A stretch of DNA of 64,000 nt from Candidatus Melainabacteria bacterium (lineage in GTDB: Bacteria; Cyanobacteriota; Vampirovibrionia; Obscuribacterales; Obscuribacteraceae). Position numbers and translations under genes: made by a program. The DNA lies in NCBI GenBank assembly GCA_017307165.1, contig JAFKGK010000005.1:124001-188000 (forward strand), in the 5' to 3' direction. The notes under the pieces are model-generated. The model was not told where the DNA came from, did not search any database, and saw only the letters and a program-made list of their open reading frames with translations. Below, piece after piece: positions 1 through 64,000 of this stretch. Numbering within the stretch: the stretch's first letter is position 1; the number at the start of each line of letters is the position of its first letter.

Positions 1-339
1 CCGAGCTAGCACTCGCTGAATTGGTTGAGGCCCGCCTTCTTCAGCCTCGGCTTCGAGGTCGAACTGGTCTTCGTCATCGTAAGTGACCAGGGCAATGTCT
101 TTTGCTCTGCGGTCTTCTTTGGGAGGCAGATTGCGTGTGATCTCATGGCCTATGCGATAGCGCCATTCGAGCAAATTCATTTCCATCGTATCGAGCACGG
201 GAGACTCCGCCAAGAGTATGGTTGCTAGCCCACCTGCGGCAGCACCCCAGGATAGCCTCTGAAAGAGGAGCCCATCTTTGTGATTGCTTAGTAGTGGTAG
301 ATGGCGCCTTATGTTTTGGGCTGTCCATCTTAGCTGCAT
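1..339 (-). CDS. Partial CHASE2-like membrane sensor (runs off left edge)
   Basis: The reading frame is open from an ATG at 339 to the window edge (113 codons, no stop), so the 3' part is missing. The protein has a basic N-terminus, a hydrophobic segment at about residues 34-50 (WGAAAGGLATILLA), then an extracytoplasmic stretch containing NLLEWRYRIGHE and DIALVTYDDED. This order (membrane helix, then E-x-x-Y-x-R-like helix, then I-x-x-V-x-x-D strand) resembles the start of CHASE2 sensory domains, which usually precede a cyclase or kinase output. The output domain is outside the window. No clear Shine-Dalgarno sequence is seen, so the start is tentative. It is divergent from the VIT/vWA gene. 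Confidence 0.55.
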   Translation of the reverse strand, partial: MQLRWTAQNIRRHLPLLSNHKDGLLFQRLSWGAAAGGLATILLAESPVLDTMEMNLLEWRYRIGHEITRNLPPKEDRRAKDIALVTYDDEDQFDLEAEAEEGGPQPIQRVLAR

Positions 340-529
340 ATCGCTAGCCGCATGTTTGACCTCGAAGCCTCGCAGCTTCAAGATTAGTCTAGCTCGACCG
401 CATTGGCAAATACCCAGGGGAAAACCTAGATTTCAAGATAGGTTTTGACTGATGGCGATCCATTGCATATCCGGCAGTCTTTATCTCCCAGTCGTTTTAG
501 ATTGAAAGCACTAGCGGAGCTGCACATCT

Positions 530-2848
530 ATGAAAAACGCATCGAGAACGGTTATCCCCAAATACCTGTCGGCCATCGGTCTCACTGCTTGCTTATCGGG
601 GTTTGCCGTGCCTGCTCTGGCCGCGGGTTTTATGATGGTCGATCGGTCAATGTTGCCACATACGCCAAATATCACCAGGCCAAGACCAGTGACGCCTATT
701 TTGCGTGGTGGAGTATCCGTGGGCTTGCATCTATGCGATCAAAATATAAGAGTGGAAATAGTCGATCATATTGCAAAAACATACATCACTCAGACTTTTC
801 AAAACGACACGGACTCTGATCTCGCGGGCACCTATCTTTTCCCCTTACCAGATGACACGACTTTTTCGAGTTTTTCACTCCATATAGACGGCAAGCCGGT
901 GGAGGGCAAAATCCTCGAGGCCGGTCAGGCTCGTGCCGAATACGAAGCCATAGTCAGGGCGATGATCGACCCGGGGCTGCTCGAATATGCCGATCGCAAG
1001 ACTGTGAGAGCTCGTATCTACCCTATTCCAGCGCATGGCAAAAAGAAAGTAGAGTTGGAATACACTCAGCTTCTCAAGGCTGATGGTGGTTTGCTAAAGT
1101 ACAAGTATCCTTTGAAGGGGAAGGGCACCGCGCATGATGGCGCATCCGGTGGCACGGTTTCTGGTGCGGATACACATTTGTCCATCCGTATCTCCGGTGG
1201 CCAGGGTATCAAGACGATCTGGTCGCCTTCGCATCCAATCCATACAGATCGTGATGGCGTGCATCGTGCTCGCATAATTTATGATCAAAAAGACGATCAA
1301 AGCGATCGAGATTTTCTTTTGTACTATAGTCTTTCTGATAAGGATATTGGTGCCGATCTCATCACTTATAAGCTGGATGGTGAGGACGGTTATTTTCTCT
1401 TGACCGTCAATCCCAGCCTGGGCAAGGGATCTATGCAAGCGCAAGGCAAAGACCTAGTCGTCGCGGCCGATGTTTCGGGTTCGATGATGGGCGAAAAACT
1501 TGATCAGCTCAAAAAGGCATTAAAATTGACGATCAAGAGCTTGAGCACGCAAAACAATGATCGCTTTGGCATCGTAGCTTTTGGCACCGATGCCGACTCC
1601 TTTGCCAATCAAATGATGCCGGCCAGTCCTCAAAACATCAGCCGGGCGCTGAATTTTATCGATGATCTGGAGGCGCGGGGTGGCACCAATATGAGCGATG
1701 CGCTCAAGGTGTCGATGAGTCTTTTTGAAAATCGCGACAGTAAGCGCCCAGCTTATTTGATCTTGATGTCTGATGGGGAGCCGACCGTCGGGGAGACCGA
1801 CGAGACCAAATTGACAAATCGGGCCGCGCGGCAGCGGGGAGTGCGCATTTTTGATTTTGGTATCGGCTACGACGTCAATACTCATCTGCTCGACAAGCTG
1901 GCGCGCGAACATCGAGGGACGAGTCAGTATGTAGAGCCAGGCGAAAACCTCGAGCAAGCTGTGTCGGCTCTGTGTACCAAGATCGCATCCCCAGCGATGA
2001 CTGACGTGCAGATTCAATACGAGGGGGTGACGGTAAAAGATGTCTATCCGCGCCAGGTGGGTGATTTGTTTGCGGGCAATCAGGTGATGCTCTTGGGGCG
2101 CTACAAAAATGCAGCGGAGAATGCACGTATCAAATTGGTTGGTACCGTAAATGGTGTCACTCGCTCGCAGGACTTTGCTGTGCGTTTTGCCTCAAAGGAG
2201 ACCGGACAAAGTGCCCTGCCCAGACTGTGGGCGATGAGGCGCATCGCGCATCTGACCGAGGCTGCGCGAGCAAATGGGAATAATCGCGAGGTAGTGGATG
2301 AGATAGTCTTATTGTCTAAAAAATACGGCATCATCAGTGCCTATACAAGCTTTTTGTCAAAGGATCCAAATGAAAATTCCAGCATGAGTTCAAGTGGTGG
2401 CATGGCCGGTGCTTTTGGCGTGCCGCGTCGCAGTATGCATAATCTAAGGATGGGTCAAGCAGAGGGTTTGGTTGCTAATGAGGCCCGTGCTTTGTTTAAG
2501 CAAGACGCGCCTCGTTCTGGTAAGGGAGCGGTGATGATGGCCAAGGCGGAAAGCAAGCTAAAATCAGCCGAATTTGCAGGTGCCCTGGATAAATCAGTGG
2601 GTGGCGCCATTAGTAAATGTGTGGATGGTAAGTGCTTTGTGCGCGATGCTTATGGGGTCTATCGAGAAAGCGGCTTAATGGAGAGAGATGGGGGTGCAGG
2701 GGAGAAAAAGCGCATAAGGGTGGTTTTTGCCTCTAAGGAGTATTTTGCCCTGGCAGCTGCTCATGCAAGATTGGCCCGATATTTTGCGGTAGGGCGATTG
2801 GTGGTGGTGGAGTTTGAGGGGAAAGTCTATGAGGTGGTTGCTGGGTGA
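530..2848 (+). CDS. Secreted VIT and von Willebrand factor A domain protein
   Basis: A 772-residue protein with a signal peptide (cleavage near residue 31, after PALAA). A VIT (vault/inter-alpha-trypsin) domain lies at about residues 60-200, including the typical GTYLFPLPDD and QARAEYEAI stretches. A von Willebrand A domain follows at about 305-480 with an intact metal-ion site: DVSGSMM with Asp314, a Gly-Gly-Thr turn (RGGTNMSD) and LMSDGEPT. The rest is a beta-rich region and a C-terminal tail. Proteins of this architecture sit on or outside the membrane and bind partners through the metal site. No sortase or lipid anchor is visible. A GGAG lies about 10 bases before the ATG. Exact role unknown. 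Confidence 0.85.
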   Translation: MKNASRTVIPKYLSAIGLTACLSGFAVPALAAGFMMVDRSMLPHTPNITRPRPVTPILRGGVSVGLHLCDQNIRVEIVDHIAKTYITQTFQNDTDSDLAGTYLFPLPDDTTFSSFSLHIDGKPVEGKILEAGQARAEYEAIVRAMIDPGLLEYADRKTVRARIYPIPAHGKKKVELEYTQLLKADGGLLKYKYPLKGKGTAHDGASGGTVSGADTHLSIRISGGQGIKTIWSPSHPIHTDRDGVHRARIIYDQKDDQSDRDFLLYYSLSDKDIGADLITYKLDGEDGYFLLTVNPSLGKGSMQAQGKDLVVAADVSGSMMGEKLDQLKKALKLTIKSLSTQNNDRFGIVAFGTDADSFANQMMPASPQNISRALNFIDDLEARGGTNMSDALKVSMSLFENRDSKRPAYLILMSDGEPTVGETDETKLTNRAARQRGVRIFDFGIGYDVNTHLLDKLAREHRGTSQYVEPGENLEQAVSALCTKIASPAMTDVQIQYEGVTVKDVYPRQVGDLFAGNQVMLLGRYKNAAENARIKLVGTVNGVTRSQDFAVRFASKETGQSALPRLWAMRRIAHLTEAARANGNNREVVDEIVLLSKKYGIISAYTSFLSKDPNENSSMSSSGGMAGAFGVPRRSMHNLRMGQAEGLVANEARALFKQDAPRSGKGAVMMAKAESKLKSAEFAGALDKSVGGAISKCVDGKCFVRDAYGVYRESGLMERDGGAGEKKRIRVVFASKEYFALAAAHARLARYFAVGRLVVVEFEGKVYEVVAG

Positions 2849-2857
2849 GGTTTTTGG

Positions 2858-2893
2858 ATCCGTTAGAAATTGATTTAGGAATTTCTAACGGAT
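2858..2893. repeat. Dispersed GTTAGAAA hairpin, copy A
   Basis: Perfect 14-bp inverted repeat (2858-2871 with 2880-2893) around an 8-base loop; core GTTAGAAA/TTTCTAAC. It lies between two convergent genes. The same core recurs at 29164, 46546 and 58387. No T-tract follows, so it is not a standard intrinsic terminator, though it may act as one. Confidence 0.8.
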
Positions 2894-3241
2894 TCTGAGA
2901 ATCTCAAAATCTCGACTCTTCAAATAATCCTTGATTTTCCTCAGAGCCCGCTCCCTGGCACTCTTGTCGGTTTTATCCCGCATCACTATGGCGATACAAA
3001 GGGTTCTACTTTCTCGACCGGGAAGGGGAAGCAACTCTATTTTGTCCACGCCCTCGAGACCACTCGCCTCAAGATCGCTCAAGGCTTTTTTTACGCATGC
3101 CGCACAACCCGGATTGCGGATCTCTATCCGCATTGCTGGCTCAGATCCCCATCCAGGTCCAAGGCTGAAGACCGAGAAGGTCAGGGATAGAGCAATCGTT
3201 ATCCTTGCTGCTGCTAATTTTGCTGATTGTGAGAAAGGCAT
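2885..3241 (-). CDS. Small secreted protein with a metal-binding-like CxxC motif
   Basis: 118 residues from the ATG at 3241, chosen because GAGG sits 6 bases upstream; a longer frame to 3322 has no such site. The protein has a hydrophobic signal sequence (about residues 10-30), then RIEIRNPGCAACVKKALSDLE, which resembles the beta1-loop-alpha1 of heavy-metal-associated (HMA) domains with the ligand pair C-A-A-C. The remaining region predicts a beta-alpha-beta fold of HMA length. It could be a periplasmic metallochaperone or a thiol protein. The stop codon lies inside the hairpin repeat at 2858-2893. It is convergent with the VIT/vWA gene and divergent from dxs. Confidence 0.6.
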   Translation of the reverse strand: MPFSQSAKLAAARITIALSLTFSVFSLGPGWGSEPAMRIEIRNPGCAACVKKALSDLEASGLEGVDKIELLPLPGRESRTLCIAIVMRDKTDKSARERALRKIKDYLKSRDFEILRIR

Positions 3242-3595
3242 AAAATCCTCGTGAGTTTTTGGATCCTGGCCTTTCTGTCCAGCCCAACAAAATAAACTGG
3301 AGCTAATCGAACCGGCTGGCAAAAATTGACAGGAGAATCAAGACTCGCTTTTTTGACTTTATATTAACTATGAAAGTAATGTCTTATTTTTATCCAATAT
3401 CTTGTCTTTAAAGCTCAGGTTTGCCACCCTCGGGCACTCTGCCGCCAAAAAACGAGGAGCAAGGCAGTCGATTGTCAAGAAAAGGGCAAAAGTATCGAAA
3501 ATATTTATGCCCTTTGCCTGCCGCCGTTGCTATGATCTTAGCCAGATACGCCCTTGGGGCGGCTCTCTGGCGATTTCGGAGAATACAAGGGATCC
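3242..3595. other. Divergent intergenic region before dxs
   Basis: 354 bases separating the CxxC protein gene from dxs. It is AT-rich around 3350-3410, where a TTGACT at 3353 is followed by only a weak -10-like sequence. Short frames here have no coding character. I see no riboswitch, tRNA or repeat. It presumably carries both divergent promoters. Confidence 0.5.
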
Positions 3596-5602
3596 ATGCA
3601 TACGCTAGTAAAACAAGCGACAACCTTTCTCGACGCCATCATCACTCCTCAGGAGTTGAAAAAGCTGTCTAACACTGATTTGCAGGCTCTTGCCCAAGAA
3701 ATCAGGCAAGAAATCATCAACAGTCTGGCCAAGACCGGTGGGCATTTGGCGTCCAATCTCGGCGTGGTCGAGATCACCATGGGCTTGCATAAGGTCTTTG
3801 ACTCTCCCAACGATTTGTTTCTCTGGGACGTCGGTCACCAGGCCTACGTGCACAAGATGCTCACCGGCCGCCGCGATCAATTTCCCACCCTCAGACAATA
3901 CAAGGGCCTGTCCGGCTTTATCAATCCGCTAGAGAGCGAGCATGACGCCTTTGTCGCGGGGCATAGCTCCACCTCTATTTCCCTTGCCGTGGGGATGGCT
4001 CTCGCTGCCGACATCAAAAAGCAAAAGCGCAAAGTCGTAGCGGTCATAGGTGATGGTGGCTTGACTGGTGGCATGGCTCTCGAAGCCATCAACCATCTCG
4101 GTCACATACAAAAAGACGTCATCATCATCCTTAACGACAACGAGATGTCCATATCCGAAAACCTCGGCGGCATTTCACTCTACATGAAGCGCATCAAAGA
4201 GACTTTCTTTTACAAGGACATCAAGCAAAAGATCGACTTCATCGAAGACAAGCTCGATGAGGCCAAACTCAACCCGGCTCTCTGGGAATTGATCGAGATG
4301 GTCAAGAAAGAGGCTAAAGATCGCTTTGATACACCAGGCATAGTCTTTGAAAAGCTTGGCATCAATTATTCTGGTCCAGTGGACGGTCACGACATCGAGG
4401 CTGTGATAAAGGCTCTTGAGTCAGTCAAAGACAAGTCGACTCCGCAATTGATTCACATCATCACGCAAAAAGGCAAAGGCTACGCTCCTGCCGAGTCCGA
4501 TGCAATCAAGTATCACGGCGTGCCGGCTTTTGCTTTGGAGCCTGCCCTGACCGAAAATAGTGAAACAGCAACCAGGCCTAAAGCCAAGACCTATAGCGAT
4601 ATCTTTAGTCAGGCTCTCATCGACATTGCCGCCATGGACAAGGACATCGTCGCCATCACTCCTGCTACGGCTGAGGGATCGGGCGTGGTCAAGTTTGGCA
4701 AGGCTTATCCGGACAGATTTTTTGACGTAGCTATATGCGAACAGCATGCCGTCACCATGGCTGCTGGCATGGCAAAGCTCGGACTCAAGCCGGTCGTGTC
4801 GATATATTCGACCTTTTTGCAAAGAGCCATGGACCAGGTCGTACATGATGTGGCCATCATGAATCTGCCTGTCGTCTTTGGTATCGACCGTGGTGGCCTC
4901 GTCGAGGATGGTGAGACTCACCAGGGCGTATTTGATATCTCCTGGCTCAGAGCCGTGCCCAATTTTAAGGTGTGGGCCCCTCGCAACGCCAGAGAATTGC
5001 GCAATATGCTCTATACTGCAACGCAAAAAAATGACGGGCCGGTAGCAATAAGATTTCCCAGGGATAAGGCAATCGATGCTGTCGATTCTGAGTCGGGTGC
5101 TAACGGCAAGCAAGTGCCTTTCGAACTCTTGCAAGTCGATCAGTGGCCCATAGTCAAAGAAAGCAAAAATGCCGACTCCGGCTGCTACATACTTGCCTAT
5201 GGCGCAATGGTGGATGCTTGCGAGTCGATCCTGCCAGAGCTTGCAAAGCGCGGTATCGATGCGACCTTGATCGATGCCCGGTCGGCCAAGCCCCTGGACG
5301 AAGCGCTTTTGACTCGATTGATGACAGAGGCTGGCGCCCGTATCGTCACAGTCGAAGAAGGGGTAGAAAGCGGTGGTTTTGGGGCCGGTGTGCTCGAGTT
5401 TCAAGCACGGTTGCGCATGCAACTAAAGAGCAATAATGCTGGTCTGGACAAACAAGGCAAGACCAGAGTGCAGGCCGAGATAGGCGTGCTCGCCATCGAC
5501 GATACCTTTGTCGAGCATGGTGCCCGCGGCATTCTCCTCGACCTGGTCGGATTGTCTGCCAGCAAGCTGACTCAAAGCCTGTGCGATTTTTTTAAAGACT
5601 AG
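3596..5602 (+). CDS. dxs: 1-deoxy-D-xylulose-5-phosphate synthase
   Basis: 668 residues. The enzyme condenses pyruvate and glyceraldehyde-3-phosphate to 1-deoxyxylulose-5-phosphate, the first step of the methylerythritol phosphate isoprenoid pathway and a precursor for thiamine and pyridoxal. Seen in order: SNLGVVEITMGLH and WDVGHQAYVHK near the N-terminus, the thiamine diphosphate motif GDGGLTGG (about residue 152) with its partner NDNEMSISENLGG, the pyrimidine-domain motif CEQHAVTMAAGMA, and a C-terminal transketolase domain. It is slightly longer than the usual 620-640 residues, mainly near the C-terminus. The ATG at 3596 is preferred over a TTG at 3554 because the conserved sequence begins there and AAGG precedes it. 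Its stop is 3 bases from the convergent recR stop. Confidence 0.97.
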   Translation: MHTLVKQATTFLDAIITPQELKKLSNTDLQALAQEIRQEIINSLAKTGGHLASNLGVVEITMGLHKVFDSPNDLFLWDVGHQAYVHKMLTGRRDQFPTLRQYKGLSGFINPLESEHDAFVAGHSSTSISLAVGMALAADIKKQKRKVVAVIGDGGLTGGMALEAINHLGHIQKDVIIILNDNEMSISENLGGISLYMKRIKETFFYKDIKQKIDFIEDKLDEAKLNPALWELIEMVKKEAKDRFDTPGIVFEKLGINYSGPVDGHDIEAVIKALESVKDKSTPQLIHIITQKGKGYAPAESDAIKYHGVPAFALEPALTENSETATRPKAKTYSDIFSQALIDIAAMDKDIVAITPATAEGSGVVKFGKAYPDRFFDVAICEQHAVTMAAGMAKLGLKPVVSIYSTFLQRAMDQVVHDVAIMNLPVVFGIDRGGLVEDGETHQGVFDISWLRAVPNFKVWAPRNARELRNMLYTATQKNDGPVAIRFPRDKAIDAVDSESGANGKQVPFELLQVDQWPIVKESKNADSGCYILAYGAMVDACESILPELAKRGIDATLIDARSAKPLDEALLTRLMTEAGARIVTVEEGVESGGFGAGVLEFQARLRMQLKSNNAGLDKQGKTRVQAEIGVLAIDDTFVEHGARGILLDLVGLSASKLTQSLCDFFKD

Positions 5603-5605
5603 ATT

Positions 5606-6202
5606 TCAAATCTCACGTCGCCCTTCGAGCGCGCGGGTCAAAGTGATCTCATCGGCGTACTCGAGGTCGGCTCCAACCGGCAATCCAAAAGCGATGCGGC
5701 TGAGTTTGACGTCGAGAGGTTTGAGCAGTCTGCTGATATAAAGCACAGTAGCGTCGCCTTCGATAGTTGGATTGATGGCTAATATGACTTCTTTGACTCT
5801 TTCGTCTGGGGCTCGATTGACGAGCTCTCGCACTGTCAATTGCTCGGGGCCTCGACCCTCTAATGGTGAAATGAGACCGTTGAGTACATGATAGTAGCCA
5901 CGGTATTCCCGGGTTTTTTCGAGTGCCACCACATCGCGACTATCGGCTACTACACAGATCGTCGATGGGTCTCGACGATCGTTGACGCAGATTTCGCATG
6001 GATCATCCGCAGATAGATGAAAGCATCTGGAACAATGCTTGACCTTCTCCTTTGCTTGCACGATTGTTTCGGAGAGTTTTGCCACATCCTCGGCCTTCAT
6101 GTTGAGCACATAAAAAGCCATGCGCTGAGCCGATTTTGGACCGACTCCGGGAAATTTTTGAAACTCTTCGATCAGCCGTGCAAGCGGCGGAGTAAAGTAC
6201 AC
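5606..6202 (-). CDS. recR: Recombination mediator protein RecR
   Basis: 198 residues, the normal RecR length. RecR works with RecO (and RecF) to load RecA onto SSB-coated single-stranded DNA during gap repair. Visible features: a helix-hairpin-helix near the start ([14 protein letters not shown]), a four-cysteine zinc site (CSRC...CEIC, about residues 57-72), then a Toprim domain with [12 protein letters not shown] and the region [13 protein letters not shown], and the C-terminal [23 protein letters not shown]. It is 19 bases downstream of ybaB on the same strand, the usual order (dnaX-ybaB-recR), but dnaX is not next to them here. Confidence 0.97.
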
Positions 6203-6221
6203 GATGCTTATCTATCTTGGA

Positions 6222-6542
6222 TTAGAGGCCGAAACCTGGCGGTAGATTGAGACCACCCATAGAAGCTGTGAGCTTTTGCTTATGCAAATCTTGTGCCTTG
6301 CGCACAGCATCATTTATTGCTGTGAGCACCAGGTCTTCGAGCATACTCATATCGCTCGTATCAACTGCATCCGGAGAGATCTTGATCGACTTAAAGTTAA
6401 AATCGCCAGTCGTAATGATCTTGATGGCGCCGCCGCCTGCCTGACCTTCGACAGTCGCTGTCTCCAGTTCTTTTTGTGCGCGCATCATGCCTTCCTGCGC
6501 TTTAGAAAGGGCTTGCATCATTTTGGACATATCGGGTTGCAT
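6222..6542 (-). CDS. ybaB: YbaB/EbfC family nucleoid-associated protein
   Basis: 106 residues, typical of the YbaB/EbfC family of small dimeric DNA-binding proteins that coat the nucleoid. The N-terminal helix (about residues 5-30, MSKMMQALSKAQEGMMRAQK) is followed by a short beta-sheet (GGAIKIITTGDFNFKSIKI) and the conserved LEDLVLTAINDAVRKAQ helix. The C-terminus is rich in Gly/Leu/Pro (GGLNLPPGFGL), as in family members. It probably forms an operon with recR downstream. Confidence 0.93.
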   Translation of the reverse strand: MQPDMSKMMQALSKAQEGMMRAQKELETATVEGQAGGGAIKIITTGDFNFKSIKISPDAVDTSDMSMLEDLVLTAINDAVRKAQDLHKQKLTASMGGLNLPPGFGL

Positions 6543-6691
6543 TAATGTGATCCTTTGATTTTATGCCGTCAGAAAAATTTTAGTAGAGCTGATTATATAA
6601 CTTTCTTAAGGCTTTCTGAACCGATCAAGCTCCAAGGATGTACCATATCTATACTTTAGGTTTATCTCAGATGTGCTACAGGAGCTCAGCC

Positions 6692-6871
6692 ATGCAGGAA
6701 AATCAGGACGCCGATACCGATCGTGACGAACTGGACGACGAGCAGCCTTCAATCGAAGAAAAATCAAAGACCATCATGCGCGAAGTGCTCAAAAAATTTG
6801 TGTTGGCACTTTCTTTTGGTCCTGGAGTCCTTGGTTTCATCTGGCTGCTCGGCAAGATAGTCAGGAGATAA
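6692..6871 (+). CDS. Small single-pass membrane protein
   Basis: 59 residues from the ATG at 6692, preceded by CAGGAG at good spacing; a longer frame to 6638 lacks this. The N-terminal half is strongly acidic (QENQDADTDRDELDDEQ), then a basic helix and one membrane segment (FVLALSFGPGVLGFIWLLG) ending in RR. It is 25 bases upstream of the first acyltransferase gene and probably co-transcribed. Function unknown; it may anchor or modulate the acyltransferases. Confidence 0.65.
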   Translation: MQENQDADTDRDELDDEQPSIEEKSKTIMREVLKKFVLALSFGPGVLGFIWLLGKIVRR

Positions 6872-6896
6872 TAGTGAGAGAGACCGGGAGTGCCCC

Positions 6897-7751
6897 ATGC
6901 CCTGGAAAATACGTCCTAATCTAGAGAAAGCCGATCCGGCAAAGACATTTGCTCAACGTAAGCCAGAGTTTGTCGCGCGGTATAAGGACGATCAAGATCC
7001 ATTTGATTATTCGATCGATACCTTTGCGCGTTCTGAGCCATTCTTCAAATTTTTCTACGAAGAATATTTTAGAGTGCAGATGGAAGGAATAGAAAACATT
7101 CCTGATGAAGGCGCAGCTATCATCGTCGGCAATCACTCCGGCGTGATCCCGGTAGATGGTGCCATGATGGCTATAGCTCTGCTCAACAAGCCAGTTCCCA
7201 GACGCATCCGTTATCTAGTGACAGATTGGTTTTTTACTCTGCCTGGTGTCAAAGATTGGATCGCCCAGACCGGACAGGTGAGAGCCAGCCGTCAAAATGC
7301 GCGTATCTTGCTCGATCGCGGAGAGCTGGTCGGCATCTATCCTGAGGGTGTAAAAGGCATAGGCAAGCCATTTCGCGAACGCTACAGGCTGATGGATTTT
7401 AATCCTGGTTTCGTCAAACTTGCCCTAGAAAAACAATGTCCAATTGTCATCGTCTCTACTCTGGGCGGAGATGAGATCTATCCAGAGCTCTACAATATGA
7501 AACCGCTGGCGCGTCTGCTCAAGATGCCGTTCTTCCCTATCACTCCGGCCTTCCCCTGGCTGCCTTTCCCTTTGTTTATGACACCGATGCCGGTGGCATG
7601 GCGGGTCATGGTGCATGAGCCGCTCTATCTGCCCTATGGCCCTGAAATGGCCAAAGATCGCAAGCTCGTCCTGCAGATCGCAAGAGACGTGCAATATACT
7701 ATCCAGCGCGACCTCAATCGCATGCTGCGCGAGCGCAAGAGTTTGTTTTAA
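6897..7751 (+). CDS. PlsC-like phospholipid/glycerol acyltransferase
   Basis: 284 residues. The acyltransferase core has the catalytic His and Asp in NHSGVIPVDG (about residues 80-89; an H-x6-D spacing used by a known subfamily rather than H-x4-D), an Arg-containing block (GQVRASRQNARILLDRGE) and the substrate-binding YPEGVKG motif (about residue 148). Such enzymes transfer fatty acyl groups to lysophosphatidate or related lipids at the inner membrane face. GGGAG lies 6 bases before the ATG. It is followed after 34 bases by a paralogue with a broken active site. The specific substrate cannot be told from sequence. Confidence 0.85.
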   Translation: MPWKIRPNLEKADPAKTFAQRKPEFVARYKDDQDPFDYSIDTFARSEPFFKFFYEEYFRVQMEGIENIPDEGAAIIVGNHSGVIPVDGAMMAIALLNKPVPRRIRYLVTDWFFTLPGVKDWIAQTGQVRASRQNARILLDRGELVGIYPEGVKGIGKPFRERYRLMDFNPGFVKLALEKQCPIVIVSTLGGDEIYPELYNMKPLARLLKMPFFPITPAFPWLPFPLFMTPMPVAWRVMVHEPLYLPYGPEMAKDRKLVLQIARDVQYTIQRDLNRMLRERKSLF

Positions 7752-7785
7752 TTGATCCAAGACTCTTGACCAAGGAGGATCCAAA

Positions 7786-8631
7786 GTGAATCAATTTCTT
7801 TCTAATTACAGAGCCTTTTTAAAAGAATCTGCCAAGTCCGATCGCTATCATGGCTTCGATATTAGAGGCCTCATCAGGGTCGAGCCTTTTCTTAGTTTTT
7901 TGTTCCATGACTGGTGGCGCGTCGATATCAATGGTCTCGAAAAGCTCCCCAGTGATTCGGGTGCTCTCATCGTCGGCAATAGTGGTTCTTTTTTGCCCTG
8001 GCCAGCATTTATGCTGCTTTATGGGTTGATGTCGGCTCGTCTCAACCCGCGTCGCGTGCACATCGCCTTTGATATGGATTGGATCGCCGATGAGCGCCTT
8101 CACTCGCTCTTGCGCGAGCTGGGCTTTATCCAGTACACAGCAGATAACGTCAAGACTTTGCTCAATCGTGGTGAACTCGTTGCGGTATTTCCCGAAGGCG
8201 CCGCCGGTCTGGCCCGCCCATTTACCTGGAGAGAGCGTTTGATCGAGTTTGATTGGGTCAAGCTGATGCCAGCTATCGAGACAAAGACTCCGATCTTTCC
8301 TCTGGCCACTCTGGGCTGCGATGAATCTGTGCCGGTGTTCGGCAATCTCGATGGTCTGGCCAAGTTTCTCAAGCTACCAGTCTTTCCTGTCACTCCATTC
8401 TTTCCCTGGCTGCCATTTCCTTTTAACCTGGCGTCTCTGCCCTCTAAATGGAATATGAGCATACTGAAGCCCCTGGACTATGAGGAGCCACAGGATCGCG
8501 ACGGTCTAGAAGAAACTGCAATGAAGCAATCTCAATTTGCAGAAGGCGAGATACAGGCCGAGCTCAATCGATTGCTGCGTCAGCGCTGGCGCAATGGCAA
8601 CAAAAGCCAGTCGGAAAGTGAGATCATTTAG
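7786..8631 (+). CDS. Acyltransferase paralogue lacking the catalytic His/Asp motif
   Basis: 281 residues, clearly homologous to the preceding protein along its length (shared F-F-x-W-x-x-V/I near residue 40, VGN before the active site, LLNRGELVAVFPEGAAGLARPF, PFFPWLPFPF). Where the first protein has NHSGVIPVDG, this one has NSGSFLPWPA, so both the His and the Asp are missing; the FPEG motif is kept. It is therefore probably a non-catalytic partner or has a changed chemistry. The start is GTG, decided by a near-perfect AAGGAGG at 7772-7778. Same operon as the small membrane protein and the active paralogue. Confidence 0.8.
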   Translation: MNQFLSNYRAFLKESAKSDRYHGFDIRGLIRVEPFLSFLFHDWWRVDINGLEKLPSDSGALIVGNSGSFLPWPAFMLLYGLMSARLNPRRVHIAFDMDWIADERLHSLLRELGFIQYTADNVKTLLNRGELVAVFPEGAAGLARPFTWRERLIEFDWVKLMPAIETKTPIFPLATLGCDESVPVFGNLDGLAKFLKLPVFPVTPFFPWLPFPFNLASLPSKWNMSILKPLDYEEPQDRDGLEETAMKQSQFAEGEIQAELNRLLRQRWRNGNKSQSESEII

Positions 8632-8647
8632 CTAGAGGACTTGAGCC

Positions 8648-9145
8648 TTAAGCTGATCGCAGCTCGGAGACCTCTCTCAAGATCCGATAGATAGTTTGCT
8701 GGGCACGCGCAGCTACAAAAGGATTTTCGTCTTCTGCTAAGACCTTGAGCACTGCGATCGGTATGGTGTAGCTCTCGGCCAGTCTGAGACGAACGTCGGG
8801 ACTTTCGTCGCGGCAGAGTCTCCAGATGGTTTTGATTGACATATTTGTGTTTTCTGCTACTGCAGCTCGTACCTGCGCATCCTGGTGCATGGCGAGCTTG
8901 GCCAGCGTGGTGCTGTGAGTCCTGGGATTTTCGGCAACTCGCTCCAGCAATTGGGATGTCCCATTGACTGTGAGATGATCGAGCACAGGCGCAGGAGTGT
9001 TGGGATTGATAGCGAGCAGCCAGCGTATCTTTGCCGCCTCCAGGGCTGCTTGCGTATTGGATGGTTTGCTTAGTTTTTGGTTTTGAGTTTGCATCTGGTT
9101 GTTTGGCATTGCTTTGATTGCACCATCATGTCTTGGATATGACAC
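8648..9145 (-). CDS. Leucine-rich-variant (LRV)/HEAT-like repeat protein
   Basis: 165 residues starting at GTG, set by GGAGG 7 bases upstream. After a Gln/Asn-rich N-terminus of about 35 residues come at least four short helical repeats with patterns such as LLAINPNTPAPVLDHL, VAENPRTHSTTLAKLA, VRAAVAENTNMSIKTI and VRLRLAESYTIPIAVLKVLA. This matches the leucine-rich-variant family of all-helical repeats, used for protein-protein contact. No signal peptide. A close paralogue lies at 18033-18536. Function unknown. Confidence 0.75.
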   Translation of the reverse strand: MSYPRHDGAIKAMPNNQMQTQNQKLSKPSNTQAALEAAKIRWLLAINPNTPAPVLDHLTVNGTSQLLERVAENPRTHSTTLAKLAMHQDAQVRAAVAENTNMSIKTIWRLCRDESPDVRLRLAESYTIPIAVLKVLAEDENPFVAARAQQTIYRILREVSELRSA

Positions 9146-9307
9146 TAATGCGCCTCCTCACTAAATTTTTGAAATGCAAAAAAACGCGTATCTCTATTAT
9201 TGGCCTTTAAGCATCCGGCCAAGCAATGGCTATCCTATAAATCCGTATAGGTTAGAGAATATAGCGACAATCGAAGGTTGATTTAAAGGCTAGTTCAGAC
9301 GCACAGT

Positions 9308-9868
9308 TTAATGATTGTCAAGGCGTAATGCCGTTGGCAGAGAGACGTGATGAAGATCGGACATCCGGTCCCAAATATCCAATACTAGAACAGGGCTCTC
9401 ACCATCAGGCTTTTGGAGGGTAAGTCTCTGAAGCTCATGGGGATCGCGCAGCATGTCATAAACTACAAGAGGCTCACTGGATGTGGACTTGCGAATGTAC
9501 ACTATTGCGCGAGATGCATTGGCGTTTTGTTGGAAAGGTTGCAGATAGCTTGCCGGAGCAAAAAGAGCCTTATCAAAGGCTGCAAAATTGTCTACACAAA
9601 CACGTATTTTGCCTGGCTTGTCGGACAGGGCTTTGATGGTGATCGTCGGCTGCGGTTGAGCCGACTTTGGAACAGGGGCTTCAAGACTATCGCCCTGATC
9701 ATCCGGGGTCTTTGTCTTTTTATCGACGACCAGACTCTCATCTGCTTCTTTAAAATAATCCTGGCCTTGGGCCTGTGTGCTCGCTGCCGTGATCCATGTC
9801 GATGTCACGGCCAGTGTCGCAAATGCCGTAATCGCCTTACTTGCCCGACTAACAAATTTTTTCATCAT
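9308..9868 (-). CDS. Secreted protein of unknown function
   Basis: 186 residues with a signal peptide (basic KKFVSRASK, hydrophobic stretch, cleavage near residue 34 after AQG). The mature part has a charged linker (about residues 35-75) and a beta-rich C-terminal domain with DNFAAFDKALFAPASYL and SPVLVLDIWDRMSDLHHVSLP. I do not recognise the family. Two ATG codons are adjacent (MMKK). No member of the GGAAC-GTC promoter set is seen upstream. A tandem repeat array lies between this gene's start and the next gene. Confidence 0.6.
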   Translation of the reverse strand: MMKKFVSRASKAITAFATLAVTSTWITAASTQAQGQDYFKEADESLVVDKKTKTPDDQGDSLEAPVPKSAQPQPTITIKALSDKPGKIRVCVDNFAAFDKALFAPASYLQPFQQNANASRAIVYIRKSTSSEPLVVYDMLRDPHELQRLTLQKPDGESPVLVLDIWDRMSDLHHVSLPTALRLDNH

Positions 9869-9878
9869 TTGCTGATTG

Positions 9879-9976
9879 TATCAGGCTCTTGTTAAATCAG
9901 GCCCTTGCAAATAAAATCAGGCTCTTGCAATAAAATCAGGCTCTTGTAAATAAAATCAGGCTCTTGCAAATAAAAA
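9879..9976. repeat. Five-copy short tandem repeat that includes a gene's last codons and stop
   Basis: Unit about 19-20 bp, core ATCAGGCTCTTGCAAATAAA, with copies beginning at 9880, 9896, 9916, 9935 and 9955 (core TCAGG at 9881, 9897, 9917, 9936, 9956). The first copy is shorter and others carry single changes. Read on the minus strand, the unit is the end of the 57-residue membrane protein gene (codons for LFARA plus TGA), so the gene end has been copied downstream four times, probably by replication slippage. Confidence 0.85.
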
Positions 9977-10129
9977 AGAACTGGCACTCAAGGCTAGAAG
10001 AATCAAGAATAAGTACACCCAGCGCATGCGAGCGCGTGCTTGAGCCTCGTACATGGCTGCGTCGTATTTGACTGACTCGAGAGTTTCTGCCAGGTCTATT
10101 TTGCTATTGGCTTGAGTTTTGACGACCAT
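9956..10129 (-). CDS. Small C-terminally anchored membrane protein
   Basis: 57 residues from the ATG at 10129; a longer frame to 10201 would place its start on top of the promoter at 10183-10207, so it is rejected. The first 33 residues are charged and helical (SKIDLAETLESVKYDAAMYEAQARARMR), then one membrane helix (WVYLFLILLALSASSFLF) and ARA at the end, the layout of a tail-anchored protein. GGAG lies about 10 bases upstream. The last codons and the stop are part of a tandem repeat. Promoter of the GGAAC-GTC type 54 bases upstream suggests stress control. Function unknown. Confidence 0.65.
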   Translation of the reverse strand: MVVKTQANSKIDLAETLESVKYDAAMYEAQARARMRWVYLFLILLALSASSFLFARA

Positions 10130-10182
10130 TGTTTTTACTCTCCAATTGGCGGGCGTTGGGCACCATTCTGTCAAAATGCAAG

Positions 10183-10207
10183 GACGCAGGCCATGGATCA
10201 TGGTTCC
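10183..10207 (-). promoter_or_regulatory. GGAACC-N16-GTC promoter (site 1)
   Basis: On the minus strand GGAAC (10207-10203) is followed after exactly 17 bases by GTC (10185-10183), 54 bases before the small membrane protein gene. Pattern resembles ECF-type sigma-factor promoters (GGAAC about 17 bases from a GTC/GTT -10). It is back-to-back with site 2. Confidence 0.7.
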
Positions 10208-10239
10208 CGATGTTTTTAATCAAGTCGCTGTTCGTCAGT

Positions 10240-10264
10240 GGAACCGATAGCAGCCTGCACAGTC
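10240..10264 (+). promoter_or_regulatory. GGAACC-N16-GTC promoter (site 2)
   Basis: GGAAC at 10240-10244 and GTC at 10262-10264, 17 bases apart, 51 bases before the ATG at 10315. The two -35 boxes of sites 1 and 2 are 32 bases apart, facing away from each other. Confidence 0.7.
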
Positions 10265-10314
10265 ACATTTTGCAGAATAAATTGCCAATGGATTTTCCAA
10301 AGAGAGGATCGATC

Positions 10315-10593
10315 ATGAATACTAAGAAAATCACCGCCGGCGCCCTGCTCTTGATGGGCTGTCTCGCTGCGATTCCTGCAGCCAATGCAGACATGCATGA
10401 TGCTATCAAAGAAGAAAGGCACGCTCGCGAAGAGATGCACGACGCCTATAAAGCTGATCGCGATGCTTACAAGCATCGATTGAGAGGAGACCATTTTAGA
10501 GCTCGGCTCAACGAAAAGCATGCAAGACACGAGCGTGAGAGAGCTTATAAGCATGCTCGCGAAGCTGCACGTGAAAGAGCAGACTGGGATTAG
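10315..10593 (+). CDS. Small secreted His/Arg-rich protein
   Basis: 92 residues from the ATG at 10315 (GAGG 6 bases upstream); a longer frame upstream would run through the promoter. Signal peptide at residues 1-25 with cleavage likely after ANA; an L-L-M-G-C at residues 12-16 also leaves a lipoprotein possible. The mature part is almost all charged helix with repeated E-R-H-A-R and Y-K-H motifs (EERHAREEMHDAYKADRDAYKH, shown in pieces: about residues 32-50 and 74-86), rich in His, Arg, Asp and Glu. It might bind metal or anions, but this is inference. Followed by a strong terminator. Confidence 0.7.
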   Translation: MNTKKITAGALLLMGCLAAIPAANADMHDAIKEERHAREEMHDAYKADRDAYKHRLRGDHFRARLNEKHARHERERAYKHAREAARERADWD

Positions 10594-10632
10594 ACCGCAT
10601 GGTTCGAGGCAACTCTAGTATGTGAGTCCTAT

Positions 10633-10665
10633 AAAAAAAGAGGGCTTGAGCCCTCTTTTTTTTTT
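10633..10665. terminator. Strong bidirectional intrinsic terminator
   Basis: A-tract, then perfect stem AGAGGGC/GCCCTCT with TTGA loop, then ten or so T. It lies between convergent genes (10593 plus, 10685 minus) and has T-runs on both strands. Confidence 0.93.
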
Positions 10666-10684
10666 GACCTTTTTACTTAGAAGA

Positions 10685-11116
10685 CTAGCTGAGAGCTTTT
10701 TCTTCTAATTGAGTCTGGATATTTTTCATATCGGCTTCCGGAGCGCTATCGAGCAAGGCTGGATAAAAAGACTCTTTGCAAAACTCGAGAAAACGATCGA
10801 CTTTAGAGCCCATCGATTGCAAGACTTGAGCAAAACCTGGTTCGTCGACGTGGATCATGATCAGACTATCGATATCTTGTTTGATCGCTTTGATCTGAGC
10901 TACAAATTCATTTCTGGCGGCATCTAGATTTTCGCTATCGGCAAGATTGTTAGAGATGATCTTTTGCTTGTTAAAGTGCTCGTCGAGAGAAGCAAGTGCT
11001 TTTTTTGTCTGTTCGAAAATACGGTCTTGAGGCCATTCTGAAAGGTTGGCTATGGTTTCGTTGAGCATTCCCTGGATGTGTTCCAGGTCTTCTGTCAAAT
11101 ATCTAAAAATTTTCAT
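10685..11116 (-). CDS. Helical protein resembling hemerythrin HHE fold, ligands mostly absent
   Basis: 143 residues; the ATG at 11116 follows GGAGG, whereas the GTG at 11137 would put that site inside the coding region. The protein is predicted all-helical. LASLDEHFNKQKIISNNL (about residues 42-60) and VDRFLEFCKESFYPALL (about 107-123) sit where hemerythrin-like HHE domains have H-F-x-x-E-E-x-x-x-x-P blocks, but most His and Glu iron ligands are replaced. It may be a metal-free relative or another four-helix protein. Promoter site 3 lies only 25 bases upstream, placing it in the GGAAC-GTC stress set. Confidence 0.5.
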   Translation of the reverse strand: MKIFRYLTEDLEHIQGMLNETIANLSEWPQDRIFEQTKKALASLDEHFNKQKIISNNLADSENLDAARNEFVAQIKAIKQDIDSLIMIHVDEPGFAQVLQSMGSKVDRFLEFCKESFYPALLDSAPEADMKNIQTQLEEKALS

Positions 11117-11140
11117 GGTTGCAAATCCTCCGCGCACAGA

Positions 11141-11165
11141 GACTCAAAGCCATCTGTTAAGTTCC
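11141..11165 (-). promoter_or_regulatory. GGAACT-N16-GTC promoter (site 3)
   Basis: Minus-strand GGAAC (11165-11161) and GTC (11143-11141), 17 bases apart, 25 bases upstream of the ATG at 11116. It forms a divergent pair with site 4; together the two -35 boxes look like an inverted repeat AAGTTCC/GGAACTT. Confidence 0.7.
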
Positions 11166-11182
11166 CTGGCGGCGTTCTTTCA

Positions 11183-11207
11183 GGAACTTTGACGGTTTAG
11201 CTCCGAC
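11183..11207 (+). promoter_or_regulatory. GGAACT-N16-GAC promoter, imperfect (site 4)
   Basis: GGAAC at 11183-11187 followed after 17 bases by GAC instead of GTC, 36 bases before the oxidoreductase gene. The -35 box is exact and the spacing identical; only the middle base of the -10 triplet differs. Confidence 0.5.
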
Positions 11208-11242
11208 AATTCAAAAATGAATTTGTAAGGCGGAGAATATCA

Positions 11243-12382
11243 ATGAGTCGAAAGGTGAGATATGCTGTCATGGGACTGGGCCATTTGACTCAGACTGCGA
11301 TTTTGCCGGCATTTGCCAATGCCAGCAAAAACTCCGTCCTTACTGCCTTGATCGGCCACTCTGGTAAGAGGCACGTGGTGGATGAGCTGGGCAAATACTA
11401 TGGTTTAGATCATCTTTACACTGATGACGAAATTGACAGGGCATTTCGCGAGGATACTTTTGATGCACTATATATAGTGCTGCCCAATCATCTGCACAAA
11501 AAATACTGCATCATGGCTGCTGAGTGTGGCATACATGTGCTATGCGAAAAGCCACTGGGTCTCGACCAGGAAGAATGCCTGCAGATGATCGCCGCTTGTG
11601 AGCGTAACAAGGTCAAGTTAATGACGGCCTACAGACTGCATTTTGAAGCCACCAATATGCAAGTCGTGCATGATATTGGTCTAGGCAAGATTGGTACGCC
11701 GCGATTGTTTACTGCCAATCTCAGTCAGATGTTGGTGGAGGGCAATTATCGCGGTGATCGCACACGTGGCGGCGGCCCCTTGCTCGATATTGGTATTTAC
11801 TGCATCAATGCAGCGCGCTACATTTTTAAATCCGAACCTAAGATGGTGACGGCATTGGCAGTGTCTGCTGAAGCGACAGAGCCCAGAGTAGCGTCAAATG
11901 CAGAGTCAAATATTGACCAATCAGTAGCAGCGGTAATGGAGTTTGACGGTGGTGGGCTAGCGACTTTCAACACCAGTTTTGGTGCAAGTCGCGAAAACTG
12001 GTATCAAGTAGTCGGGACCGAAGGCTCGATCAAGGTGGACCCAGCCTTTGATTATGCTTGCCAACTTAGTAGCACTCTCAAAATGAATAATGGTGATGTC
12101 AAAACCACCAATACGCCTTTGCAAGATCATTTTGCACCGGAGCTCATTCATTTTTCTGATTGCATCATCAACGATACCAGGCCCGGTCCGGATGGCCACG
12201 AGGGGCTTGCTGATGCGATTATTATCGATGCTATCAATGAGTCTCTGCGTACCCGCAAGGCGGTGCGCTTGCCGGAGATTGTGTCAGTGACGCCGGATCC
12301 AGGACCTGATTTGGTGATTCAAAGGCCTGCTCCAGATACCGATCAAATCCCTGTGATCGATATCAAGGCCGGTTCTACATAG
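11243..12382 (+). CDS. Gfo/Idh/MocA family NAD(P)-dependent oxidoreductase
   Basis: 379 residues. N-terminal Rossmann fold with VMGLGHLTQTAILPAF (G-x-G-x-x-x-x-x-x-x-P, about residues 9-24), the family motif CEKPLG (about residues 97-102, where Lys is catalytic) and a C-terminal alpha/beta substrate domain with GGGPLLDIGIYCINAARY. The tail after residue 345 is Pro/Asp-rich. Family members oxidise or reduce sugars, polyols or related carbonyls; the substrate is not predictable. It is followed after 12 bases by a ferritin-like gene, likely one operon from promoter site 4, so a stress-linked role is inferred. Confidence 0.9.
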   Translation: MSRKVRYAVMGLGHLTQTAILPAFANASKNSVLTALIGHSGKRHVVDELGKYYGLDHLYTDDEIDRAFREDTFDALYIVLPNHLHKKYCIMAAECGIHVLCEKPLGLDQEECLQMIAACERNKVKLMTAYRLHFEATNMQVVHDIGLGKIGTPRLFTANLSQMLVEGNYRGDRTRGGGPLLDIGIYCINAARYIFKSEPKMVTALAVSAEATEPRVASNAESNIDQSVAAVMEFDGGGLATFNTSFGASRENWYQVVGTEGSIKVDPAFDYACQLSSTLKMNNGDVKTTNTPLQDHFAPELIHFSDCIINDTRPGPDGHEGLADAIIIDAINESLRTRKAVRLPEIVSVTPDPGPDLVIQRPAPDTDQIPVIDIKAGST

Positions 12383-12394
12383 AGAGGTGATGCC

Positions 12395-12859
12395 ATGACT
12401 GATTCAAATTTTTCTAAGACCAAAATCATCCATCAGCTGAATAGGTTTGTCGCTAATGAGCTTTCTGCTGCTGATGTCTACACGTGCGCAATTGATAATA
12501 TTTTTCATGCAGATGTGAGAGAAAAACTCGAAATGGTGCATGATCAGCACTTGGAGCGTGCAAAGCTCTTGCAGATGAGGATCCTGGATTTGGGAGGGAT
12601 GCCGCGATCCAAGGGGGATTACGCCCTTCCAAACTATCAACTCTATCAGCTATTGGAAGCCTCAAATTGTGCACCGGGTGAAAAAGTAGTATTGATGGCA
12701 TTAGAAGATGAGGAGGCCAAATCATTGGAGGATTATCGACACATCTCATGCATCCTCGATGAGGCCTCGGCTAATCTCATCCTTACGGACTTATTGCCGG
12801 GCCAGACCAAGATAAGAAAATCGATGAAAACTCTGCGTCAGTCTTTAGATGCGCTTTAG
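12395..12859 (+). CDS. Ferritin-like helical bundle protein (DUF2383/PA2169-like)
   Basis: 154 residues. The four-helix pattern includes NRFVANELSAADVYTCAI (helix 1 with Glu), MVHDQHLERAKLLQMRILDLGGMP (helix 2, quoted as its HDQHLERA core, about residues 48-55) and ALEDEEAKSLEDYRH (helix 3-4, about residues 107-121). The H-x-x-H-x-E-R followed by I-x-x-L-G-G-x-P is typical of DUF2383-type ferritin-like proteins found with stress genes in proteobacteria. Whether all di-iron ligands are present is uncertain. Its stop codon overlaps that of the convergent downstream gene (TAG and TAA share bases 12857-12858). Confidence 0.7.
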   Translation: MTDSNFSKTKIIHQLNRFVANELSAADVYTCAIDNIFHADVREKLEMVHDQHLERAKLLQMRILDLGGMPRSKGDYALPNYQLYQLLEASNCAPGEKVVLMALEDEEAKSLEDYRHISCILDEASANLILTDLLPGQTKIRKSMKTLRQSLDAL

Positions 12860-13443
12860 GCTGCGTCGCTGACCTGCAGTGTCTGTCCGGCTCCGGCCAG
12901 GCGGCAGATTTTTTCTACTGCATGGATGCTGTCATCAGGATCGACCAGCACGGTGACTATCAAGTTGGTCTCGACCATAGTGTTGAGATTAGATCTCAGG
13001 GGCGAGGCGTCCAAAGTTGGTAATGCTGACTTGGTCTTGAAAGTAATAACATTGTTTGAGTTTGCGCGCTCAGGAGTAAATTGGCCTTGTGTTGCGCTTG
13101 TATCGATAGATGATCTTGCGCCAGCTATCGATGCTCCGATGATGGCGCCGATGGTCCCACAGAGAGTCGCGCCACAAATGGCTCCGGTGGCCAGGAGTAG
13201 CCAATCGCTCACGCCATGCATATTGCTTGCACCGCTCATCGCTGCTCCAAGCAATGCGCCCATGTAGATGCTGGCCTTGGTAGCGTAAAATGATTCGTCG
13301 TCTTTGGCATCATCATGCGAAAGATCAAATCTACTCAGGACAACATCGCTCTCGTTGTAAGTGAAACCCCTTTCTCTAAGCTGTGAGAGCGCATTCTCGA
13401 GCTGATCGTTATGGCAGAATGTACAGATCACTCGATGCTTCAT
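12856..13443 (-). CDS. Glycine-zipper membrane stress-type protein
   Basis: 195 residues from the ATG at 13443. An N-terminal region (KHRVICTFCHNDQLENALSQLRERGF, about residues 1-30) looks like the ferredoxin-like start of general stress proteins that carry glycine zippers. A central Gly/Ala-rich segment (about 60-110) has GALLGAAMSGAS and GTIGAIIGASIAGA, able to pack in membranes, and a second alpha/beta region ends the protein (LIVTVLVDPDDSIHAVEKI). The start could also be the ATG at 13461; a TTG at 13473 is excluded because it nearly touches the promoter -10. Promoter site 5 drives it. Confidence 0.6.
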   Translation of the reverse strand: MKHRVICTFCHNDQLENALSQLRERGFTYNESDVVLSRFDLSHDDAKDDESFYATKASIYMGALLGAAMSGASNMHGVSDWLLLATGAICGATLCGTIGAIIGASIAGARSSIDTSATQGQFTPERANSNNVITFKTKSALPTLDASPLRSNLNTMVETNLIVTVLVDPDDSIHAVEKICRLAGAGQTLQVSDAA

Positions 13444-13480
13444 TGCTAGAGCCCCGCTCATTGTATATAGCAAAAATAAA

Positions 13481-13505
13481 GACCTAATTAAGTCGGGGTA
13501 GTTCC
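13481..13505 (-). promoter_or_regulatory. GGAACT-N16-GTC promoter (site 5)
   Basis: Minus-strand GGAAC (13505-13501) and GTC (13483-13481), 17 bases apart, 38 bases before the ATG at 13443. It is back-to-back with site 6, 64 bases away. Confidence 0.7.
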
Positions 13506-13569
13506 TGAGACTTATCGGAGATGATTTGGCGGCTGGTTTAAAAGAAAATTGAAATATTTGAAATATTTG

Positions 13570-13594
13570 GGAACTTCCGTTTACCTGGTTGGTC
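13570..13594 (+). promoter_or_regulatory. GGAACT-N16-GTC promoter (site 6)
   Basis: GGAAC at 13570-13574 and GTC at 13592-13594, 17 bases apart, 32 bases before the ATG at 13626. Confidence 0.7.
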
Positions 13595-13625
13595 TGGCCG
13601 CAATGAGTAATAGAGGTACAGTACT

Positions 13626-14009
13626 ATGAGCATTCGAATAAAGCTTTCGAGAGTGGCATTTATGGCTGTATCCCTTTTAGTTTCGATTGAGGGAGTCGCA
13701 CCGGCTGTGTTTGCAGCAATTAGACCGGAAGTCCAGCCCTCGCCTTATGATGGGGCGCCCAGCCAACCCAGGCAGATAGTGCCGGTGCCGATGCCGCCTG
13801 ATGTCGTGCCCGATCGTGCCAATCCAGTTAATCCGGCTCCTTCGCAAATAGTGCCTCAGCCTGGTGTGCCTGGCAATCCGCGTCAACCGGAGCCTTCTCC
13901 ATGGCCCAATCCACATACGCCGGTGCCGGATCCCAATCCAAATCCGCCCTCAACACCTAAAATACCGGATCCAACTCCTTTACCCTGGTCTGAGCCACGT
14001 CCTCTTTGA
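13626..14009 (+). CDS. Secreted proline-rich protein
   Basis: 127 residues. Signal peptide at about residues 1-31 (cleavage after VFAA), then about 95 residues with roughly one third proline and many Pro-Asn, Pro-Val and Pro-Asp pairs (PNPHTPVPDPNPNPPSTP). No folded domain is evident; such tails often span or bind the cell wall or stay extended outside the cell. It has its own GGAAC-GTC promoter (site 6) and a terminator-like hairpin 40 bases after the stop. Function unknown. Confidence 0.7.
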   Translation: MSIRIKLSRVAFMAVSLLVSIEGVAPAVFAAIRPEVQPSPYDGAPSQPRQIVPVPMPPDVVPDRANPVNPAPSQIVPQPGVPGNPRQPEPSPWPNPHTPVPDPNPNPPSTPKIPDPTPLPWSEPRPL

Positions 14010-14048
14010 TTTTGTCTCTTATTTAGTTTCGGATTTGAGTTTTCCAAA

Positions 14049-14068
14049 GCCCCGCCCTTAGGCGGGGT
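14049..14068 (+). terminator. Intrinsic terminator after the proline-rich gene
   Basis: Stem CCCCGCC/GGCGGGG with a short CTTA loop, followed by TTTGCGTTTATTT. The T-run is interrupted, so strength is moderate. It also ends close to the stop of the minus-strand gene at 14075. Confidence 0.75.
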
Positions 14069-14074
14069 TTGCGT

Positions 14075-14911
14075 TTATTTCGAAGCTATCGCCTTGGTCC
14101 AGATCTCCAGGTGTTCAGGGCTCATATTGCCCATTGGCTCGGCACGTGCATCCGCAAAATGCCAGGCGCCTATATCTACAAGGTACTGCTCCCTCGACAA
14201 GAGAGTCCCTCGGCAGACGTCTTCCTGATCGCCTGGCTTTTGCTTGGCCACCACCGACTTATCAGTCTCGGACCTGGCTCTCGTCAAAAGATAGTTCATC
14301 ACTTGTGGTGGAATGCGATTTACTTCGTTGGGATAAATGTAGTTGAAGAGAATAAGATGTGCTAGCAAGACCGGCCAATGCTCGCCAAACCTCGAGATCA
14401 GATGCTGCCAATCCATCTTATCTGCCATCGAGAGCAAGAGGTGAGCGATGTCGCCACCATCATATCTTTCGCGCTCCATGATAAATGCCTTGGACCATAT
14501 GATCTCCTCCGGCGGCACCAATTTTACAGGCAAGCCAAAGACCACGCAGTCTACTGCATTGTCAAACCAGTAATCATCCACTGGGACCAGACCGTTGCCA
14601 GAGTTGAAAATGATATCGATAAACTTTTTCTGCTTGGGATCTAGATCTAGATAAGCCTTGCCCAACCAGTGCGGAAAGGTCAACTCAGTATGATAGCCAG
14701 ACTCTTTCAAAGCATCTAACACTGAAGCGCAGTCTTGTTTTCTCACAAAGAGATCGAGGTCGCGAGTGTGCCTGTAGATGCCTGCATAATTGGCCAAAGC
14801 GTAGGCCCCTCCTAACAAATAAGGTATGCCGGCCTGGTTGAGAGTTTTGAGTGTATTGATGTAAAACTCTTTGGTTTCTTCATCCAATTGGGGATTGAGT
14901 TCTATGTCCAT
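14075..14911 (-). CDS. Nucleotidyltransferase-fold protein
   Basis: 278 residues. The N-terminal domain carries the signature of the DNA polymerase beta-like nucleotidyltransferase fold: LLGGAYALANYAG (about residues 32-44) followed by R-H-T-R-D-L-D-L-F-V (about 48-57), which supplies the G-G/S and D-x-D metal-binding residues. A third acidic residue may be KFIDIIF (about 95-101). The C-terminal half is helical (HLISRFGEHWPVLLAHLILF). Related proteins modify antibiotics, RNA or other proteins by transferring nucleotides. It is divergent from the metallophosphoesterase gene and not obviously paired with a HEPN antitoxin partner. Confidence 0.75.
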   Translation of the reverse strand: MDIELNPQLDEETKEFYINTLKTLNQAGIPYLLGGAYALANYAGIYRHTRDLDLFVRKQDCASVLDALKESGYHTELTFPHWLGKAYLDLDPKQKKFIDIIFNSGNGLVPVDDYWFDNAVDCVVFGLPVKLVPPEEIIWSKAFIMERERYDGGDIAHLLLSMADKMDWQHLISRFGEHWPVLLAHLILFNYIYPNEVNRIPPQVMNYLLTRARSETDKSVVAKQKPGDQEDVCRGTLLSREQYLVDIGAWHFADARAEPMGNMSPEHLEIWTKAIASK

Positions 14912-15027
14912 AATCTTGATACTCGATTGATCTACATAAACTGCGGAAACTAATCATTTCGATCTCCGTCGTGACAGCCAAGATGGGATAAGTCGTTTTA
15001 GGTTCCCTCAAGATTGGACTTAATGGG

Positions 15028-15831
15028 ATGGATACAAAAAGCACGGTAAAAATTGCAGCGGTTGGCGACTTGCATTGCACAAGACAGTCGACCGGCATAT
15101 ACCAAAAGATTTTTGCCAGGGTCAACGAAGATGCCGATATCCTCGTTCTATGCGGCGATTTGACCGACTACGGGACAGCCGAAGAAGCTCAAGTCCTGAT
15201 AAGAGAACTCAATAGCGTCGTGAGAATACCCATAGTGTGCGTCTTGGGCAACCATGATTATGAGTCTGGTACGCCAGAAACAGTCAAGCAGATACTCACC
15301 GAGGGTGGTGTCAAGGTGCTCGACGGCGAGACCTGCGAGTTTTATGGTGTAGGCTTTGCCGGTGCCAAAGGATACATCGGTGGCTTTGGCCGTTATAGTC
15401 TCGGTGCCTGGGGTGAGGAAGGCATCAAAAATATAGTGAAAGATGCACAATCCGAAGTCATGAAAGTTGAATCAGCTCTGGCACGACTGCGTACCACGCA
15501 CAAAGTGGTGCTCTTACATTACTCTCCCATACGCGCTACTGTCGAAGGGGAGCCTGTGGAGATTTTTCCATTTTTAGGCAATAGCCGCCTCGAAGAGCCC
15601 CTCTTGCGCCATCATGCCTCCGTGGTGTTTCACGGCCATGCACATAGAGGTACGTTAGAAGGTGCTTTGATGTCTGGCCGTCCCGTCTACAATGTGGCTT
15701 TGCCGCTTTTGCAATCTTGCATGCCGGATAAGCCTGCTTATCGTATTTTTGACTTAGCCGTGTCGGACGAGAGTACCCCTATTGTTGGAGAAGAGATAGA
15801 TGCGCTACATGGCTCTAGCCTGCGACTATGA
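15028..15831 (+). CDS. Calcineurin-like metallophosphoesterase
   Basis: 267 residues with the full set of metallophosphoesterase motifs: GDLHC (residues 12-16), GDLTDYG (about 39), GNHDYESG (about 75), LLHYSP (about 167) and GHAHRG (about 207). These residues bind two metal ions for phosphoester hydrolysis. No signal peptide, so cytoplasmic. The last 32 bases overlap the start of the following HAD-ATPase gene, indicating translational coupling. The natural substrate is unknown; together with the HAD phosphatase domain next door it suggests a phosphate-ester process. Confidence 0.9.
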   Translation: MDTKSTVKIAAVGDLHCTRQSTGIYQKIFARVNEDADILVLCGDLTDYGTAEEAQVLIRELNSVVRIPIVCVLGNHDYESGTPETVKQILTEGGVKVLDGETCEFYGVGFAGAKGYIGGFGRYSLGAWGEEGIKNIVKDAQSEVMKVESALARLRTTHKVVLLHYSPIRATVEGEPVEIFPFLGNSRLEEPLLRHHASVVFHGHAHRGTLEGALMSGRPVYNVALPLLQSCMPDKPAYRIFDLAVSDESTPIVGEEIDALHGSSLRL

Positions 15832-17518
15832 CGGTACGATAGCTCAAGGCGGGGTGGTAGCGCCGAGTACGATCGAGGCTCTCGAACGTCTACAGGCCTC
15901 CGGTCGACAATTGATCTTAGTATCAGGACGGCAAGTAGTCCATCTGGAAGCGGTGTTTGACCGTCTTGATTTGTTCAGTATCGTAGTCGCAGAAAATGGT
16001 GCAGTCCTCTACAAGCCCGCTACAAAACAACTGAGGCTTTTGGCTCCTGAGCCTGACATCAGGCTGGTTGCAAGACTCAGCGAGATGGGTGTGGCACCGC
16101 TGGTGGTGGGCAAGGTTGTGATCGACACTATGCAGCCTAACGAGGTCAATGTCATCAAGGCCATTGGCGAGCTTGGACTCGAAAACCAGATTATTTTTAA
16201 TAAGGGAGCAGTCATGGTCTTGCCTCCAGGTATCAATAAGGCATCTGGTCTGACCGAGGCCCTCAAAGAGCTTGGTCTTTCGCCACACAATGTTGTGGCC
16301 GTCGGTGATGCCGAGAATGATCATGCTTTTCTCGATTTATGCGAGTGCGCTGTCGCTGTCGAGAATGCCCTGCCTGCCCTTAAAGAAAAAGCGAACTTTG
16401 TCACCAAATCACCACGCGGAGCTGGATGCGAAGAGCTCATCGCCGAGTTGTTGGCAGACGATCTCAAATCTCGCGAAGACGCCATCACCAATCGTGGTAT
16501 CACAATCGGCGCTACTCCGGATGGCCGAGTCGCTCAATTTACTCCTTATGGACATGGGTTGATGATTGCCGGACCGTCGGGTAGTGGCAAGTCGACCACC
16601 TGTCTGGGCATTGTCGAACGCATAGAAAAGGCTCGCTATCAGTATTGTCTTATCGATCCCGAAGGCGATTTTAGCTCCATGGACAAGGCCGTGATCGTTG
16701 GCAGTATCGATAATAAGGCAGAGGTGGATGCCGTCATCAAGGCTTTGCGCGGTCAGGCCAATGTAGTGGTCAATCTGCTGGCTATTCCTCTTGCCGATCG
16801 CCCTCTCTTTTTTGCTGATTTGCTCGGTCGCATCCAATCGCTCCGCGCCGAGACCGGGAGGCCCCATTGGATTATAGTAGATGAGGCGCACCACATGCTT
16901 TATCCAGAATGGAAAGCATCCGCTCACAATATCCCAGTCGAATGGCGTGAATTTATCGCACTTACCGTGCATCCCGATATGGTGGCGCAGATTGTTCGTG
17001 ACAAGATCGATTCGATCATTGCGGTCGGTAAAAATCCTCTTGAGACGCTCAAGTCATTTGATCCGGATATCCAATTGCCCAATGTCGAAAAAAATCGGAT
17101 AGATAATGAGCGCAAAGATAACCAGGTAGTTGTTTGGACTCGTTCGCAACCTGACCAGGTGTTTATAGTCACACCCGAACCCGGCACCACGGAGCGAAGG
17201 AGACACATACGCAAATACGCCGAGGGTGATGTACGCGAAGGATGCTTTTATTTTCGCGGCCCGCGCAATCAGCTCAACCTCAAAGCACAAAATCTTTCTA
17301 TCTTCTCGCAAATGGCTGAGGGCATCGATGAGGAGACGTGGCTCTACCATCTCAAGCGCCGTGATTACTCAGACTGGTTTAGACGCATCATCAAGGATGA
17401 TGAGTTGACCACACTAGCAGAAAAGCTCGAAATAGATCCTGCTATCTCAGCAAAAGACAGCCGTGAGCAGATCCTCTCTGCCATTAGCCGCCTATACACA
17501 GCTCCTGCAAATCACTGA
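15800..17518 (+). CDS. HAD-IIB phosphatase fused to a HerA/DUF87-like ATPase
   Basis: 572 residues. Residues 1-225 form a Cof-type HAD phosphatase: DYDGT (Asp9, Asp11), LVSGR, then INKASGLTEAL and GDAENDHAFL. Residues 240-400 form a P-loop ATPase: Walker A GPSGSGKST at about 258-266, IDPEGDF and Walker B WIIVDEAHH at about 356-364, as in HerA/VirB4-type motor ATPases. A further 170 residues of mixed fold follow. Related fusions are known in sequence databases from memory, but their job is not established. GGAGAAG precedes the ATG; it overlaps the metallophosphoesterase gene by 32 bases. Confidence 0.88.
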   Translation: MRYMALACDYDGTIAQGGVVAPSTIEALERLQASGRQLILVSGRQVVHLEAVFDRLDLFSIVVAENGAVLYKPATKQLRLLAPEPDIRLVARLSEMGVAPLVVGKVVIDTMQPNEVNVIKAIGELGLENQIIFNKGAVMVLPPGINKASGLTEALKELGLSPHNVVAVGDAENDHAFLDLCECAVAVENALPALKEKANFVTKSPRGAGCEELIAELLADDLKSREDAITNRGITIGATPDGRVAQFTPYGHGLMIAGPSGSGKSTTCLGIVERIEKARYQYCLIDPEGDFSSMDKAVIVGSIDNKAEVDAVIKALRGQANVVVNLLAIPLADRPLFFADLLGRIQSLRAETGRPHWIIVDEAHHMLYPEWKASAHNIPVEWREFIALTVHPDMVAQIVRDKIDSIIAVGKNPLETLKSFDPDIQLPNVEKNRIDNERKDNQVVVWTRSQPDQVFIVTPEPGTTERRRHIRKYAEGDVREGCFYFRGPRNQLNLKAQNLSIFSQMAEGIDEETWLYHLKRRDYSDWFRRIIKDDELTTLAEKLEIDPAISAKDSREQILSAISRLYTAPANH

Positions 17519-17528
17519 TATTGCGACT

Positions 17529-17557
17529 AAAAAGCACCGCCGCGGCGGTGCTTTTTA
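17529..17557. terminator. Bidirectional intrinsic terminator
   Basis: Perfect GC-rich stem AAAGCACCGCC/GGCGGTGCTTT around a GC pair, with A-run before and T-run after. It ends the HAD-ATPase transcript and the minus-strand csbD-like gene. Confidence 0.92.
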
Positions 17558-17586
17558 TATCTGCAATTATTTAGCAAACCGAGATA

Positions 17587-17793
17587 CTAGTTGAGATCAC
17601 AAGACTTGCAAAACTCATCCATTTCTTTTTGGACTTGTTCTTTTGCATAGCCATAGCGCTCTTGCAATTTGCCGGCGATTTGATCGCGTTTGCCATCGAG
17701 CACGGCCATATCATCATCTGTGAGCTTGCCCCATTTTTCTTTGACTTTGCCCTTCATTTGATTCCAATTGCCTTCTACTTGAGTCCAGTTCAT
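17587..17793 (-). CDS. CsbD family stress protein
   Basis: 68 residues, the usual CsbD length. Family signature VEGNWNQMKGKVKEKWGKLTDDD at the start (quoted core: GNWNQMKGKVKEKWG, residues 8-22), then DGKRDQIAGKLQERYGYAKEQ. It ends in a Cys-x-x-Cys-like FCKSC not typical of the family. CsbD-like proteins are small, abundant, poorly understood and belong to general stress regulons (for example sigma-B in Bacillus). Here the gene has promoter site 7, 42 bases upstream, tying it to the other island genes. Confidence 0.9.
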   Translation of the reverse strand: MNWTQVEGNWNQMKGKVKEKWGKLTDDDMAVLDGKRDQIAGKLQERYGYAKEQVQKEMDEFCKSCDLN

Positions 17794-17834
17794 TGTTTAC
17801 GCTCCTTGTGTCTACGCTTCTGCGCACCCCCTGT

Positions 17835-17859
17835 GACATGCAATAGACTGATTGGTTCC
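17835..17859 (-). promoter_or_regulatory. GGAACC-N16-GTC promoter (site 7)
   Basis: Minus-strand GGAAC (17859-17855) and GTC (17837-17835), 17 bases apart, 42 bases before the csbD-like start. Confidence 0.72.
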
Positions 17860-18032
17860 TGTATATGCTGCATCAAATCTATGGTTGCCCCTAACGATAT
17901 TATGGGTTTCCCGGCTAGTTGCGCGCTCCTTGGCGCGGTTAGATAGTAAGAGGGCATTGCGCGGCTCTTGCATGGGCTTTTTTAATGCTTTTGATTCTGT
18001 ATGCTTTTGATTTATGGCAGGGTGAAAATCTT

Positions 18033-18536
18033 ATGATCGAAGAAAACGAAAACCGCGATACTGTCTTTAGTACCGCCGAGTCCGTCGACGGTGAGTTGAG
18101 AGTACGCTGGCTTTTGGCCAACAACCCAAACACACCTCCCCAGGTACTGGACAGCATCATCGCCAGCAACCATCTCGGCCTCATCCGTAGAGTTGCTGAA
18201 CATCCCAGGTTATCCCTGCCTTCTCTTGAAGCGCTATGCTCGCATACCGACGCGCAAGTCCGCGAGGCCGTCAGCGAAAATCCCAATCTCCCACCCTCTC
18301 TAATGTGGACATTGGCTCAGGATGCCTCCGAGGACGTGCGCTTTAGATTGGCCGAAAGCTATACGGTGGATCAGGAAGTGCTCAGCTATCTGATGGAGGA
18401 CGAAAATCCATATGTAGCACAGCGAGCCAGACAAACCATGCGTCGACGCAATATGCACTTGTATGCGGCAGTTGAGTTTCCAGCCATCCAGCACGATGAT
18501 GCGGTCATCGACTTGCGCCGCAGGGGCAATGGTTAG
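18033..18536 (+). CDS. Leucine-rich-variant repeat protein, paralogue of 8648-9145
   Basis: 167 residues from the ATG at 18033, preceded by AGGGTGA. Same repeat layout as the protein at 8648-9145: VRWLLANNPNTPPQVLDSI, VAEHPRLSLPSLEALC, VREAVSENPNLPPSLMWTLA, VRFRLAESYTVDQEVLSYL and DENPYVAQRARQTM. N-terminus is acidic instead of Gln-rich, and the C-terminus adds about 25 residues. No signal peptide. It is probably a protein-binding scaffold; function unknown. The 240 bases upstream contain no GGAAC-GTC site. Confidence 0.75.
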   Translation: MIEENENRDTVFSTAESVDGELRVRWLLANNPNTPPQVLDSIIASNHLGLIRRVAEHPRLSLPSLEALCSHTDAQVREAVSENPNLPPSLMWTLAQDASEDVRFRLAESYTVDQEVLSYLMEDENPYVAQRARQTMRRRNMHLYAAVEFPAIQHDDAVIDLRRRGNG

Positions 18537-18674
18537 ATTTATGCTTTGACAGTTTAGTTTAGCTTGATGTTAGCTGCTTGTTCGAGTTTGACTTTGTCTG
18601 ACTGTCCTCTCTAGAGATTGATAGGCTATGGCCCAGAGGCTTTTAGCAGATCGATACACTAGAGAGGAGATCGC

Positions 18675-19442
18675 ATGGCAGGCTTTGCAAATCAAATATT
18701 GGTCGGCAAACAAGTGGATGAAGGGCGGAAGCTCGATTACACTGGTTGGCTGGATTATTTTCGCTCCAACAAGAGCAAGTACGCCAATCTCGTCATGCCT
18801 CAGGCATTGATGTGCCGGGATAAGGCGCGTAATGCTGCACTGGCTGCTACGCTCGCGCGCTTTCAGATTGGCGAGACCGGTGAGGGCAAGCATCTTAAGA
18901 GTCAAGCCTTAAAAGTTGAAGGGCCGGTCTATCTCGAGACCATGGATCTCTTTTTAAGAGAAGAAAACAACCATGCCGATTATCTTGCCAGGGTGATTGG
19001 CCTTTTGGATGGTCGATTGCTAAAAGGACACTGGACTGATGCTTTTTTTATCGTTTTTAGACGGGCGCTGGGTCTCAAAACCGAATTATTCGTCTTGTTG
19101 GTAGCTGAGATCCTCGGACAGGTCTTTTATGATTGCGTTGCCCATAGCCCTGAATACGAAGAACTCTCCGAATTGTTTGCCACCATCGTTGCCGATGAAA
19201 AAGCCCATCTGGAGTTTCATATTCAGTATCTTGGCCTGAGAATGCAAGAGACCTTGCCGGGTACTCTCGGAAAGGTCTCTCGTACTATCTTGTATGCCGT
19301 CTGGACAGCATTTTTTCTTGCAGCAATGATTGTCTTTATTGCCGACAATCGTCGTGGTCTAAAAGCCACCGACACGTCTTGTATCGATTATGTGCTCAAT
19401 TGCCTCTGCTTGTTGGAAAATGCAGGGCGGCGCATCTTTTAG
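18675..19442 (+). CDS. Ferritin-like di-iron membrane-associated protein
   Basis: 255 residues. Helical bundle with metal-ligand-type motifs: ETMDLFLREENNHADYLARV (about residues 88-107; core EENNH), VAEILGQVFYDCV (about 142) and ADEKAHLEFH (about 174-183), i.e. an E-x-x-H pair repeated as in di-iron carboxylate proteins. A hydrophobic helix near residues 205-220 (AVWTAFFLAAMIVFIA) suggests membrane contact. The C-terminus has paired Cys (CIDYVLNCLCLL). It could be an oxidase/desaturase-like or iron-handling protein. AGAGAGGAG precedes the ATG. Convergent with trxA, 2 bases between stops. Confidence 0.7.
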   Translation: MAGFANQILVGKQVDEGRKLDYTGWLDYFRSNKSKYANLVMPQALMCRDKARNAALAATLARFQIGETGEGKHLKSQALKVEGPVYLETMDLFLREENNHADYLARVIGLLDGRLLKGHWTDAFFIVFRRALGLKTELFVLLVAEILGQVFYDCVAHSPEYEELSELFATIVADEKAHLEFHIQYLGLRMQETLPGTLGKVSRTILYAVWTAFFLAAMIVFIADNRRGLKATDTSCIDYVLNCLCLLENAGRRIF

Positions 19443-19444
19443 AA

Positions 19445-19768
19445 TTATCCTTTCTGGATAAAATCTACGACTTGCTGTTTGGAGATATTGCCTGTAGCAC
19501 GTCTAAGCTCGGCTCCGTCTTTGAAGAGGATCAAGGCTGGGATCGATTGGATCTTGTAGGTGCGGGCAAGATTGGGGTTTTCGTCGACATTTACCTTAAA
19601 GACCGAGACCTCGGACTCCAACTCGGCAGCCACAGCATCGATGGTCGGAGCCAGTTGGCGGCAAGGACCGCACCAGGAAGCCCAAAAATCAACGAGTGCA
19701 GGCTTATCGGACTTGAGGACATTAGCTTCAAAGGTTTGTTCTGTTTCTGGTTTGACAGCGGTAGACAT
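19445..19768 (-). CDS. trxA: Thioredoxin
   Basis: 107 residues, normal for thioredoxin. The active site FWASWCGPCRQLAP (Cys at about residues 33 and 36) lies after the first beta strand, the buried Asp is at VDFWA, and the cis-proline motif is SIPALILFKDG (about residues 73-83). It reduces protein disulfides in the cytoplasm using thioredoxin reductase. No signal peptide. A GGCGGC/GCCGCC hairpin lies upstream (19794-19819), between it and the NDH-2 gene on the same strand. Confidence 0.96.
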   Translation of the reverse strand: MSTAVKPETEQTFEANVLKSDKPALVDFWASWCGPCRQLAPTIDAVAAELESEVSVFKVNVDENPNLARTYKIQSIPALILFKDGAELRRATGNISKQQVVDFIQKG

Positions 19769-19901
19769 TGTTTTACTCCTTTATAAATGCTTGGCGGCGG
19801 TTGGGTTTATGATGCCGCCTGTTCTAAATATAGACTAGACCGGTCGTCTCATTTGGGTCTTACCAAAAATGTTAAAGATTGGCTTGGCATTGCTCGATAT
19901 T

Positions 19902-22034
19902 TTACATCGAGTTGATCCTTGGTTTGACGATCTCGCCAGTCCTCTGGCGTCGCTCGAAAAAGTCCTGATCCTCGCTCGATCGGACAAAGCAATCCATGAT
20001 ATTTTCGATGCGGACATAGCCTGCTAGATTACGTTGATGAGCCGATATGACGACCGGCAAACGCTTGAGATTATGATCGCGCATGGTCACCAGAGCAGTG
20101 GTGATCGAGTCGTTTAGCGTGAGTGCGACAGGATCTTTGACCATGATGTCGCGCACCAGCATGTTGATACGGCTATTGGCAGGGTTATTGTTGTTATTGC
20201 TCGTATTGGTTCGCAGTGTATCCGCGTGCGCTACATCGATAATGCGCAATAGATCGGATCTCGTCACTATGCCTTGTAGTCTGCCATCCTCATCGACGAT
20301 GGCGATAAAATCGACACGCTGCTCGTTAATGATCTTGATCGCTTGCTTGACGGTATCATCGGCGGTGAGAGTCTCCGCTGGCAGAGGCTCGAGCACCACA
20401 TCGAGCTTAAACTTGTCGAGTATGCTGGCTGCCTTGCTCAAGGTGCTGGCAAGACTCGAGCGTCGTTTCATCGCGTGCGCTATGGCGTCAGCCAGTGGTG
20501 TCAGGCTGCCGGCCATCTCAGAAAAAATGCCGCGTCCCATCACCATCATTTCGCAATCGGTACGCGCGCGCACCGAAGCAGTGCGTTTGGTATTGCCAAC
20601 CAGGGCGCTTTCTCCAAAAAAATCACCGCGGCCCAGTACCGCTACTATTTCTTCTGAATCTTCGGACTCTTTGATTACTTCTACTTCGCCTTCTTCGATC
20701 GAGTAAAACTCGTTGGCAATATCGTCCTGCTTAAAGATGTACTCCCCTTCCGCAAAAAATGCTCGGCTCAGCCGTTTGGTCCGATCAGCTTTGACGTGCG
20801 CAAGGGTCCGCGGAAAAATGATATCGATAAACCATTGCATGCCTACCTTGCACTGTTGTGCAAAAGACGGGAGTTTGGCTAGATAAATGCCCCTCCACAT
20901 AAACCAGGCAGGAAAACCGGCCATGGTCATACCGTTAAACTCCGCCACCGCATTGCGTGCTCCGATCGAGCATAGCTGGCCCATCATCTTGTATTTGAAG
21001 GCATGAGTTTTTTGTCCTTTGATCTGAGCGATGATATTTTTTGCGCAAGCAGTACCCTGTCTCTCCGCAAATTGAGCGGTCGTCGGGCATGGCTGCTGGT
21101 CTAGAGCATTGATGACATTGGCGCAGTCACCGATGGCAAAGGCATCCTCATAGCCCGGGAGGCTCATGTCTGGCTCTACTACGAGGCGGTTTTTTTCTTT
21201 GGCGACATTGAGCCTCTGTATCACCGGATGCGGTGCACAACCGATCGTGCAAACTACAGTCTTGGCCGGGATAGTAAAACCTTCGGAGCAGTTAACGCCT
21301 GCTGCCGAAACACGCTTGGCGCGTTTGTTTAGAATGATCGTCACTCCTGCCTTACGCATTTGGTGCTGGGCAAACTCGCGGAGCCGCGGCCCTACTTCGG
21401 GGAGGATTTGATCCTGGCTGTGGATAATGGTGACCCTGATCTCTTCTTCAGAGATATTTTTGTAAAAGCGCTGGCTGCGTCGCACCAATTCGTTGATTTC
21501 TCCGGCTAACTCAACACCAGAAAATCCTCCGCCAATAACGATAAAAGAGAGATAGGCCGATTTTTCATGCGGATTGTCGCAAACCTCTGCTTTTTCCAAT
21601 TGCTCCATGATATGACCTTGAAGCGCAAGAGCGTCGCCTATGGTCTTGAAACCGAAAGCGTGCTCGTCCACTCCCGGGATGAGGGCAAGGTTGGCCTCGT
21701 TGCCGCAAGCAAGGACGAGATAATCGTAATTGATTGTGGCACGGCTGCCATTGTAGGCCTCGTACTCTATGGTGCGCGCATCAAAGTCGACGCCCAGCAC
21801 ATCTTCGGTGCGGCAGATCGCGCCGAGCAGCATTTGCCTCAGGGGAGCGGCGACATCCTGCACCTGCAGGGCTGCGCTTGCGATCTCCGCCAACAAAGGG
21901 TGAAAAACCATATGGTTTTGACGATTGAAGACTATGACTTCGAGCTGATCCTTGAGGTCGGACTTGAGCAGAGTCCTTGCGCATTTGACGCCGGCAAAGC
22001 CGCCTCCGAGGATGATCACTCTTTTTTTTGCCAT
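19902..22034 (-). CDS. Type II NADH dehydrogenase fused to cyclic-nucleotide-binding and CBS domains
   Basis: 710 residues from the ATG at 22034 (AGGGGAG 6 bases upstream; a start at 22052 would cover it). Residues 1-400 are a single-subunit NADH:quinone oxidoreductase with FAD motif ILGGGFAGVKCA, NAD motif VIGGGFSGVELAGE and GDCANV. Residues about 415-510 form a cyclic-nucleotide-binding domain (FYSIEEGEVEVI, GDFFGESAL, RTASVRA). Residues about 555-700 hold two CBS domains (VDFIAIVDEDGRLQGIVTRSD; LKRLPVVI). The fusion suggests respiratory activity controlled by cAMP/cGMP-like and adenosine ligands. Family NDH-2 usually ends near residue 430. Confidence 0.9.
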   Translation of the reverse strand: MAKKRVIILGGGFAGVKCARTLLKSDLKDQLEVIVFNRQNHMVFHPLLAEIASAALQVQDVAAPLRQMLLGAICRTEDVLGVDFDARTIEYEAYNGSRATINYDYLVLACGNEANLALIPGVDEHAFGFKTIGDALALQGHIMEQLEKAEVCDNPHEKSAYLSFIVIGGGFSGVELAGEINELVRRSQRFYKNISEEEIRVTIIHSQDQILPEVGPRLREFAQHQMRKAGVTIILNKRAKRVSAAGVNCSEGFTIPAKTVVCTIGCAPHPVIQRLNVAKEKNRLVVEPDMSLPGYEDAFAIGDCANVINALDQQPCPTTAQFAERQGTACAKNIIAQIKGQKTHAFKYKMMGQLCSIGARNAVAEFNGMTMAGFPAWFMWRGIYLAKLPSFAQQCKVGMQWFIDIIFPRTLAHVKADRTKRLSRAFFAEGEYIFKQDDIANEFYSIEEGEVEVIKESEDSEEIVAVLGRGDFFGESALVGNTKRTASVRARTDCEMMVMGRGIFSEMAGSLTPLADAIAHAMKRRSSLASTLSKAASILDKFKLDVVLEPLPAETLTADDTVKQAIKIINEQRVDFIAIVDEDGRLQGIVTRSDLLRIIDVAHADTLRTNTSNNNNNPANSRINMLVRDIMVKDPVALTLNDSITTALVTMRDHNLKRLPVVISAHQRNLAGYVRIENIMDCFVRSSEDQDFFERRQRTGEIVKPRINSM

Positions 22035-22105
22035 CCCTGCTCCCCTGACCATTAGTGCTTATAATTTAGTCTATTGTCTCTATCTTTATCTTACAGGTCA
22101 TACCC

Positions 22106-22939
22106 TTGCTCGAGCCTTTACAACTGCAGAGTTGGCCCCGAAACCAGATCCCGCAGCCAAGGCCGGCAGGGGCTGTCACTCAAAGCGCTCAGCTCTATTA
22201 TGCGATCTTCGGTCGATTTGCTCAGCCGCTCGAGCTTTCGGCTGCACGGTACAAGTTTGCAGGTATACCCGATGGGCTCAAGGTCTCCTTGCTAACTGGC
22301 GAGCTCAAGCAAGACGTGCTCGACGATTGTCACAGTATCAAGCCATTGCGCGAGTCCTTTGAGCAATTGGCGCCTGAGTTGCAGCGAGAGGTCGATGCCG
22401 CGCCCGAATGTGTCTTGATGATCGGTGAGTTTGACGGAGATCGGCTAGATAATCTCGATTATATGCGGGACACGATGGGATTTGTCTCTGCCCTCTTTGG
22501 CAATGGTGGTGTGGCGCTCTACGATCCGATGCAGTTTCGCTGGTGGTGCGAGCTGGACTGGTTGCGCTCTGTGTATGAGCCTGCCATGCCCAATCCCCTG
22601 GATCATGTTTTGATCCTTCAGTCGCCTGACACCGTCTTTGACACCAATTGGCTTTACACGCGCGGCATGCGCAAATACGGCCGGCCGGATCTGAGCTTTC
22701 ACTGCGTCGAGAGCGATCGATTGGCAGCAGCGACTGCTCTTTTGGAATGGCTCATCGAAAAAATGGCCGATGGCTGGCTCTTAGATATAGATGCGGAGGG
22801 TCTGGAGATCAGAATGCCGGGTGCGGCCTCGGCCAACAAATTGTTGCCGCCAGTGATATGTAGGCCTGGCGGGAGCCTGGATGATCCTATTTTTAACAAC
22901 TTTCATGTGGACATCACGCTTAAAGCCGATGTCACTTGA
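22106..22939 (+). CDS. Conserved-looking cytoplasmic protein of unknown function
   Basis: 277 residues starting with TTG at 22106 (AGG about 10 bases upstream; no ATG alternative before residue 100, so the start is uncertain). No signal peptide or membrane helix. The middle has GFVSALFGNGGVALYDPMQFRWW and the C-terminal part YTRGMRKYGRPDLSFHCVE followed by a helix and an acidic strand. The G-M-x-K-x-G-x-P-D-L stretch loosely recalls DUF4261-type proteins, which is a weak hint only. It lies between the divergent NDH-2 gene and the transglycosylase-like gene. Confidence 0.6.
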   Translation: MLEPLQLQSWPRNQIPQPRPAGAVTQSAQLYYAIFGRFAQPLELSAARYKFAGIPDGLKVSLLTGELKQDVLDDCHSIKPLRESFEQLAPELQREVDAAPECVLMIGEFDGDRLDNLDYMRDTMGFVSALFGNGGVALYDPMQFRWWCELDWLRSVYEPAMPNPLDHVLILQSPDTVFDTNWLYTRGMRKYGRPDLSFHCVESDRLAAATALLEWLIEKMADGWLLDIDAEGLEIRMPGAASANKLLPPVICRPGGSLDDPIFNNFHVDITLKADVT

Positions 22940-23046
22940 TTTTCACGTCTTTTTGCGGTTTTCACCATGGTCTTTTGTCCGGGAAATTGATATCACTTAC
23001 TTTGGGCAAAAAATCAGTATGCGAACGGGGATCTCTCGGAGGGGTT

Positions 23047-24792
23047 ATGAGCAAGGAAGGCGGCAACAAAGAAGTAGCTAAACCTGCGGATCAGGTGCAG
23101 GAAACCCAGACGTCTCATCATCACGCAGCAAGGATGAGACTTGGTTCAGAAGCCGCCGTGTCTTTGTCGAGTCCACCCGCCGCCGCTGTCGGTGACTCCA
23201 GCGCTGCCGCTCGTGCTGAGACCGCCCCCACAGGTGACGGTCATTCGACGACTCCCGGCAAGCGCGCTCTCGATCACAAAAAGACACCCGAGCAACTGGT
23301 CAAGGCCGGTGCCATCGTCGATAAGACAAGTGCCCTAGATGTCCCGCCTGCGGTACATCCGGTCACCGATAAGACTCCGCCCAAGATCCAGGTTGCCATG
23401 GAAGACCGCGATAATCCGGTCGACAAGCAAAAGGACAAGCCCAATTTTGTCGTCAAGGCCGACGGTCAGATCGAGATGCACGGCAATCCCGATGCATCCA
23501 AGGGCAAGGACATCAAGGTCGTACTGGAGCGCAAGGACGGCCAGGTTGATCCTACCGACGAGCAGCAAAAGGCTGCAGACAAGCTGGTGAGCTACCTTTC
23601 TGATCGAGTCAAGGCTGGATATCCAGAAGCTGCAAAAGGCGTCGTGCTCGAGGACAAAGACGATGTTATCTCGGATGCCGTGCAAGCTCAGGCCAAGACC
23701 AAGCCCGCACCCGCCGAAGCCGCCATGTCGCCCGAAACCCGACATGCCGTAGGCCAGACCAGGAGATTTAACGGCTCTGGCGGTGCAGACATGCCGATGA
23801 CCCAAGCCGAAAACATGGGTTCGTTCCGCACTAGAGACGTGCCAAGGCAGCCTAATGAGACCGATCGTCAGGCTGCTACAAAAGAAGCCTGGGCCGGATT
23901 GTTCAATCCCGAAAAGCGCGAATCATATGACACAGTACGCAAGTCGCCGGACGGTCATGGTTATAGAGTGGGCCGCTATGGCTTTTCGGGCGATCAGCTC
24001 GGTGGCTTTCTTGCTGGCCTCGGCGATCCGCCCGACCCTGCCTTGATCGATAAACTTGTCAAAGAAGGCAAATTGCCCAAGGCCTTTGCTGAAAAATTGA
24101 AAAACCCCGAATTTATGGCCAAGATGAAAGAATTTGCGGCCAAGATGAAGTCGGGAGATGGTGAGATCTCCAAAGAAGAGATGCGGCAATTTTTGCCCAA
24201 GGACGCGCAAGAAGGCATGGCCACGGCCATGGTCGATAGCATGAAGGGCAAGATCGGGGACAATCCCGGTCAGCTTGCTGCCGCCATGATGTCGGGCAAG
24301 TCTGCCGATAATATAAGCCAGGCAGATCTCAATACTCCAGAAGCGCGGGAAATGGCCCAGGCTGGACAGACACTGTTTGATATCGCTACTGCCAGGCAGA
24401 GATCGGAAAGCAATGAGCGCGTAGTGGGCCAGGTGCCGACTGGCGATCGTCGCCATCTGATCGAAAATGCTTTGCGGCTTGCTGGAGTATCGCCTTCTGA
24501 TGCCAATATCGCAGCTGTGAACACGATCGTCCAAAAAGAATCCTCTTGGAACCCCAATGCCGTCAATGACTGGGATAGCAATGCTCGTAAGGGCACTCCA
24601 TCTAAGGGCTTGATGCAGACCATCGGGCCTACTTTCAGACAGTATGCTCTGCCTGGTTATGACAAGGATATGACCGATCCGACATCCAACCTGGTAGCAG
24701 GTATCAGATACGCCACAGCTCGTTATGGCTCATTGCAAAACGTGCCTGGCATCCGGGCGATGGCCAGAGGCAATGCCTACAGAGGCTATTGA
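23047..24792 (+). CDS. Large disordered protein with EF-hand-like loop and C-terminal lytic transglycosylase domain
   Basis: 581 residues from the ATG at 23047, preceded by GGAGG at 6 bases; a longer frame to 22936 has no such site. The first 280 residues are rich in Lys, Asp, Ala and Pro and look disordered. Around residues 375-390 KSGDGEISKEEMRQF resembles an EF-hand calcium loop. The last 110 residues are an SLT-type domain: IVQKESSWNPNAVN with the catalytic Glu (about residue 498), GLMQTIGPTFRQYA and NLVAGIRYATARYG, as in soluble lytic transglycosylases and phage tape-measure proteins. There is no signal peptide, unusual for a cell-wall enzyme. Confidence 0.8.
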   Translation: MSKEGGNKEVAKPADQVQETQTSHHHAARMRLGSEAAVSLSSPPAAAVGDSSAAARAETAPTGDGHSTTPGKRALDHKKTPEQLVKAGAIVDKTSALDVPPAVHPVTDKTPPKIQVAMEDRDNPVDKQKDKPNFVVKADGQIEMHGNPDASKGKDIKVVLERKDGQVDPTDEQQKAADKLVSYLSDRVKAGYPEAAKGVVLEDKDDVISDAVQAQAKTKPAPAEAAMSPETRHAVGQTRRFNGSGGADMPMTQAENMGSFRTRDVPRQPNETDRQAATKEAWAGLFNPEKRESYDTVRKSPDGHGYRVGRYGFSGDQLGGFLAGLGDPPDPALIDKLVKEGKLPKAFAEKLKNPEFMAKMKEFAAKMKSGDGEISKEEMRQFLPKDAQEGMATAMVDSMKGKIGDNPGQLAAAMMSGKSADNISQADLNTPEAREMAQAGQTLFDIATARQRSESNERVVGQVPTGDRRHLIENALRLAGVSPSDANIAAVNTIVQKESSWNPNAVNDWDSNARKGTPSKGLMQTIGPTFRQYALPGYDKDMTDPTSNLVAGIRYATARYGSLQNVPGIRAMARGNAYRGY

Positions 24793-24827
24793 TAAAGAGC
24801 CAGACCTTTTTATGTTTGTTTTGCTGT

Positions 24828-27032
24828 CTAGCTAAAGGCGTGCAAGACATAGCTGTAGCCCTGGATCAAGCTTGATCCTGAGCCGCCGTTCAGTGCATCA
24901 ACGATATCTGATTCGATCGTCGTCTCGTCTATGTAATGAGGGCCGGCCGGGGCCACGGCTTTAAACAAACCGGCGTTTTTGCTCCGATCACTCGATATTT
25001 TGGCAAAGGCAGCCCGCATGGCCGCGATTTGCTTGTCTTGATCTTTGTCTGAAAAGGACTTTGATTTAATATTGTCGCTTTCGCTCTCAAACTGCGCGGC
25101 TTTGCCTTGATCGCCAGCAATACGGCAGACATTGGCCGCAGCATAAAAATAGAGAGAGCGACGTGCCGATTGACTGTCGGCATTCATGGTGCCGGCTAGT
25201 GCTGCAAGATCGTCGGCAGCAGATTTGTAGTCTCCCATCTGTAGTGCCAGGCCTGCCTTTATTGCAAGCAGTCTACTCAGATAGCGATCAGGATCTGGGT
25301 AGCCGTGCTTGATAAATTCGGCGAGCATTCGGCTTGCCTCGACTGCCTTGCCTTGTTTGTATAGAGCCTGGGCTCTCAGAGCCAAGAGCAATCCATCTTG
25401 TGGCTTGATCTCGCATTCGTGCTCTAAATAGGTCTGAGCCTCAGAGAGTTTTTTGCCACCTTGTGCCATCAAAGATAGTGCCTTGGCTGATTTTAAATCG
25501 TCGTCGAAGCCAAATTTTGTCAATCCTTTTTGTGCTATGCGTTCGACATCCGCAAAGCGAGCAGCACGCAGACCTGCACGGACTGCGTTTTTGTACCATC
25601 TTTGCGAGTCTGGATTGAGCTCTGACATGCGCTGCGAGTCTGCAAAGCATGTGGCAAAATCGTTCTGGGACGCGGCAATGCTGGCTCTAAATCCCAATGC
25701 CTGCTCGTTGTCCGGCTCGGCTTGCAAGACTAAAGCAAGGTCCTTGAGCGCGTCTGCGGCACGTCCCTGTTGATACAGATTGCTGGCTCGGTAGATGCGG
25801 TATTTGCTGTAGCCTGGTTGCGACTGGATGATTTTATCGATTAGAGGCAGGGCTTCGTTCAAATTTTTTTGTGCGATGAGGCGGTCATGCTCGGCCAGCA
25901 AAAATCTTGGCTCACCGTCTATCTCAAATGCTTTTTGTCCGGCGGCAAAGGCTTGTTGTGGATTTTTGCCAAAAAGATACGCATCAAATGCGGTGGCATG
26001 GGCGCGGAGCTTGCTAGCGTCAAGGTCGAGAGCCTTGGAGTACTCGTCCTCGATCAATTTGTTGTTGCCGACGGCAGCGTTACGTGCCATGAGTGCGAGC
26101 GAGACCTGGAGTAGTGCCTTTTTGTCCTGCAATGACTTTATAGTCTGGTCGCAATCGGCCAGGTCGATGTGAGCGCCTGCGATTGCTTTCTGCGCGGCAA
26201 GATCGTTGACGATCTCCTCGTCCTTTATTTCTAATGTTTGGGCGATCTCTAGACCATTGGCGGAAATGGCGGCGGCTCGGTCGTGGCGGCCGGCGGCATT
26301 GCATATAGTGGCAGCATAAGCGAGATCGCCAGGGCGTCGTGATTTTTTTCCTGTCTCAGCCAGCCAGTCGGCTGCTAGAACGGCTTTTTGCTTGTCATCG
26401 AGGGCCAGATAGCAGCGAGCAAGACTTGCAAATAGACCGCCATAGCTGCGATCGATCTTTAAAGCCTTTTCATAGTCGACCAAAGCTGCGGCATAGTTTT
26501 TTTTGCTTTCAGAAGCAGTGCCTTGTGTCATCAAAGCCTTGATCGCTGCAGGTGGCGGTGTGTCACTCGAATTGGCATGAGAGCTCTTGATGCTTGCCAG
26601 CACTTTATTTTGCAAGTCTTGATTGTCTTTTTGCTGCATGAGCTGCGGATCGACTGATTTTGCCTTATCGAGCATGGATAGGGCTTCTGCATTTCTTTGC
26701 AATTGTGCGAGTGCGCGTGCTCTCTTGATATACAGGGGAGCATACTTGTCGTCATAGCTAGTGATACCGGCATTGTAAAACATGGCAGCATCGAGATATT
26801 TACCTGCTTTGTAGGCAGCGTCTCCTCTGGTCTCGGCGTCATCGCGAGAAGTGGCGACCGATCTAGAGTTTTGCAGGCTGGGCTGCTGCTGCGGTTTTGC
26901 TTTGAGAGGGCCGGTTTTGACGCCATTGAGGATGAGGTCCTCAAATCCTGTTTCTGCTCTAGCATGATCGGCATGAGCGATAAAAAAGCTCAATGCTAAA
27001 GGAAGGACGGATTTCCAGGTGTTTATGCGCAT
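24828..27032 (-). CDS. Secreted TPR repeat protein
   Basis: 734 residues with a signal peptide (cleavage near residue 26, HARAE). The rest is largely tetratricopeptide-like helical repeats, for example AAYKAGKYLDAAMFYNAGI, ALVDYEKALKIDRSYGGLFASLARCYLAL, ALPLIDKIIQSQPGYSKYRIYRASNLYQQGRAADALKDLALVL (each cited in short form: cores GKYLDAAMFY, ALVDYEKAL, YQQGRAADAL). TPR arrays are protein-binding scaffolds, here outside the cytoplasmic membrane. The C-terminal 60 residues (PAGPHYIDETTIESDI) are not repeats. Function unknown; similar secreted TPR genes occur at 30448 and 55709. Confidence 0.8.
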   Translation of the reverse strand: MRINTWKSVLPLALSFFIAHADHARAETGFEDLILNGVKTGPLKAKPQQQPSLQNSRSVATSRDDAETRGDAAYKAGKYLDAAMFYNAGITSYDDKYAPLYIKRARALAQLQRNAEALSMLDKAKSVDPQLMQQKDNQDLQNKVLASIKSSHANSSDTPPPAAIKALMTQGTASESKKNYAAALVDYEKALKIDRSYGGLFASLARCYLALDDKQKAVLAADWLAETGKKSRRPGDLAYAATICNAAGRHDRAAAISANGLEIAQTLEIKDEEIVNDLAAQKAIAGAHIDLADCDQTIKSLQDKKALLQVSLALMARNAAVGNNKLIEDEYSKALDLDASKLRAHATAFDAYLFGKNPQQAFAAGQKAFEIDGEPRFLLAEHDRLIAQKNLNEALPLIDKIIQSQPGYSKYRIYRASNLYQQGRAADALKDLALVLQAEPDNEQALGFRASIAASQNDFATCFADSQRMSELNPDSQRWYKNAVRAGLRAARFADVERIAQKGLTKFGFDDDLKSAKALSLMAQGGKKLSEAQTYLEHECEIKPQDGLLLALRAQALYKQGKAVEASRMLAEFIKHGYPDPDRYLSRLLAIKAGLALQMGDYKSAADDLAALAGTMNADSQSARRSLYFYAAANVCRIAGDQGKAAQFESESDNIKSKSFSDKDQDKQIAAMRAAFAKISSDRSKNAGLFKAVAPAGPHYIDETTIESDIVDALNGGSGSSLIQGYSYVLHAFS

Positions 27033-27116
27033 ATAAATCTTGTTTTAGCGAGGTCTTGTAATAGCGAATTTTTGCTCTTATAGGCTTGCTATTGTAACGC
27101 ACGGTTTACTGGTAAA

Positions 27117-28196
27117 ATGCCCCAGATGAAAGAAATAGGATTTGAATTTGGCCGGTTGCATTTCTCGCAGGATACCCTCGAGATGATACCCAGCCTCAAT
27201 ATGCAAGTGGAGATGCGCATCAGGCTTTTTGCGGCCGGTGACGAAGGTTTGATCGAGGCACCGTTTTTAGGATTCGAATACTTGCCCGATATATTACAGA
27301 CCAAGAGCGCGATCTGGCTGCATATCAGTGGGGCACCAGGGCCAGAATTTTGGCAGCAGTTGGATAATGCCCTCGATCTGACGCAGGAGCAGATCAAATA
27401 CCTGCGGTCGCCGCACAAGAGAGCATTTTTTGAAGATTTTCACAATGGTGTTTTCTGGACTGTGAAAAAGCCGGTGGTATCGGATGTGGTGGATGCCATC
27501 GAAACCGTCAACTTTTTTCTCACCGAAAAAATCGTAGTTTCCCGCCAGTTTAGCCATGATAACGTCATGTCTATGGTCAGTCATAAATTGATGGAGCGTG
27601 GCGAGCATTTTCGCTGTCGCGGCGCCGATCGTATCGCGGCCGAGCTGATGCAGGACGTGATCGAAAGCTACGTGGAGGTCCTGCAGCTTGGCGGTACTCG
27701 TCTGGAAGAAATCCAGAACATGGTGATCAGGCGCCCTGGTAAGCAAGAGTTGCTTTTGATCAATCGGGCGCAGCAGCTGGTTTGGATCTTTCTCAATTTT
27801 GTCTGGCCTATCGAGACCGTTATCCAGGCTATGCTGCGCTCGACCAACCCAGCTATCGGCATCGAAGGCAAGCAGCATTTTTTGCATCGAGGCAATGAAG
27901 CTGAGGCTGTGGTCAAGCTATTTGAGACCTATCGGGCCATGTCCTACAACCTGATGGATGTATACGTCTCAGGTCTGGGATTGAAAACAAATGAAACAAC
28001 CATGATTCTCACAGTCATCGCGACGCTATTTTTGCCGCCGAGCTTGATCGCCGGTATTTATGGGATGAATTTCAACATACCTGAAGTGCATATAACTTTT
28101 GGCTATTATCTGTGTCTGGGCCTGATGATTGGTGTATCCGGCGGTTTGCTGTGGTGGTTGCATGCGCGCGGCTACATAGATTTTAAGGGTGGTTGA
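27117..28196 (+). CDS. CorA-family divalent metal/magnesium transporter
   Basis: 359 residues. A large soluble N-terminal domain (alpha/beta then long helices, with VDAIETVNFFLTEKIVVSRQF typical of the family) is followed by two C-terminal membrane helices (TVIATLFLPPSLIAGIYGMNF and YYLCLGLMIGVSGGLLWWL). The signature GMN motif is present at YGMNFN between them. Members form pentameric channels that import Mg2+ or Co2+, or export zinc (ZntB subgroup); the substrate cannot be assigned. It is divergent from the TPR gene upstream. Confidence 0.92.
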   Translation: MPQMKEIGFEFGRLHFSQDTLEMIPSLNMQVEMRIRLFAAGDEGLIEAPFLGFEYLPDILQTKSAIWLHISGAPGPEFWQQLDNALDLTQEQIKYLRSPHKRAFFEDFHNGVFWTVKKPVVSDVVDAIETVNFFLTEKIVVSRQFSHDNVMSMVSHKLMERGEHFRCRGADRIAAELMQDVIESYVEVLQLGGTRLEEIQNMVIRRPGKQELLLINRAQQLVWIFLNFVWPIETVIQAMLRSTNPAIGIEGKQHFLHRGNEAEAVVKLFETYRAMSYNLMDVYVSGLGLKTNETTMILTVIATLFLPPSLIAGIYGMNFNIPEVHITFGYYLCLGLMIGVSGGLLWWLHARGYIDFKGG

Positions 28197-28252
28197 AATA
28201 TAATGGGCTCTTGGCCGCGATTTAAGATGATCGGAGGCAGGGAGAAAATTAT

Positions 28253-29065
28253 ATGGAAATGCGTGGCGGAAGATATTTGCTGGTTTCGAGACTGGCTCTA
28301 GGTGCAAGTTTGGTGCAAGCTTTGCTATTTGCGCTGGCAAATCCTTGTCCTTGCCTGGCAGACAATCTGGTGACCAAGGTGGTGCGCGGTGTGGCCAAGG
28401 GGGCCGAGACAGTCGTCGTGGACACTGCCAAGGGTGCTGGAGTTGTGGTAAAGAGTGCTGGTCATGTGGGCGAAGTAGTCGTACAAGATGCAGCCAAAGG
28501 CACGGGCACAGTGGTGCGTAGTGCAGGGCATGCCGTGGGTATCGGCAACGGTGATGCCGTGCCATACACCCCGCCTGCCAATGGCAATACGGTAGTCAAT
28601 GCAGCAGCGCCTGTGGCACCTGCTGTATCGGCCGCTGCTGCGCCGACGGCTCGTCCTTCGTTAGCTAATATCGGCAAGGCACCCAAATCTCCTCCGCCAT
28701 CGACCTTGGCCTTGATTGGCACCACCCTTGGTGTTGCAATCGATGGGGCTGGCAATATTGTGGATACTAGTGGCAGATTGGTGGGGCGAGTCTTGGCGAG
28801 CTCGACGGATGCGGCCGGTCAGGCTGTGGATCTGGGAGGTCAGACTCTGAGCGTGTCGGTAAATGCGGCGGGTGAGATGGTGGATGGGTCTGGGCGTATC
28901 GTCGGGCACATACTGGGTGCACCGGGGAGGCCGGCACAGCCGTCTGCTGGACTTGCAGCGCCGGCTACTACTGGTACTACTACAACTACTGGCAGCTCCT
29001 GGAATGATGAGTCGGCTTTGAATGATGCGGCAGGTAAATTGCATGGGCCTTTGCAATCTAAATAG
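28253..29065 (+). CDS. Secreted repeat protein with Gly/Ala-rich helical and beta repeats
   Basis: 270 residues with a signal peptide (cleavage near residue 37, CLADN). Two repeat types: residues about 42-98 repeat VVVDTAKGAGVVVKSAGH / VVVQDAAKGTGTVVRSAGH (18-19 residues, amphipathic), and residues about 160-220 repeat VAIDGAGNIVDTSGRLVGRVL / VSVNAAGEMVDGSGRIVGHIL, the latter recalling DUF3659-type G-x-x-x-D-x-x-G-x-x-V-G units. Pro/Ala-rich linkers separate them. GGGAG precedes the ATG. Probably an envelope or extracellular structural protein. Confidence 0.65.
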   Translation: MEMRGGRYLLVSRLALGASLVQALLFALANPCPCLADNLVTKVVRGVAKGAETVVVDTAKGAGVVVKSAGHVGEVVVQDAAKGTGTVVRSAGHAVGIGNGDAVPYTPPANGNTVVNAAAPVAPAVSAAAAPTARPSLANIGKAPKSPPPSTLALIGTTLGVAIDGAGNIVDTSGRLVGRVLASSTDAAGQAVDLGGQTLSVSVNAAGEMVDGSGRIVGHILGAPGRPAQPSAGLAAPATTGTTTTTGSSWNDESALNDAAGKLHGPLQSK

Positions 29066-29163
29066 CTTGTGAGATCTTTGCATTTTTATTTTTAGGCTGC
29101 AGGTTTAGGTTCAGGTTTAGGTGAAATAAGGCAGGTCGGTTTGTGCTGATTGGGCCGTTTTAC

Positions 29164-29199
29164 TTTTGTTAGAAAATAGCTCTGGAATTTCTAACAAAA
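29164..29199. repeat. Dispersed GTTAGAAA hairpin, copy B
   Basis: 12-bp perfect stem TTTTGTTAGAAA (29164-29175) with TTTCTAACAAAA (29188-29199), 12-base loop. Same GTTAGAAA core as copies A, C and D, but with flanking TTTT in place of ATCC. Confidence 0.7.
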
Positions 29200-29372
29200 A
29201 CCAGATCAGCCAAACTCGCCCCCCGACACCCTGCGCCATCCCCATGATTTAATCCAAAATCCCAATTTGCACCCTAAAGCTTTATAAGTCCATCAGACAT
29301 ATATCACCCCACCTACTCCCTTTAAGGCAATGCGCCACGCTTCGGCCCCCAATTTTTACCAACAAAAATAAA

Positions 29373-29393
29373 GGCCATCCCATACGGATGGCC
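29373..29393 (-). terminator. Intrinsic terminator of the GatB/YqeY gene
   Basis: Stem GGCCATCC/GGATGGCC with a 5-base loop; on the minus strand it is followed by TTTATTTTTG. Located 45 bases past the stop of the gene at 29438. Confidence 0.85.
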
Positions 29394-29437
29394 CTCATAA
29401 CACAGGTCAGTATCTAACAAAATAAGCTGGATCAATA

Positions 29438-29896
29438 TCACTGCCCGAGCAAGTCAGACACGATCTGCTTAACCACATTGCCATCGGCCAAGCCTTTGAC
29501 TTTGGGCATCACTGCCTTCATCACAGCCCCGGCACTGCGCCCCTCTACCGGCAGTCCATCGATGATCCCCTGCACTATGGCCTTGATCTCATCGGGAGAC
29601 TTTTGCGCTGGCAGATATTTGATCAAGATATCCCGTTCCAGGATCTCCTTGTCAGCAAGCTCCTGGCGCCCGGCCTTGGTAAACTCGGCAATCGAATCAT
29701 TGCGCTGCTTGACCTGCTTTTGAATCACGGCAAGCTCTTCTTCGTTAGAGAGCACTTTTTCTTTGCCGACTTCATTTTCTTTGTATTTCATGGCCGAGAG
29801 CGCTGAACGCAGAGTGTCCACCTTTACTTGCTCTCGTGCCTTCATTGCTTCTTTGAGGTCTTGAGAGATCTGCTCTTTGATAGTCACGCTGCTCAT
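29438..29896 (-). CDS. GatB/YqeY domain protein
   Basis: 152 residues, the usual length for stand-alone YqeY proteins. Helical N-terminal part (QDLKEAMKAREQVKVDTLRSALSAMKYKE; core KAREQVKVDTLRSALSA) and a C-terminal domain with AIVQGIIDGLPVEGRSAGAVMKAVMPKVKGLADG, which is the GatB tail domain associated with tRNA-dependent amidotransferases. The free-standing protein probably binds tRNA or assists translation; its precise role is not known. AGGAC precedes the ATG. Confidence 0.92.
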   Translation of the reverse strand: MSSVTIKEQISQDLKEAMKAREQVKVDTLRSALSAMKYKENEVGKEKVLSNEEELAVIQKQVKQRNDSIAEFTKAGRQELADKEILERDILIKYLPAQKSPDEIKAIVQGIIDGLPVEGRSAGAVMKAVMPKVKGLADGNVVKQIVSDLLGQ

Positions 29897-29972
29897 CGCT
29901 CGGTCCTTTCTGTATAAAGCGTTCGAAAAGCATATTTTACCGCATTGATCAGGGCCGGGCGCCGCTCTCTAT

Positions 29973-30365
29973 CTAATCATCTATAGCAAATGATTGAGCG
30001 CTGAAGGGCGCACGCCATCCATCTTCCACTTTCAAAATACCTTCCACCGTTGCCTCAACCCCTACTTTGGCCGTCTTGAGGATTTGACCTGGGCCAGAAG
30101 CCAGCATCAGCGCTACATTGCCATCACGCGCGTTCATTTCGTCTGAGAGCGACTCTGCGTACTGGCAGGCGTTTTCGATCTGTCTTTTGGCTACATGCGT
30201 AGGTACGCCAACTGCCAGTGCAGTAGCCGAGCCCAGCAAGCGTACCGGCAGATAAGCCGTGCTACGCAGATTTTCATGCGAATCCGCTCTCGCTGCATCT
30301 TTAAACCCGCAAGCCATCCCGACTCCTAATGCTGTCGCCATTGCCATGACTGTCAACTTTTTCAT
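29973..30365 (-). CDS. Small secreted protein of unknown function
   Basis: 130 residues from the ATG at 30365 (GAGG 8 bases upstream; the TTG two codons earlier is less likely). Signal peptide at residues 1-28 (cleavage ARADS). The mature part is helical with PVRLLGSATALAVGVPTHVAKRQIENACQYAESLSDEM, cited as LGSATALAVGVPTHVA, which may be membrane-active, and a Trp-containing C-terminus. I do not recognise the family. Confidence 0.55.
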   Translation of the reverse strand: MKKLTVMAMATALGVGMACGFKDAARADSHENLRSTAYLPVRLLGSATALAVGVPTHVAKRQIENACQYAESLSDEMNARDGNVALMLASGPGQILKTAKVGVEATVEGILKVEDGWRAPFSAQSFAIDD

Positions 30366-30447
30366 TTTCAATACCTCGTTAAAGCAAACCTTGCTCTATC
30401 AAGATATCGTCACGATGCTTGTCTGCTTGCCGCTTTCAACACTTTTG

Positions 30448-31533
30448 TCACTGTTGCGACGATTTTGCATTTAAAATAACGTGCAAGTCATCGATAAACA
30501 TCGCGGGTGTCTGTCCATGCGGCTCGACATAATCCAGGGCCCGTCTAAAAGCTCTTCTTGCCTCTTTGTATTGATCGAGCGCCAGATAGCACCGCCCTTG
30601 CTCCATATAGATCATCAAATAACGAAATGGAGAGATCTTGGTGGCATGCGCACCACCTGCGGCACTATGTGCCAAAGCCAGGGCTTGTTTGCAAAACTGC
30701 AGACCAGTCTCCGGATGATTGCATTGCCGCGCGACCATTGCTTCGCAATTGTAGACAATGAGACGAGCGCGTTTTACGGCATCGTTGTTGGGCGAGAGAT
30801 TGTCCCAGGCCCTCGCCGAATTGACTACCTGCGCCAATTCGAGTTGTAGTTTGTCGATCTTGCCTTGCTTGGAGTATATATAGGCCAGCCGTTCCGAGGC
30901 GACTGCTACTGCAAAAAAGGTCTCCACTGATTTTACATAGTTGAGCTGCAATGAGCGATATAGGCTCTCTGCGCTTTCAAAATCCCCTTCGCCGGCCAGC
31001 GTGTCGGCAAAGACAAGCACCGCCCCTGGTGCAAAAGGTTGAAATTCGTTGTGCTTAAAACCGACCGCATTACGCACTGCCATGTATTTGCCCATTTGCG
31101 CTATCTGGTGCTTGCAAGCGGCCGCTCCTGTCTTGTCGCCTGTCCGCTCGCTTACTTCGATCAATTTGCGCAGGGTATTGAGGACTCTCATATTGTCCGG
31201 CCTAAAGCAACCTGCATTATCGAGGGCCTCTTTGTATTTTTGCTTGGCCAGAGCATAGTTGTGATTTGATTGCTGATGCTGGCCCTCTGCTGTAAGTCTC
31301 TGAAACTCCGCTTCTGAGCTGTATGGTCGCACTGCCAGATCAATGCCCGCAAAAGGAGAGGCCTCTTCCTCGATCCAATCGCCCTGGTTGGCTGGAATAG
31401 GAATAATCTCGGCATTGGTTTGCGCATCCAGCTCGCTTGCCAGCGCTCCTGGCATTGCGCATCGAATTAAACCGGCGCCAAGACAGGCCAGTATTATCGC
31501 GGGGGCGCGCAGCCATCTCAGATCGGCGAGCAA
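30448..31533 (-). CDS. Secreted TPR-like protein
   Basis: 361 residues starting with TTG at 31533, 4 bases after the SOUL gene stop; the only start that keeps the signal sequence (RWLRAPAIILACLGAGLI, cleavage near residue 32 at ALAS). Helical repeats follow: ALAKQKYKEALDNAG, LRKLIEVSERTGDKTGAAACKHQ, AESLYRSLQLNYVKS, GRCYLALDQYKEARRAFRRALDYV. Likely co-expressed with the SOUL protein upstream. Role unknown, but the spacing suggests a joint job with that protein in the envelope. Confidence 0.75.
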   Translation of the reverse strand: MLADLRWLRAPAIILACLGAGLIRCAMPGALASELDAQTNAEIIPIPANQGDWIEEEASPFAGIDLAVRPYSSEAEFQRLTAEGQHQQSNHNYALAKQKYKEALDNAGCFRPDNMRVLNTLRKLIEVSERTGDKTGAAACKHQIAQMGKYMAVRNAVGFKHNEFQPFAPGAVLVFADTLAGEGDFESAESLYRSLQLNYVKSVETFFAVAVASERLAYIYSKQGKIDKLQLELAQVVNSARAWDNLSPNNDAVKRARLIVYNCEAMVARQCNHPETGLQFCKQALALAHSAAGGAHATKISPFRYLMIYMEQGRCYLALDQYKEARRAFRRALDYVEPHGQTPAMFIDDLHVILNAKSSQQ

Positions 31534-31537
31534 GATC

Positions 31538-32197
31538 CTAACCCGTGATAGGGATCAGGACTTCGTTGCGCTTGAGAAATGGCAGAGCAAAAGGCGGATT
31601 GTAATAAGCATGGATCGATTGTCCTGCCGCCGACATGCCCATGCCGCCTATGAGTTTGAGCAATTCGTCGCGCTTTTTAGTAAATTGCCTCTCCGAAGCG
31701 CTGCCGGCAAACTTAATGGTGGCCAGTTTGCGCTCTTCGATTTGAGTGATCTCGATACGATTGTCGATTGGTGCCGGTAGAGTCGCGATATTTTCGGCAA
31801 ATTGCTCAGGCATGATAAAGGTGATGAGCCAACGGCGCCCCTCTAGCTCGATGGTCACAGGAGCGACCATGTCGATCTTTTGTCCTTTAGATTTGGCGCT
31901 AGCCGTCGACAAAGAATGAGTCTGGCTTGCTTCATCTTCGCGGCCTGCAGGCTTGTTTTTGCCAAAGATATAAGCAGCCAGGATACGAAAACCCTCATTT
32001 AACGCCGAGCCTCGATCTCCATCCACACGGACGCGCGCGACGACGATCTTGGGATAAAGGCGGATCTCGCAATTGCCGTGCCTCGAAAGCACTCTAAACT
32101 TGGGCTCCTTGGCTCTTGCCTTGGCTTCTTCGGTCATTGTATAAGTGACCGCCGCTGCTGCCAGGGCAAATATCATTTTGCGTTTGCGAATGCGCAT
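31538..32197 (-). CDS. SOUL family heme-binding protein
   Basis: 219 residues from the ATG at 32197 (GAGG 7 bases upstream). A basic, hydrophobic N-terminus (RIRKRKMIFALAAAAVTYT) is a signal peptide or anchor. The SOUL domain follows: CEIRLYPKIVVARVRVD, FRILAAYIFGKNKPAG, KIDMVAPVTIEL, and YYNPPFALPFLKRNEVLIPI at the end, matching the family's conserved N-P-P-x-x-x-P-F-x-x-R-N-E. An insertion of about 25 Ser/Ala-rich residues sits between YIFG and KIDM. SOUL proteins bind heme or tetrapyrroles with weak affinity; physiological role in bacteria is unclear. Confidence 0.92.
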   Translation of the reverse strand: MRIRKRKMIFALAAAAVTYTMTEEAKARAKEPKFRVLSRHGNCEIRLYPKIVVARVRVDGDRGSALNEGFRILAAYIFGKNKPAGREDEASQTHSLSTASAKSKGQKIDMVAPVTIELEGRRWLITFIMPEQFAENIATLPAPIDNRIEITQIEERKLATIKFAGSASERQFTKKRDELLKLIGGMGMSAAGQSIHAYYNPPFALPFLKRNEVLIPITG

Positions 32198-32300
32198 GCT
32201 GTATCCTCGTGTTTGCGGCAAGCCGTGAGGTCTCGCCTACCAGACAAGTTTGGCAGATTTTGCCCCTTGGAGTCACATTTAGAGAGCGTTTTTATTTTAT

Positions 32301-32735
32301 ATGATACTGGCTGAGAGCAAGATCCGATTTGCAGGAGATATCGACAAGGCCTGGGCCAAGATGGTCGATTGGGAGCATATGCAAGATTGGGATCATTTTA
32401 TGGAAAGAATGGAGTTTGAAGGTCCTTTTGCCCCGGGCATGGTCGGCACCCTGACAATGAAGGGCGGCCGCAAAGTGCTGTTGAAAGTGACAGAAATGGT
32501 CGCAGAAGGTGCTGAGCGTCATTATACCGATGAGTTTAGTTTCCTCGGATCGCGATTCATCTTTCACCATTTTATTGCCGACTTAAAGACCGGCCAAGAA
32601 AATCTGGAGATGCGTTTTGCCATAGAAGGTCAGGGGCTGATGATTTCGATTTTGCGTCTGCAATTTGCGCGGGCCTTTAAAAAGGAGCTGCCACGCTTGA
32701 TGGCCAAATTTAAGGAGCAATTTTTAGCAGCCTAG
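32301..32735 (+). CDS. SRPBCC (START-like) ligand-binding protein
   Basis: 144 residues with the helix-grip layout of SRPBCC/polyketide cyclase proteins: first strand MILAESKIRFAGDIDKAWAKMVDWEHMQDWD (shown as FAGDIDKAWAKMVDWEHM), then GPFAPGMVGTLTMKGG, a series of beta strands, and a long C-terminal helix (FKKELPRLMAKFKEQF). The fold has a deep pocket for hydrophobic ligands. No signal peptide. It is convergent with otsB by 13 bases. Ligand unknown. Confidence 0.85.
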   Translation: MILAESKIRFAGDIDKAWAKMVDWEHMQDWDHFMERMEFEGPFAPGMVGTLTMKGGRKVLLKVTEMVAEGAERHYTDEFSFLGSRFIFHHFIADLKTGQENLEMRFAIEGQGLMISILRLQFARAFKKELPRLMAKFKEQFLAA

Positions 32736-32748
32736 ATCACTAGACAAA

Positions 32749-33714
32749 TCATGGCTGAGACGCAAATCGTGATGATCTGACTTCGGCCAGTCTATTCAAA
32801 AGACTGGCCAGGTGAGCGGGATCCTTCATGTAGTATTGCGCCTGACTCTCACCGGGGGGCCCCACTTTAAGGCTTATGCCACCTGCCTGATTGACCCAGG
32901 CAAAGGCTGGCTCATCGCCATCGCTGTCTCCAGCAAAAAAGAAAAGCCTGCTTTTGGCCTTTTCTCTGGACTGTTCTTGTCCATTTTCCTTGGTGCTTTT
33001 TTCTTGTGCGGCTTCCAGGTCGATCTGCGCTGCCGATTTGAGATGTATCTGACTGTCGGCCTTAGGATGAATTGCTTGTCCGTAGAGCCTTTTCGTGATC
33101 GCTTCCAGCGCGAGACCCTTGTGGAAGGTAACACGCGGCAAGACCTCATAGCTGGTAGGTTGAGCCGCAAAAACAAACTCACCATGGCGCCTTTCGACAG
33201 CCTGGACTCGTGCATGAACCTCATCCAAAAGCTCGGCTGGAGTGCAGTGATAGTGCAGGCAAAGAGTAAATTGATGATCTTCAAAAAATAATGCGTATCG
33301 CATATCACTTGCGATTTCTAATAGCTCTTTTTTTACTGCTCCTAGATTGCTTGCTTGTGCTGCTGCTCCAGCATCCACGTCGACTTTGCCCTTATTGTTG
33401 GCATATTCGATCTCGAGGCCGTAATTGCCTGCCAGAGTAAAGGGAAATGATCCAAAATCGCCCCGTAGCATGCGTAAAGAACGTGCCGAGACGATGGCGA
33501 TGTCGGTGTCCGGGATATCGGCAAGTCGATTGAGTGCTGCCAGACTGGCTGGATATACTGGAGCCAGATTAGGGTCGGATGCGATATTGGATATGGTGCC
33601 ATCGCGGTCGAAGGCCATCAATAATGGACGATCTGAGATCGTGTCGACCAGCAGGTCTATCAGTGGATCTCTAGCAATCTCGATCTTTTTATTTATTTGC
33701 TCTTGCGTAGACAT
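32749..33714 (-). CDS. otsB: Trehalose-6-phosphate phosphatase
   Basis: 321 residues of the HAD-type OtsB family: catalytic motif MAFDRDGTIS (Asp residues at about 35 and 37), IVSARSLRMLRGDFG, LAGNYGLEIEY, and the metal-binding FAGDSDGDEPAF near the C-terminus. A charged, Gln/Glu/Lys-rich insertion of about 35 residues (about 225-260) interrupts the cap-to-core junction and is not usual. The enzyme dephosphorylates trehalose-6-phosphate to trehalose, the second step after OtsA. Its start overlaps the GT4 gene end by 26 bases, so they are translationally coupled. Confidence 0.93.
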   Translation of the reverse strand: MSTQEQINKKIEIARDPLIDLLVDTISDRPLLMAFDRDGTISNIASDPNLAPVYPASLAALNRLADIPDTDIAIVSARSLRMLRGDFGSFPFTLAGNYGLEIEYANNKGKVDVDAGAAAQASNLGAVKKELLEIASDMRYALFFEDHQFTLCLHYHCTPAELLDEVHARVQAVERRHGEFVFAAQPTSYEVLPRVTFHKGLALEAITKRLYGQAIHPKADSQIHLKSAAQIDLEAAQEKSTKENGQEQSREKAKSRLFFFAGDSDGDEPAFAWVNQAGGISLKVGPPGESQAQYYMKDPAHLASLLNRLAEVRSSRFASQP

Positions 33715-34798
33715 TGGACTTCTCGTTTTGTTTTGGCGCCGCGCCTACGAGCTTTTGATAGACAGCCTCATAGGCATCGGTCATGGCTTCCTTGCTAAAG
33801 TTTTTTCTCACTCTCTCGACACAGTCGCGGGCCTTGATGCTCAGGACTTCAGGAAAACGCTCGACCATCTGGGCTTCTGTTTCGACTACCAATCCGGTGA
33901 CACCGTCCTCAATCAATTCGGGCACTGATCCACGTTTAAATGCTACTACAGGAGTGCCTGATGCCATCGACTCGGCCATCACCAGACCAAAGGGCTCTTC
34001 AAAGTCTATTGGATAAATAGTAGCGATGGCGTTTGCCAATAAGGCTTTCTTTTGCTGATCGTCGACTTCGCCGATGTACTCGATTTTGTAATCGCCAAAA
34101 TCACCAAGATGAGGTGCGACTTGCTCTTGATAATAGGCTTCGTCGGCTGGGTCTACCTTACCGGCTATCTTGAGAGTTCGTTTGAGTGCACGCGCCACTC
34201 TAATGGCTTCGGCAGTGCCTTTGTCCTGGCAGATACGACCAAGAAAAACCAGATATTGTCGATCGGCGGGATCTTTTAGTTCGGATGTCTCATACAAGTC
34301 GAGATCGATGCCATTGTATACAGTGGCAACATAATTGAGCTCGTCAGGATGATTGAGCCTGCGATAAGCATTAGAGATAGAAATGTACGGCATGTGTTTG
34401 TATGTGAGATAGATGTCCAGGCAATAATCCTTGACGGGATTATGATTGGTCGATACCACGGGCACGTCTAGCTGATCGAGAAAGGGCAGGGCTTGCCAGC
34501 CCATATGATTGTGGATGATATCGTATTGCCCAGCCATGCTCTTGAGTTTGAGCAAGGCCCTCTGGTCGTACGCCTGCCAGCGTCTCATCGGGATCTCGGT
34601 GGCCAGGCGTAGTGCCCTGTCGCAAACAGAGACCAGTTTGGCCTTTGTAATCGAATCACCAGAGGCAAATAGGGTGACATCATGACCACGTTGGACTAGT
34701 TGTTCCGTAAGCAGACTCGCCACAAGTTCTGTGCCGCCATAACCCTTAGGCGGGACGCTTTCGGTCAGTGGTGCAAATTGTGCAATACGCAGTTTCAT
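33689..34798 (-). CDS. GT4-family glycosyltransferase
   Basis: 369 residues with the two-domain GT-B layout. N-terminal part: RIAQFAPLTESVPPKGYGGTELVASLL (glycine-rich acceptor loop PPKGYGGTE), then VVSTNHNPVKDY. C-terminal GT4 donor domain: LVFLGRICQDKGTAEAIRVA, YIGEVDDQQKKALLANA and PFGLVMAESMASGTPVVAFKRGSVPELIEDG with the E-x7-E motif. No signal peptide. Its place between otsB and the glucosidase suggests a role in glycan or trehalose metabolism, but donor and acceptor are unknown. GGAG precedes the ATG at 34798. Confidence 0.92.
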   Translation of the reverse strand: MKLRIAQFAPLTESVPPKGYGGTELVASLLTEQLVQRGHDVTLFASGDSITKAKLVSVCDRALRLATEIPMRRWQAYDQRALLKLKSMAGQYDIIHNHMGWQALPFLDQLDVPVVSTNHNPVKDYCLDIYLTYKHMPYISISNAYRRLNHPDELNYVATVYNGIDLDLYETSELKDPADRQYLVFLGRICQDKGTAEAIRVARALKRTLKIAGKVDPADEAYYQEQVAPHLGDFGDYKIEYIGEVDDQQKKALLANAIATIYPIDFEEPFGLVMAESMASGTPVVAFKRGSVPELIEDGVTGLVVETEAQMVERFPEVLSIKARDCVERVRKNFSKEAMTDAYEAVYQKLVGAAPKQNEKSNVYARANK

Positions 34799-34819
34799 GT
34801 AGTACTCCGGTATTTATCT

Positions 34820-37018
34820 CTAGTTTTCGATGATGACTTTGATGGTGCCGGTTTTTTTTAGGATACGGCAAGAGGTCATGCCATCCGAGCATTGAAAGGA
34901 CAGATCGAGGGTGGCATTGCCGATCCTCAGACCACGAATGACAACATTGGACAGCCAATCCGGCAGGGCTGGTTCGACGATCCTGACTTGGTTTTTGAGG
35001 GCGTCTGGTTCGATATTGAGGCAAGCCTTTAAAAGCTGAAACATGGTGCCGGCGGCCCAGGCTTGAGGCGAGCATGATACCGGGTATTCGATCGGCGGAG
35101 CCGAACCAGTGCGCTGGAAGCCGCAAAAGAGCTCTGGCAATCTAAAATCAGTCTGGCACTGTGCCGTCTCGAACATCCCCTTCATCACTTCGTGCATTTC
35201 ATTGATAAAACCCTGCTTACGCAGGCCCTCGGCAATGATGGCATTGTCGTGCGGCCAGACCGAGCCATTGTGATAGCTAATGGGGTTGTAAGACCTCTCC
35301 TGCTCGGAGAGAGTCCTGATGCCCCAGCCGGTATTGAGCTCCGGGCTCATCAAGCGCGCTGCCACCATATCGGCCTTGGGCTGGTCGAGGATGCCGGTCA
35401 GGAGGCAATGACCTGGATTGGATGATAGGGCCCCAACTTGCTTGGCCTCGCCATCCAGTGCAATGCACAGATATTGGTCTTCTTCCATCCAGTAGTCTTT
35501 GTTAAATCTTGCCTTGAGCTCGTCGGCTGTTAGATCCATTTCGCGTGCGTATTCTTGATTGCCCAGGATGGCTGACAATTTGGCCATTTCGCGGGCCGCC
35601 ATGTAGTAATAGGCCTGTGCTTCGCAGATGGCTATGGGCGGATTGGCGAGACGGCCGTCTTTGTGCATGACCGAGTCTCCCGAGTCCTTCCATCCCTGGT
35701 TTTCGAGGCCTTCTTCGGAGATGCGGCGATAGTAGAGATAGCCATTGCCGGCAGTGGCAGTGCTTGCCAGCCACTGCATGGCCTTTTGTGCATTGGGCCA
35801 GTATTTGTTGGCAAAGTCCAGATCACCAGTCCAGTGTACATAGTGGCAATAGAGCATGACCCAGAGTTGGGTGGCATCTACGGTGCCAAAATAGGGAGAG
35901 TGCGGGATTTTTTTAATACGCGCCAATTCGCCCAGGCGCAATTCGTGCATGATGCGTCCAGGTTGTTCGGCGGTAAAGTCGTTTGTCTCGACTCCTTGAT
36001 AGGCGGCCAAGACCTGGAGGCACTCACGCGCAAGATCAGGCGAGAACGGTAGCATTTGCCAGGCTGCTATGGCCGAGTCCCTGCCAAATACTGCCGAATA
36101 CCAGGGGATGCCCGCTGCCAGTCCATAGCCGTTTGGTGTCGCCTGTCTAAGGATGTAGAGATCGCGCAGTCCACGCTTGAGACTGAGGTCAAATAATTCG
36201 TTGTCTGTGCGGATACGACAGGTCTTGCTGGCCCAATCTGCATAACCCTGCCTGGCCAACATCAAGGCTGATTCAAAGTCAACTTCTGCCGGATCATGCT
36301 CGACCTCTTTTTTATCCATGCGAGTAGCGATGCGCATCTCAAATGTAATGGATTGGCGCACCGGTATCTTGATACGAAAGTGCACCTCGCCATCATGGAT
36401 GCGATCCGGCACGATGTCTTTAAACTCTACGGTCGTCTCCATCAAAATGCCGTCGAGACCTTTGTAGGCGAGATAGAGCTTGTGCCCGCTCTTGGAAGCG
36501 GCCGGCATCATGCGCTCACCACGGGTGGTGAGATTGAGGCCACGGACTTCGAACATATCGGCAAAGTCTGACTGCATCGATATGGCAAAATCAAACTCGA
36601 CAGGTTCGTTGTGAAAGTTTTCAAAGGTCAATCTCTCGAAAAGCATGTCGTGCAGTACTACTTCTCGCAGGACAGTGACTTTTTGCTGTGGTAGATTGCC
36701 GATTTGAGGATTTGTATAGAGCAGCCTGGCTGCATACCCTTCATCGATAGCCGTGGACAATAGTGAAATTGGACTGCCTTCGATAAACATTTCAAACTGG
36801 CTTATATAGCGCGTATCGTTACGATAATAACCATAGCCCAGATTGTTGCAGGCCGGCATGAAGGCCGATCTATCCAGGACGAGAAAATGTCCGTGGTGCT
36901 TTAGCACTAGGCGCGGGTGAGCAGCATCTGTCAAGACGAAGGGCAGGCCCTGACAAAGAGGTCTGACGTCAATCTCGTATTGATGGTCGTCCGTAAGTAC
37001 AGATTGCGATTCCGACAT
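34820..37018 (-). CDS. Amylo-alpha-1,6-glucosidase-like glycan debranching enzyme
   Basis: 732 residues. An N-terminal beta domain typical of bacterial debranching-type proteins (FLVLDRSAFMPACNNLGYGYYRNDTRYISQF, cited as GYYRNDTRYISQFEMFI) is followed by an (alpha/alpha)6 catalytic barrel with AAGIPWYSAVFGRDSAIAAWQML, EQPGRIMHELRLGEL, DSGDSVMHKDGR and YHNGSVWPHDNAIIAEGL. Conserved acidic residues in W-x-x-x-D and G-S-V-W-P-H-D are those expected of the glucosidase family. It hydrolyses alpha-1,6 branches of glycogen or an unknown glucoside. It sits in an apparent operon with GT4, otsB and ROK genes. Confidence 0.9.
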   Translation of the reverse strand: MSESQSVLTDDHQYEIDVRPLCQGLPFVLTDAAHPRLVLKHHGHFLVLDRSAFMPACNNLGYGYYRNDTRYISQFEMFIEGSPISLLSTAIDEGYAARLLYTNPQIGNLPQQKVTVLREVVLHDMLFERLTFENFHNEPVEFDFAISMQSDFADMFEVRGLNLTTRGERMMPAASKSGHKLYLAYKGLDGILMETTVEFKDIVPDRIHDGEVHFRIKIPVRQSITFEMRIATRMDKKEVEHDPAEVDFESALMLARQGYADWASKTCRIRTDNELFDLSLKRGLRDLYILRQATPNGYGLAAGIPWYSAVFGRDSAIAAWQMLPFSPDLARECLQVLAAYQGVETNDFTAEQPGRIMHELRLGELARIKKIPHSPYFGTVDATQLWVMLYCHYVHWTGDLDFANKYWPNAQKAMQWLASTATAGNGYLYYRRISEEGLENQGWKDSGDSVMHKDGRLANPPIAICEAQAYYYMAAREMAKLSAILGNQEYAREMDLTADELKARFNKDYWMEEDQYLCIALDGEAKQVGALSSNPGHCLLTGILDQPKADMVAARLMSPELNTGWGIRTLSEQERSYNPISYHNGSVWPHDNAIIAEGLRKQGFINEMHEVMKGMFETAQCQTDFRLPELFCGFQRTGSAPPIEYPVSCSPQAWAAGTMFQLLKACLNIEPDALKNQVRIVEPALPDWLSNVVIRGLRIGNATLDLSFQCSDGMTSCRILKKTGTIKVIIEN

Positions 37019-37030
37019 AGCGGTCCCTTT

Positions 37031-38263
37031 TTAGGAAGTTTTGCTGTTGCGTGCTTCTCTATCTTTGCGTTGGGAGCCTTTGAGAGGTGGCAGGATATTT
37101 TCGAGAGACAGGCCAAAAAGCGCAGCGCCATATGATTCTGCACCTCTATCCATGACCGATTTTTGTATGATTGGCTGGATCAGAGCTGCATTATTGTTTG
37201 TTTTTTTGAGGAGCTGCCTAGTGGTCAGATCTGCTCTCGGTAAGAAAGATCCGTGATTATCCGGCAGATAACCTGCGAGGATCAGCCTGCTTGGACCAAT
37301 AATATTGATCAGGCTGGCCAGCCCATAGGCCACGCCGTCGGCGGCCAGATCGAGCAGATCGATTGCAATAGGGTCTTTTTTACTAGCCAAGATAACCAAC
37401 TCATCCAGGGTTTCAACTGCAAGACCGGCTTTTCGAGCGTTGCTTAAGAGCATCGGCTCTCCCGCCAGTTCATTGATTGAGACACCGCTCATGTCGGATG
37501 GTTCCCACAGCCTGGCTAGTGTTGCGTTTTGCATTGGGAAAATTAATTCACCTAGGTTGCCGCCCATTTGAGAAAACTGGTTGAGAAAGGCGTTATTTTG
37601 GAGAAAAGTCACGCGTAGATTGTGGCCGATCCGAACGAAGGCCAATAGCTCGTCCTCGCATTCTGCTTGCTCAGCATGCGTTTCGGCTAAGGCGGCCATC
37701 TCGATATTGGTAGCCAAGGCCAGTTTACGACCAAAGTGACCCTCGAGCATGGTGACGAGCGGAGCAAAGCGGTCAGGGGCAGCCTTATTTTGACGATCGC
37801 TTCCTGTGATGTGCAAAGGTCCAGGGAGTGCCAGAGTAATGGCATAGATGCGCCTGAAGTCCGAGTGCGTACGCAAAATCTGCTCGAGCAGCTTGATTAT
37901 GGCTGCTTGTCCATCCAGGTCTATAGCCTTGTAAACCACCTGCTGGCTGGCCAATTGCCGGCCGTTCAAATCGCATAGGGATATTTGGGCTCGATTGTCC
38001 TCTATCGATATGCCGATCGAAGTCTTGCTATTGGGCTTAAAATTGAGCCCAATTGGCTTACGTCCCCTCAGGCTCGTTTTTGATCCTGATTCTTCGAGGA
38101 TCTTGAGGCCGATCAATTCGTCGACGATGCTGGATACAGTGGCCCTTGCCAGATCGACCTCACGGGAGAGGTCCGCTCTAGACACGCCTGGCTTACGCCT
38201 GACCACGTCCAGGATCATTTGCGCGTTGCGACGCCTCATTTCTACAAAGCTTGGACTGGTCAT
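37031..38263 (-). CDS. ROK-family transcriptional regulator with degenerate sensor domain
   Basis: 410 residues. N-terminal winged helix (about residues 8-70) with MRRRNAQMILDVVRRKPGVSRADLSREVDLARATVSSIVDELI, cited as LSREVDLARATVSSIVDEL. The remaining ROK domain has kinase-like glycine patterns, but the family zinc motif C-x-C-G-x-x-G-C and the conserved His before it are absent (here GGNLGELIFPM). It is therefore a regulator that may not bind zinc or phosphorylate sugars. It heads the minus-strand operon and is divergent from otsA; the palindrome at 38331-38349 is its likely operator. GAGAAG precedes the ATG. Confidence 0.88.
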   Translation of the reverse strand: MTSPSFVEMRRRNAQMILDVVRRKPGVSRADLSREVDLARATVSSIVDELIGLKILEESGSKTSLRGRKPIGLNFKPNSKTSIGISIEDNRAQISLCDLNGRQLASQQVVYKAIDLDGQAAIIKLLEQILRTHSDFRRIYAITLALPGPLHITGSDRQNKAAPDRFAPLVTMLEGHFGRKLALATNIEMAALAETHAEQAECEDELLAFVRIGHNLRVTFLQNNAFLNQFSQMGGNLGELIFPMQNATLARLWEPSDMSGVSINELAGEPMLLSNARKAGLAVETLDELVILASKKDPIAIDLLDLAADGVAYGLASLINIIGPSRLILAGYLPDNHGSFLPRADLTTRQLLKKTNNNAALIQPIIQKSVMDRGAESYGAALFGLSLENILPPLKGSQRKDREARNSKTS

Positions 38264-38312
38264 GCTGTTATCTTCTCAGAAAAGTCATCCATCAAACAGG
38301 CCGCCAGCGCAA

Positions 38313-38341
38313 ATTCTTGCCATTGTTCATTTGTTTGACAA
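38313..38341 (-). promoter_or_regulatory. Possible minus-strand promoter for the ROK operon
   Basis: TTGTCA (38341-38336) and AAGAAT (38318-38313) are 17 bases apart on the minus strand, a fair sigma-70 match, about 50 bases before the ROK gene start. Its -35 box also lies inside the palindrome, so both divergent promoters could be controlled together. Confidence 0.4.
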
Positions 38342-38349
38342 GTAAACAA
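38331..38349. promoter_or_regulatory. Candidate ROK operator palindrome
   Basis: TTGTTT and AAACAA arms separated by 7 bases (38331-38336, 38344-38349). It covers the -35 box TTGACA of the otsA promoter and that of the minus-strand promoter. Similar A/T-rich TTxTTT/AAAxAA palindromes bind NagC/Mlc-type ROK regulators; the assignment is inference. Confidence 0.55.
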
Positions 38350-38362
38350 TACATGATATATT
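38335..38362 (+). promoter_or_regulatory. Sigma-70-type promoter of otsA
   Basis: TTGACA (38335-38340), 16-base spacer, TATATT (38357-38362) with an upstream TG at 38354-38355 (extended -10). It would start transcription near 38369, leaving a leader of about 130 bases before otsA. Confidence 0.65.
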
Positions 38363-38496
38363 GGTACTTAGGGACATATCGAAATATCAGCCGAAACAAA
38401 CTGAAAGGTTAATGGTGTAGAGTCTCTTTTACATCAAATTTCAAGATCAATTTTTTGGCAGTGGGCTCGACTCGCAAGAGTGGATAGGAGACCAAA

Positions 38497-39882
38497 ATGC
38501 ACTTAGTCACGTACCGCGGGCCTTCAATGGCTGGCGGTGTATCCGGCGCTTTTTCTTCTTTATGGCAAAATTTTGCGCAAGCGCAGGATTTTAATGCCTG
38601 GACCTACCTCGTCGATGATGAGGTAGTAGAGATGAGAAAGGCTGATGACGCCAAGGCTTTACTTGGTTGCATACCGGCCGAGATCCTGGACGGACATTAC
38701 CGATTTTGCAATCTGTTTATCTGGCCGGTCATGCATGATATGGGCCAGAGGGCGCATTATGCGGCTTCGGATCGTACGGCTTTTCGATCTTTCAATCGGC
38801 TTATCGCCGATTGTCTCTTTCGCAAAGGGTTCAGGAAAAAATTTGCGCAAGAACGCGAGATGCAATTTGTGCAAGACTATCAATTAGCCCTATTGCCCGC
38901 TCTAGCCCAGGATTATGGTTTTAACAGCACTCTGTTCTGGCACATACCCTGGCCTAAGGAGGTCCAGACATTGCATGTGCCACCGCTGGTGGAGATAGCT
39001 ACTGCATTGCTCGCCGCTGACACCATAGGCTTTCATACTCAAGAATACGCTCACAACTTTCTGCAATTTGTCGATAAATATATTCCCGAGCGCTCAGTCA
39101 ATCTTCGCTCAGGCAAGTGGAGATCATTTCCCGCTGTGGTGGCCAGGCCTTTGGGCATCGATAATAGCGGCTGGCAAAATGCTGCGATCAGTGGCGGCAA
39201 CTTTATGCATCCGGCGCTAGAGCATGTCAAAGGCAAAAAGATCGTGCTATCTGTAGATCGAGCTGACTATACAAAAGGCGTTTCCGAGCGTATGCAGATG
39301 ATATCGACTTTTGCGGAGCGATATCCCGATCTTTCACAAAATGTCGTTTTCGTGCAGATCTGTACACGCACACGTGCTGGTTTGCCGGCCTTTGACGATT
39401 ATTGGGAGCGACTCGAGTTTAGGGAGCAACAGCTTGCAACTCGCAAAAACGATCTTCTGGTGTGGTTGAAAGATCCCATCGATCCTGCTCAATTAGCTTT
39501 ATTGTATAAGCGCGCTGACGCCATGCTGGTTACGCCCCTGCGAGACGGGCTCAATCTCACCGCAAAAGAATTTGTCCTGTCGCAGGCACCGCATGCGATG
39601 ACTCTGCAAGGCAAGGCCCCCGCTCCGCTTTTGCTCAGTCCAGGTGCTGGCGTCTTTAACGAACTCGGTCGTTACAGCATCGCCGTGGATCCCATTGATG
39701 ATATCGATATGGCTGATTCTGTTGCTTACGCCCTGGGTATGGATGATCGCGAAAAGACCAATAGGCATCACCGTTGCGTTGCAGCTATGAGCAAGCATAC
39801 CTTGACCGATTGGTGGAATTATTTTGCAGCCATAAATAATTTTAGGAACCGTGACATCAGGCCCTCGTCTGTGTCTACATGA
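38497..39882 (+). CDS. otsA: Trehalose-6-phosphate synthase
   Basis: 461 residues of the GT20 family. It transfers glucose from a nucleotide-sugar to glucose-6-phosphate. Seen: N-terminal glycine loop RGPSMAGGVSGAFSSLW, then DYQLALLPALAQ, HIPWP, IGFHTQEYAHNFL, the phosphate/nucleotide site VLSVDRADYTKGVSERM, VFVQICTRTRAG and the C-terminal DGLNLTAKEFVLSQ. Length matches bacterial OtsA. AGGAG lies 7 bases before the ATG. It ends in ATGA overlap with the mscS-like gene, so trehalose synthesis and the channel are made together. otsB lies on the opposite strand. Confidence 0.94.
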   Translation: MHLVTYRGPSMAGGVSGAFSSLWQNFAQAQDFNAWTYLVDDEVVEMRKADDAKALLGCIPAEILDGHYRFCNLFIWPVMHDMGQRAHYAASDRTAFRSFNRLIADCLFRKGFRKKFAQEREMQFVQDYQLALLPALAQDYGFNSTLFWHIPWPKEVQTLHVPPLVEIATALLAADTIGFHTQEYAHNFLQFVDKYIPERSVNLRSGKWRSFPAVVARPLGIDNSGWQNAAISGGNFMHPALEHVKGKKIVLSVDRADYTKGVSERMQMISTFAERYPDLSQNVVFVQICTRTRAGLPAFDDYWERLEFREQQLATRKNDLLVWLKDPIDPAQLALLYKRADAMLVTPLRDGLNLTAKEFVLSQAPHAMTLQGKAPAPLLLSPGAGVFNELGRYSIAVDPIDDIDMADSVAYALGMDDREKTNRHHRCVAAMSKHTLTDWWNYFAAINNFRNRDIRPSSVST

Positions 39883-41051
39883 ATCCCGCACAACGCAACC
39901 TGCTTCAAGAATTTTTTGATATCTGGAATTATCCTCTTTTGGCTCTTCGCGAAGACTCGCTGACCATTGGGGGACTGGTCCTGCTTCTAGTGCTTGGATA
40001 TTTGCTGTTCCGCTATGGTCCCAAGTGCAACAGTCATCTTTTGCGTTTCATTCAGGGTAAGGTGGTCATTCCGGCAGAGTATCGTAAGGGTATAGTGCGG
40101 GTGACGCGCGCCCTTGTCTTTATCGCCGGTGCTTGTTTGATCGTCAAGATAGCAAAAATCGATCATTTTATTTTTGGTCAGATCAACGAGCTTTACGACA
40201 CCGTGCATGGGATGTTTGATCTGAAGCTCTTCAAATTTGGCAAGACCGATATCACGCTCTGGGCTTTGACCTATCTAATGGTATCATCCCTGGTGCTGGT
40301 TCGTGGTGCCTCTGCATTCAGGCACTGGCTCGGCGTGAGGGTGCTAGCACGCACCAAGATGCAAGCTCAGGCTCAATACGCAGTTGGTGCCAGTGCTCAG
40401 TATGTCGTTTTGTTTTTGGGCTTTGTCGTCTTGCTGCAGAGTGCAGGTATAGATCTCAGCGCTATCACCGTGATGGTCGGTGCGCTCGGTATCGGTTTGT
40501 CTTTTGGCTTGCAACAGATCACAAACAATTTCATCTGTGGCCTCATTCTGCTATTTGAAAGGCCAATTCGCATAGGCGACAAGGTGCAGGTATCCGATGT
40601 CGTCGGCACGGTACAAAATATTTCTCTCAGGGCCACTACTATCATCACCGGCAAAAACATTGCCGTGCTGGTGCCCAATGCCGAGTTTATCACTGCCAAG
40701 GTCCAAAACTGGACCCTCAATAGTAATTATATTGCCGTCAATCTGCCATTTAACGTAGACAGCACGCGCGATCCGCAGGCCATCGCCGATGATATCAAGG
40801 CCTGTGTCGCCGAGCATCCTGGAGTCAGCCGGGAGGCCGAAACCAGGGTCTTGTTCGAGGAAATCTCAGGGAGCAAGTGCAAGTTTAATGTGATCGTCAA
40901 TACCGAAAAGTATATAAATGACCCCGATCAATTGCGCTCGGATCTATTGCTTGCCTTGACCAGGAGATTTAAAAAGCCTGAGAATAAAAATAAGCCCAGC
41001 AATATAGTTATCCCCTTTGCAGCCAGCATTGAGTCTCCGACTTCACTCTAA
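39879..41051 (+). CDS. MscS-family mechanosensitive channel
   Basis: 390 residues. About five hydrophobic segments in the first 230 residues: LTIGGLVLLLVLGYLLF, ALVFIAGACLIVKIA, LWALTYLMVSSLVLVRG, ASAQYVVLFLGFVVLLQSAG, and the pore helix SAITVMVGALGIGLSFGLQQITNNFICGLILLF with the Gly/Ala-packed pattern of MscS. The cytoplasmic beta domain follows (RIGDKVQVSDVVGTVQNISLRATTI, PNAEFI). The channel relieves turgor on hypo-osmotic shock. It overlaps otsA by 4 bases, so the operon pairs osmolyte synthesis with its release valve. Confidence 0.93.
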   Translation: MNPAQRNLLQEFFDIWNYPLLALREDSLTIGGLVLLLVLGYLLFRYGPKCNSHLLRFIQGKVVIPAEYRKGIVRVTRALVFIAGACLIVKIAKIDHFIFGQINELYDTVHGMFDLKLFKFGKTDITLWALTYLMVSSLVLVRGASAFRHWLGVRVLARTKMQAQAQYAVGASAQYVVLFLGFVVLLQSAGIDLSAITVMVGALGIGLSFGLQQITNNFICGLILLFERPIRIGDKVQVSDVVGTVQNISLRATTIITGKNIAVLVPNAEFITAKVQNWTLNSNYIAVNLPFNVDSTRDPQAIADDIKACVAEHPGVSREAETRVLFEEISGSKCKFNVIVNTEKYINDPDQLRSDLLLALTRRFKKPENKNKPSNIVIPFAASIESPTSL

Positions 41052-41162
41052 TTTCACAATAGTGCTTTAATTTTTTCGGTTAGTACAATAAAGTCCCAAG
41101 GCCAAGTTTCTCGACAAAGGTGTAAAAAAATAGCCAGTCAAGAGCAGATCAAGATCGCCATC

Positions 41163-42077
41163 ATGGGAAGTGGCGGCGTAGGTGGATTATTTGGCGCTCG
41201 TCTGGCCGCCAGCGGCGCTGATGTGCGCTTTATTGCTCGTGGTAGGCACCTGGCAGCAATCAAACAAGATGGGCTTATCGTCGAGAGCGAGCATTGCGGG
41301 GATCTCAAGCTCGCGGTAGAGGCAACCGACGACCCCGGCCAGGTCGGACATTGTGATTATGTCCTGTTTTGCGTAAAACTCTGGGATACCGAGGCAGCAT
41401 GCCAGGCTATCGCCCCGATGGTCGGCAAAATGACCACCATTATTTCCTTTCAAAACGGCATCGAACGTGACCAGATATTGCAGGATGCCTTTGGTGCCGA
41501 CAAGGTAGCAGGCGGCATCAGTTATGTAGCGGCTACTATCAAGCAACCGGGCGTCATCACGCAAAAAGGCCATGTCCAAAAACTGGTCTTTGGCGAATAC
41601 TCGGGTGAGCAATCATCGCGACTATTGCGTTTTGCCGATGCTTGCCGATCTGCCAACATCGAAGTAGAGATGCCGGCTGATATCCGGCAGGCTCTCTGGT
41701 ACAAGTTTATCTGCCTGGTGGCTATGAGCTCCATGACCGCCGCTACTCGGCTACCGATCGGACCAGTTAGAAATAATGCCAAGACGCGCAGTCTGACTCG
41801 CAAAGTTATGGAAGAAGTAAAGGCTGTAGGATTGAAGAGTGGAGTCTCACTGGAATCAGACATAGTCGATCGCCAAATGGCCTATCTCGATGGCCTGGCC
41901 GCCGATGTCACGGCATCCCTGGAGTATGACCTGCGTACTGGCAACAAACTTGAACTACCTTATCTAGCAGGCTATGTCGTCGAGCTTGGCGACCGTCTAG
42001 GAGTCGATACTCCCAGCTTGGATACCATCTGTGCCTTGCTCGATCCATATGTAGATGGGCGACCGGTAATCGCATAA
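41163..42077 (+). CDS. 2-dehydropantoate 2-reductase family protein
   Basis: 304 residues from the ATG. Rossmann motif GSGGVGGLFGARLAASG, then VRFIARGRHLAAI, FCVKLWDTEAACQAI, TIISFQNGIERDQIL (N-G with Asn in the catalytic region), and a helical C-terminal domain with AMSSMTAATRLPIG and TSLEYDL-like pattern ASLEYDLRTGNKLE. The fold and motifs match PanE (ketopantoate reductase, NADPH). The ATG removes the first beta strand: codons for K-I-A-I lie in frame just upstream, and AAAGG sits 7 bases before an ATA at 41130, so the real start may be non-standard. Ends 1 base into the response regulator gene. Confidence 0.82.
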   Translation: MGSGGVGGLFGARLAASGADVRFIARGRHLAAIKQDGLIVESEHCGDLKLAVEATDDPGQVGHCDYVLFCVKLWDTEAACQAIAPMVGKMTTIISFQNGIERDQILQDAFGADKVAGGISYVAATIKQPGVITQKGHVQKLVFGEYSGEQSSRLLRFADACRSANIEVEMPADIRQALWYKFICLVAMSSMTAATRLPIGPVRNNAKTRSLTRKVMEEVKAVGLKSGVSLESDIVDRQMAYLDGLAADVTASLEYDLRTGNKLELPYLAGYVVELGDRLGVDTPSLDTICALLDPYVDGRPVIA

Positions 42078-42745
42078 TGAGCACTAGCGAGATCAATAAC
42101 AAAATCAAGATAATGCTGGTCGAAGATCACCAGATAACTCGGATTGGTTTGCGCTGCTCACTCGAAGTGATCGAGGATTTTGAGATTATCGCCGAAGCCG
42201 AAGACGGCAAATTAGCAGTCGCAAAAGCTCAGGAGCTTTATCCTGATGTCATTCTGATGGACATAGGCCTGCCTGGATTGAGTGGCATCGAGGCTGTCAA
42301 GGCAATCAAAGGAGCGGGCAAGGCGATCAAGATACTCATGCTTACTTCGCACGAAAGGTCCGAGGATGTGTATGCGGCCCTGTCGGTCGATTGCGATGGA
42401 TATTGCCTCAAAGACATTGATACCGTGCAATTGTCGGCAGCGATTCGTGCTGTGCACAATGGAGGCGTCTGGCTTGATCCAGGCATCGCCAAGCATGTGG
42501 TCAAGGGGCATTTGAAGGTCGGACCGGCAAAGGAAAAGGATTCTAGCAATGATGCCGGTCTTTCCGAACGCGAGCTCGAGGTGCTGAGCCTGGTTGTCGA
42601 GGGAATGAGCAATCAGGAGATAGCAGATAGGCTTTTCGTCAGCGCCGAGACTGTCAAGACGCATATGAGGCACTTAATGGAAAAATTGGCGGTGAGCGAT
42701 CGCACCCAGGCGGCCGTCAAGGCCTTACGTGAAGGTCTGGTCTAA
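42077..42745 (+). CDS. NarL/LuxR-type two-component response regulator
   Basis: 222 residues. Receiver domain (about 10-125) with the phospho-acceptor Asp in DVILMDIGLPG (about residue 60), acidic pair VEDHQ, the switch residue in LMLTSHERSEDV and Lys in GYCLKDID. A LuxR helix-turn-helix follows: LSERELEVLSLVVEGMSNQEIADRLFVSAETVKTHM (cited as GMSNQEIADRLFVSAETVKTH). No histidine kinase is seen beside it. The ATG overlaps the stop of the PanE-like gene by one base, so the two are co-translated; regulatory target unknown. Confidence 0.93.
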   Translation: MSTSEINNKIKIMLVEDHQITRIGLRCSLEVIEDFEIIAEAEDGKLAVAKAQELYPDVILMDIGLPGLSGIEAVKAIKGAGKAIKILMLTSHERSEDVYAALSVDCDGYCLKDIDTVQLSAAIRAVHNGGVWLDPGIAKHVVKGHLKVGPAKEKDSSNDAGLSERELEVLSLVVEGMSNQEIADRLFVSAETVKTHMRHLMEKLAVSDRTQAAVKALREGLV

Positions 42746-42778
42746 TCTCCCTCAGCAGGTTTATCCCCAGATCGGGTG

Positions 42779-43126
42779 ATGAAAAGATCCAGATTGCCTA
42801 ATATAGGTCTAGAAATCGAAAATGCCATCGCTAATATGCCGGCATCCTGTGATGGCGTCATTTCTGAGATGTTGAGGCAGATCAGGTTGAGCTTGATCAT
42901 GGCCATAGCCTATCGTGATACCAGTCTTTTGGACTTGGCAAGATGCCAGGCGAGATATCTCGTCCTTTCAGATAGAGTCCGTGCTTGTAACGGAACTCGC
43001 GCCCTCGTCCTCAGTTTGCATACCATCATGTCCAGATTGAATGATTTGAGCGTGGATGCCGTAGACATCATCACCGAAGAATCTCTGTGTCGCGAAATCA
43101 CAAAATGCGCTGCCAAGAGGCATTAA
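42779..43126 (+). CDS. Small helical protein of unknown function
   Basis: 115 residues from the ATG at 42779 (a GTG directly before it is the alternative; ribosome site weak). Predicted helical throughout, with LEIENAIANMPASCDG, MLRQIRLSLIMAIAYRDTSLLDLARCQARYLVLSDRV and VDIITEESLCREITKCAAK. No signal peptide, no familiar motif; several Cys. It follows the response regulator by 33 bases and may be in the same transcript. Confidence 0.45.
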   Translation: MKRSRLPNIGLEIENAIANMPASCDGVISEMLRQIRLSLIMAIAYRDTSLLDLARCQARYLVLSDRVRACNGTRALVLSLHTIMSRLNDLSVDAVDIITEESLCREITKCAAKRH

Positions 43127-43129
43127 TCT

Positions 43130-43154
43130 GGAACCGAGCTTTCCTCGATTCGTC
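43130..43154 (+). promoter_or_regulatory. GGAACC-N16-GTC promoter (site 8)
   Basis: GGAAC at 43130-43134 and GTC at 43152-43154, 17 bases apart, 65 bases before the ATG at 43219. This is the only member of the set outside the 10-18 kb island. Confidence 0.7.
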
Positions 43155-43218
43155 ACTTAGTAAAATATCTTTTTGGTATGACATATTTTGTTAGTAGACA
43201 ATCAAAGGAAAATCTCAT

Positions 43219-43983
43219 ATGCGACTAAATCTCGCCATGGCCTCAATTGCAGTGGTCGGCATACTTAGCACCACCTGCGGTATCCTCGCTCAACCAGCTC
43301 AGGCTCTGGGGCTTGAGGACATTTTGAGAGGGACACTCAAAATCAATCCAGGCAATAGTGCAGAGCAAAATATCATCCGCACCAATTTTGATACCAGACG
43401 TTCGCAGCTCGAAGCTCAGATCCAGACTGGCGTAGCCAGTGGGCAGTTGACCCCTCAAGAAGAATCTGAACTGCGTAATGATCTCAATAATATTTCCAAC
43501 ATGCAAAATACCAGCATGATGGATGGCAAATTTGATCAGAACGAGACAAATATGATCGTGCAGGCCTTTACCAATGTCTCAACCAAGATCGAGACCTATC
43601 TGACCAATGCCAATGTCACCGGCACTGCCGTCAATCCCGTTTCCAATCCTTATTGGTATCGTCGTGGTCTCGGCAATGGTCGCAACCGCTGGGTCCAGAA
43701 CGATACTCAATTTAGAGCCGATATCGACGCCAAGCAAGCCCAACTCGAGGCTTCGATCACGCGCGGTACGACATCGGGGCGTCTCAATTGGAACGAAGCG
43801 CAAAGATTGCGCAATCAGCTCAACCAGATCCATGCCGATGAGGCCCGATATCTGGCTGATGGTCGTCTATCCTACAATGATGCCAAGCGCTTAACCGACT
43901 CTCTCGATCGTCTGACCGACGAAGTACAGCGTCAAAAGCGCGACAATCAGCGCGCGGGCAATCGTTATCGCAATCACTGGTAG
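43219..43983 (+). CDS. Secreted helical protein with an internal duplication
   Basis: 254 residues. Signal peptide to about residue 30 (AQPAQALG). Two copies of a helical unit of about 75 residues: residues 52-120 (RSQLEAQIQTGVASGQLTPQEESELRNDL, cited QLEAQIQTGVASGQLTPQEE; MDGKFDQNETNMIVQAF) and 170-245 (QLEASITRGTTSGRLNWNEA; ADGRLSYNDAKRLTDSL). Each contains a G-x-x-S-G-x-L-x-x-x-E turn and a D-G-x-x-x-x-x-E loop resembling calcium-binding loops. A Tyr/Trp/Arg linker joins them. Promoter site 8 places it in the stress set. Function unknown. Confidence 0.7.
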   Translation: MRLNLAMASIAVVGILSTTCGILAQPAQALGLEDILRGTLKINPGNSAEQNIIRTNFDTRRSQLEAQIQTGVASGQLTPQEESELRNDLNNISNMQNTSMMDGKFDQNETNMIVQAFTNVSTKIETYLTNANVTGTAVNPVSNPYWYRRGLGNGRNRWVQNDTQFRADIDAKQAQLEASITRGTTSGRLNWNEAQRLRNQLNQIHADEARYLADGRLSYNDAKRLTDSLDRLTDEVQRQKRDNQRAGNRYRNHW

Positions 43984-44011
43984 AAATATCTAAGTATTTC
44001 CCCCTAAAATA

Positions 44012-44052
44012 CAGGCACCCCCGGTCTATCTATCGCGAGGCCGGGGGGCCTG
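44012..44052 (+). terminator. GC-rich hairpin between the secreted protein and the kinase gene
   Basis: Stem of 12 bp with one bulged A (CAGGC-A-CCCCCGG with CCGGGGGGCCTG), 16-base loop, ending 20 bases before the kinase ATG. No T-tract follows, so it could be a weak terminator or a leader hairpin of the kinase mRNA. Confidence 0.6.
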
Positions 44053-44071
44053 CATTTAAGAGGGTAAGCAA

Positions 44072-45097
44072 ATGGCCGGGACTATGCAGATCGCAGACAT
44101 GACTATAGTCAATGCTCAACCAGCTCAGGGCGCGAGTCTGGGTGGCACTTACGAGATCATGAAGCCTCTGGGTAAGGGCGCGATGGGCTGTGTCTTTAAG
44201 GCTCGTCATCGGTTGATGAATCGCATGGTGGCTGTCAAATTTTTGCCTGAGGATTTATCGAGCGATCTGCTTGCAATCAAACGTCTCGAAAGAGAAGCCG
44301 AGACCCTCGCTCGTCTGGATCATCCCAATATCGTCTCTACATATGATTTTCGCTGTAACGGCTCGGGCGCTCCTTATCTTGTCCTGGAGTATGTCGAGGG
44401 CCGCACCCTGGCCGAGATACTTGCCGAAGAGGGCTGTCTGCCAGCATCCCGAGCCATCGGCATTTTTAAACAGATCGCCTCGGCAATGGAATACGCGCAT
44501 CAGCAAGGGGTCGTCCATCGCGATCTCAAGCCGCAAAATATAATGATCTCGGCGGAAGACGAGGTGAAGATCCTCGACTTTGGTATTGCCGCGCTCAAAA
44601 ATCACGTGCAAAAACTAACCGCCGAAGGCGAGATCTGCGGTACGCCGCATTATCTCAGCCCCGAGCAATGTACTCGCGAGATGGCAGACAATCGCACCGA
44701 TGTCTATTGCCTGGGTGTTTTGATGTTTAAGGTCCTGACTGGTAAGGTGCCTCTCGTCGGCAAGAGTTTTTATGAAACTATGAATCGTCGCATGACCGAG
44801 GACGCTCCGCGCTTTCGCCGGGTCGCGCCTGACAGCAACGTGCCGGAGGCGCTGGAGGCGATCGTGCTCGAATGTGTCAAACGCAATCACATGGAGCGCT
44901 ATCAATCGATGCAGTCTCTTTTTGATGATCTCGATCGATGCTGTTTGAGTGGTGGATTAGATAATGGCGCTAAGCCCCGGGTGAAATTGCCTAAGGGTGC
45001 AGCGGTAAAAGGGCGCAACGGGTCTAGTGTCGTACTCGCCCTTGTATCTGTGGTTGCGCTTGTTCTGTGTATCTTGGCAATTATGTGCCGCATCTAA
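44072..45097 (+). CDS. Membrane-anchored Ser/Thr protein kinase
   Basis: 341 residues. A 25-residue N-tail is followed by a Hanks-type kinase domain (about 30-290): glycine loop LGKGAMGCVFKARH, catalytic Lys in VAVKFLPED, HRDLKPQNIM (catalytic Asp) and metal-binding DFGIAAL, then GTPHYLSPEQ and DVYCLGVLMFKVLTG. A basic linker (PKGAAVKGRNG) leads to one C-terminal membrane helix (VVLALVSVVALVLCILAIM), so the kinase faces the cytoplasm without an external sensor domain. AGAGGG precedes the ATG. Targets unknown. Confidence 0.95.
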   Translation: MAGTMQIADMTIVNAQPAQGASLGGTYEIMKPLGKGAMGCVFKARHRLMNRMVAVKFLPEDLSSDLLAIKRLEREAETLARLDHPNIVSTYDFRCNGSGAPYLVLEYVEGRTLAEILAEEGCLPASRAIGIFKQIASAMEYAHQQGVVHRDLKPQNIMISAEDEVKILDFGIAALKNHVQKLTAEGEICGTPHYLSPEQCTREMADNRTDVYCLGVLMFKVLTGKVPLVGKSFYETMNRRMTEDAPRFRRVAPDSNVPEALEAIVLECVKRNHMERYQSMQSLFDDLDRCCLSGGLDNGAKPRVKLPKGAAVKGRNGSSVVLALVSVVALVLCILAIMCRI

Positions 45098-45195
45098 TGT
45101 GAAATGCCCAAAAGCCTCAAATAAGCTATGTAAAGCTGCTCTTTGACATCTTGTTCTCATGCGTGCCATACTTTGCCTTATTTAAGGAATAGCAT

Positions 45196-46395
45196 TTGAA
45201 TAAGTTTGCAGAGCTTGGTCTTTCCAAGCCGATAGTCGATATTTTGGACGAGGCCGGGTTTGTCGAGCCAACTCCCGTACAAAATGCCGCAATCGAATTG
45301 ATTTTAAACGGCAAAGACGTACTCGCATCGGCGCAGACCGGCTCAGGCAAGACCGCAGCTTTTGCATTACCGATCATCGAAAAATTGGCTAAGCCAGGCG
45401 ATAAGCCGCGTGCTCTGGTGCTCGTGCCTACTCGTGAATTGGCCTTGCAGGTGACGACGCAGTTTAAGCTGTTTGGTCGTAACAAAAAACTCAAAGTGGT
45501 CACCTTATATGGTGGCGTAGGCTTTGATGCTCAGTTGCGTGCCTTGCGTGGCAAGATCGATGTGATAGTGGCTACGCCTGGACGTCTTAACGATTGTCTC
45601 GAGCGTCGTTGCGCTGATTTGCGCAATGTCGAGATCACTGTTTTAGATGAGGCAGATCGCTTGATGGACCTGGGCTTTATGCCGCAGGTGCGTCGTATCA
45701 TCGATAGAGTGCCGGCCGACGCACAAACTGTCATGTTTTCGGCTACCATCGATCAGCGTGTGACCCGTATCGCCAATGAGTTTGCGACCGATCCGGTGAT
45801 CGTCAAGATCAATCCAGAGCGAGTGGATTCTAGCTCGATAGATCAAAAATTTATGCATGTCCATGAGTTTAAGAAAGACGCTTTGCTTATAGAGTTGCTT
45901 TCTGAGTTCAATGCTGACTCGGTCCTGGTCTTTACACGTACCAAGCGCAAGGCTGGTTGGGTCAAGGATAGACTGCGCGATGCATCGGTCGTTGCCGAAG
46001 AAATTCACGGCGATCTCAGTCAGTCGCAGCGTGAGCGTACTCTCAAAAAATATCGTGCTGGCGAAGTTGCCGTGCTGGTGGCTACCGATGTAGCAGCTCG
46101 TGGTCTAGATATCCCGGCAATCAGCCATGTGGTCAATTATGATCTGCCTGACTCGCCTTCTGATTATGTGCACCGTATTGGCCGGACCGGTCGGGCGGGG
46201 CGTTCAGGGACTGCCGTTTCCTTTATTTCGGATGAGCAGCGCCATTTGGTGCGCGATATCGAAAAAATCGTGGGCCGACAGTTAGATCCGAGCCTCAAGG
46301 CTGGTGCTGGCGGAGCAAAAATGGCGGTTGGTGCGGGTCGGCCTGGTGCCAGACCGGGCGGTCGTCGTTTTGGTGGCCGTGGGCGTAGACGTTAG
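45196..46395 (+). CDS. DEAD-box ATP-dependent RNA helicase
   Basis: 399 residues with TTG start (AGGA about 8 bases upstream). Ordered helicase motifs: Q motif region EPTPVQNAAIELIL, Walker A AQTGSGKTAAFALP, PTRELALQV, VATPGRL, the DEAD box as LDEADRLMDLGF, SAT in FSATIDQRV, then VLVFTRTKRKAG, DVAARGLDIP and HRIGRTGRAGRSG. The C-terminal tail is Gly/Arg-rich (RPGGRRFGGRGRRR), typical of RhlE-type helicases that bind RNA. It helps remodel structured RNA, for example in ribosome assembly or cold. Confidence 0.95.
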   Translation: MNKFAELGLSKPIVDILDEAGFVEPTPVQNAAIELILNGKDVLASAQTGSGKTAAFALPIIEKLAKPGDKPRALVLVPTRELALQVTTQFKLFGRNKKLKVVTLYGGVGFDAQLRALRGKIDVIVATPGRLNDCLERRCADLRNVEITVLDEADRLMDLGFMPQVRRIIDRVPADAQTVMFSATIDQRVTRIANEFATDPVIVKINPERVDSSSIDQKFMHVHEFKKDALLIELLSEFNADSVLVFTRTKRKAGWVKDRLRDASVVAEEIHGDLSQSQRERTLKKYRAGEVAVLVATDVAARGLDIPAISHVVNYDLPDSPSDYVHRIGRTGRAGRSGTAVSFISDEQRHLVRDIEKIVGRQLDPSLKAGAGGAKMAVGAGRPGARPGGRRFGGRGRRR

Positions 46396-46408
46396 ACCGG
46401 ATAGTTGG

Positions 46409-46444
46409 CGCCGGGCTGTAGTTTTTTTTGATTGATGCCCGGCG
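46409..46444 (+). repeat. Hairpin with a T-rich loop after the helicase gene
   Basis: Perfect 8-bp stem CGCCGGGC/GCCCGGCG (46409-46416, 46437-46444) whose 20-base loop holds eight T. The T-run is inside the loop, not after the stem, so it is an unusual terminator candidate. Confidence 0.45.
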
Positions 46445-46530
46445 TTAGATATTCGGATTTTATTGTGGGGCGGTCGCTTTTTGGAGGGGCCGCTTTTGCT
46501 TTGGGAAAATGGTGAGGACCTTTGGTGGGT

Positions 46531-46583
46531 GTGGGTTTTGGATTCGTTAGAAAAAAGGAAACTATTTTCTAACCAAAATAAAC
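46531..46583. repeat. Dispersed GTTAGAAA hairpin, copy C
   Basis: Core stem GTTAGAAAA (46546-46554) with TTTTCTAAC (46565-46573), 10-base loop; outer arms GTGGGTTT and AAACCCAC extend the fold. The loop and left flank match copy D closely. Lies between the convergent helicase and APH-type genes. Confidence 0.75.
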
Positions 46584-46587
46584 CCAC

Positions 46588-47553
46588 TCAAATTTCCAAA
46601 TCCCTCCTGCAGTCATAAAGATCAGGATGCTCCAGGCCCAAAAGCCCACAAGCCAGTGACAGCGAGACTTTCAAGCAATTTAGCTGCAAGCTCCTCAAGG
46701 TCGACGACGGGTGAATATCCGGCAAAGGCGCACGTGCCGCCCAAAAACCAGCCAGCATCGCCAAAAGATGCCCATCTGCCGCTGATAGCGGCAAAAAGCA
46801 ATCTAAGGTCCCGCCTTCCATAATAAGGCTCGGCAACCAGGCCAGTTCGTCCATGCGCCCGTTACCCTTCAGGATCCAATTCCAATCCACGATGATTGGC
46901 CTGTCATCGTCATCAAAGCAAATATTGTCAGAACGCACATCAAAATGCAGGAGATCATCTCCACTCAGTACTGCCTCTCCCTCTGCCTTCAGCAAACCAT
47001 CTCGATTCTTTTTCCACCAATCGTAAGAGCATAGACCCAGACCCAAAAAACCTTCCGGTGAATCGATAATGTCTTGCCAGTTACAGAGTTCATTGTGCAA
47101 ATCGCTCAAATGACCCACCCACGACCAGTCGCACCGCTCCTCCTTGAGCAAAGCCGCCACACGATCGAGCATTTTCAAAATGCTTTTCTGCCGCTTCCAA
47201 GTCCAATCGTATTGCCAATGCAAGCCGCTCAGGTCTTGCAAGAGCAAGCAAGCTGCACTTGGCCCCAGATCCGCATAACCCACAAAATCAGCTATATATG
47301 GCAAATCCAGAGGCTCGACCTGGCGATAGACCAGGGCCTCGATTGCCATCCAGCCAGCCACATGCTCTTCTCGAGCTATTTTGGCAAAGTATGTCGAGCC
47401 ATCCTCAAACGCCACTACCTTGCGCACCGCCGTCGTGTAGCCGCCTTGCCTTGAAAGATCTCGCCAAGTCGAGATTTTCTTGCCGGCCAAATTTTCTAGT
47501 GCCGTGATTTCGGTTTCGGTTAGATGGGTATCTTTCATATGAGAGTTATTCAT
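46588..47553 (-). CDS. Aminoglycoside-phosphotransferase-fold kinase
   Basis: 321 residues. Protein-kinase-like fold of the APH family: a Lys in TYFAKIARE (about residue 60), acidic helix, then the Brenner motif LLHFDVRSDNICF (H-x-D-x-x-x-x-N, about residues 207-219) and metal-binding IIVDWNW (about 227). Substrates of this fold range from aminoglycosides to choline, homoserine and sugars; there is no way to choose from sequence. No signal peptide. Chromosomal context does not suggest an acquired resistance gene. Convergent with the helicase. Confidence 0.82.
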   Translation of the reverse strand: MNNSHMKDTHLTETEITALENLAGKKISTWRDLSRQGGYTTAVRKVVAFEDGSTYFAKIAREEHVAGWMAIEALVYRQVEPLDLPYIADFVGYADLGPSAACLLLQDLSGLHWQYDWTWKRQKSILKMLDRVAALLKEERCDWSWVGHLSDLHNELCNWQDIIDSPEGFLGLGLCSYDWWKKNRDGLLKAEGEAVLSGDDLLHFDVRSDNICFDDDDRPIIVDWNWILKGNGRMDELAWLPSLIMEGGTLDCFLPLSAADGHLLAMLAGFWAARAPLPDIHPSSTLRSLQLNCLKVSLSLACGLLGLEHPDLYDCRRDLEI

Positions 47554-47598
47554 AAGTGAGTGATTCTAGCTTAATCCACACATCTACTGATCCAGCGC

Positions 47599-48303
47599 AT
47601 GCACTATTTTTTGATCGCTATGCTCGTCATCATCTCTGCCAGCACCGTTATGCCAATCTCGGCGCGTGAGATCATAGTGCCGGCTCGCGGCGAGTTTGCC
47701 AAGATAGACATGTCCAGGATCAAGATGGCTATATCCGCTCTCCAGTCAAAAGATCCTGCACAAAGAGCCGCGCAGATCGCCGAGATAGAGGCACATTCGG
47801 AGCGATATGCGCCGCCTATTTTTTATTATCTGTCGAGTATTCTCTTTCGTGAAGGCAAAAAGGAAAAAGCTGCGTTTTGGTTTTATGCCGGTCAATTGAG
47901 AGGCCGCTACGATGCCAATCGCTGTGCTGATGCCACTGCTCGCGGTGAGATCGATATCCTCAACATGGAGTTTGGCCAGCCCATCAATGTCTATATGATG
48001 CAAAAAGAAAATCTGGATAGATTGGAGCAGACCATCGAAAAAGTTTTGGCCTGGGATAAGCAAACTCCCCACGACTATGACCAGCGTTGGATCAACCTGC
48101 ATGGTATGGGGGCAATGATGGAGTCTTTGGAAGTGGCCAAAGATAAAGGTAGCGCAGTCGGTTTCGGACAGGAGCAGAGCGGCGATAAGCCTGCAATGAT
48201 GTCTTTGCCGGAGGATCAGTGGCCTCAGATACTCCAAGCTACCGGCGACAAATACATGCAGGGGTTTGCGCAAACGATGAAAAAATTGAGGGAAAGGCAA
48301 TGA
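47599..48303 (+). CDS. Secreted protein with Sel1/TPR-like helices
   Basis: 234 residues with a signal peptide (cleavage near residue 22, ISARE). The mature part is helical, with YYLSSILFREGKKEKAAFWFYAGQLRGRYDANRC (core FREGKKEKAAFWFYAGQLR), an arrangement of repeated helix pairs. The C-terminal half has a Trp-rich patch (DYDQRWINLHGMGAMM). Its TGA overlaps the ATG of the caspase-fold gene (ATGA), so the two are translated together and probably act together outside the cytoplasm. Confidence 0.65.
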   Translation: MHYFLIAMLVIISASTVMPISAREIIVPARGEFAKIDMSRIKMAISALQSKDPAQRAAQIAEIEAHSERYAPPIFYYLSSILFREGKKEKAAFWFYAGQLRGRYDANRCADATARGEIDILNMEFGQPINVYMMQKENLDRLEQTIEKVLAWDKQTPHDYDQRWINLHGMGAMMESLEVAKDKGSAVGFGQEQSGDKPAMMSLPEDQWPQILQATGDKYMQGFAQTMKKLRERQ

Positions 48304-49616
48304 GATTTTTTCGGGCTGCAAGGTATGGGCTAGTTGCCTGTATACTGGCCTTTTTGATGATGTGCCATGCACCACTGGTAGCGGCTCAGCAAATTGATGC
48401 CGCCGCCCGCCCCATCCGTGACAAGTGGGCTCTGGTTATAGGTATTGGCGATTTTGCCGACAAATCGGTTCCCCGGCTAAAATACGCCACCAAAGACGCA
48501 CGCGACTTTTATGATTACCTGATCAAAGATGCGCATTTTGCGCCCGATCATGTTCGTCTCTTGCTTGATGACAAGGCCAGCGAAAGACGTATCATGTCCG
48601 AGCTGGGCAGCAAGTTTTTGGCTCGCGTAGTCAAGCCGGACGACCTGGTCGTCATTTTCTTTTCTACTCACGGCAGCCCGTCGCAAATGGACATCCGCGG
48701 CAAAAACTATCTCTGCGCCTACGATACAGAGCCAAATGATCTGTTTGCAACAGGTATAGAAATGCAAAAGATCCTCGACTCTATACAAGGGCGCGTGCTC
48801 ACCGACCGCGTTTTGCTGGTCTTGGACGCCTGTCATTCGGGATCAACCGACCCCAATGCCAAAGGCATCATTCGTAGTGGCAATTTTGATGCCGAGCAAT
48901 TAGCCGAAGGCTCGGGGCAGCTCGTGATCTGTTCGAGCAAGCCCGAAGAGCAATCATTCGAATCAAAGCGCTATGACAACGGTGTTTTTACTCGTAGCCT
49001 CCTCAATGGCTTGCGCTCCAATAGCAGCAAGGCAACTCTTGGAGCAGCTTTTCAGGCCGCCAAGTCTGCCATTGCAGACGAAGTACGCGAAGACCATCCA
49101 GGTGCCCGACAGACTGCCACCATGCATAGCAAGTGGGTTGGCAATGATCTCAATCTCGCGGTCAAGGCGGATAAGCCTCAGGCGCTGCCGGTCTCGGTTG
49201 CCAGCGAGCTCGAACCTGACAGCTCGAGTGCTAAGGTCGCTATGGCTATAGAGAGCAAAGCGGCAGAGGTCCCAGCGGGTCAGGCCAAAAAACTCATTCT
49301 CAATGTCGATTACTTTAGCCAAGAGGCCAATCCCAAAACAGCCTATACTGAGGCTTGCGCTCAGCAAGCGGCTCATTTTAATGAGCCTGCCTATTATTTT
49401 CGCAAGGCCAAGATATTGATCCAACTCGGCAACTATTCTAAAGCCGAGCAAGAGCTCAAGGGACTCTTGGTAGACGAACCCAACAATTGGTCTTATCACT
49501 TGGCGCGAGGTTTTTGCTACTATAAACTCGGCAAAAAAATAGCGGCGCAGGACCAGCTCAATTTGGCCAAGTTTCATAATCCTAGCTTGCCGGTTGAGAT
49601 CGGTTTTGCTGACTAG
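48300..49616 (+). CDS. Secreted caspase-fold (C14) protease with C-terminal TPR
   Basis: 438 residues from the ATG at 48300 (overlap with the upstream stop; a longer frame to 48219 is rejected because it would lose the signal peptide position). Signal peptide to about residue 36. The caspase fold (about 42-270) has WALVIGIGDFAD, VIFFSTHGSPSQ with catalytic His124, and LLVLDACHSGST with catalytic Cys178; both residues are present, so activity is likely. The C-terminal 130 residues carry one or two TPR units (YYFRKAKILIQLGNYSKAEQEL; GFCYYKLGKKIAAQDQL). Bacterial homologues are orthocaspases cleaving after Arg/Lys; extracytoplasmic location is unusual. Confidence 0.9.
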   Translation: MRFFRAARYGLVACILAFLMMCHAPLVAAQQIDAAARPIRDKWALVIGIGDFADKSVPRLKYATKDARDFYDYLIKDAHFAPDHVRLLLDDKASERRIMSELGSKFLARVVKPDDLVVIFFSTHGSPSQMDIRGKNYLCAYDTEPNDLFATGIEMQKILDSIQGRVLTDRVLLVLDACHSGSTDPNAKGIIRSGNFDAEQLAEGSGQLVICSSKPEEQSFESKRYDNGVFTRSLLNGLRSNSSKATLGAAFQAAKSAIADEVREDHPGARQTATMHSKWVGNDLNLAVKADKPQALPVSVASELEPDSSSAKVAMAIESKAAEVPAGQAKKLILNVDYFSQEANPKTAYTEACAQQAAHFNEPAYYFRKAKILIQLGNYSKAEQELKGLLVDEPNNWSYHLARGFCYYKLGKKIAAQDQLNLAKFHNPSLPVEIGFAD

Positions 49617-49642
49617 GTTTATACATAGACAGGAGTGCTCGG

Positions 49643-50227
49643 ATGCAAGGAAAAATGATGGCCGCTCACATCACCCGCTCAGCCGCGCTATGCGCAGCCG
49701 TCCTTTTTAGTGGCGTTTTTTTTACATCTATACTCGAGGCCGATGCACAGTCTGGATATAACAGCGGCAAGACTCCGGTGCAAAATATCGCTCCTGCACC
49801 AGGTCAAACTCCTGTTTTGAATCAAGCTCCTTCCCAGACCTTTCCAATTCAGGCCACGCAAAATATAGCCGTGCCGACCGAGCTCATCGTTACGACTACA
49901 CCAAATGTAGATGGTTTTCGCATCCGCGAATACCGCGGTATTGTCCGTGGTGTCATGGTCCGTGAGCCTACGATGGGACAAAATTTTAAGGCCGGCTTTC
50001 AAGGCATTTTTGGAGGCAAGATCGGGGCCTATACTCAGCTTTCCGAGCAAGGCAGGCAGCAGGCCTATGATGCAATGGTGCAACAGGCCAAGGCTCTCAA
50101 TGCCAACGCTGTAGTCAATGTGCGCTATGACAGCGATAGCTTTTCTATGGGTAATGGTCTTTTTGCCTCCTCTGTAGTTTGCTATGGCACGGCTGTCATG
50201 CTGGAGCCAGCCGTAAATAGACCTTAG
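49643..50227 (+). CDS. Secreted YbjQ/UPF0145-domain protein
   Basis: 194 residues. Signal peptide to about residue 36 (LEADAQ), then a Pro/Gln-rich linker (about 37-75) and a YbjQ domain (about 80-190): LIVTTTPNVDGFRIREYRGIVRGVMV, then a helix with QAKALNANAVVNVRYD and SSVVCYGTAVML at the end. YbjQ domains are pentameric, of unknown, possibly metal-related function, and are normally cytoplasmic and stand-alone; a secreted, linker-bearing form is uncommon. AGGAG precedes the ATG. Confidence 0.8.
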   Translation: MQGKMMAAHITRSAALCAAVLFSGVFFTSILEADAQSGYNSGKTPVQNIAPAPGQTPVLNQAPSQTFPIQATQNIAVPTELIVTTTPNVDGFRIREYRGIVRGVMVREPTMGQNFKAGFQGIFGGKIGAYTQLSEQGRQQAYDAMVQQAKALNANAVVNVRYDSDSFSMGNGLFASSVVCYGTAVMLEPAVNRP

Positions 50228-50242
50228 ACAGAGAGAGGACTT

Positions 50243-50596
50243 TTGGAGATGCTTACGCCGCAAAATCTTGCCAGACTCAAACGTGCTCGCGACCAAAATA
50301 TGGGCGAGGTCCAACGCCTGATGGGGCAAGGCCGCTACCTCGAAGCCGAAGAATACCTCAAGCCATTGCTGGATGATTGGCGCAAGGAGGGCGGCCCGCG
50401 CGAAGACGAGTATCAGATGATCTCGCAGCTAGGCAAATGCCTGGAGGGCCAGCGCAAATACGTAGAGGCCTATGAGCTATACATGAAGGCTCTCAATTAT
50501 TTGACTGGTGCTGCCTATGACGATATCTACAGTCAGTTCCTTTATCTCAATGAAAAAATGGGGGCTTTCGATAGAAAGCCCCAGTGCGGTTTGTAA
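50243..50596 (+). CDS. Small TPR-like protein
   Basis: 117 residues from TTG at 50243 with GAGAGAGG 4-6 bases upstream (ATG at 50249 is the alternative). Helical repeats: LMGQGRYLEAEEYLKPLL and GKCLEGQRKYVEAYELYMKAL are two TPR units. No signal peptide, so it is cytoplasmic, unlike the neighbours. The last codons form a perfect hairpin in the DNA (50561-50582). It may bind a protein partner. Confidence 0.65.
   Translation: MEMLTPQNLARLKRARDQNMGEVQRLMGQGRYLEAEEYLKPLLDDWRKEGGPREDEYQMISQLGKCLEGQRKYVEAYELYMKALNYLTGAAYDDIYSQFLYLNEKMGAFDRKPQCGL
50561..50582 (+). terminator. Perfect 9-bp hairpin inside the end of the TPR gene
   Basis: GGGGCTTTC and GAAAGCCCC around GATA. It encodes part of the C-terminus (GAFDRKPQ). 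No T-tract follows, so termination is only possible, and it might instead slow ribosomes or bind in the mRNA. Confidence 0.5.
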
Positions 50597-50600
50597 AAAT

Positions 50601-50641
50601 AAACAGGTAAAATCAAACCGGTAAAATCAAACAGGTAAAGG
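50601..50641. repeat. Three-copy tandem repeat that includes a gene's last codons and stop
   Basis: 14-bp unit AAACAGGTAAAATC at 50601-50614, 50615-50628 (one change) and a partial third copy at 50629-50641. On the minus strand the unit holds the last codons (L-P-V) and TGA of the aldo/keto reductase gene, now repeated downstream of the stop. Parallel to the array at 9879-9976. Confidence 0.8.
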
Positions 50642-51652
50642 ATTCCTCTCCACAAACTGTCTCTGATGCCAGTAAGGATAAATCGGCGTCACGTCCGATG
50701 CGGCATCCAGCCTGGCTACTTGTTCGGCAGTCAGGTCCCAGCCGACGGCATCCAGGTTTTGCTTGAGTTGCTCCTCATTGCGCGCCCCGATCACGATATT
50801 GGCCACAGTAGGTCTTTGAGCCAGCCAGTTGAGCGCGACTTGAGGGACAGTCTTGCCGATTTCTTGAGCTACTTCTTCGAGTGCATCTACTACTTGGTAG
50901 AGATACTGATCTTGGACAGGCGGTCCCATGTCACTAGTCTTGTGCAAGCGGCTCTCGGCAGGCAGTGGCTGCCCACGCTTGATCTTGCCTGTCAGCCGTC
51001 CCCAGCCAAGTGGGCTCCAGACCATGGTGCCGACCTTTTGATCAAGACCTAAAGGCATCAATTCCCATTCAAATTCGCGCCCGATCAATGAGTAATATGC
51101 TTGATGGCAAATGTAGCGCGACCAGCCGTATCTTTCAGAAATGCTCAGAGACTTCATTAGATGCCAACCCGAAAAATTGGAGCAACCGATATAGCGTATC
51201 TTGCCTGATTTCACCAGGTCGTCCAGAGCTGAGAGGACTTCTTGTATGGGTGTCAGTGCGTCGAAGCCATGCATAAAGTAGACATCGATATGATCTGTCT
51301 TGAGCCGTTTAAGGCTATCTTCGCATTGCTTGATGAGCTGGTATCGTGAGGAACCCTTGTCGTTAGGCCCGTCGCCCATGGCAAATGTCGCCTTTGTCGA
51401 GATCAATACTTGATCGCGCTTTTTGCCAATGGCTGCCCCGAGGATTTCCTCGGATTGGCCGCGGGAATAGATGTTGGCTGTATCAAAAAAATTGACTCCC
51501 CGGTCCAGGCAGATATCGATCAGCCTGGTGGCTTCTTTGACGTCGGTGTCGCCCCAGGCCTTAAAGAACTCGTTGCCACCACCAAAAGTCGCAGCGCCAA
51601 AGCTCAATACAGGCACTTTGAGGCCAGAATGGCCCAGTTGTCTGAATTGCAT
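50627..51652 (-). CDS. Aldo/keto reductase
   Basis: 341 residues with the (beta/alpha)8 fold of the aldo/keto reductase family. Catalytic residues are visible in order: Asp in FFDTANIYS, Tyr in the same segment, Lys in ISTKATF, His in YFMHGFDAL. The NADPH site is near PTVANIVIGARNEEQLKQN. N-terminus MQFRQLGHSGLKVPVLSFG matches the family. No operon partners. The substrate is unknown; family members reduce many aldehydes. A tandem repeat ends the gene. Confidence 0.94.
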   Translation of the reverse strand: MQFRQLGHSGLKVPVLSFGAATFGGGNEFFKAWGDTDVKEATRLIDICLDRGVNFFDTANIYSRGQSEEILGAAIGKKRDQVLISTKATFAMGDGPNDKGSSRYQLIKQCEDSLKRLKTDHIDVYFMHGFDALTPIQEVLSALDDLVKSGKIRYIGCSNFSGWHLMKSLSISERYGWSRYICHQAYYSLIGREFEWELMPLGLDQKVGTMVWSPLGWGRLTGKIKRGQPLPAESRLHKTSDMGPPVQDQYLYQVVDALEEVAQEIGKTVPQVALNWLAQRPTVANIVIGARNEEQLKQNLDAVGWDLTAEQVARLDAASDVTPIYPYWHQRQFVERNPLPV

Positions 51653-51768
51653 GAAAAACTCCCTTTCACAGCTATCTGTACAAAATGATTGCAGATATCT
51701 TTAGACGATTGGTCTGGATGCATGGCTTGTGAGACAATTTGCACATTTCTTATCATCGAGTTATCCAA

Positions 51769-53061
51769 ATGCTGCCTCATGGCACTATAAGCACCACACT
51801 GATCGCCCTGTCCATGTTTTTTTGCTTCCAGGCATCGGCGCAGGGCCAAACGCCTGGTCGTCCTTTAAAAGACCCCGACGCTCTTCTTGTAAGGGAAAGA
51901 TATATAGATGCATTGGGCGATCGGCTGGAGCCTCTGGATCAAAAGATAGACGAACAGGCCGGAGAAAAAGCAGAAGGCTTTGATCGTGGCGTTGTGCAAT
52001 CATCGGCAGTGCGCGTCGCACCACCAGTGGTGGAGGCTGTCGATGATCCGACAAAGGATTTTGCCGTTCCCCCTGGGCAGCCCCAAGCCTTGACACCGGT
52101 CATGACTCTCACCAGCGCTGCGGATAGGCTGGACATCGAAAACTGGAAAAAACGCTATGCCGGCGGACCTAAGGCGCTAGGGCGCAAACCCAGACTGGGC
52201 CTTGCTCTTGGTGGCGGCGGGGCACGGGGAGCGGCCGAGGTGGGCGTCCTCAAAGTGTTGGAACGTGAGGGTATCAGTTTTGATTATGTGACCGGCACCA
52301 GCATTGGTTCTGTTATCGGTGGTTTTTATTGTCTCGGCGCTGATCCTAGAGTCATGGCCCAGGAGTTTGTCTCTGGCGACGTCATGTCAAAGTTTATGAC
52401 CGTGCCACTGGCCTTTCGATTGATAGTCGCACCAATCACTATCTTGCCGCGTTTGTTCGGATTTGATTCTTATGATGGTCTATATCGTGGTTCGGCCTTT
52501 CGCAAGTATCTTATGGGCAAACTCTCAGCCGACAACAAACTCATCGAGCTCTTGCCCAAAAATTTTGCCGCCGTTGCCTTTAATGTCCTCGATGGCAAGC
52601 CCTATATGCTGCGCTCCGGCGATCTGGGCTATGCCATGCAAGCAAGCACCGCCGTGCCGTCCTTGCGTAAACCTGTAGAGCTGGGCGACAAGCTCTTTTG
52701 CGATGGAGGCATCGCTTGCAATCTGCCCGTCAAGCAGTGCCGCGAGTTGGGTGCCGACGTGGTGATCGCGATCAATATCGACCCGGTCTTTTTAAAAATG
52801 CAGAAAGACGATTTTCGCAAGTTTGGCTCTATGACCAGACGTACTGTGTCCTGGTCGATCTATGATCCAGATAGATTTCAGAGCGAACTTGCCGATCTAT
52901 GCATACATCCAGATGTGGGCCAGGTCTCATTAATCTCCACTAGCCGATCCGACGCCCGCGATTGTCTCAAGGCAGGCGAAGATGCTGCCGAAAAAGCACT
53001 TCCTGCAGTAAGAAAATTGCTTGATGACTGGGGCATCAAATATGGTGTCAAAGCTAAATAG
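51769..53061 (+). CDS. Secreted patatin-like phospholipase
   Basis: 430 residues from the ATG at 51769 (a TTG at 51739 is the alternative). Signal peptide to about residue 27 (QASAQ). After a linker of about 110 residues comes the patatin domain: LALGGGGARGAAEVGVL (oxyanion hole), the nucleophile Ser in YVTGTSIGSVIGGF (G-x-S-x-G) and the catalytic Asp in FCDGGIACNLPV (D-G-G). The last 90 residues form a helical tail. It hydrolyses phospholipid or other acyl esters with a Ser-Asp dyad, outside the cytoplasm. No clear ribosome site; GAG only. Confidence 0.9.
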   Translation: MLPHGTISTTLIALSMFFCFQASAQGQTPGRPLKDPDALLVRERYIDALGDRLEPLDQKIDEQAGEKAEGFDRGVVQSSAVRVAPPVVEAVDDPTKDFAVPPGQPQALTPVMTLTSAADRLDIENWKKRYAGGPKALGRKPRLGLALGGGGARGAAEVGVLKVLEREGISFDYVTGTSIGSVIGGFYCLGADPRVMAQEFVSGDVMSKFMTVPLAFRLIVAPITILPRLFGFDSYDGLYRGSAFRKYLMGKLSADNKLIELLPKNFAAVAFNVLDGKPYMLRSGDLGYAMQASTAVPSLRKPVELGDKLFCDGGIACNLPVKQCRELGADVVIAINIDPVFLKMQKDDFRKFGSMTRRTVSWSIYDPDRFQSELADLCIHPDVGQVSLISTSRSDARDCLKAGEDAAEKALPAVRKLLDDWGIKYGVKAK

Positions 53062-53078
53062 TAGTACAGACCTGAGAA

Positions 53079-54587
53079 TTAGTTGTCTGTACGGATAGCT
53101 CTCAAAGAATGAGCTCCAAATTGGTCTGACTCGGCCAGTTGCACGATCTTTTTGAGCTTAGCCTGCAACTCGCCTGATTTTTCGCTTTCTGCCTTGCAGA
53201 TCTCCAGTACTTTTTTATGCTGTTTGGCATTCATCCAGAGCGAATAAGCTGCTGCAGCGCCAATGGCAAATTTGGGCGTGTGATCTGTGTTTTCGCGCAT
53301 CCAGGGCAGGGTGGTCATGATCTTTTGCACGTATCTTTCGTCCCCTGTAGCCATAAAGCACCCCCAGAGCATATCCAGGTTTGATGGCGACGAGATGTAG
53401 AAAGTATTGAGTTTTTCGGGAGAAAGATTGGCTTTTTCAAACTCGAGATATTTGCTGTCCACTGGCATATTGAGTTTTTTTAGCTCATCACGAGCTGCGT
53501 CGGTGTCGGCCCAACGTAGCACCAGAGGCAGTATCGTCTCCTGTGTCTTTGGGCTGAGTCCGTGCATTTCCTCTACCCACTCATGCACCTTGTCTGGATT
53601 GGCCTCAAAGATCTTGCTCAAAAATGCGCATACAGGAAAGGAGGCTCCGAAATCCTCCATATAGCCCATTTTTTCCATGGCTTTCATGGCAGGTATAGTC
53701 AGCTGTGACTCAGGAAAGAGATAGTAATAGGTCAGCCAGACCTGCGCGTCCTGGTTGTTATCGATAGCCTTGACGGCAGTCTTTGGCTCCTGGATCGGCT
53801 TATAGTGAGGCAGTTCTCTCAATTTTTCGGCCAGACCCTCGTCCTGTTTGCTCGTCAGTCTGCGGGACGAAGCCTCGACTACTTTTAGACCAGGGGGCGC
53901 CTGAAAAAGCGACGCAGTAAAAGGTATTTCTTGGTAGGTGCTATATGCAAAAGATGTCTTGCCTTTGCGCCCATCTATCTCGAGGAGCAGGGGCTTGCCT
54001 TGCTTGCTCGCAAACATCTTGACGGCATTGCCGTCTTTTGCGTATTGGTAGACGCGGCTAGGCTTGCCGTCTATTTTTGGGCCGGGTTTGCCCTCGATAT
54101 CCAGAGACTTAAAAAACTCCATCTCCCTGCCAAACTCTAGATCTTTAAACGCCTCGTCCCGCCTAGAGAGGATGGGCATCCGGACAGCGGAGGGCGGATT
54201 GTTGTCGACAATATGTTTGGCTACGTTTTCGACAGGATCGATCATCCATATATCGGGTGCCGAGACCACCAGCATCCCGGAGGGTTTGGTCCCCTCGCTC
54301 AATTGCTCTACTCTTGCGAAGGTTGTGCCAGCCCGATAATAGACACGGGGTTTGCCTGCAAAAGACTCAGGATCGATGCTATCGCCCCTGGCTGTGACGA
54401 TTATCTTTTTAGTGACGATTTTTGGGACTTTGTCATTGGATTGTTTCGTGGATTTCGTGGAGGCGGACTGATCTCCAGAGCTCTTTGCAGCCGAGGCCGC
54501 CCAGGGGCTCAAAACTGGCATAACCGTCAAGGTCAAAGCCAGAGCTAGGCCCAATGCTCGAGTTTGCCTCAAATAATCGTTAGACAT
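53079..54587 (-). CDS. Large secreted protein of unknown function
   Basis: 502 residues. Signal peptide to about residue 33 (AASAAKS), then a Ser/Lys-rich linker. The middle (about 65-275) is beta-rich with SAPDIWMIDPVENVAKHIVDNN and LFQAPPGLKVVEAS, loosely like LolA/LolB-type lipid-binding barrels, and the C-terminal 200 residues are helical (FEKANLSPEKLNTFYISSPSNLDML). No catalytic motif is recognised. GGAG precedes the ATG. It is convergent with the patatin gene by 17 bases. Confidence 0.6.
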   Translation of the reverse strand: MSNDYLRQTRALGLALALTLTVMPVLSPWAASAAKSSGDQSASTKSTKQSNDKVPKIVTKKIIVTARGDSIDPESFAGKPRVYYRAGTTFARVEQLSEGTKPSGMLVVSAPDIWMIDPVENVAKHIVDNNPPSAVRMPILSRRDEAFKDLEFGREMEFFKSLDIEGKPGPKIDGKPSRVYQYAKDGNAVKMFASKQGKPLLLEIDGRKGKTSFAYSTYQEIPFTASLFQAPPGLKVVEASSRRLTSKQDEGLAEKLRELPHYKPIQEPKTAVKAIDNNQDAQVWLTYYYLFPESQLTIPAMKAMEKMGYMEDFGASFPVCAFLSKIFEANPDKVHEWVEEMHGLSPKTQETILPLVLRWADTDAARDELKKLNMPVDSKYLEFEKANLSPEKLNTFYISSPSNLDMLWGCFMATGDERYVQKIMTTLPWMRENTDHTPKFAIGAAAAYSLWMNAKQHKKVLEICKAESEKSGELQAKLKKIVQLAESDQFGAHSLRAIRTDN

Positions 54588-54666
54588 TACCGGCTCCGTT
54601 TCTGTTAGGTCTAAAAGTCGCCCTCTCTTAAATAATAGTTCCCGGGTTTGGCAATTTATTGCGCTT

Positions 54667-55662
54667 CTAATCGTGACTCGTTCTCAAGATGTCGGGATAT
54701 TCTTCGATCAATCCCAAAATGCTTAAAATCTTTTGCAGGTGAGCGTCTCTTTCTAGTCTTTCTCCCTGCTGCGGCCAATCGGGCTCGAGTATAGGCACAC
54801 CGTGTTTATATACCAGCCGCATGGGAATCTTTGCAGTCTTGGTGATGGGTGAAATATGCGGTGGATCTTTGAGATTGGCCAGTATCACCTGATCGGTTGA
54901 TACTGCCAATGGTGTTGTAGAAAAGTCGATCGAGCGGTGCTCGTCATTTTGAGTCTTGCATGCGGTTTCGATCAATGATTGCGCCATACCACCCATGAGA
55001 TAGCTGAGTCTGTGCTCATCGTCGGTGAGATCGCCCATCTCGATCTCGGGCAGCTGAAATCTGGACAGGCCTACCGTATTAGTTGTGACACGGTCTGGAT
55101 GATTTTGCGATCGTCCTTGAACGAGCATGATAAACGGATTGAGGCTTGGGGCCTTGGGTTGAATGGACTCAAATCTCTCTAGTATTTCGTTGTCATAGCG
55201 GTAGGCCTTGAGCGAATCGGGCTCCAAAATCGTGCCTTTACTGTCCATGGCCAGGTGCGCGGCAAGAAACTGCATGATCTGCAGGCCCAGCAACTGCGGA
55301 TCGAGCCATTCGGTAATGGAGATCTTGATAGCCGTGGCCGTGGATTTTATTTGTTCAATACTGGTGGCAGGTAGTTTCGCATATGGTGCAAACTTGATGT
55401 ATCGGTCTTTGACTTGATCGAGCTCCACTACTTCTAGATGCGGCTTGAGTATCTTGCATAACTGAGCAAAATTGTCGGCTTGCGCCTCGCCAGCCTTTTT
55501 GCGCATGGAAACGATCAGGCGTTCGATTAAACTCTTGCAAGCTTGCTCCTGATCATAGCTCGGACCATTGAGATCGGAGTGGCCACAAAGTACATATAGC
55601 GCCAGCCTAACGCCATTGGCAAGCTTGTATCTCTGGTCGAATGGGGTTTGTTGGTTTTGCAT
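54667..55662 (-). CDS. Cytoplasmic protein of unknown function
   Basis: 331 residues, no signal peptide or membrane helix. Sequence is a mix of helix and strand with an acidic C-terminal region (EMGDLTDDEHRLSYLMGGMAQSLIE) and GVPILEPDWPQQGERLERDAHL. I do not recognise a family or a catalytic motif. Ribosome site is weak. Divergent from the TPR-caspase gene and 79 bases before the secreted protein gene on the same strand, perhaps co-transcribed. Confidence 0.5.
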   Translation of the reverse strand: MQNQQTPFDQRYKLANGVRLALYVLCGHSDLNGPSYDQEQACKSLIERLIVSMRKKAGEAQADNFAQLCKILKPHLEVVELDQVKDRYIKFAPYAKLPATSIEQIKSTATAIKISITEWLDPQLLGLQIMQFLAAHLAMDSKGTILEPDSLKAYRYDNEILERFESIQPKAPSLNPFIMLVQGRSQNHPDRVTTNTVGLSRFQLPEIEMGDLTDDEHRLSYLMGGMAQSLIETACKTQNDEHRSIDFSTTPLAVSTDQVILANLKDPPHISPITKTAKIPMRLVYKHGVPILEPDWPQQGERLERDAHLQKILSILGLIEEYPDILRTSHD

Positions 55663-55708
55663 GGATCAAATTGAATGATTATATAATTGACGGACTGGAG
55701 GACAGTAG

Positions 55709-58294
55709 ATGCCCATTCTAACCAATCGAGCAGCAGTTTTGACGAGTGTCATGCTCTTGCTTTCTGCCAATACGGTGCTAGTCGTTCAAGCGGCCGAGCC
55801 TCTGTACTCGATGTACTATCAAGAAGGCAGCAAGCTCTTTAAAGAAAAGCGGCTACAAGAGGCGCTGGACAAATTTAAAGAGGCAGAGAAAAACTCCGAG
55901 CATCTTAAGCCTGACAGTCTCGATAAAGCCAAGTTGGACGAGTTTATCGGGCAGATCTATTGCCGATTGGGCGAAGACAAGCAGGCCGAGGACTATCTCA
56001 AAAAGACCTTGGCCATCAAAAAAAATGTGCCAAAGATCGCCGATTGGGAGATCTATGGCACGATGATGATGCTTGGCACTGTCTATCGCAATGCCAATCG
56101 TTTTGAAGAGTCCGAGCAGCTGTATAAGCAAGGACTGTCGATGTTTCAAGGCAAGGGACCGCTCAAGGTCTTGATCCAGGCGACCACTCTCTATGCTCTT
56201 GGGACTCTTTATCTAGAAATGTCGCGGCCGGCTGATGCCAAAATGACGCTAGAGGCTGCGATCAAGCTGCGCAATCAAACAATGCTCAAAGCCAATCTGG
56301 ATGAGCAAGGACTTTTGGACGCTCTCGGGCGAGCCTATCGTATGGAGCAAAGATTGGGCGATGCCGAGATGTATCTCAAAAAGGCTCTGGCCATGGCCGA
56401 AGACAAAAAATCTTTAGATAGTATTGCCTTTACCAAGGTCAATCTAGGGTCGGTTTATGACGATCAGGGGCGCTATGCCGAGGCTCGTAAATTGATGGAA
56501 GAGGCCCGCGAGATCCTCGAAAAGCTACATGGCCCTGATAGTTCGCAGGTCGCTACATGCTGTTCCAATCTTGCTGAGGTGGCAATCAATCAGGATCGCT
56601 ATGCTGAGGCTGAGAGCTTGATCGCTCGGGCTGTAGGCATACATGAGAAATTGCATGGTGCTTCGCATACATCGGTGGGATGCGACCTGAGCAAAATGAT
56701 TTCGATCCTGCGCAATCAAGGCAAGTATGCAAAAGCAGAAGAAACGGCGCGGGTCTGTGTGGATCTGTTTACTAAGACTCTAGGTCCCGATAAGCAGGAG
56801 ACTGCGCAAGCTCATCTGCAATTGGCTCTGGTCTTGTTGGACGAAAAAAAATTGCCGGAGGCGGAGAAAGAGTCACGCACGGCTATTGCTATCTTGGATA
56901 AGCTCAACAGGTCAGTGGCGCGAGCTATAGCCTTGATCAATCTTGCCGAAATCGAGCAAGAAATGAAGAATGTCGACGAAGCACGCAAGTTGTTTAAAGA
57001 AGTAGCAATTGTGGGCGAGGGCAATAAAGATTTTGATCCTGCTGGCTTGGCGCGGGTGTATAGCGATTTGGCCAAGATGGATATCGACCAGGAAAAATTT
57101 GGCGATGCCGAAGCCAGTTTGCGCAAGTCTCTTGCTGTGCGTGAAAAGCTCTACGGTATTGACAGTCCTCGTACTCTCGGGGATCGCAAATTGCTTGAGA
57201 AAGTGCTCGAGGAACAAAAAAAGACAACCGATGCTCAGGTCGTGATGGCTCAGATTCAAAAGATCGTCATGGCGAATCCCGATCTAAAAGAAAAGCCGTC
57301 CAAGATCAAGACAGGGATGATTGGTGGTACTGGTACTGGTGCTGGTACTGGTGGCGATACCACTACCAGAACCACTGTACCTACATCTCCGGTATCTGCC
57401 ACTAGTGCTAATGCTAGTCCTATTGCCAGCAAGGACGCGATTCGCAATCGTTATGCGCTTGTAGTCGGGATCAGCAACTTTGCCGATCCCGCGATAAACC
57501 TGCGTTATGCAGCAAAAGATGCGGTAGATTTTGCCAAATTTTTGACAAGCGATGCTCATTTTCCTGTCGACAATGTCAAATTGCTGACCGATAAGGATGC
57601 CACCAGGGACAATATCATCAAGCAATTGGGTGGCGGATGGTTGGGGCGCCGGGCCGGGCCTGACGATCTAGTAGTGATCTATGTCTCGAGCCATGGTAGT
57701 ACAGCCAAGGACGAGGCTGGTGGTGTCAATTTTTTGGTGGCCCACGATACTGAGCCTGAGGCCTTGTTGAGTACGGGTATCCCCATGCAATGGCTGTCGC
57801 AGATCATCAAAGAGCAGGTGCATGCTCGGCGTGTCGTATTGGTGATGGACGTCTGTCACAGTGGCGCTTCGGCAGGTGGACAGAAGGGTTTGATCCGTGA
57901 AAATCAATTTGATCTGACCAAGGTGCCGATTGGCGAGGGGCAGGCCATTATCTGTTCGAGTGCTCCGGAACAGGTATCGTGGGAAAGTAAAACCTATGCT
58001 AATAGTGTGTTTACTCGCAAATTGATCGAGGGTCTAAAGCAAAATAATGGGCAGGCGGACCTAAATCAGGCCTTTGCTTATTTAAAAGACCAGGTTGAGG
58101 CAGAGGTCTTGCGAGATCGCGGCAAGTTGCAGACTCCGATCTTTTTTAATAAAAACTGGCAGGGGCCGGCGCCTGTATTAACCGTGTCGACTGCGGTCAG
58201 GGCTCCTGGTGCTGCTGGAGGGACAGCGGGTGCTGCTAGTGCTGCCAGTGCAAACATCAATAATCGAACGGGTGTTAGAAGCAAAGTTAGATAA
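55709..58294 (+). CDS. Secreted TPR-caspase-fold protein (reverse domain order)
   Basis: 861 residues. GGAGG precedes the ATG. Signal peptide to about residue 28 (VQAAE). Residues 30-500 are about ten TPR units of the kinesin-light-chain type (for example YYQEGSKLFKEKRLQEALDKF; GRYAEARKLMEEAREILEKLHG, with an E-x-L-H-G-x-x-x-x pattern). A Thr/Gly-rich linker (about 530-570) leads to a C14-like domain: YALVVGISNFAD, VIYVSSHGST with His662, and VVLVMDVCHSGAS with Cys716. Both catalytic residues are present. It resembles the protein at 48300 but with the TPR first. Confidence 0.9.
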   Translation: MPILTNRAAVLTSVMLLLSANTVLVVQAAEPLYSMYYQEGSKLFKEKRLQEALDKFKEAEKNSEHLKPDSLDKAKLDEFIGQIYCRLGEDKQAEDYLKKTLAIKKNVPKIADWEIYGTMMMLGTVYRNANRFEESEQLYKQGLSMFQGKGPLKVLIQATTLYALGTLYLEMSRPADAKMTLEAAIKLRNQTMLKANLDEQGLLDALGRAYRMEQRLGDAEMYLKKALAMAEDKKSLDSIAFTKVNLGSVYDDQGRYAEARKLMEEAREILEKLHGPDSSQVATCCSNLAEVAINQDRYAEAESLIARAVGIHEKLHGASHTSVGCDLSKMISILRNQGKYAKAEETARVCVDLFTKTLGPDKQETAQAHLQLALVLLDEKKLPEAEKESRTAIAILDKLNRSVARAIALINLAEIEQEMKNVDEARKLFKEVAIVGEGNKDFDPAGLARVYSDLAKMDIDQEKFGDAEASLRKSLAVREKLYGIDSPRTLGDRKLLEKVLEEQKKTTDAQVVMAQIQKIVMANPDLKEKPSKIKTGMIGGTGTGAGTGGDTTTRTTVPTSPVSATSANASPIASKDAIRNRYALVVGISNFADPAINLRYAAKDAVDFAKFLTSDAHFPVDNVKLLTDKDATRDNIIKQLGGGWLGRRAGPDDLVVIYVSSHGSTAKDEAGGVNFLVAHDTEPEALLSTGIPMQWLSQIIKEQVHARRVVLVMDVCHSGASAGGQKGLIRENQFDLTKVPIGEGQAIICSSAPEQVSWESKTYANSVFTRKLIEGLKQNNGQADLNQAFAYLKDQVEAEVLRDRGKLQTPIFFNKNWQGPAPVLTVSTAVRAPGAAGGTAGAASAASANINNRTGVRSKVR

Positions 58295-58386
58295 CGTTTG
58301 TTCGTTATAGGGACTAAGAAAGTAGTCAGTTAGGAGGCGCCGCTTGGATTGGCGAGGCTGATAATGGTCACTGTGTGGGAGTTTTG

Positions 58387-58424
58387 AATCCGTTAGAAAA
58401 AAGGAAATTATTTTCTAACGGATT
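58387..58424. repeat. Dispersed GTTAGAAA hairpin, copy D
   Basis: Perfect 14-bp stem AATCCGTTAGAAAA (58387-58400) with TTTTCTAACGGATT (58411-58424), 10-base loop. Left flank GTGTGGGAGTTTTG and the loop start AAGGAA match copy C. Lies between the TPR-caspase and efflux adaptor genes, which run the same way. Confidence 0.8.
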
Positions 58425-58544
58425 GTGGACCGCCATTCTGTAGATTTTCTTACCAATTTGCTTTTAGTCACACTTCCAGCACAAACCCGCTATATCCTGA
58501 GAATAGCCCCCTTTATTACAAGCCACATTTTTCAATGAGATGAA

Positions 58545-59888
58545 ATGGCAATGCGGAATCCCAAACTTACTAAAACTAATCTTTTGATCAGTTTTTCGGC
58601 CATGGCTTATATCTTGACCGGTTGCTCGCATGACAGCATGCGCAAACTCGAAGGGGCCAGCGCGGCCACGCCTGCCGAAATTGGCAAGGCCGAAAAACGC
58701 GATCTGGACAATCATCGCGTCATCGAATTATCACCAGAGGCCGTCGATTATGCCCATCTAAAAATGGCTGTCGTTGGCAGTTGCAGTATGAAGGCCAATG
58801 TCGAGACCACAGGCGAAGTCCAGGCCGATGCCAATCTAGTCACCCACATCAATTCTCCGGTCAATGGCAAAATCGCCAAAGTACTCGTATCGGTCGGTGA
58901 CTTCGTCCACGAAAACGCACCAGTATTTTTAGTACGTAGCTCCGATGTCGAAGCAACCGAAGCCGAGCTTTTGCAGAATGAAGCACAGATAAAATCAGAT
59001 CTAAAGCGCGATCTCTTGCAGATAGACAGCGATCTAGCCAAGGAAAAAGCCCAACTTGCCTTGTCGCAAAAGACCTTTGAACGGATCAAGAGTCTGGTCG
59101 ATGAAAAGATAGCTTCCAAAGCAGACTACGAATCAGCATCCACTCAACTCGACAAAGACACGATCGAGCTGAGTGCTCTCATGCGCAAGCGCGAAGCTAC
59201 CATCAATCTCTCAAAAGAGAGATTGCGGCTTATCACCGAGCCGCTCAAACAAAAATTGCACCTCATGGGTGTTTCGGAGGCTCAAATTGCAGGTTTGCTG
59301 CGCACCGGACAGATTGATGCTGCTATCGAGGTTGTTGCACCAGCTTCTGGTGTCGTCTGTGAAAGATCTGTAAACGTTGGCGAACAAGTCGACACCTCGA
59401 AGAGTCTCATCACTCTCGGCAATTTCTCAAAAGTGTGGCTTAAAGCAGATGTGCATGAGAAGGACATCGAAAAGCTTTCACTCGGCGAACCGATCGAATT
59501 GCACGTAGACGGCCTCCCCGGTCGCACCTTCAGCGGTCGACTCGACTATCTCTCCGACTCCGTCAATGCGGACACCAGGACTTTGACTGTACGAGCCGAA
59601 GTCGCCAATCCCAATAATCTCTTGCGGCCCAACATGTTTGCTCGCATGATCATCAATGTTGGAGATAAGAGTGTCCTGGCAATACCAAAGACCGCAGTGC
59701 AGATTGCCGGCAGTGACAGTGTAGTTTATGTCGCGCAGCATAAAAATCAATTTGAAGAAAGGCCGGTAAGACTTGGGCCCGAAAATGCCGGCAACGTGCA
59801 AGTCATTTCGGGATTGCAAAAGGGTGAAAAGATCGTCACAGACGGTAGTTTTATCTTGCGCTCCAAATCTTGTCGCGAAGACGACTAG
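58545..59888 (+). CDS. RND efflux periplasmic adaptor lipoprotein
   Basis: 447 residues. Lipobox YILTGC (Cys at about residue 26) after a hydrophobic signal, so anchored by lipid. Membrane-fusion protein order: biotinyl-lipoyl half (VNGKIAKVLVSVGDFVHENAPVFLV), a helical hairpin (about 150-230), second half (APASGVVCERSVNVGEQVD), beta barrel (VWLKADVHEKDIEKLSLGEPIELHV) and C-terminal domain (AIPKTAVQIAGSDSVVYVAQ). Matches CusB/CzcB-type adaptors of heavy-metal efflux pumps. Followed after 3 bases by the pump gene, so one operon. Confidence 0.93.
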   Translation: MAMRNPKLTKTNLLISFSAMAYILTGCSHDSMRKLEGASAATPAEIGKAEKRDLDNHRVIELSPEAVDYAHLKMAVVGSCSMKANVETTGEVQADANLVTHINSPVNGKIAKVLVSVGDFVHENAPVFLVRSSDVEATEAELLQNEAQIKSDLKRDLLQIDSDLAKEKAQLALSQKTFERIKSLVDEKIASKADYESASTQLDKDTIELSALMRKREATINLSKERLRLITEPLKQKLHLMGVSEAQIAGLLRTGQIDAAIEVVAPASGVVCERSVNVGEQVDTSKSLITLGNFSKVWLKADVHEKDIEKLSLGEPIELHVDGLPGRTFSGRLDYLSDSVNADTRTLTVRAEVANPNNLLRPNMFARMIINVGDKSVLAIPKTAVQIAGSDSVVYVAQHKNQFEERPVRLGPENAGNVQVISGLQKGEKIVTDGSFILRSKSCREDD

Positions 59889-59891
59889 ATC

Positions 59892-62800
59892 ATGTTTATC
59901 GATTGGGCACTCCGCAAGCGCGCGTTAATAGTCTTTTTTGCTCTGGCCATCTTGTTTTGTGGCTTTAAGGCATATCTGCATCTGCCTTTAGAAGCCTATC
60001 CTGATGTGGCCAACATGCAGGTGCGCATCATCACAAAAGTCCCTGGCAAGGCTGCAGAGGAGGTCGAGCGCAATGTCACTATCCCGATCGAAAAAGAATT
60101 AAACGGCATACCCAAGGCTGAACCGCCACGTTCCGCCAGTATTTTTGGTCTGTCTGTCATCACCGTGGTTTTTGATGATGGCGTACCATCCAATGTCGCC
60201 AGACAGCAAGTACTCGAAAAAATCGCCCAAGCCGATCTGCCACCAGGCATAGCTCCTGAGCTTGACCCGGACGCTAGCCCAGCCGGTGAAGTCTATCGTT
60301 ATACCGTGGACTCCAAAACCTGGAATTCGATGGATCGCAAGCAATGGCAAGACTGGGTATTGGTCCGTAAATTTAAGTCGATTCCTGGCATCGTTGATGT
60401 CACCAGTTTTGGTGGCCCGACCAAAACCTATCAGATCGAGCTCGATCCTGCTCGCATGCGGGCTCTAAACATCAGTCAGGATGATGTAGAAAAAGCCCTG
60501 GATCGCTCGAACGGCTCCACCGGCGGTAGTTATATCGTGCGTAACGATCAGGATTTTATGGTGAGAGGTCTGGGCCTTTTGCGATCCAAGGATGACGTCG
60601 AAAACGTCGTCATTGCCGCCAGCTCAGACGGCTCCCCGGTGCTGGTCAAGGACATCGCCGAGGTCGAGATCACACCGGCAGTTAGAGTCGGCCAGGTCGG
60701 TCAGGGCAATGATGATGACGTAGTGGAGGGCATCCTTTTGATGCGCAGGGGGGAGAATCCTTCTCGTGCCGTCGCCAATATAAAAGATGCCTGGAATGAC
60801 GTTGCCAGCGCCCTGCCCGCCGGCATGCATCTCACACCCTTATACGATAGAACGGCACTGGTTTCGCGCACGGTCAATACGATTGGCCATTCTGTAGCCG
60901 AAGGCATTGTCCTCGTCGTAGTTATGCTGGTCCTCTTTTTGTTTCAAGTCCGAAGCGCCTTCATCTGTGCCACAGTCATTCCTCTGGCCCTTTCTATCGC
61001 CTTCATTTTGCTCAATTGCTTTTCAGTCCCAGGCAATCTGCTCTCACTGGGAGCCATTGACTTTGGTATCATCGTAGATGGTGCAATCGTTATGGTCGAA
61101 AATATCGTCCGGCTGCTTTCCAAACTGCCTCAGGGCTCTCCTGCCCGCGATGTTGTGTCCACTATAGGCAAGGCCGCACGAGAGGTCGCCAAACCGATCC
61201 TCTTTGCCACCACCATTATCATCGTTACTTTTTTGCCGATCCTGACTCTCGAGTCGGTTGAGGGCAAGCTATTTCGTCCACTTGCTGTGACTATGAACTT
61301 TAACCTCATAGCTGCCGTGGTGGCATCACTGACTGTGATACCAGTGCTGTGCACCATTGTATTTTTGTTGCGCCCGCCCAAAGAGAGACACTCGCCGATC
61401 GTCACCTGGGCTAAAAGAGTCTACAAGCCTTTGCTCGAGACCTGCATGAGCCGTTCCCGTCTAGTCGGCCTCGTCGCCCTGGCTATAGTATTTACCAGCC
61501 TGCCTTTAGCACCATTACTAGGGTCAGAGTTTATCCCCGAGCTCGAAGAGGGAAATATATGGCTTAGAGTGACAGTGTTACCAACGAGTGTTTCGCTAGA
61601 TCGTAGTGTATCCCTAGCCAGAGAAATCAGGCAGATCTTGAGCCGGTTTCCCGAAGTCAAGACGGCCGTCACGCAGATCGGTGCCTCCGATGATGGCACT
61701 GATCCAAATGGCTACAGCAACATAGAAGTCTTTATCGATCTCAAACCTCAAGAAGAATGGCCCAGCGGTCTGTCCAAACAAGAGCTCGTCGCCAGAATGA
61801 ACTCCCAATTGCAAGAAACTCTACCCGGCCTCTTGTACAACTTTTCACAGTACATCAAAGACAATATGGATGAGGCCATTGCTGGCGTCAAAGGGGAGTT
61901 GGCGATCAAGATCTTTGGGCCAGATCTCGTCCAACTGACCAGGCTTGGTCGCGAGGTCAAGCACCAAGTCGAGCAGGTACCTGGCATGGTTGATATAGCT
62001 GCCGACGAATTGCTGGGTCAGCCCCAGATCGTGGTCGACCTAGATCGAGCAAGAGCAAGCAGGTATGGTGTCAATACTCAGGATGTGCTTGATGTCATCG
62101 AAACCAGTGTCGGTGGCAAGGCCGTTACCAATGTCTACGAGGGCGAGCGCAAGTTTGCCGTTGTACTGCGTTACGCCAAGGGATTTCGCGCCGACTCAGA
62201 GCAGATAAGAGACATACTCGTCAAGACTCCTCGTGGATCTTCGGTACCTCTAGCCCAATTATGCAAGATCGACGAAGCCCCAGGCGCTTCATCTATCACG
62301 CGTGAAAAAAATGAGCGCAGATTGGCAGTCAAAGCCAATATACGAGGACGCGATCTTTGCTCTGCGGTCAACGATGCCCGTGCGCGCGTCGATAAGTACG
62401 TCAAGATACCCGAGGGCTATCACATGGTCTGGGGAGGGCAGTTTGAGCGCGCCCAGCACGCCGGGGCCCGACTGGCTATGATCATCCCAGTAACACTCCT
62501 CCTGGTCTTTATGCTGCTTTATGCGGCTACAGGAGAAGCTCGCATTGCGGCTCTAGTAATGCTTGCGGTGCCACTTTCGATACCTGGTGGTTTGCTTGCT
62601 CTCTTGCTGACGCATACACACTTTAGCATCTCGGCTGGAGTCGGCTTCATAGCTCTCTCTGGGGTGTCGGTGCAAAATGGTGTGATCCTTGTTTCACTGG
62701 TTTCCGAGCTTGTCAAACAAGGCAAGACTCTAAAGCAGGCTGTTTTTGACAGTGCTATGGTGCGTATGCAGCCGGCCCTGATGACTACTTGCGTGGCTAT

Positions 62801-62999
62801 GGCCGGTCTCATACCAGCTGCGGTGGCAACAGGCATAGGTTCGCAATCGCAAAAGCCTTTTGCTATCGTCATCGCCGGTGGTCTAATGCCTGCTATCCTG
62901 CTGTCTCTGCTAGTCTTGCCCGCGATGTACCCTGTTTTTTATAATGCCTTTAGACCTAAAGGCGAAATGGAAAAGCAGCCAATGCCGGTGACTGACTGA
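59892..62999 (+). CDS. Heavy-metal efflux RND transporter (CusA/CzcA type)
   Basis: 1035 residues, normal length. Twelve membrane helices are expected: first at RALIVFFALAILFCGF, a block around VLVVVMLVLFLFQ to IPLALSIAFILL, and another block near the C-terminus (VTLLLVFMLLYAATG, AALVMLAVPLSIPGGLLALLL). Transmembrane helix 4 has the proton-relay signature GAIDFGIIVDGAIVMVEN (Asp, Asp, Glu), characteristic of metal-exporting members. Two large periplasmic porter loops lie between. It should move metal ions out with proton motive force, working with the lipoprotein adaptor. No outer-membrane channel gene is present in the window. Confidence 0.95.
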   Translation: MFIDWALRKRALIVFFALAILFCGFKAYLHLPLEAYPDVANMQVRIITKVPGKAAEEVERNVTIPIEKELNGIPKAEPPRSASIFGLSVITVVFDDGVPSNVARQQVLEKIAQADLPPGIAPELDPDASPAGEVYRYTVDSKTWNSMDRKQWQDWVLVRKFKSIPGIVDVTSFGGPTKTYQIELDPARMRALNISQDDVEKALDRSNGSTGGSYIVRNDQDFMVRGLGLLRSKDDVENVVIAASSDGSPVLVKDIAEVEITPAVRVGQVGQGNDDDVVEGILLMRRGENPSRAVANIKDAWNDVASALPAGMHLTPLYDRTALVSRTVNTIGHSVAEGIVLVVVMLVLFLFQVRSAFICATVIPLALSIAFILLNCFSVPGNLLSLGAIDFGIIVDGAIVMVENIVRLLSKLPQGSPARDVVSTIGKAAREVAKPILFATTIIIVTFLPILTLESVEGKLFRPLAVTMNFNLIAAVVASLTVIPVLCTIVFLLRPPKERHSPIVTWAKRVYKPLLETCMSRSRLVGLVALAIVFTSLPLAPLLGSEFIPELEEGNIWLRVTVLPTSVSLDRSVSLAREIRQILSRFPEVKTAVTQIGASDDGTDPNGYSNIEVFIDLKPQEEWPSGLSKQELVARMNSQLQETLPGLLYNFSQYIKDNMDEAIAGVKGELAIKIFGPDLVQLTRLGREVKHQVEQVPGMVDIAADELLGQPQIVVDLDRARASRYGVNTQDVLDVIETSVGGKAVTNVYEGERKFAVVLRYAKGFRADSEQIRDILVKTPRGSSVPLAQLCKIDEAPGASSITREKNERRLAVKANIRGRDLCSAVNDARARVDKYVKIPEGYHMVWGGQFERAQHAGARLAMIIPVTLLLVFMLLYAATGEARIAALVMLAVPLSIPGGLLALLLTHTHFSISAGVGFIALSGVSVQNGVILVSLVSELVKQGKTLKQAVFDSAMVRMQPALMTTCVAMAGLIPAAVATGIGSQSQKPFAIVIAGGLMPAILLSLLVLPAMYPVFYNAFRPKGEMEKQPMPVTD

Positions 63000-63017
63000 T
63001 TGATGTCAATGACTCGC

Positions 63018-63218
63018 CTATTCGACTGTCATTTTTTCTCCGTCGATCTCGACTACGTCGCCTAAATATAATTTGCGGCCGCGACGGGTCTCTAGTACTC
63101 CGTTGACCTTTACTGCTCCTGACTGAATGATGTGTTTGGCTTCGCCACCTGATTGAGCAATGTTTTGGTATTTGAGAAACTGGTCTAATTGGATGTGTTT
63201 TTCGGGAGAAGAGCTCAT
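63018..63218 (-). CDS. S4-domain RNA-binding protein (YaaA/RlbA-like)
   Basis: 66 residues, matching the small single-S4-domain proteins. Core: LDQFLKYQNIAQSGGEAKHIIQSGAVKVNG (cited as IAQSGGEAKHIIQSGAVKVNG in part, with the typical G-G-x-A-x-x-x-I-x-x-G-x-V-x-V-N-G) and LGDVVEIDGEKM. Such proteins bind structured RNA; some act in 23S rRNA or ribosome assembly. Likely a cytoplasmic housekeeping protein. It is convergent with the pump gene. Confidence 0.9.
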   Translation of the reverse strand: MSSSPEKHIQLDQFLKYQNIAQSGGEAKHIIQSGAVKVNGVLETRRGRKLYLGDVVEIDGEKMTVE

Positions 63219-63288
63219 AAACTGCGTTAACCATAGGGATTTTGCTTGATCTGATAGATTTTAACTCAGCATCAAAGTTTGTTCAAAC

Positions 63289-63969
63289 TCAGATCTCGCG
63301 ACCTCTCGTCGCGGTCTGCATGCGGGAGACATCGTCCTTGGCCGTGGAGGCCTTGATGCCTCCTATCTCTATGTCTAGAGCCAGACCACCCGAATAAAAG
63401 CTTCGTCTTGGCTGGAAGGCCAAAGGCGAGCCTTCGATGGTGCGAAACGGGGAACGAGTGGCATCTTGTACCGCTTCGTCTACGGAAGCACTGCCGGTAG
63501 GATCGATCAAAAGCAGATTGGTGCCGAGCCTTCCCTTGCCTAAACCTCTCGCGATGTGTTCGTCACCTCCATATTCGTCCAGCTCGCACCAATTGAGTGG
63601 GAATCCTTCGAGAGGCTGCCCGCAATGCTTGCCACCACTTGTAATGCCAAGATTTTTGACATCGTTGCGAAATATGATCACAGGACTGACCCCGTCTCTA
63701 AGGCTGGTGTCTGCTACTGTTTGGAGCTGAGACTCGGATGTGACGCCGATAGGGAAAGGGTCTTTTTCTAGTATGCGCCTGGAGATTCGGCCATCATGTG
63801 TGAACTCGAAGGCAATGATCTGATTTGCCTCGCTATGAAAGTCATCACCTAGCATCTCGATGACTTTGTCCATATGAGGCAAAAGATGGCCATTGCGCAG
63901 CCAATAGTAAAAGTGCTCTGAAAACTGCTGTGTAGTGCTGGGTGCGACTTCTGGGGTGACTTGTACCAT
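63289..63969 (-). CDS. Protein of unknown function at the right edge (possibly incomplete)
   Basis: 226 residues from the ATG at 63969, but the frame stays open upstream to the window edge (codons read G-D-Y-P-R-D-E-K-A-R before the ATG), so the real protein may be longer. No signal peptide seen. Sections such as QIIAFEFTHDGRISRRILEK, HCGQPLEGFPLNWCELDEYGGDEHIARGLG and FYSGGLALDIEIGG suggest a mixed alpha/beta globular protein. I do not recognise it. Confidence 0.5.
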   Translation of the reverse strand: MVQVTPEVAPSTTQQFSEHFYYWLRNGHLLPHMDKVIEMLGDDFHSEANQIIAFEFTHDGRISRRILEKDPFPIGVTSESQLQTVADTSLRDGVSPVIIFRNDVKNLGITSGGKHCGQPLEGFPLNWCELDEYGGDEHIARGLGKGRLGTNLLLIDPTGSASVDEAVQDATRSPFRTIEGSPLAFQPRRSFYSGGLALDIEIGGIKASTAKDDVSRMQTATRGREI

Positions 63970-64000
63970 CCTCGCTTTCTCGTCGCGTGGATAGTCTCCG

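Follow-up and report, generated by a model that had tools for sequence, protein, structure and literature searches.

CsbD takes its name from the SigB response of Bacillus subtilis, where SigB is a group 3 sigma factor with a promoter different from the one described here and is controlled by partner switching. The system analysed below is like the SigB general stress response in the function class of its targets. A second point of comparison is EcfG (ECF15) of Alphaproteobacteria: in Sphingopyxis and Sphingomonas, EcfG controls csbD, ku, mscS, GSP26 and ferritin-like genes among others, from promoters of the form GGAAC-N16-CGTT or GGAAC-N17-20-GTT (PMC7083833; PMC6599016). A similar -35 element, GGAACTT, is found in the promoters of Escherichia coli RpoE (PMC8103513). 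Our analysis makes it probable that a single ECF sigma factor, most likely the one we call sigma-B and itself probably set by a phosphorelay, controls a regulon of general-stress type, with about 75 sites, through the motif GGAACY-N16-GTC. In the proposed mechanism, GGAAC would be the -35 element and GTC the core of the -10 element of this sigma factor’s promoter, held at a single fixed spacing.

The window, by which we mean the whole 64-kb stretch analysed (G000:C27:124001-188000, from an assembly of 4.6 Mb), holds nine exact GGAACY-N16-GTC sites against a mean of 0.68 in dinucleotide shuffles, which never reached nine. A sequence-only reading of the same DNA had listed seven exact copies. 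A motif scan located every one of these, but two more had been overlooked. All seven listed sites aim at a start codon at a plausible distance, as had been claimed. Genes were called with a simple codon-usage script, and individual start positions may be off.

The first two sites stand back to back: 10183-10207 on the minus strand has its GTC 53 bases 5′ of the gene for a 57-amino-acid membrane protein (9956-10129), and 10240-10264 on the plus strand lies 50 bases 5′ of the gene for a 92-amino-acid exported, charged protein with no Pfam family (10315-10593, plus). The putative promoter at 11141-11165 (minus) is 24 bases 5′ of the gene for a 143-amino-acid protein, also with no Pfam family (10685-11116, minus), which is kept in relatives together with its promoter; the orthologue in the relative G006 has the same one. 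The second back-to-back pair consists of 13481-13505 (minus), 37 bases 5′ of a likely ATG at 13443 that begins a glycine-zipper protein gene (12856-13443, minus), and 13570-13594 (plus), 31 bases 5′ of the gene for a 127-amino-acid exported proline-rich protein (13626-14009, plus). These two starts were used because the gene caller had placed the first elsewhere and missed the second gene. Relatives of the glycine-zipper protein are found under the same promoter at C11:160315 in this genome and in genera G006 and G011. Further on, 17835-17859 (minus) lies 41 bases 5′ of csbD (17587-17793, minus; PF05532, E 5e-22), a position kept in G003, and 43130-43154 (plus) lies 64 bases 5′ of the gene for a 254-amino-acid exported protein (43219-43983, plus).

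The two additional exact sites are of different standing. The one at 39845-39869 (plus) overlaps the end of a trehalose-phosphate-synthase-like (GT20) gene and is 9 bases 5′ of a gene for an MscS-type channel (39879-41051); it may be a genuine promoter if the transcript is leaderless or the true start codon lies further on. The other, at 37481-37505 (minus), falls within a ROK-family gene and is probably a chance match. The sequence-only reading had also pointed to a variant with GAC at 11183-11207 (plus), ahead of a possible target, a Gfo/Idh/MocA oxidoreductase gene (11243-12382, plus). The variant exists, but GAC at N16 shows no clear enrichment across the genome (6 sites against about 3 per other spacing). 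It may be a degenerate functional copy, because a homologue of the oxidoreductase at C29:72967 has a canonical GTC site. The same reading described the target genes as CsbD, glycine-zipper and ferritin-like types; the first two are correct, and the “ferritin-like” gene, 3′ of the oxidoreductase (12395-12859, plus), encodes a DUF2383 protein, which has a ferritin-like fold.

Over the whole genome we counted 85 exact sites. The proposed check, a genome-wide count set against chance, favours the motif: with gaps of 13 to 19 bases allowed there are 151 sites, and the six spacings other than N16 share 66 of them. When N17 is counted apart, there are about 10 sites per other spacing, which gives p = 3e-47 for N16. 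The observation that only C or T follows GGAAC likewise holds genome-wide (at N16, 8 sites have A or G, compared with about 4 at each other spacing, and 83 have C or T). Other triplets and first halves were compared on 856 kb of fetched sequence that had been picked to include sites and is thus biased for N16-GTC: at N16 it contains 2 GTT, 6 GAC, 8 ATC and 8 GGAAC sites followed by A or G, each against about 3-5 per other spacing. No alternative triplet or first half in these 856 kb clearly exceeds its background at N16, and we therefore regard GGAACY-N16-GTC as nearly invariant. GAC, GTT, ATC and purine variants were accordingly rejected as further site classes, their counts being at or near background, and so was N17 as a second spacing class, for which there is no clear enrichment in the family. 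Because the enrichment is confined to the N16 spacing and to GTC, we take about 75 of the genome’s exact sites to be real. That the sites reflect chance or base composition is refuted by the shuffles, by the count at N16 against other spacings and by the conservation described below; we give this reading practically no weight.

Position and arrangement argue for promoters. Of the 83 sites inspected, 53 lie between genes and no more than 150 bases 5′ of a start (median 46), in sequence of which the codon-usage caller assigned 84% as coding. Site pairs within 10 kb number 158 against 15 expected, seven pairs are arranged back to back no more than 150 bases apart, and four stretches totalling 115 kb hold 47 of the 85 sites. 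The cluster in the window is one of these islands, and the largest is at C11:125-170 kb. A strict bipartite motif could also be a protein-binding site, and we weighed whether a transcription factor binds it 5′ of ordinary sigma-70 promoters. Yet the motif is directional, keeps one fixed spacing 25-65 bases before starts, has no conserved -10-like box nearby and is ECF-promoter-like in both halves; in the sequence around the sites we found no further conserved flanking box and no excess of sigma-70-type promoters. The location at gene starts, with neither a second box nor a sigma-70 excess, fits a promoter better, and the binding-site explanation is quite improbable. We infer that GGAACY-N16-GTC acts as a promoter and that transcription would start from these sites. 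The motif is of the kind expected for an ECF regulon: bipartite, with an AAC-type -35 element and a short fixed spacer, and repeated before its targets.

The genes behind the putative promoters encode, by Pfam assignment, CsbD, Ku, LigD, Fe/Mn superoxide dismutase, NRAMP, BON, MscS and patatin proteins, a pyridoxamine-oxidase-like protein of GSP26 type, ferritin-like and DUF2383 proteins, Gfo/Idh oxidoreductases, an HlyD-type membrane fusion protein and a HAMP-repeat hybrid histidine kinase; among the remaining targets, many are small, exported and belong to no family. Judged by protein family alone, the targets guard against several stresses, and the regulon would serve DNA-end joining, superoxide removal, iron and manganese handling and osmotic channels, together with small envelope and glycine-zipper proteins and CsbD. 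In other genera, an exact site was found within 200 bases for 15 of 79 target homologues, which is only a minority of them, and for 5 of 225 non-target homologues (odds ratio 10, Fisher p = 3e-6). The promoter-gene pairs that are kept include Ku (in three genera), CsbD, Gfo/Idh, the HAMP kinase, glycine-zipper proteins and others. The earlier proposal of a stress regulon is supported by this: the sites lie 5′ of stress-type genes, and the pairs persist across genera.

As the sequence-only reading had stated, the window contains no sigma gene: none of the 14 genes with a sigma-70 region 2 that we found in the genome is located there. Its suggestion of an ECF-type promoter is in keeping both with the motif and with the presence of an ECF sigma gene within the largest island, on a different contig. 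This gene, sigma-B (C11:159283-159939, minus strand, 218 amino acids), lies in the densest as well as the largest island, and its product consists of Sigma70_r2 and Sigma70_r4_2 domains, that is, of regions 2 and 4 only. Its best NCBIfam matches are RpoE/SigE, far below cut-offs, and its sigma-4 recognition helix resembles those of AlgU/RpoE-type sigma factors. In a search of contigs, sigma-B returned a single match, a distant Bacteroidetes ECF. No recognised anti-sigma factor adjoins it, so that it differs from RpoE, AlgU and SigG in being an orphan among signalling genes and stress islands. Paralog A (C11:580 kb) is the SigG/RpoE-like ECF of this genome and corresponds to that type, including cyanobacterial SigG: it adjoins a zinc-finger anti-sigma gene, an arrangement like that of sigG-sapG (PMC2758279). 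A PLSDB search with paralog A gave top matches that were all below 40% identity and mostly RpoE.

Paralog A, or the ECF encoded on C33, might read the promoter in place of sigma-B. Because paralog A resembles sigma-B in its -35 recognition helix, the helix does not separate the two; paralog A is present in nearly all relatives, and G018 and G013 show an N16 excess with no sigma-B detected. Against this, paralog A occurs in many genomes that have no N16 excess (G001, G016, G010, G012) and has an anti-sigma operon of its own. In a phylogeny of 63 homologues taken from relatives, sigma-B forms a clade with support 99/99 and the SigG/RpoE-like paralog A another with 97/91, the others lying apart, and the neighbourhoods of these clades differ: the surroundings of 14 sigma-B genes from other genera contain 24 N16 sites where 2.1 would be expected (p 9e-18), those of nine paralog A genes contain 2 (0.9 expected), and those of the other clades 3 (1.9 expected). 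The five genomes with the highest N16 excess (G000, which is the present genome, G022, G011, G004 and G006) all have sigma-B, but the correspondence is imperfect, since G009, G020 and G023 have sigma-B with no such excess; across genomes the association of sigma-B presence with N16 gives Mann-Whitney p = 0.04 for the excess and 0.08 for the ratio. Control by another ECF is in our view unlikely, and sigma-B is most likely the sigma factor that reads GGAACY-N16-GTC. The region 5′ of sigma-B itself has no motif, and autoregulation was dropped from the model. Stress genes sit next to sigma-B in relatives: Ku and CsbD genes adjoin it in G005, and a CsbD gene does so in G006 and G011.

The surroundings of sigma-B also offer a signalling route. 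In G011 and G004, genes for a giant HAMP-repeat hybrid histidine kinase, a REC-HPt protein (whose Pfam HPt match is just below the curated cut-off) and sigma-B follow in that order on one strand, and in G008 and G022 the REC-HPt gene is a close neighbour of sigma-B. This linkage suggests that sigma-B is under phosphorelay control, with the kinase probably setting sigma-B activity via the REC-HPt protein. In the present genome 11 kb separate sigma-B from the REC-HPt gene; here both the kinase gene and the gene preceding REC-HPt stand under a putative GGAACY-N16-GTC promoter, so that feedback on the signalling genes is likely. A protein of 63-69 amino acids encoded between the kinase and REC-HPt genes (C11:147151; L094:7490 in G011) was considered as a NepR-like anti-sigma factor and dropped as a general component because it was found solely in two sister genomes.

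The proposed system has much in common with EcfG: a GGAAC -35 element, a 17-base gap from GGAAC to the -10 triplet, a regulon of similar size (about 75 sites here, 79 units in Sphingopyxis; PMC7083833), the targets csbD, ku, mscS, GSP26 and ferritin-like genes, and two-component signalling as the presumed input. The identical -35 element, the nearly equal spacing and these common targets (PMC7083833; PMC6599016) could be taken to mean that the EcfG/PhyR/NepR response of Alphaproteobacteria was gained by transfer. The genome, however, gave no match to NepR, for which a Caulobacter control was positive, and no PhyR (a sigma-like domain joined to a receiver) above cut-off, just sub-threshold matches to ordinary ECFs. 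The -10 element is GTC rather than (C)GTT, C or T is obligatory after GGAAC, and the EcfG form GGAAC-N16/17-CGTT does not characterise this genome, GTT being at background for every spacing in the 856 kb compared. In the tree, which did not include EcfG, sigma-B moreover groups with homologues from the bacterial family to which it belongs. REC-HPt and the giant HAMP kinase would take the place of NepR/PhyR, and the host appears to belong to a different bacterial class; gene content, genome sizes and GC point to Obscuribacteraceae, a non-photosynthetic cyanobacterial lineage, as its probable family. We consider acquisition of the alphaproteobacterial response by transfer very improbable.

The sequence itself demonstrates the motif with its spacing and its placement before genes, as well as its clustering, conservation and linkage to sigma-B. 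Some 75 strict sites before stress-protection genes, clustered around a sigma gene, indicate that this lineage probably has a general stress response, one that resembles that of Alphaproteobacteria and is distinct from it. A literature search returned no description of such a regulon and none of stress control in this uncultivated family. Whether the combination of an orphan ECF, GGAACY-N16-GTC and a HAMP hybrid kinase/REC-HPt relay, with neither NepR nor PhyR found, in a deep non-photosynthetic lineage outside Alphaproteobacteria represents a second, convergently evolved way of driving a general stress response with an ECF we judge to be evenly balanced. Such a design would point to more than one origin of general stress responses driven by ECF sigma factors, with targets that overlap and a -35 element in common. 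The prediction becomes checkable with purified proteins, and with the sharp motif dozens of small proteins of no known function can be assigned a role in stress. For an uncultivated family, the analysis yields a putative regulon, a promoter rule of near-zero tolerance, and a candidate sigma factor with its signalling pathway.

GGAACY-N16-GTC sites are repeatedly adjoined by genes resembling trehalose-phosphate synthase (GT20) or trehalose-phosphate phosphatase (window 38497-39882; C11:138693-140018, on another contig of the source genome; and L097:11761 and L094:1165, in relatives G022 and G011). In regulons of EcfG, the alphaproteobacterial general stress sigma factor, trehalose genes likewise repeatedly adjoin promoter sites. 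An exact site also lies at window 39845-39869, only 9 bases ahead of an MscS start codon; so short a distance hints that the transcript is leaderless or that MscS translation begins further downstream. Elsewhere in the window, a HAD-type phosphatase and a HerA/DUF87-like ATPase domain are combined in a single 572-aa gene (15800-17518).

A small gene with its own putative GGAACY-N16-GTC promoter separates the HAMP kinase gene from that of REC-HPt (C11:147151-147342; L094:7490-7699 in G011). Its product, 63-69 aa long with the C-terminal sequence RCENGVC(A/S)LNW(K/E)P, was detected in two sister genomes only.

The anti-sigma factor adjoining paralog A (L093:10657-11586; C11, about 580.7 kb) appears to comprise three tandem zinc-finger anti-sigma repeats followed by one membrane helix, and a small exported protein is encoded after it; G011 has the same layout. 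Among the relatives, G022 encodes four paralogs (L097, L103, L108 and L128) of sigma-B, the candidate reader of the motif, and G013 four related ECFs of another clade (L105-L107 and L109); both sets are lineage-specific expansions.

Follow-up and report, generated by a model that had tools for sequence, protein, structure and literature searches.

A candidate ROK repressor operator overlapping the divergent promoters of a trehalose synthesis locus in Obscuribacterales

Genes of the locus

The window, which is the whole stretch of 64,000 nucleotides of DNA that was analysed, contains an intergenic region (38264-38496) that divides a leftward ROK-GDE-GT4-otsB group from a rightward otsA-mscS pair. 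The leftward genes, all on the reverse strand, encode a ROK-family repressor (37031-38263; Pfam ROK 2.7e-11 and HTH_24, with an N-terminal winged HTH) and, according to Pfam, a GDE_N_bis / MGH1-like glycoside hydrolase (GDE, 34820-37018), a GT4 glycosyltransferase (33689-34798) and the trehalose-6-phosphate phosphatase OtsB (32749-33714), which is also above the cut-off of TIGR00685. These genes are separated by gaps of 12-21 nt or overlap, and we infer that they are co-transcribed. On the forward strand, the gene of a GT20 trehalose-phosphate synthase-like protein (otsA, 38497-39882; Pfam 7.5e-58) shares an overlap of 4 nt with that of an MscS-type mechanosensitive channel (39879-41051; Pfam). 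The Pfam results bear out the gene order of the original prediction, in which ROK, a glucosidase, GT4 and otsB were set opposite otsA-mscS.

TIGR02400 is the best family for the otsA protein, yet its score is below the equivalog cut-off. Since this strict cut-off was missed, the product was assigned from its family and from the otsB gene in the neighbouring operon. The genome of the window (G000) is a 4.6 Mb draft, which was compared with 49 other genomes of the family, and it encodes three otsA-like GT20 proteins (C27:162497, C11:138693 and C33:75334). At the otsA-paralogue locus L056, the other genes of the window cluster were not found nearby by tblastn.

Concerning the regulator, the protein has the N-terminal winged HTH and the ROK domain of a ROK-family repressor (HTH_24 at 12-51 and ROK at 83-381 in Pfam), and both are present in its AlphaFold2 model (pLDDT 81). 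Its matches in the PDB are ROK regulators, with 1z05, 1z6r and 5f7p-5f7r as solved relatives, and the closest NCBIfam models are NagC (5.4e-19) and Mlc (3.9e-17), both far under the cut-off. The alignment with eight other HTH-type ROK proteins revealed that the window ROK carries GNLGEL where the others have G(E/Q/D)xGH, and that it has lost the CxCGxxGC zinc cluster, which is kept, as is the ExGH histidine, in all eight. The loss of the ExGH and zinc motifs makes ordinary sugar sensing less likely, and family membership is less affected by it. Judging by the model, the window ROK appears to be functional in DNA binding and to have a modified sensor site.

The palindrome and its overlapping promoters

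The TTGTTT-N7-AAACAA palindrome, TTGTTTGACAAGTAAACAA, is present at 38331-38349 as originally claimed, its symmetry is real, and it is the single exact occurrence of this pattern in the 4.6 Mb genome. When one mismatch at most was allowed, 22 genome sites were found versus 13 for the reversed control. The pattern is thus hardly enriched and was dropped as a genome-wide motif. Of the near-matches elsewhere in the same genome, the one inspected (C1:98322) lies inside a gene and was rejected as a further site. When a window-like 18-mer was searched across the family with two mismatches, G000 and G025 gave exact matches and all else was at chance level.

A weight matrix was built from the sites of the relatives, leaving out the window site. 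With this matrix, the 25-mer starting at 38326 scored 18.6 bits and the runner-up in the 64 kb scored 9.5 bits; among 20,000 dinucleotide-shuffled versions of the intergenic region, 18.6 bits were matched or beaten in 0.03%. The 25-mer centred on 38340, which is the centre of the N7 palindrome, scored -25 bits. Therefore, the candidate operator, TTCATTTGTTTGACAAGTAAACAAT, is placed at 38326-38350 (25 bp) with its dyad centre at 38338. The proposal that the palindrome is an operator stood in that the 25-bp family palindrome overlaps it, but the width and the register had to be corrected, the centre of the N7 palindrome being 2 bp off that of the family operator. The N7 palindrome arises from the repeated TTTG of the half-site, the inner copy on the left being paired with the outer copy on the right.

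Compared with the family consensus TTAGTTYGTTTGNCAAACRAACTAA, the window operator presents six mismatches in 24 positions, mostly in one half, and the XylR-type 25-bp inverted repeat TTAGTTTGTTTG-N-CAAACAAACTAA is likewise present with 6/24 mismatches. The surroundings of 80 related glycosidase genes (1.25 Mb in total) contain only two other places at which the window score was attained, one in G060, whose site was part of the matrix training, and one in G025, whose site is independent of the matrix.

The strong extended -10 promoter predicted for otsA, with its TTGACA inside the palindrome, was confirmed on the forward strand at 38335-38362 (-35 TTGACA, 16 nt, extended -10 TGATATATT; 11/12). 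This TTGACA-16-TATATT arrangement, with TG before the -10, is the top promoter-like match in 11 kb. The promoter facing ROK is also present, on the reverse strand at 38313-38341 (-35 TTGTCA, 17 nt, -10 AAGAAT), and its -35 overlaps the operator as proposed, but it is weak (9/12).

The same arrangement was seen at other sites. In 10 of the 12 sites, offset 9 of the 25-mer is where a -35-like hexamer (TTGACA, TTGTCA, TTGCCA or TTGACG) starts, and a -10 follows after a spacing of sixteen or seventeen bases; as background, a promoter of any kind occurs at 5% of random positions. In three sites, those of the window, of G025 (ROK/ClC) and of G014 (ROK/DUF389), the offset-9 -35 is found on both strands and, hence, the dyad core TTTGACAAA corresponds to a pair of back-to-back -35 elements.

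Conservation in relatives and competing explanations

The comparison set consisted of the eight other genomes of the family (Obscuribacterales) with an HTH-type ROK, out of 50 family genomes in total. Many other ROK matches start near position 80 without an HTH, look like kinases and were not counted. Conservation of the palindrome in relatives, which had been named as a check, was observed in the form of the 25-bp family palindrome, located upstream of the HTH-ROK gene in six of the eight relatives. These six sites reached 19.9 to 39.5 bits with a matrix leaving out their own genome, and the relatives' sites show 0-4 mismatches to the consensus, with one at 6. The window ROK presents 26-32% identity with the other ROK proteins, so its site is compared here with those of distant homologues and not of close orthologues.

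Across the 50 family genomes, eight sites with three or fewer mismatches were found versus none in the reversed control, and seven of them are in ROK-positive genomes. Moreover, four of the five site-positive genomes are among the nine with an HTH-ROK (Fisher probability of about 0.0025, own arithmetic). In G060 the operator is present and an HTH-ROK was not found, this genome being 88% complete. Clusters of otsA-GDE-GT4-otsB without ROK are common in the family, and no site was found between their otsA and GDE genes.

The recognition helix follows the distribution of the site. LA[KR][AS]TVS is common to the window ROK and the six relatives with the site, and the two relatives without it have LSPATVS (G020) and LSPASIT (G034), with upstream scores of 0.1 and 8.1 bits, respectively. 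As far as the aligned proteins and upstream regions indicate, this covariation is the one expected of a protein-operator pair. C-terminal remnants of ROK were also observed beside second operator copies, at about 13821-14018 of L092 (G025:C110:62820-63017) and at G066:C136:26747-26911; they are decayed duplicates of the regulator.

At the level of sequence, these comparisons establish the candidate site, its register, its conservation across ROK homologues, its overlap with the -35 elements and the recognition-helix covariation. Very probably, the ROK repressor encoded next to the site uses it as its operator: the 25-bp palindrome at 38326-38350 is of the XylR type, its core is the -35 of both divergent promoters, and through it ROK would repress both of them and itself. 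The original view of an operator overlapping the two divergent -35s is supported by the upstream 25-bp palindrome of the relatives, with the same -35 offset. The operator core TTTGACAA would double as the -35 of the otsA-mscS promoter, and its opposite strand, TTGTCA, would be the -35 of the ROK-GDE-GT4-otsB operon. When bound, a ROK dimer would bar RNA polymerase from the two promoters until an inducing signal released the dimer. Since the core is a pair of back-to-back -35s, polymerase exclusion would be the simplest mechanism, and the repressor, being encoded by the leading gene of one of the operons, would regulate itself.

ROK could also bind the site and control essentially its own operon, with otsA-mscS being independent and little affected. 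This is unlikely: the sites of the relatives nearly always precede the ROK operon and the gene on the divergent side differs between them (ClC, DUF389 or none), which would agree with it, but the otsA promoter is far stronger and takes its -35 from the operator core, and there is an extra site before GDE in G025. It is highly improbable that the palindrome is a chance word in an AT-rich promoter and no binding site at all. TTGACA with flanking runs of T and A does yield partial symmetry, and, with one mismatch allowed, the N7 pattern shows hardly any enrichment in the genome; the relatives' matrix, the shuffles, the -35 offset and the recognition-helix covariation argue against chance. Finally, LuxR-type proteins bind palindromes and a LuxR-type response regulator is encoded close by (42077-42745), but regulation by it or by some other regulator is scarcely credible and was rejected because the motif tracks HTH-ROK genes across genomes with differing gene neighbourhoods.

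Possible regulon and comparison with known systems

With the adjacent ROK as the preferred candidate for binding the operator, the genes behind the relatives' sites may give an idea of its function. They are a HEAT/LRV-repeat gene together with ROK, ClC chloride channels, DUF389, a hemerythrin protein and a conserved short protein. In G025, a second GDE copy of the trehalose cluster has an upstream site sharing the ACTTGTCAAACAAA variant of the window. Another site in this genome has a ROK remnant and is separated from otsA by about 8 kb; it lies next to a Na+/H+ exchanger and to a homologue of a Na+/Ca2+ exchanger found in G060. In G014, ROK is 4 kb from otsA. The operator of G060 (L091:7292; G060:C19:101291) precedes DUF389 and is 3.6 kb from otsA-GDE-GT4-otsB.

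Since the relatives' sites lie before ClC, DUF389 and hemerythrin genes, the regulon looks osmotic or ionic and not catabolic, and otsA-mscS fits this theme of osmotic and ionic balance. From the gene company in relatives, the osmotic or ionic state is more likely as the signal of ROK than a sugar to be eaten. Trehalose or trehalose-6-phosphate, suggested earlier as effectors, found no support, given that the window ROK is without the sugar/zinc motif and that the relatives' sites precede ion-transport and not sugar-catabolism genes; either is a possible ligand. No ClC and no DUF389 were found in G000 itself, so the target of the window ROK may be this locus alone.

Some other genes were observed near the sites. 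A short protein with no Pfam match and the motif GGKMWYALSS adjoins the ROK operator in three genomes (L057:13906-14433, L091:6722-7219 and left of 8775 in L183) and is likely a member of the regulon. A HEAT/LRV-repeat-like gene, labelled by Pfam in L058 and by sequence likeness in L057 and L062, immediately precedes ROK in three genomes (L057:7051-7899, L058:9134-9640 and L062:11916-12290), apparently in one operon with it. A KaiB-like gene (L183:8104-8469; weak NCBIfam match) is beside the operator-GDE pair of G025.

In textbooks, ROK repressors control the uptake and breakdown of sugars. The window ROK, by contrast, is placed at genes for trehalose synthesis and a mechanosensitive channel, and the ROK of relatives at those for chloride channels and DUF389. 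In the literature searched, no ROK regulator was found for trehalose synthesis with osmotic stress. A tentative and rather speculative scenario is that a ROK repressor was turned into an osmotic or ionic stress switch in Obscuribacterales (ClC, DUF389 and hemerythrin, with trehalose synthesis and the mechanosensitive channel in the window), that the window ROK, its sugar/zinc site lost, senses otherwise, and that the operator core acts as back-to-back -35s. The 25-bp motif offers a ready, testable regulon for this lineage without genetics, and the locus would be a clean example of an operator dyad core serving as the predicted -35 of both divergent promoters.

Among known systems, Mlc and NagC share the HTH and ROK domain with the window protein. 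They are regulated by a PTS component or by GlcNAc-6-P, and they keep the zinc motif, unlike the window ROK. In Thermotoga maritima, TreR is a ROK repressor of trehalose genes that is autoregulated within the treTR operon (PMC3750489). TreR and the window protein are both ROK repressors tied to trehalose genes; however, TreR governs trehalose uptake and use and responds to trehalose, whereas the window has otsA, otsB and a mechanosensitive channel. No trehalose transporter was found among the called genes adjoining ROK, and instead of the TreR-type link to a transporter or a catabolic enzyme, the window ROK is linked to the synthesis genes otsA and otsB.

The xyl operator of B. subtilis, to which the ROK protein XylR binds, is an experimentally defined 25-bp inverted repeat, TTAGTTTGTTTGGGCAACAAACTAA (PMC12034463), and the family consensus is nearly identical to it. 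XylR is a ROK-family repressor with an N-terminal HTH that blocks transcription (PMC12034463), as the window ROK would do. Nevertheless, XylR governs xylose use, whereas the targets in the window are trehalose synthesis and MscS; xylose genes are not among the neighbours of the window ROK (otsA, mscS, GDE, GT4 and otsB), which also differs from XylR in being without the ExGH and zinc motifs. Furthermore, the core of the xyl operator, GGGCA, is no -35, whereas the core of the window operator is.
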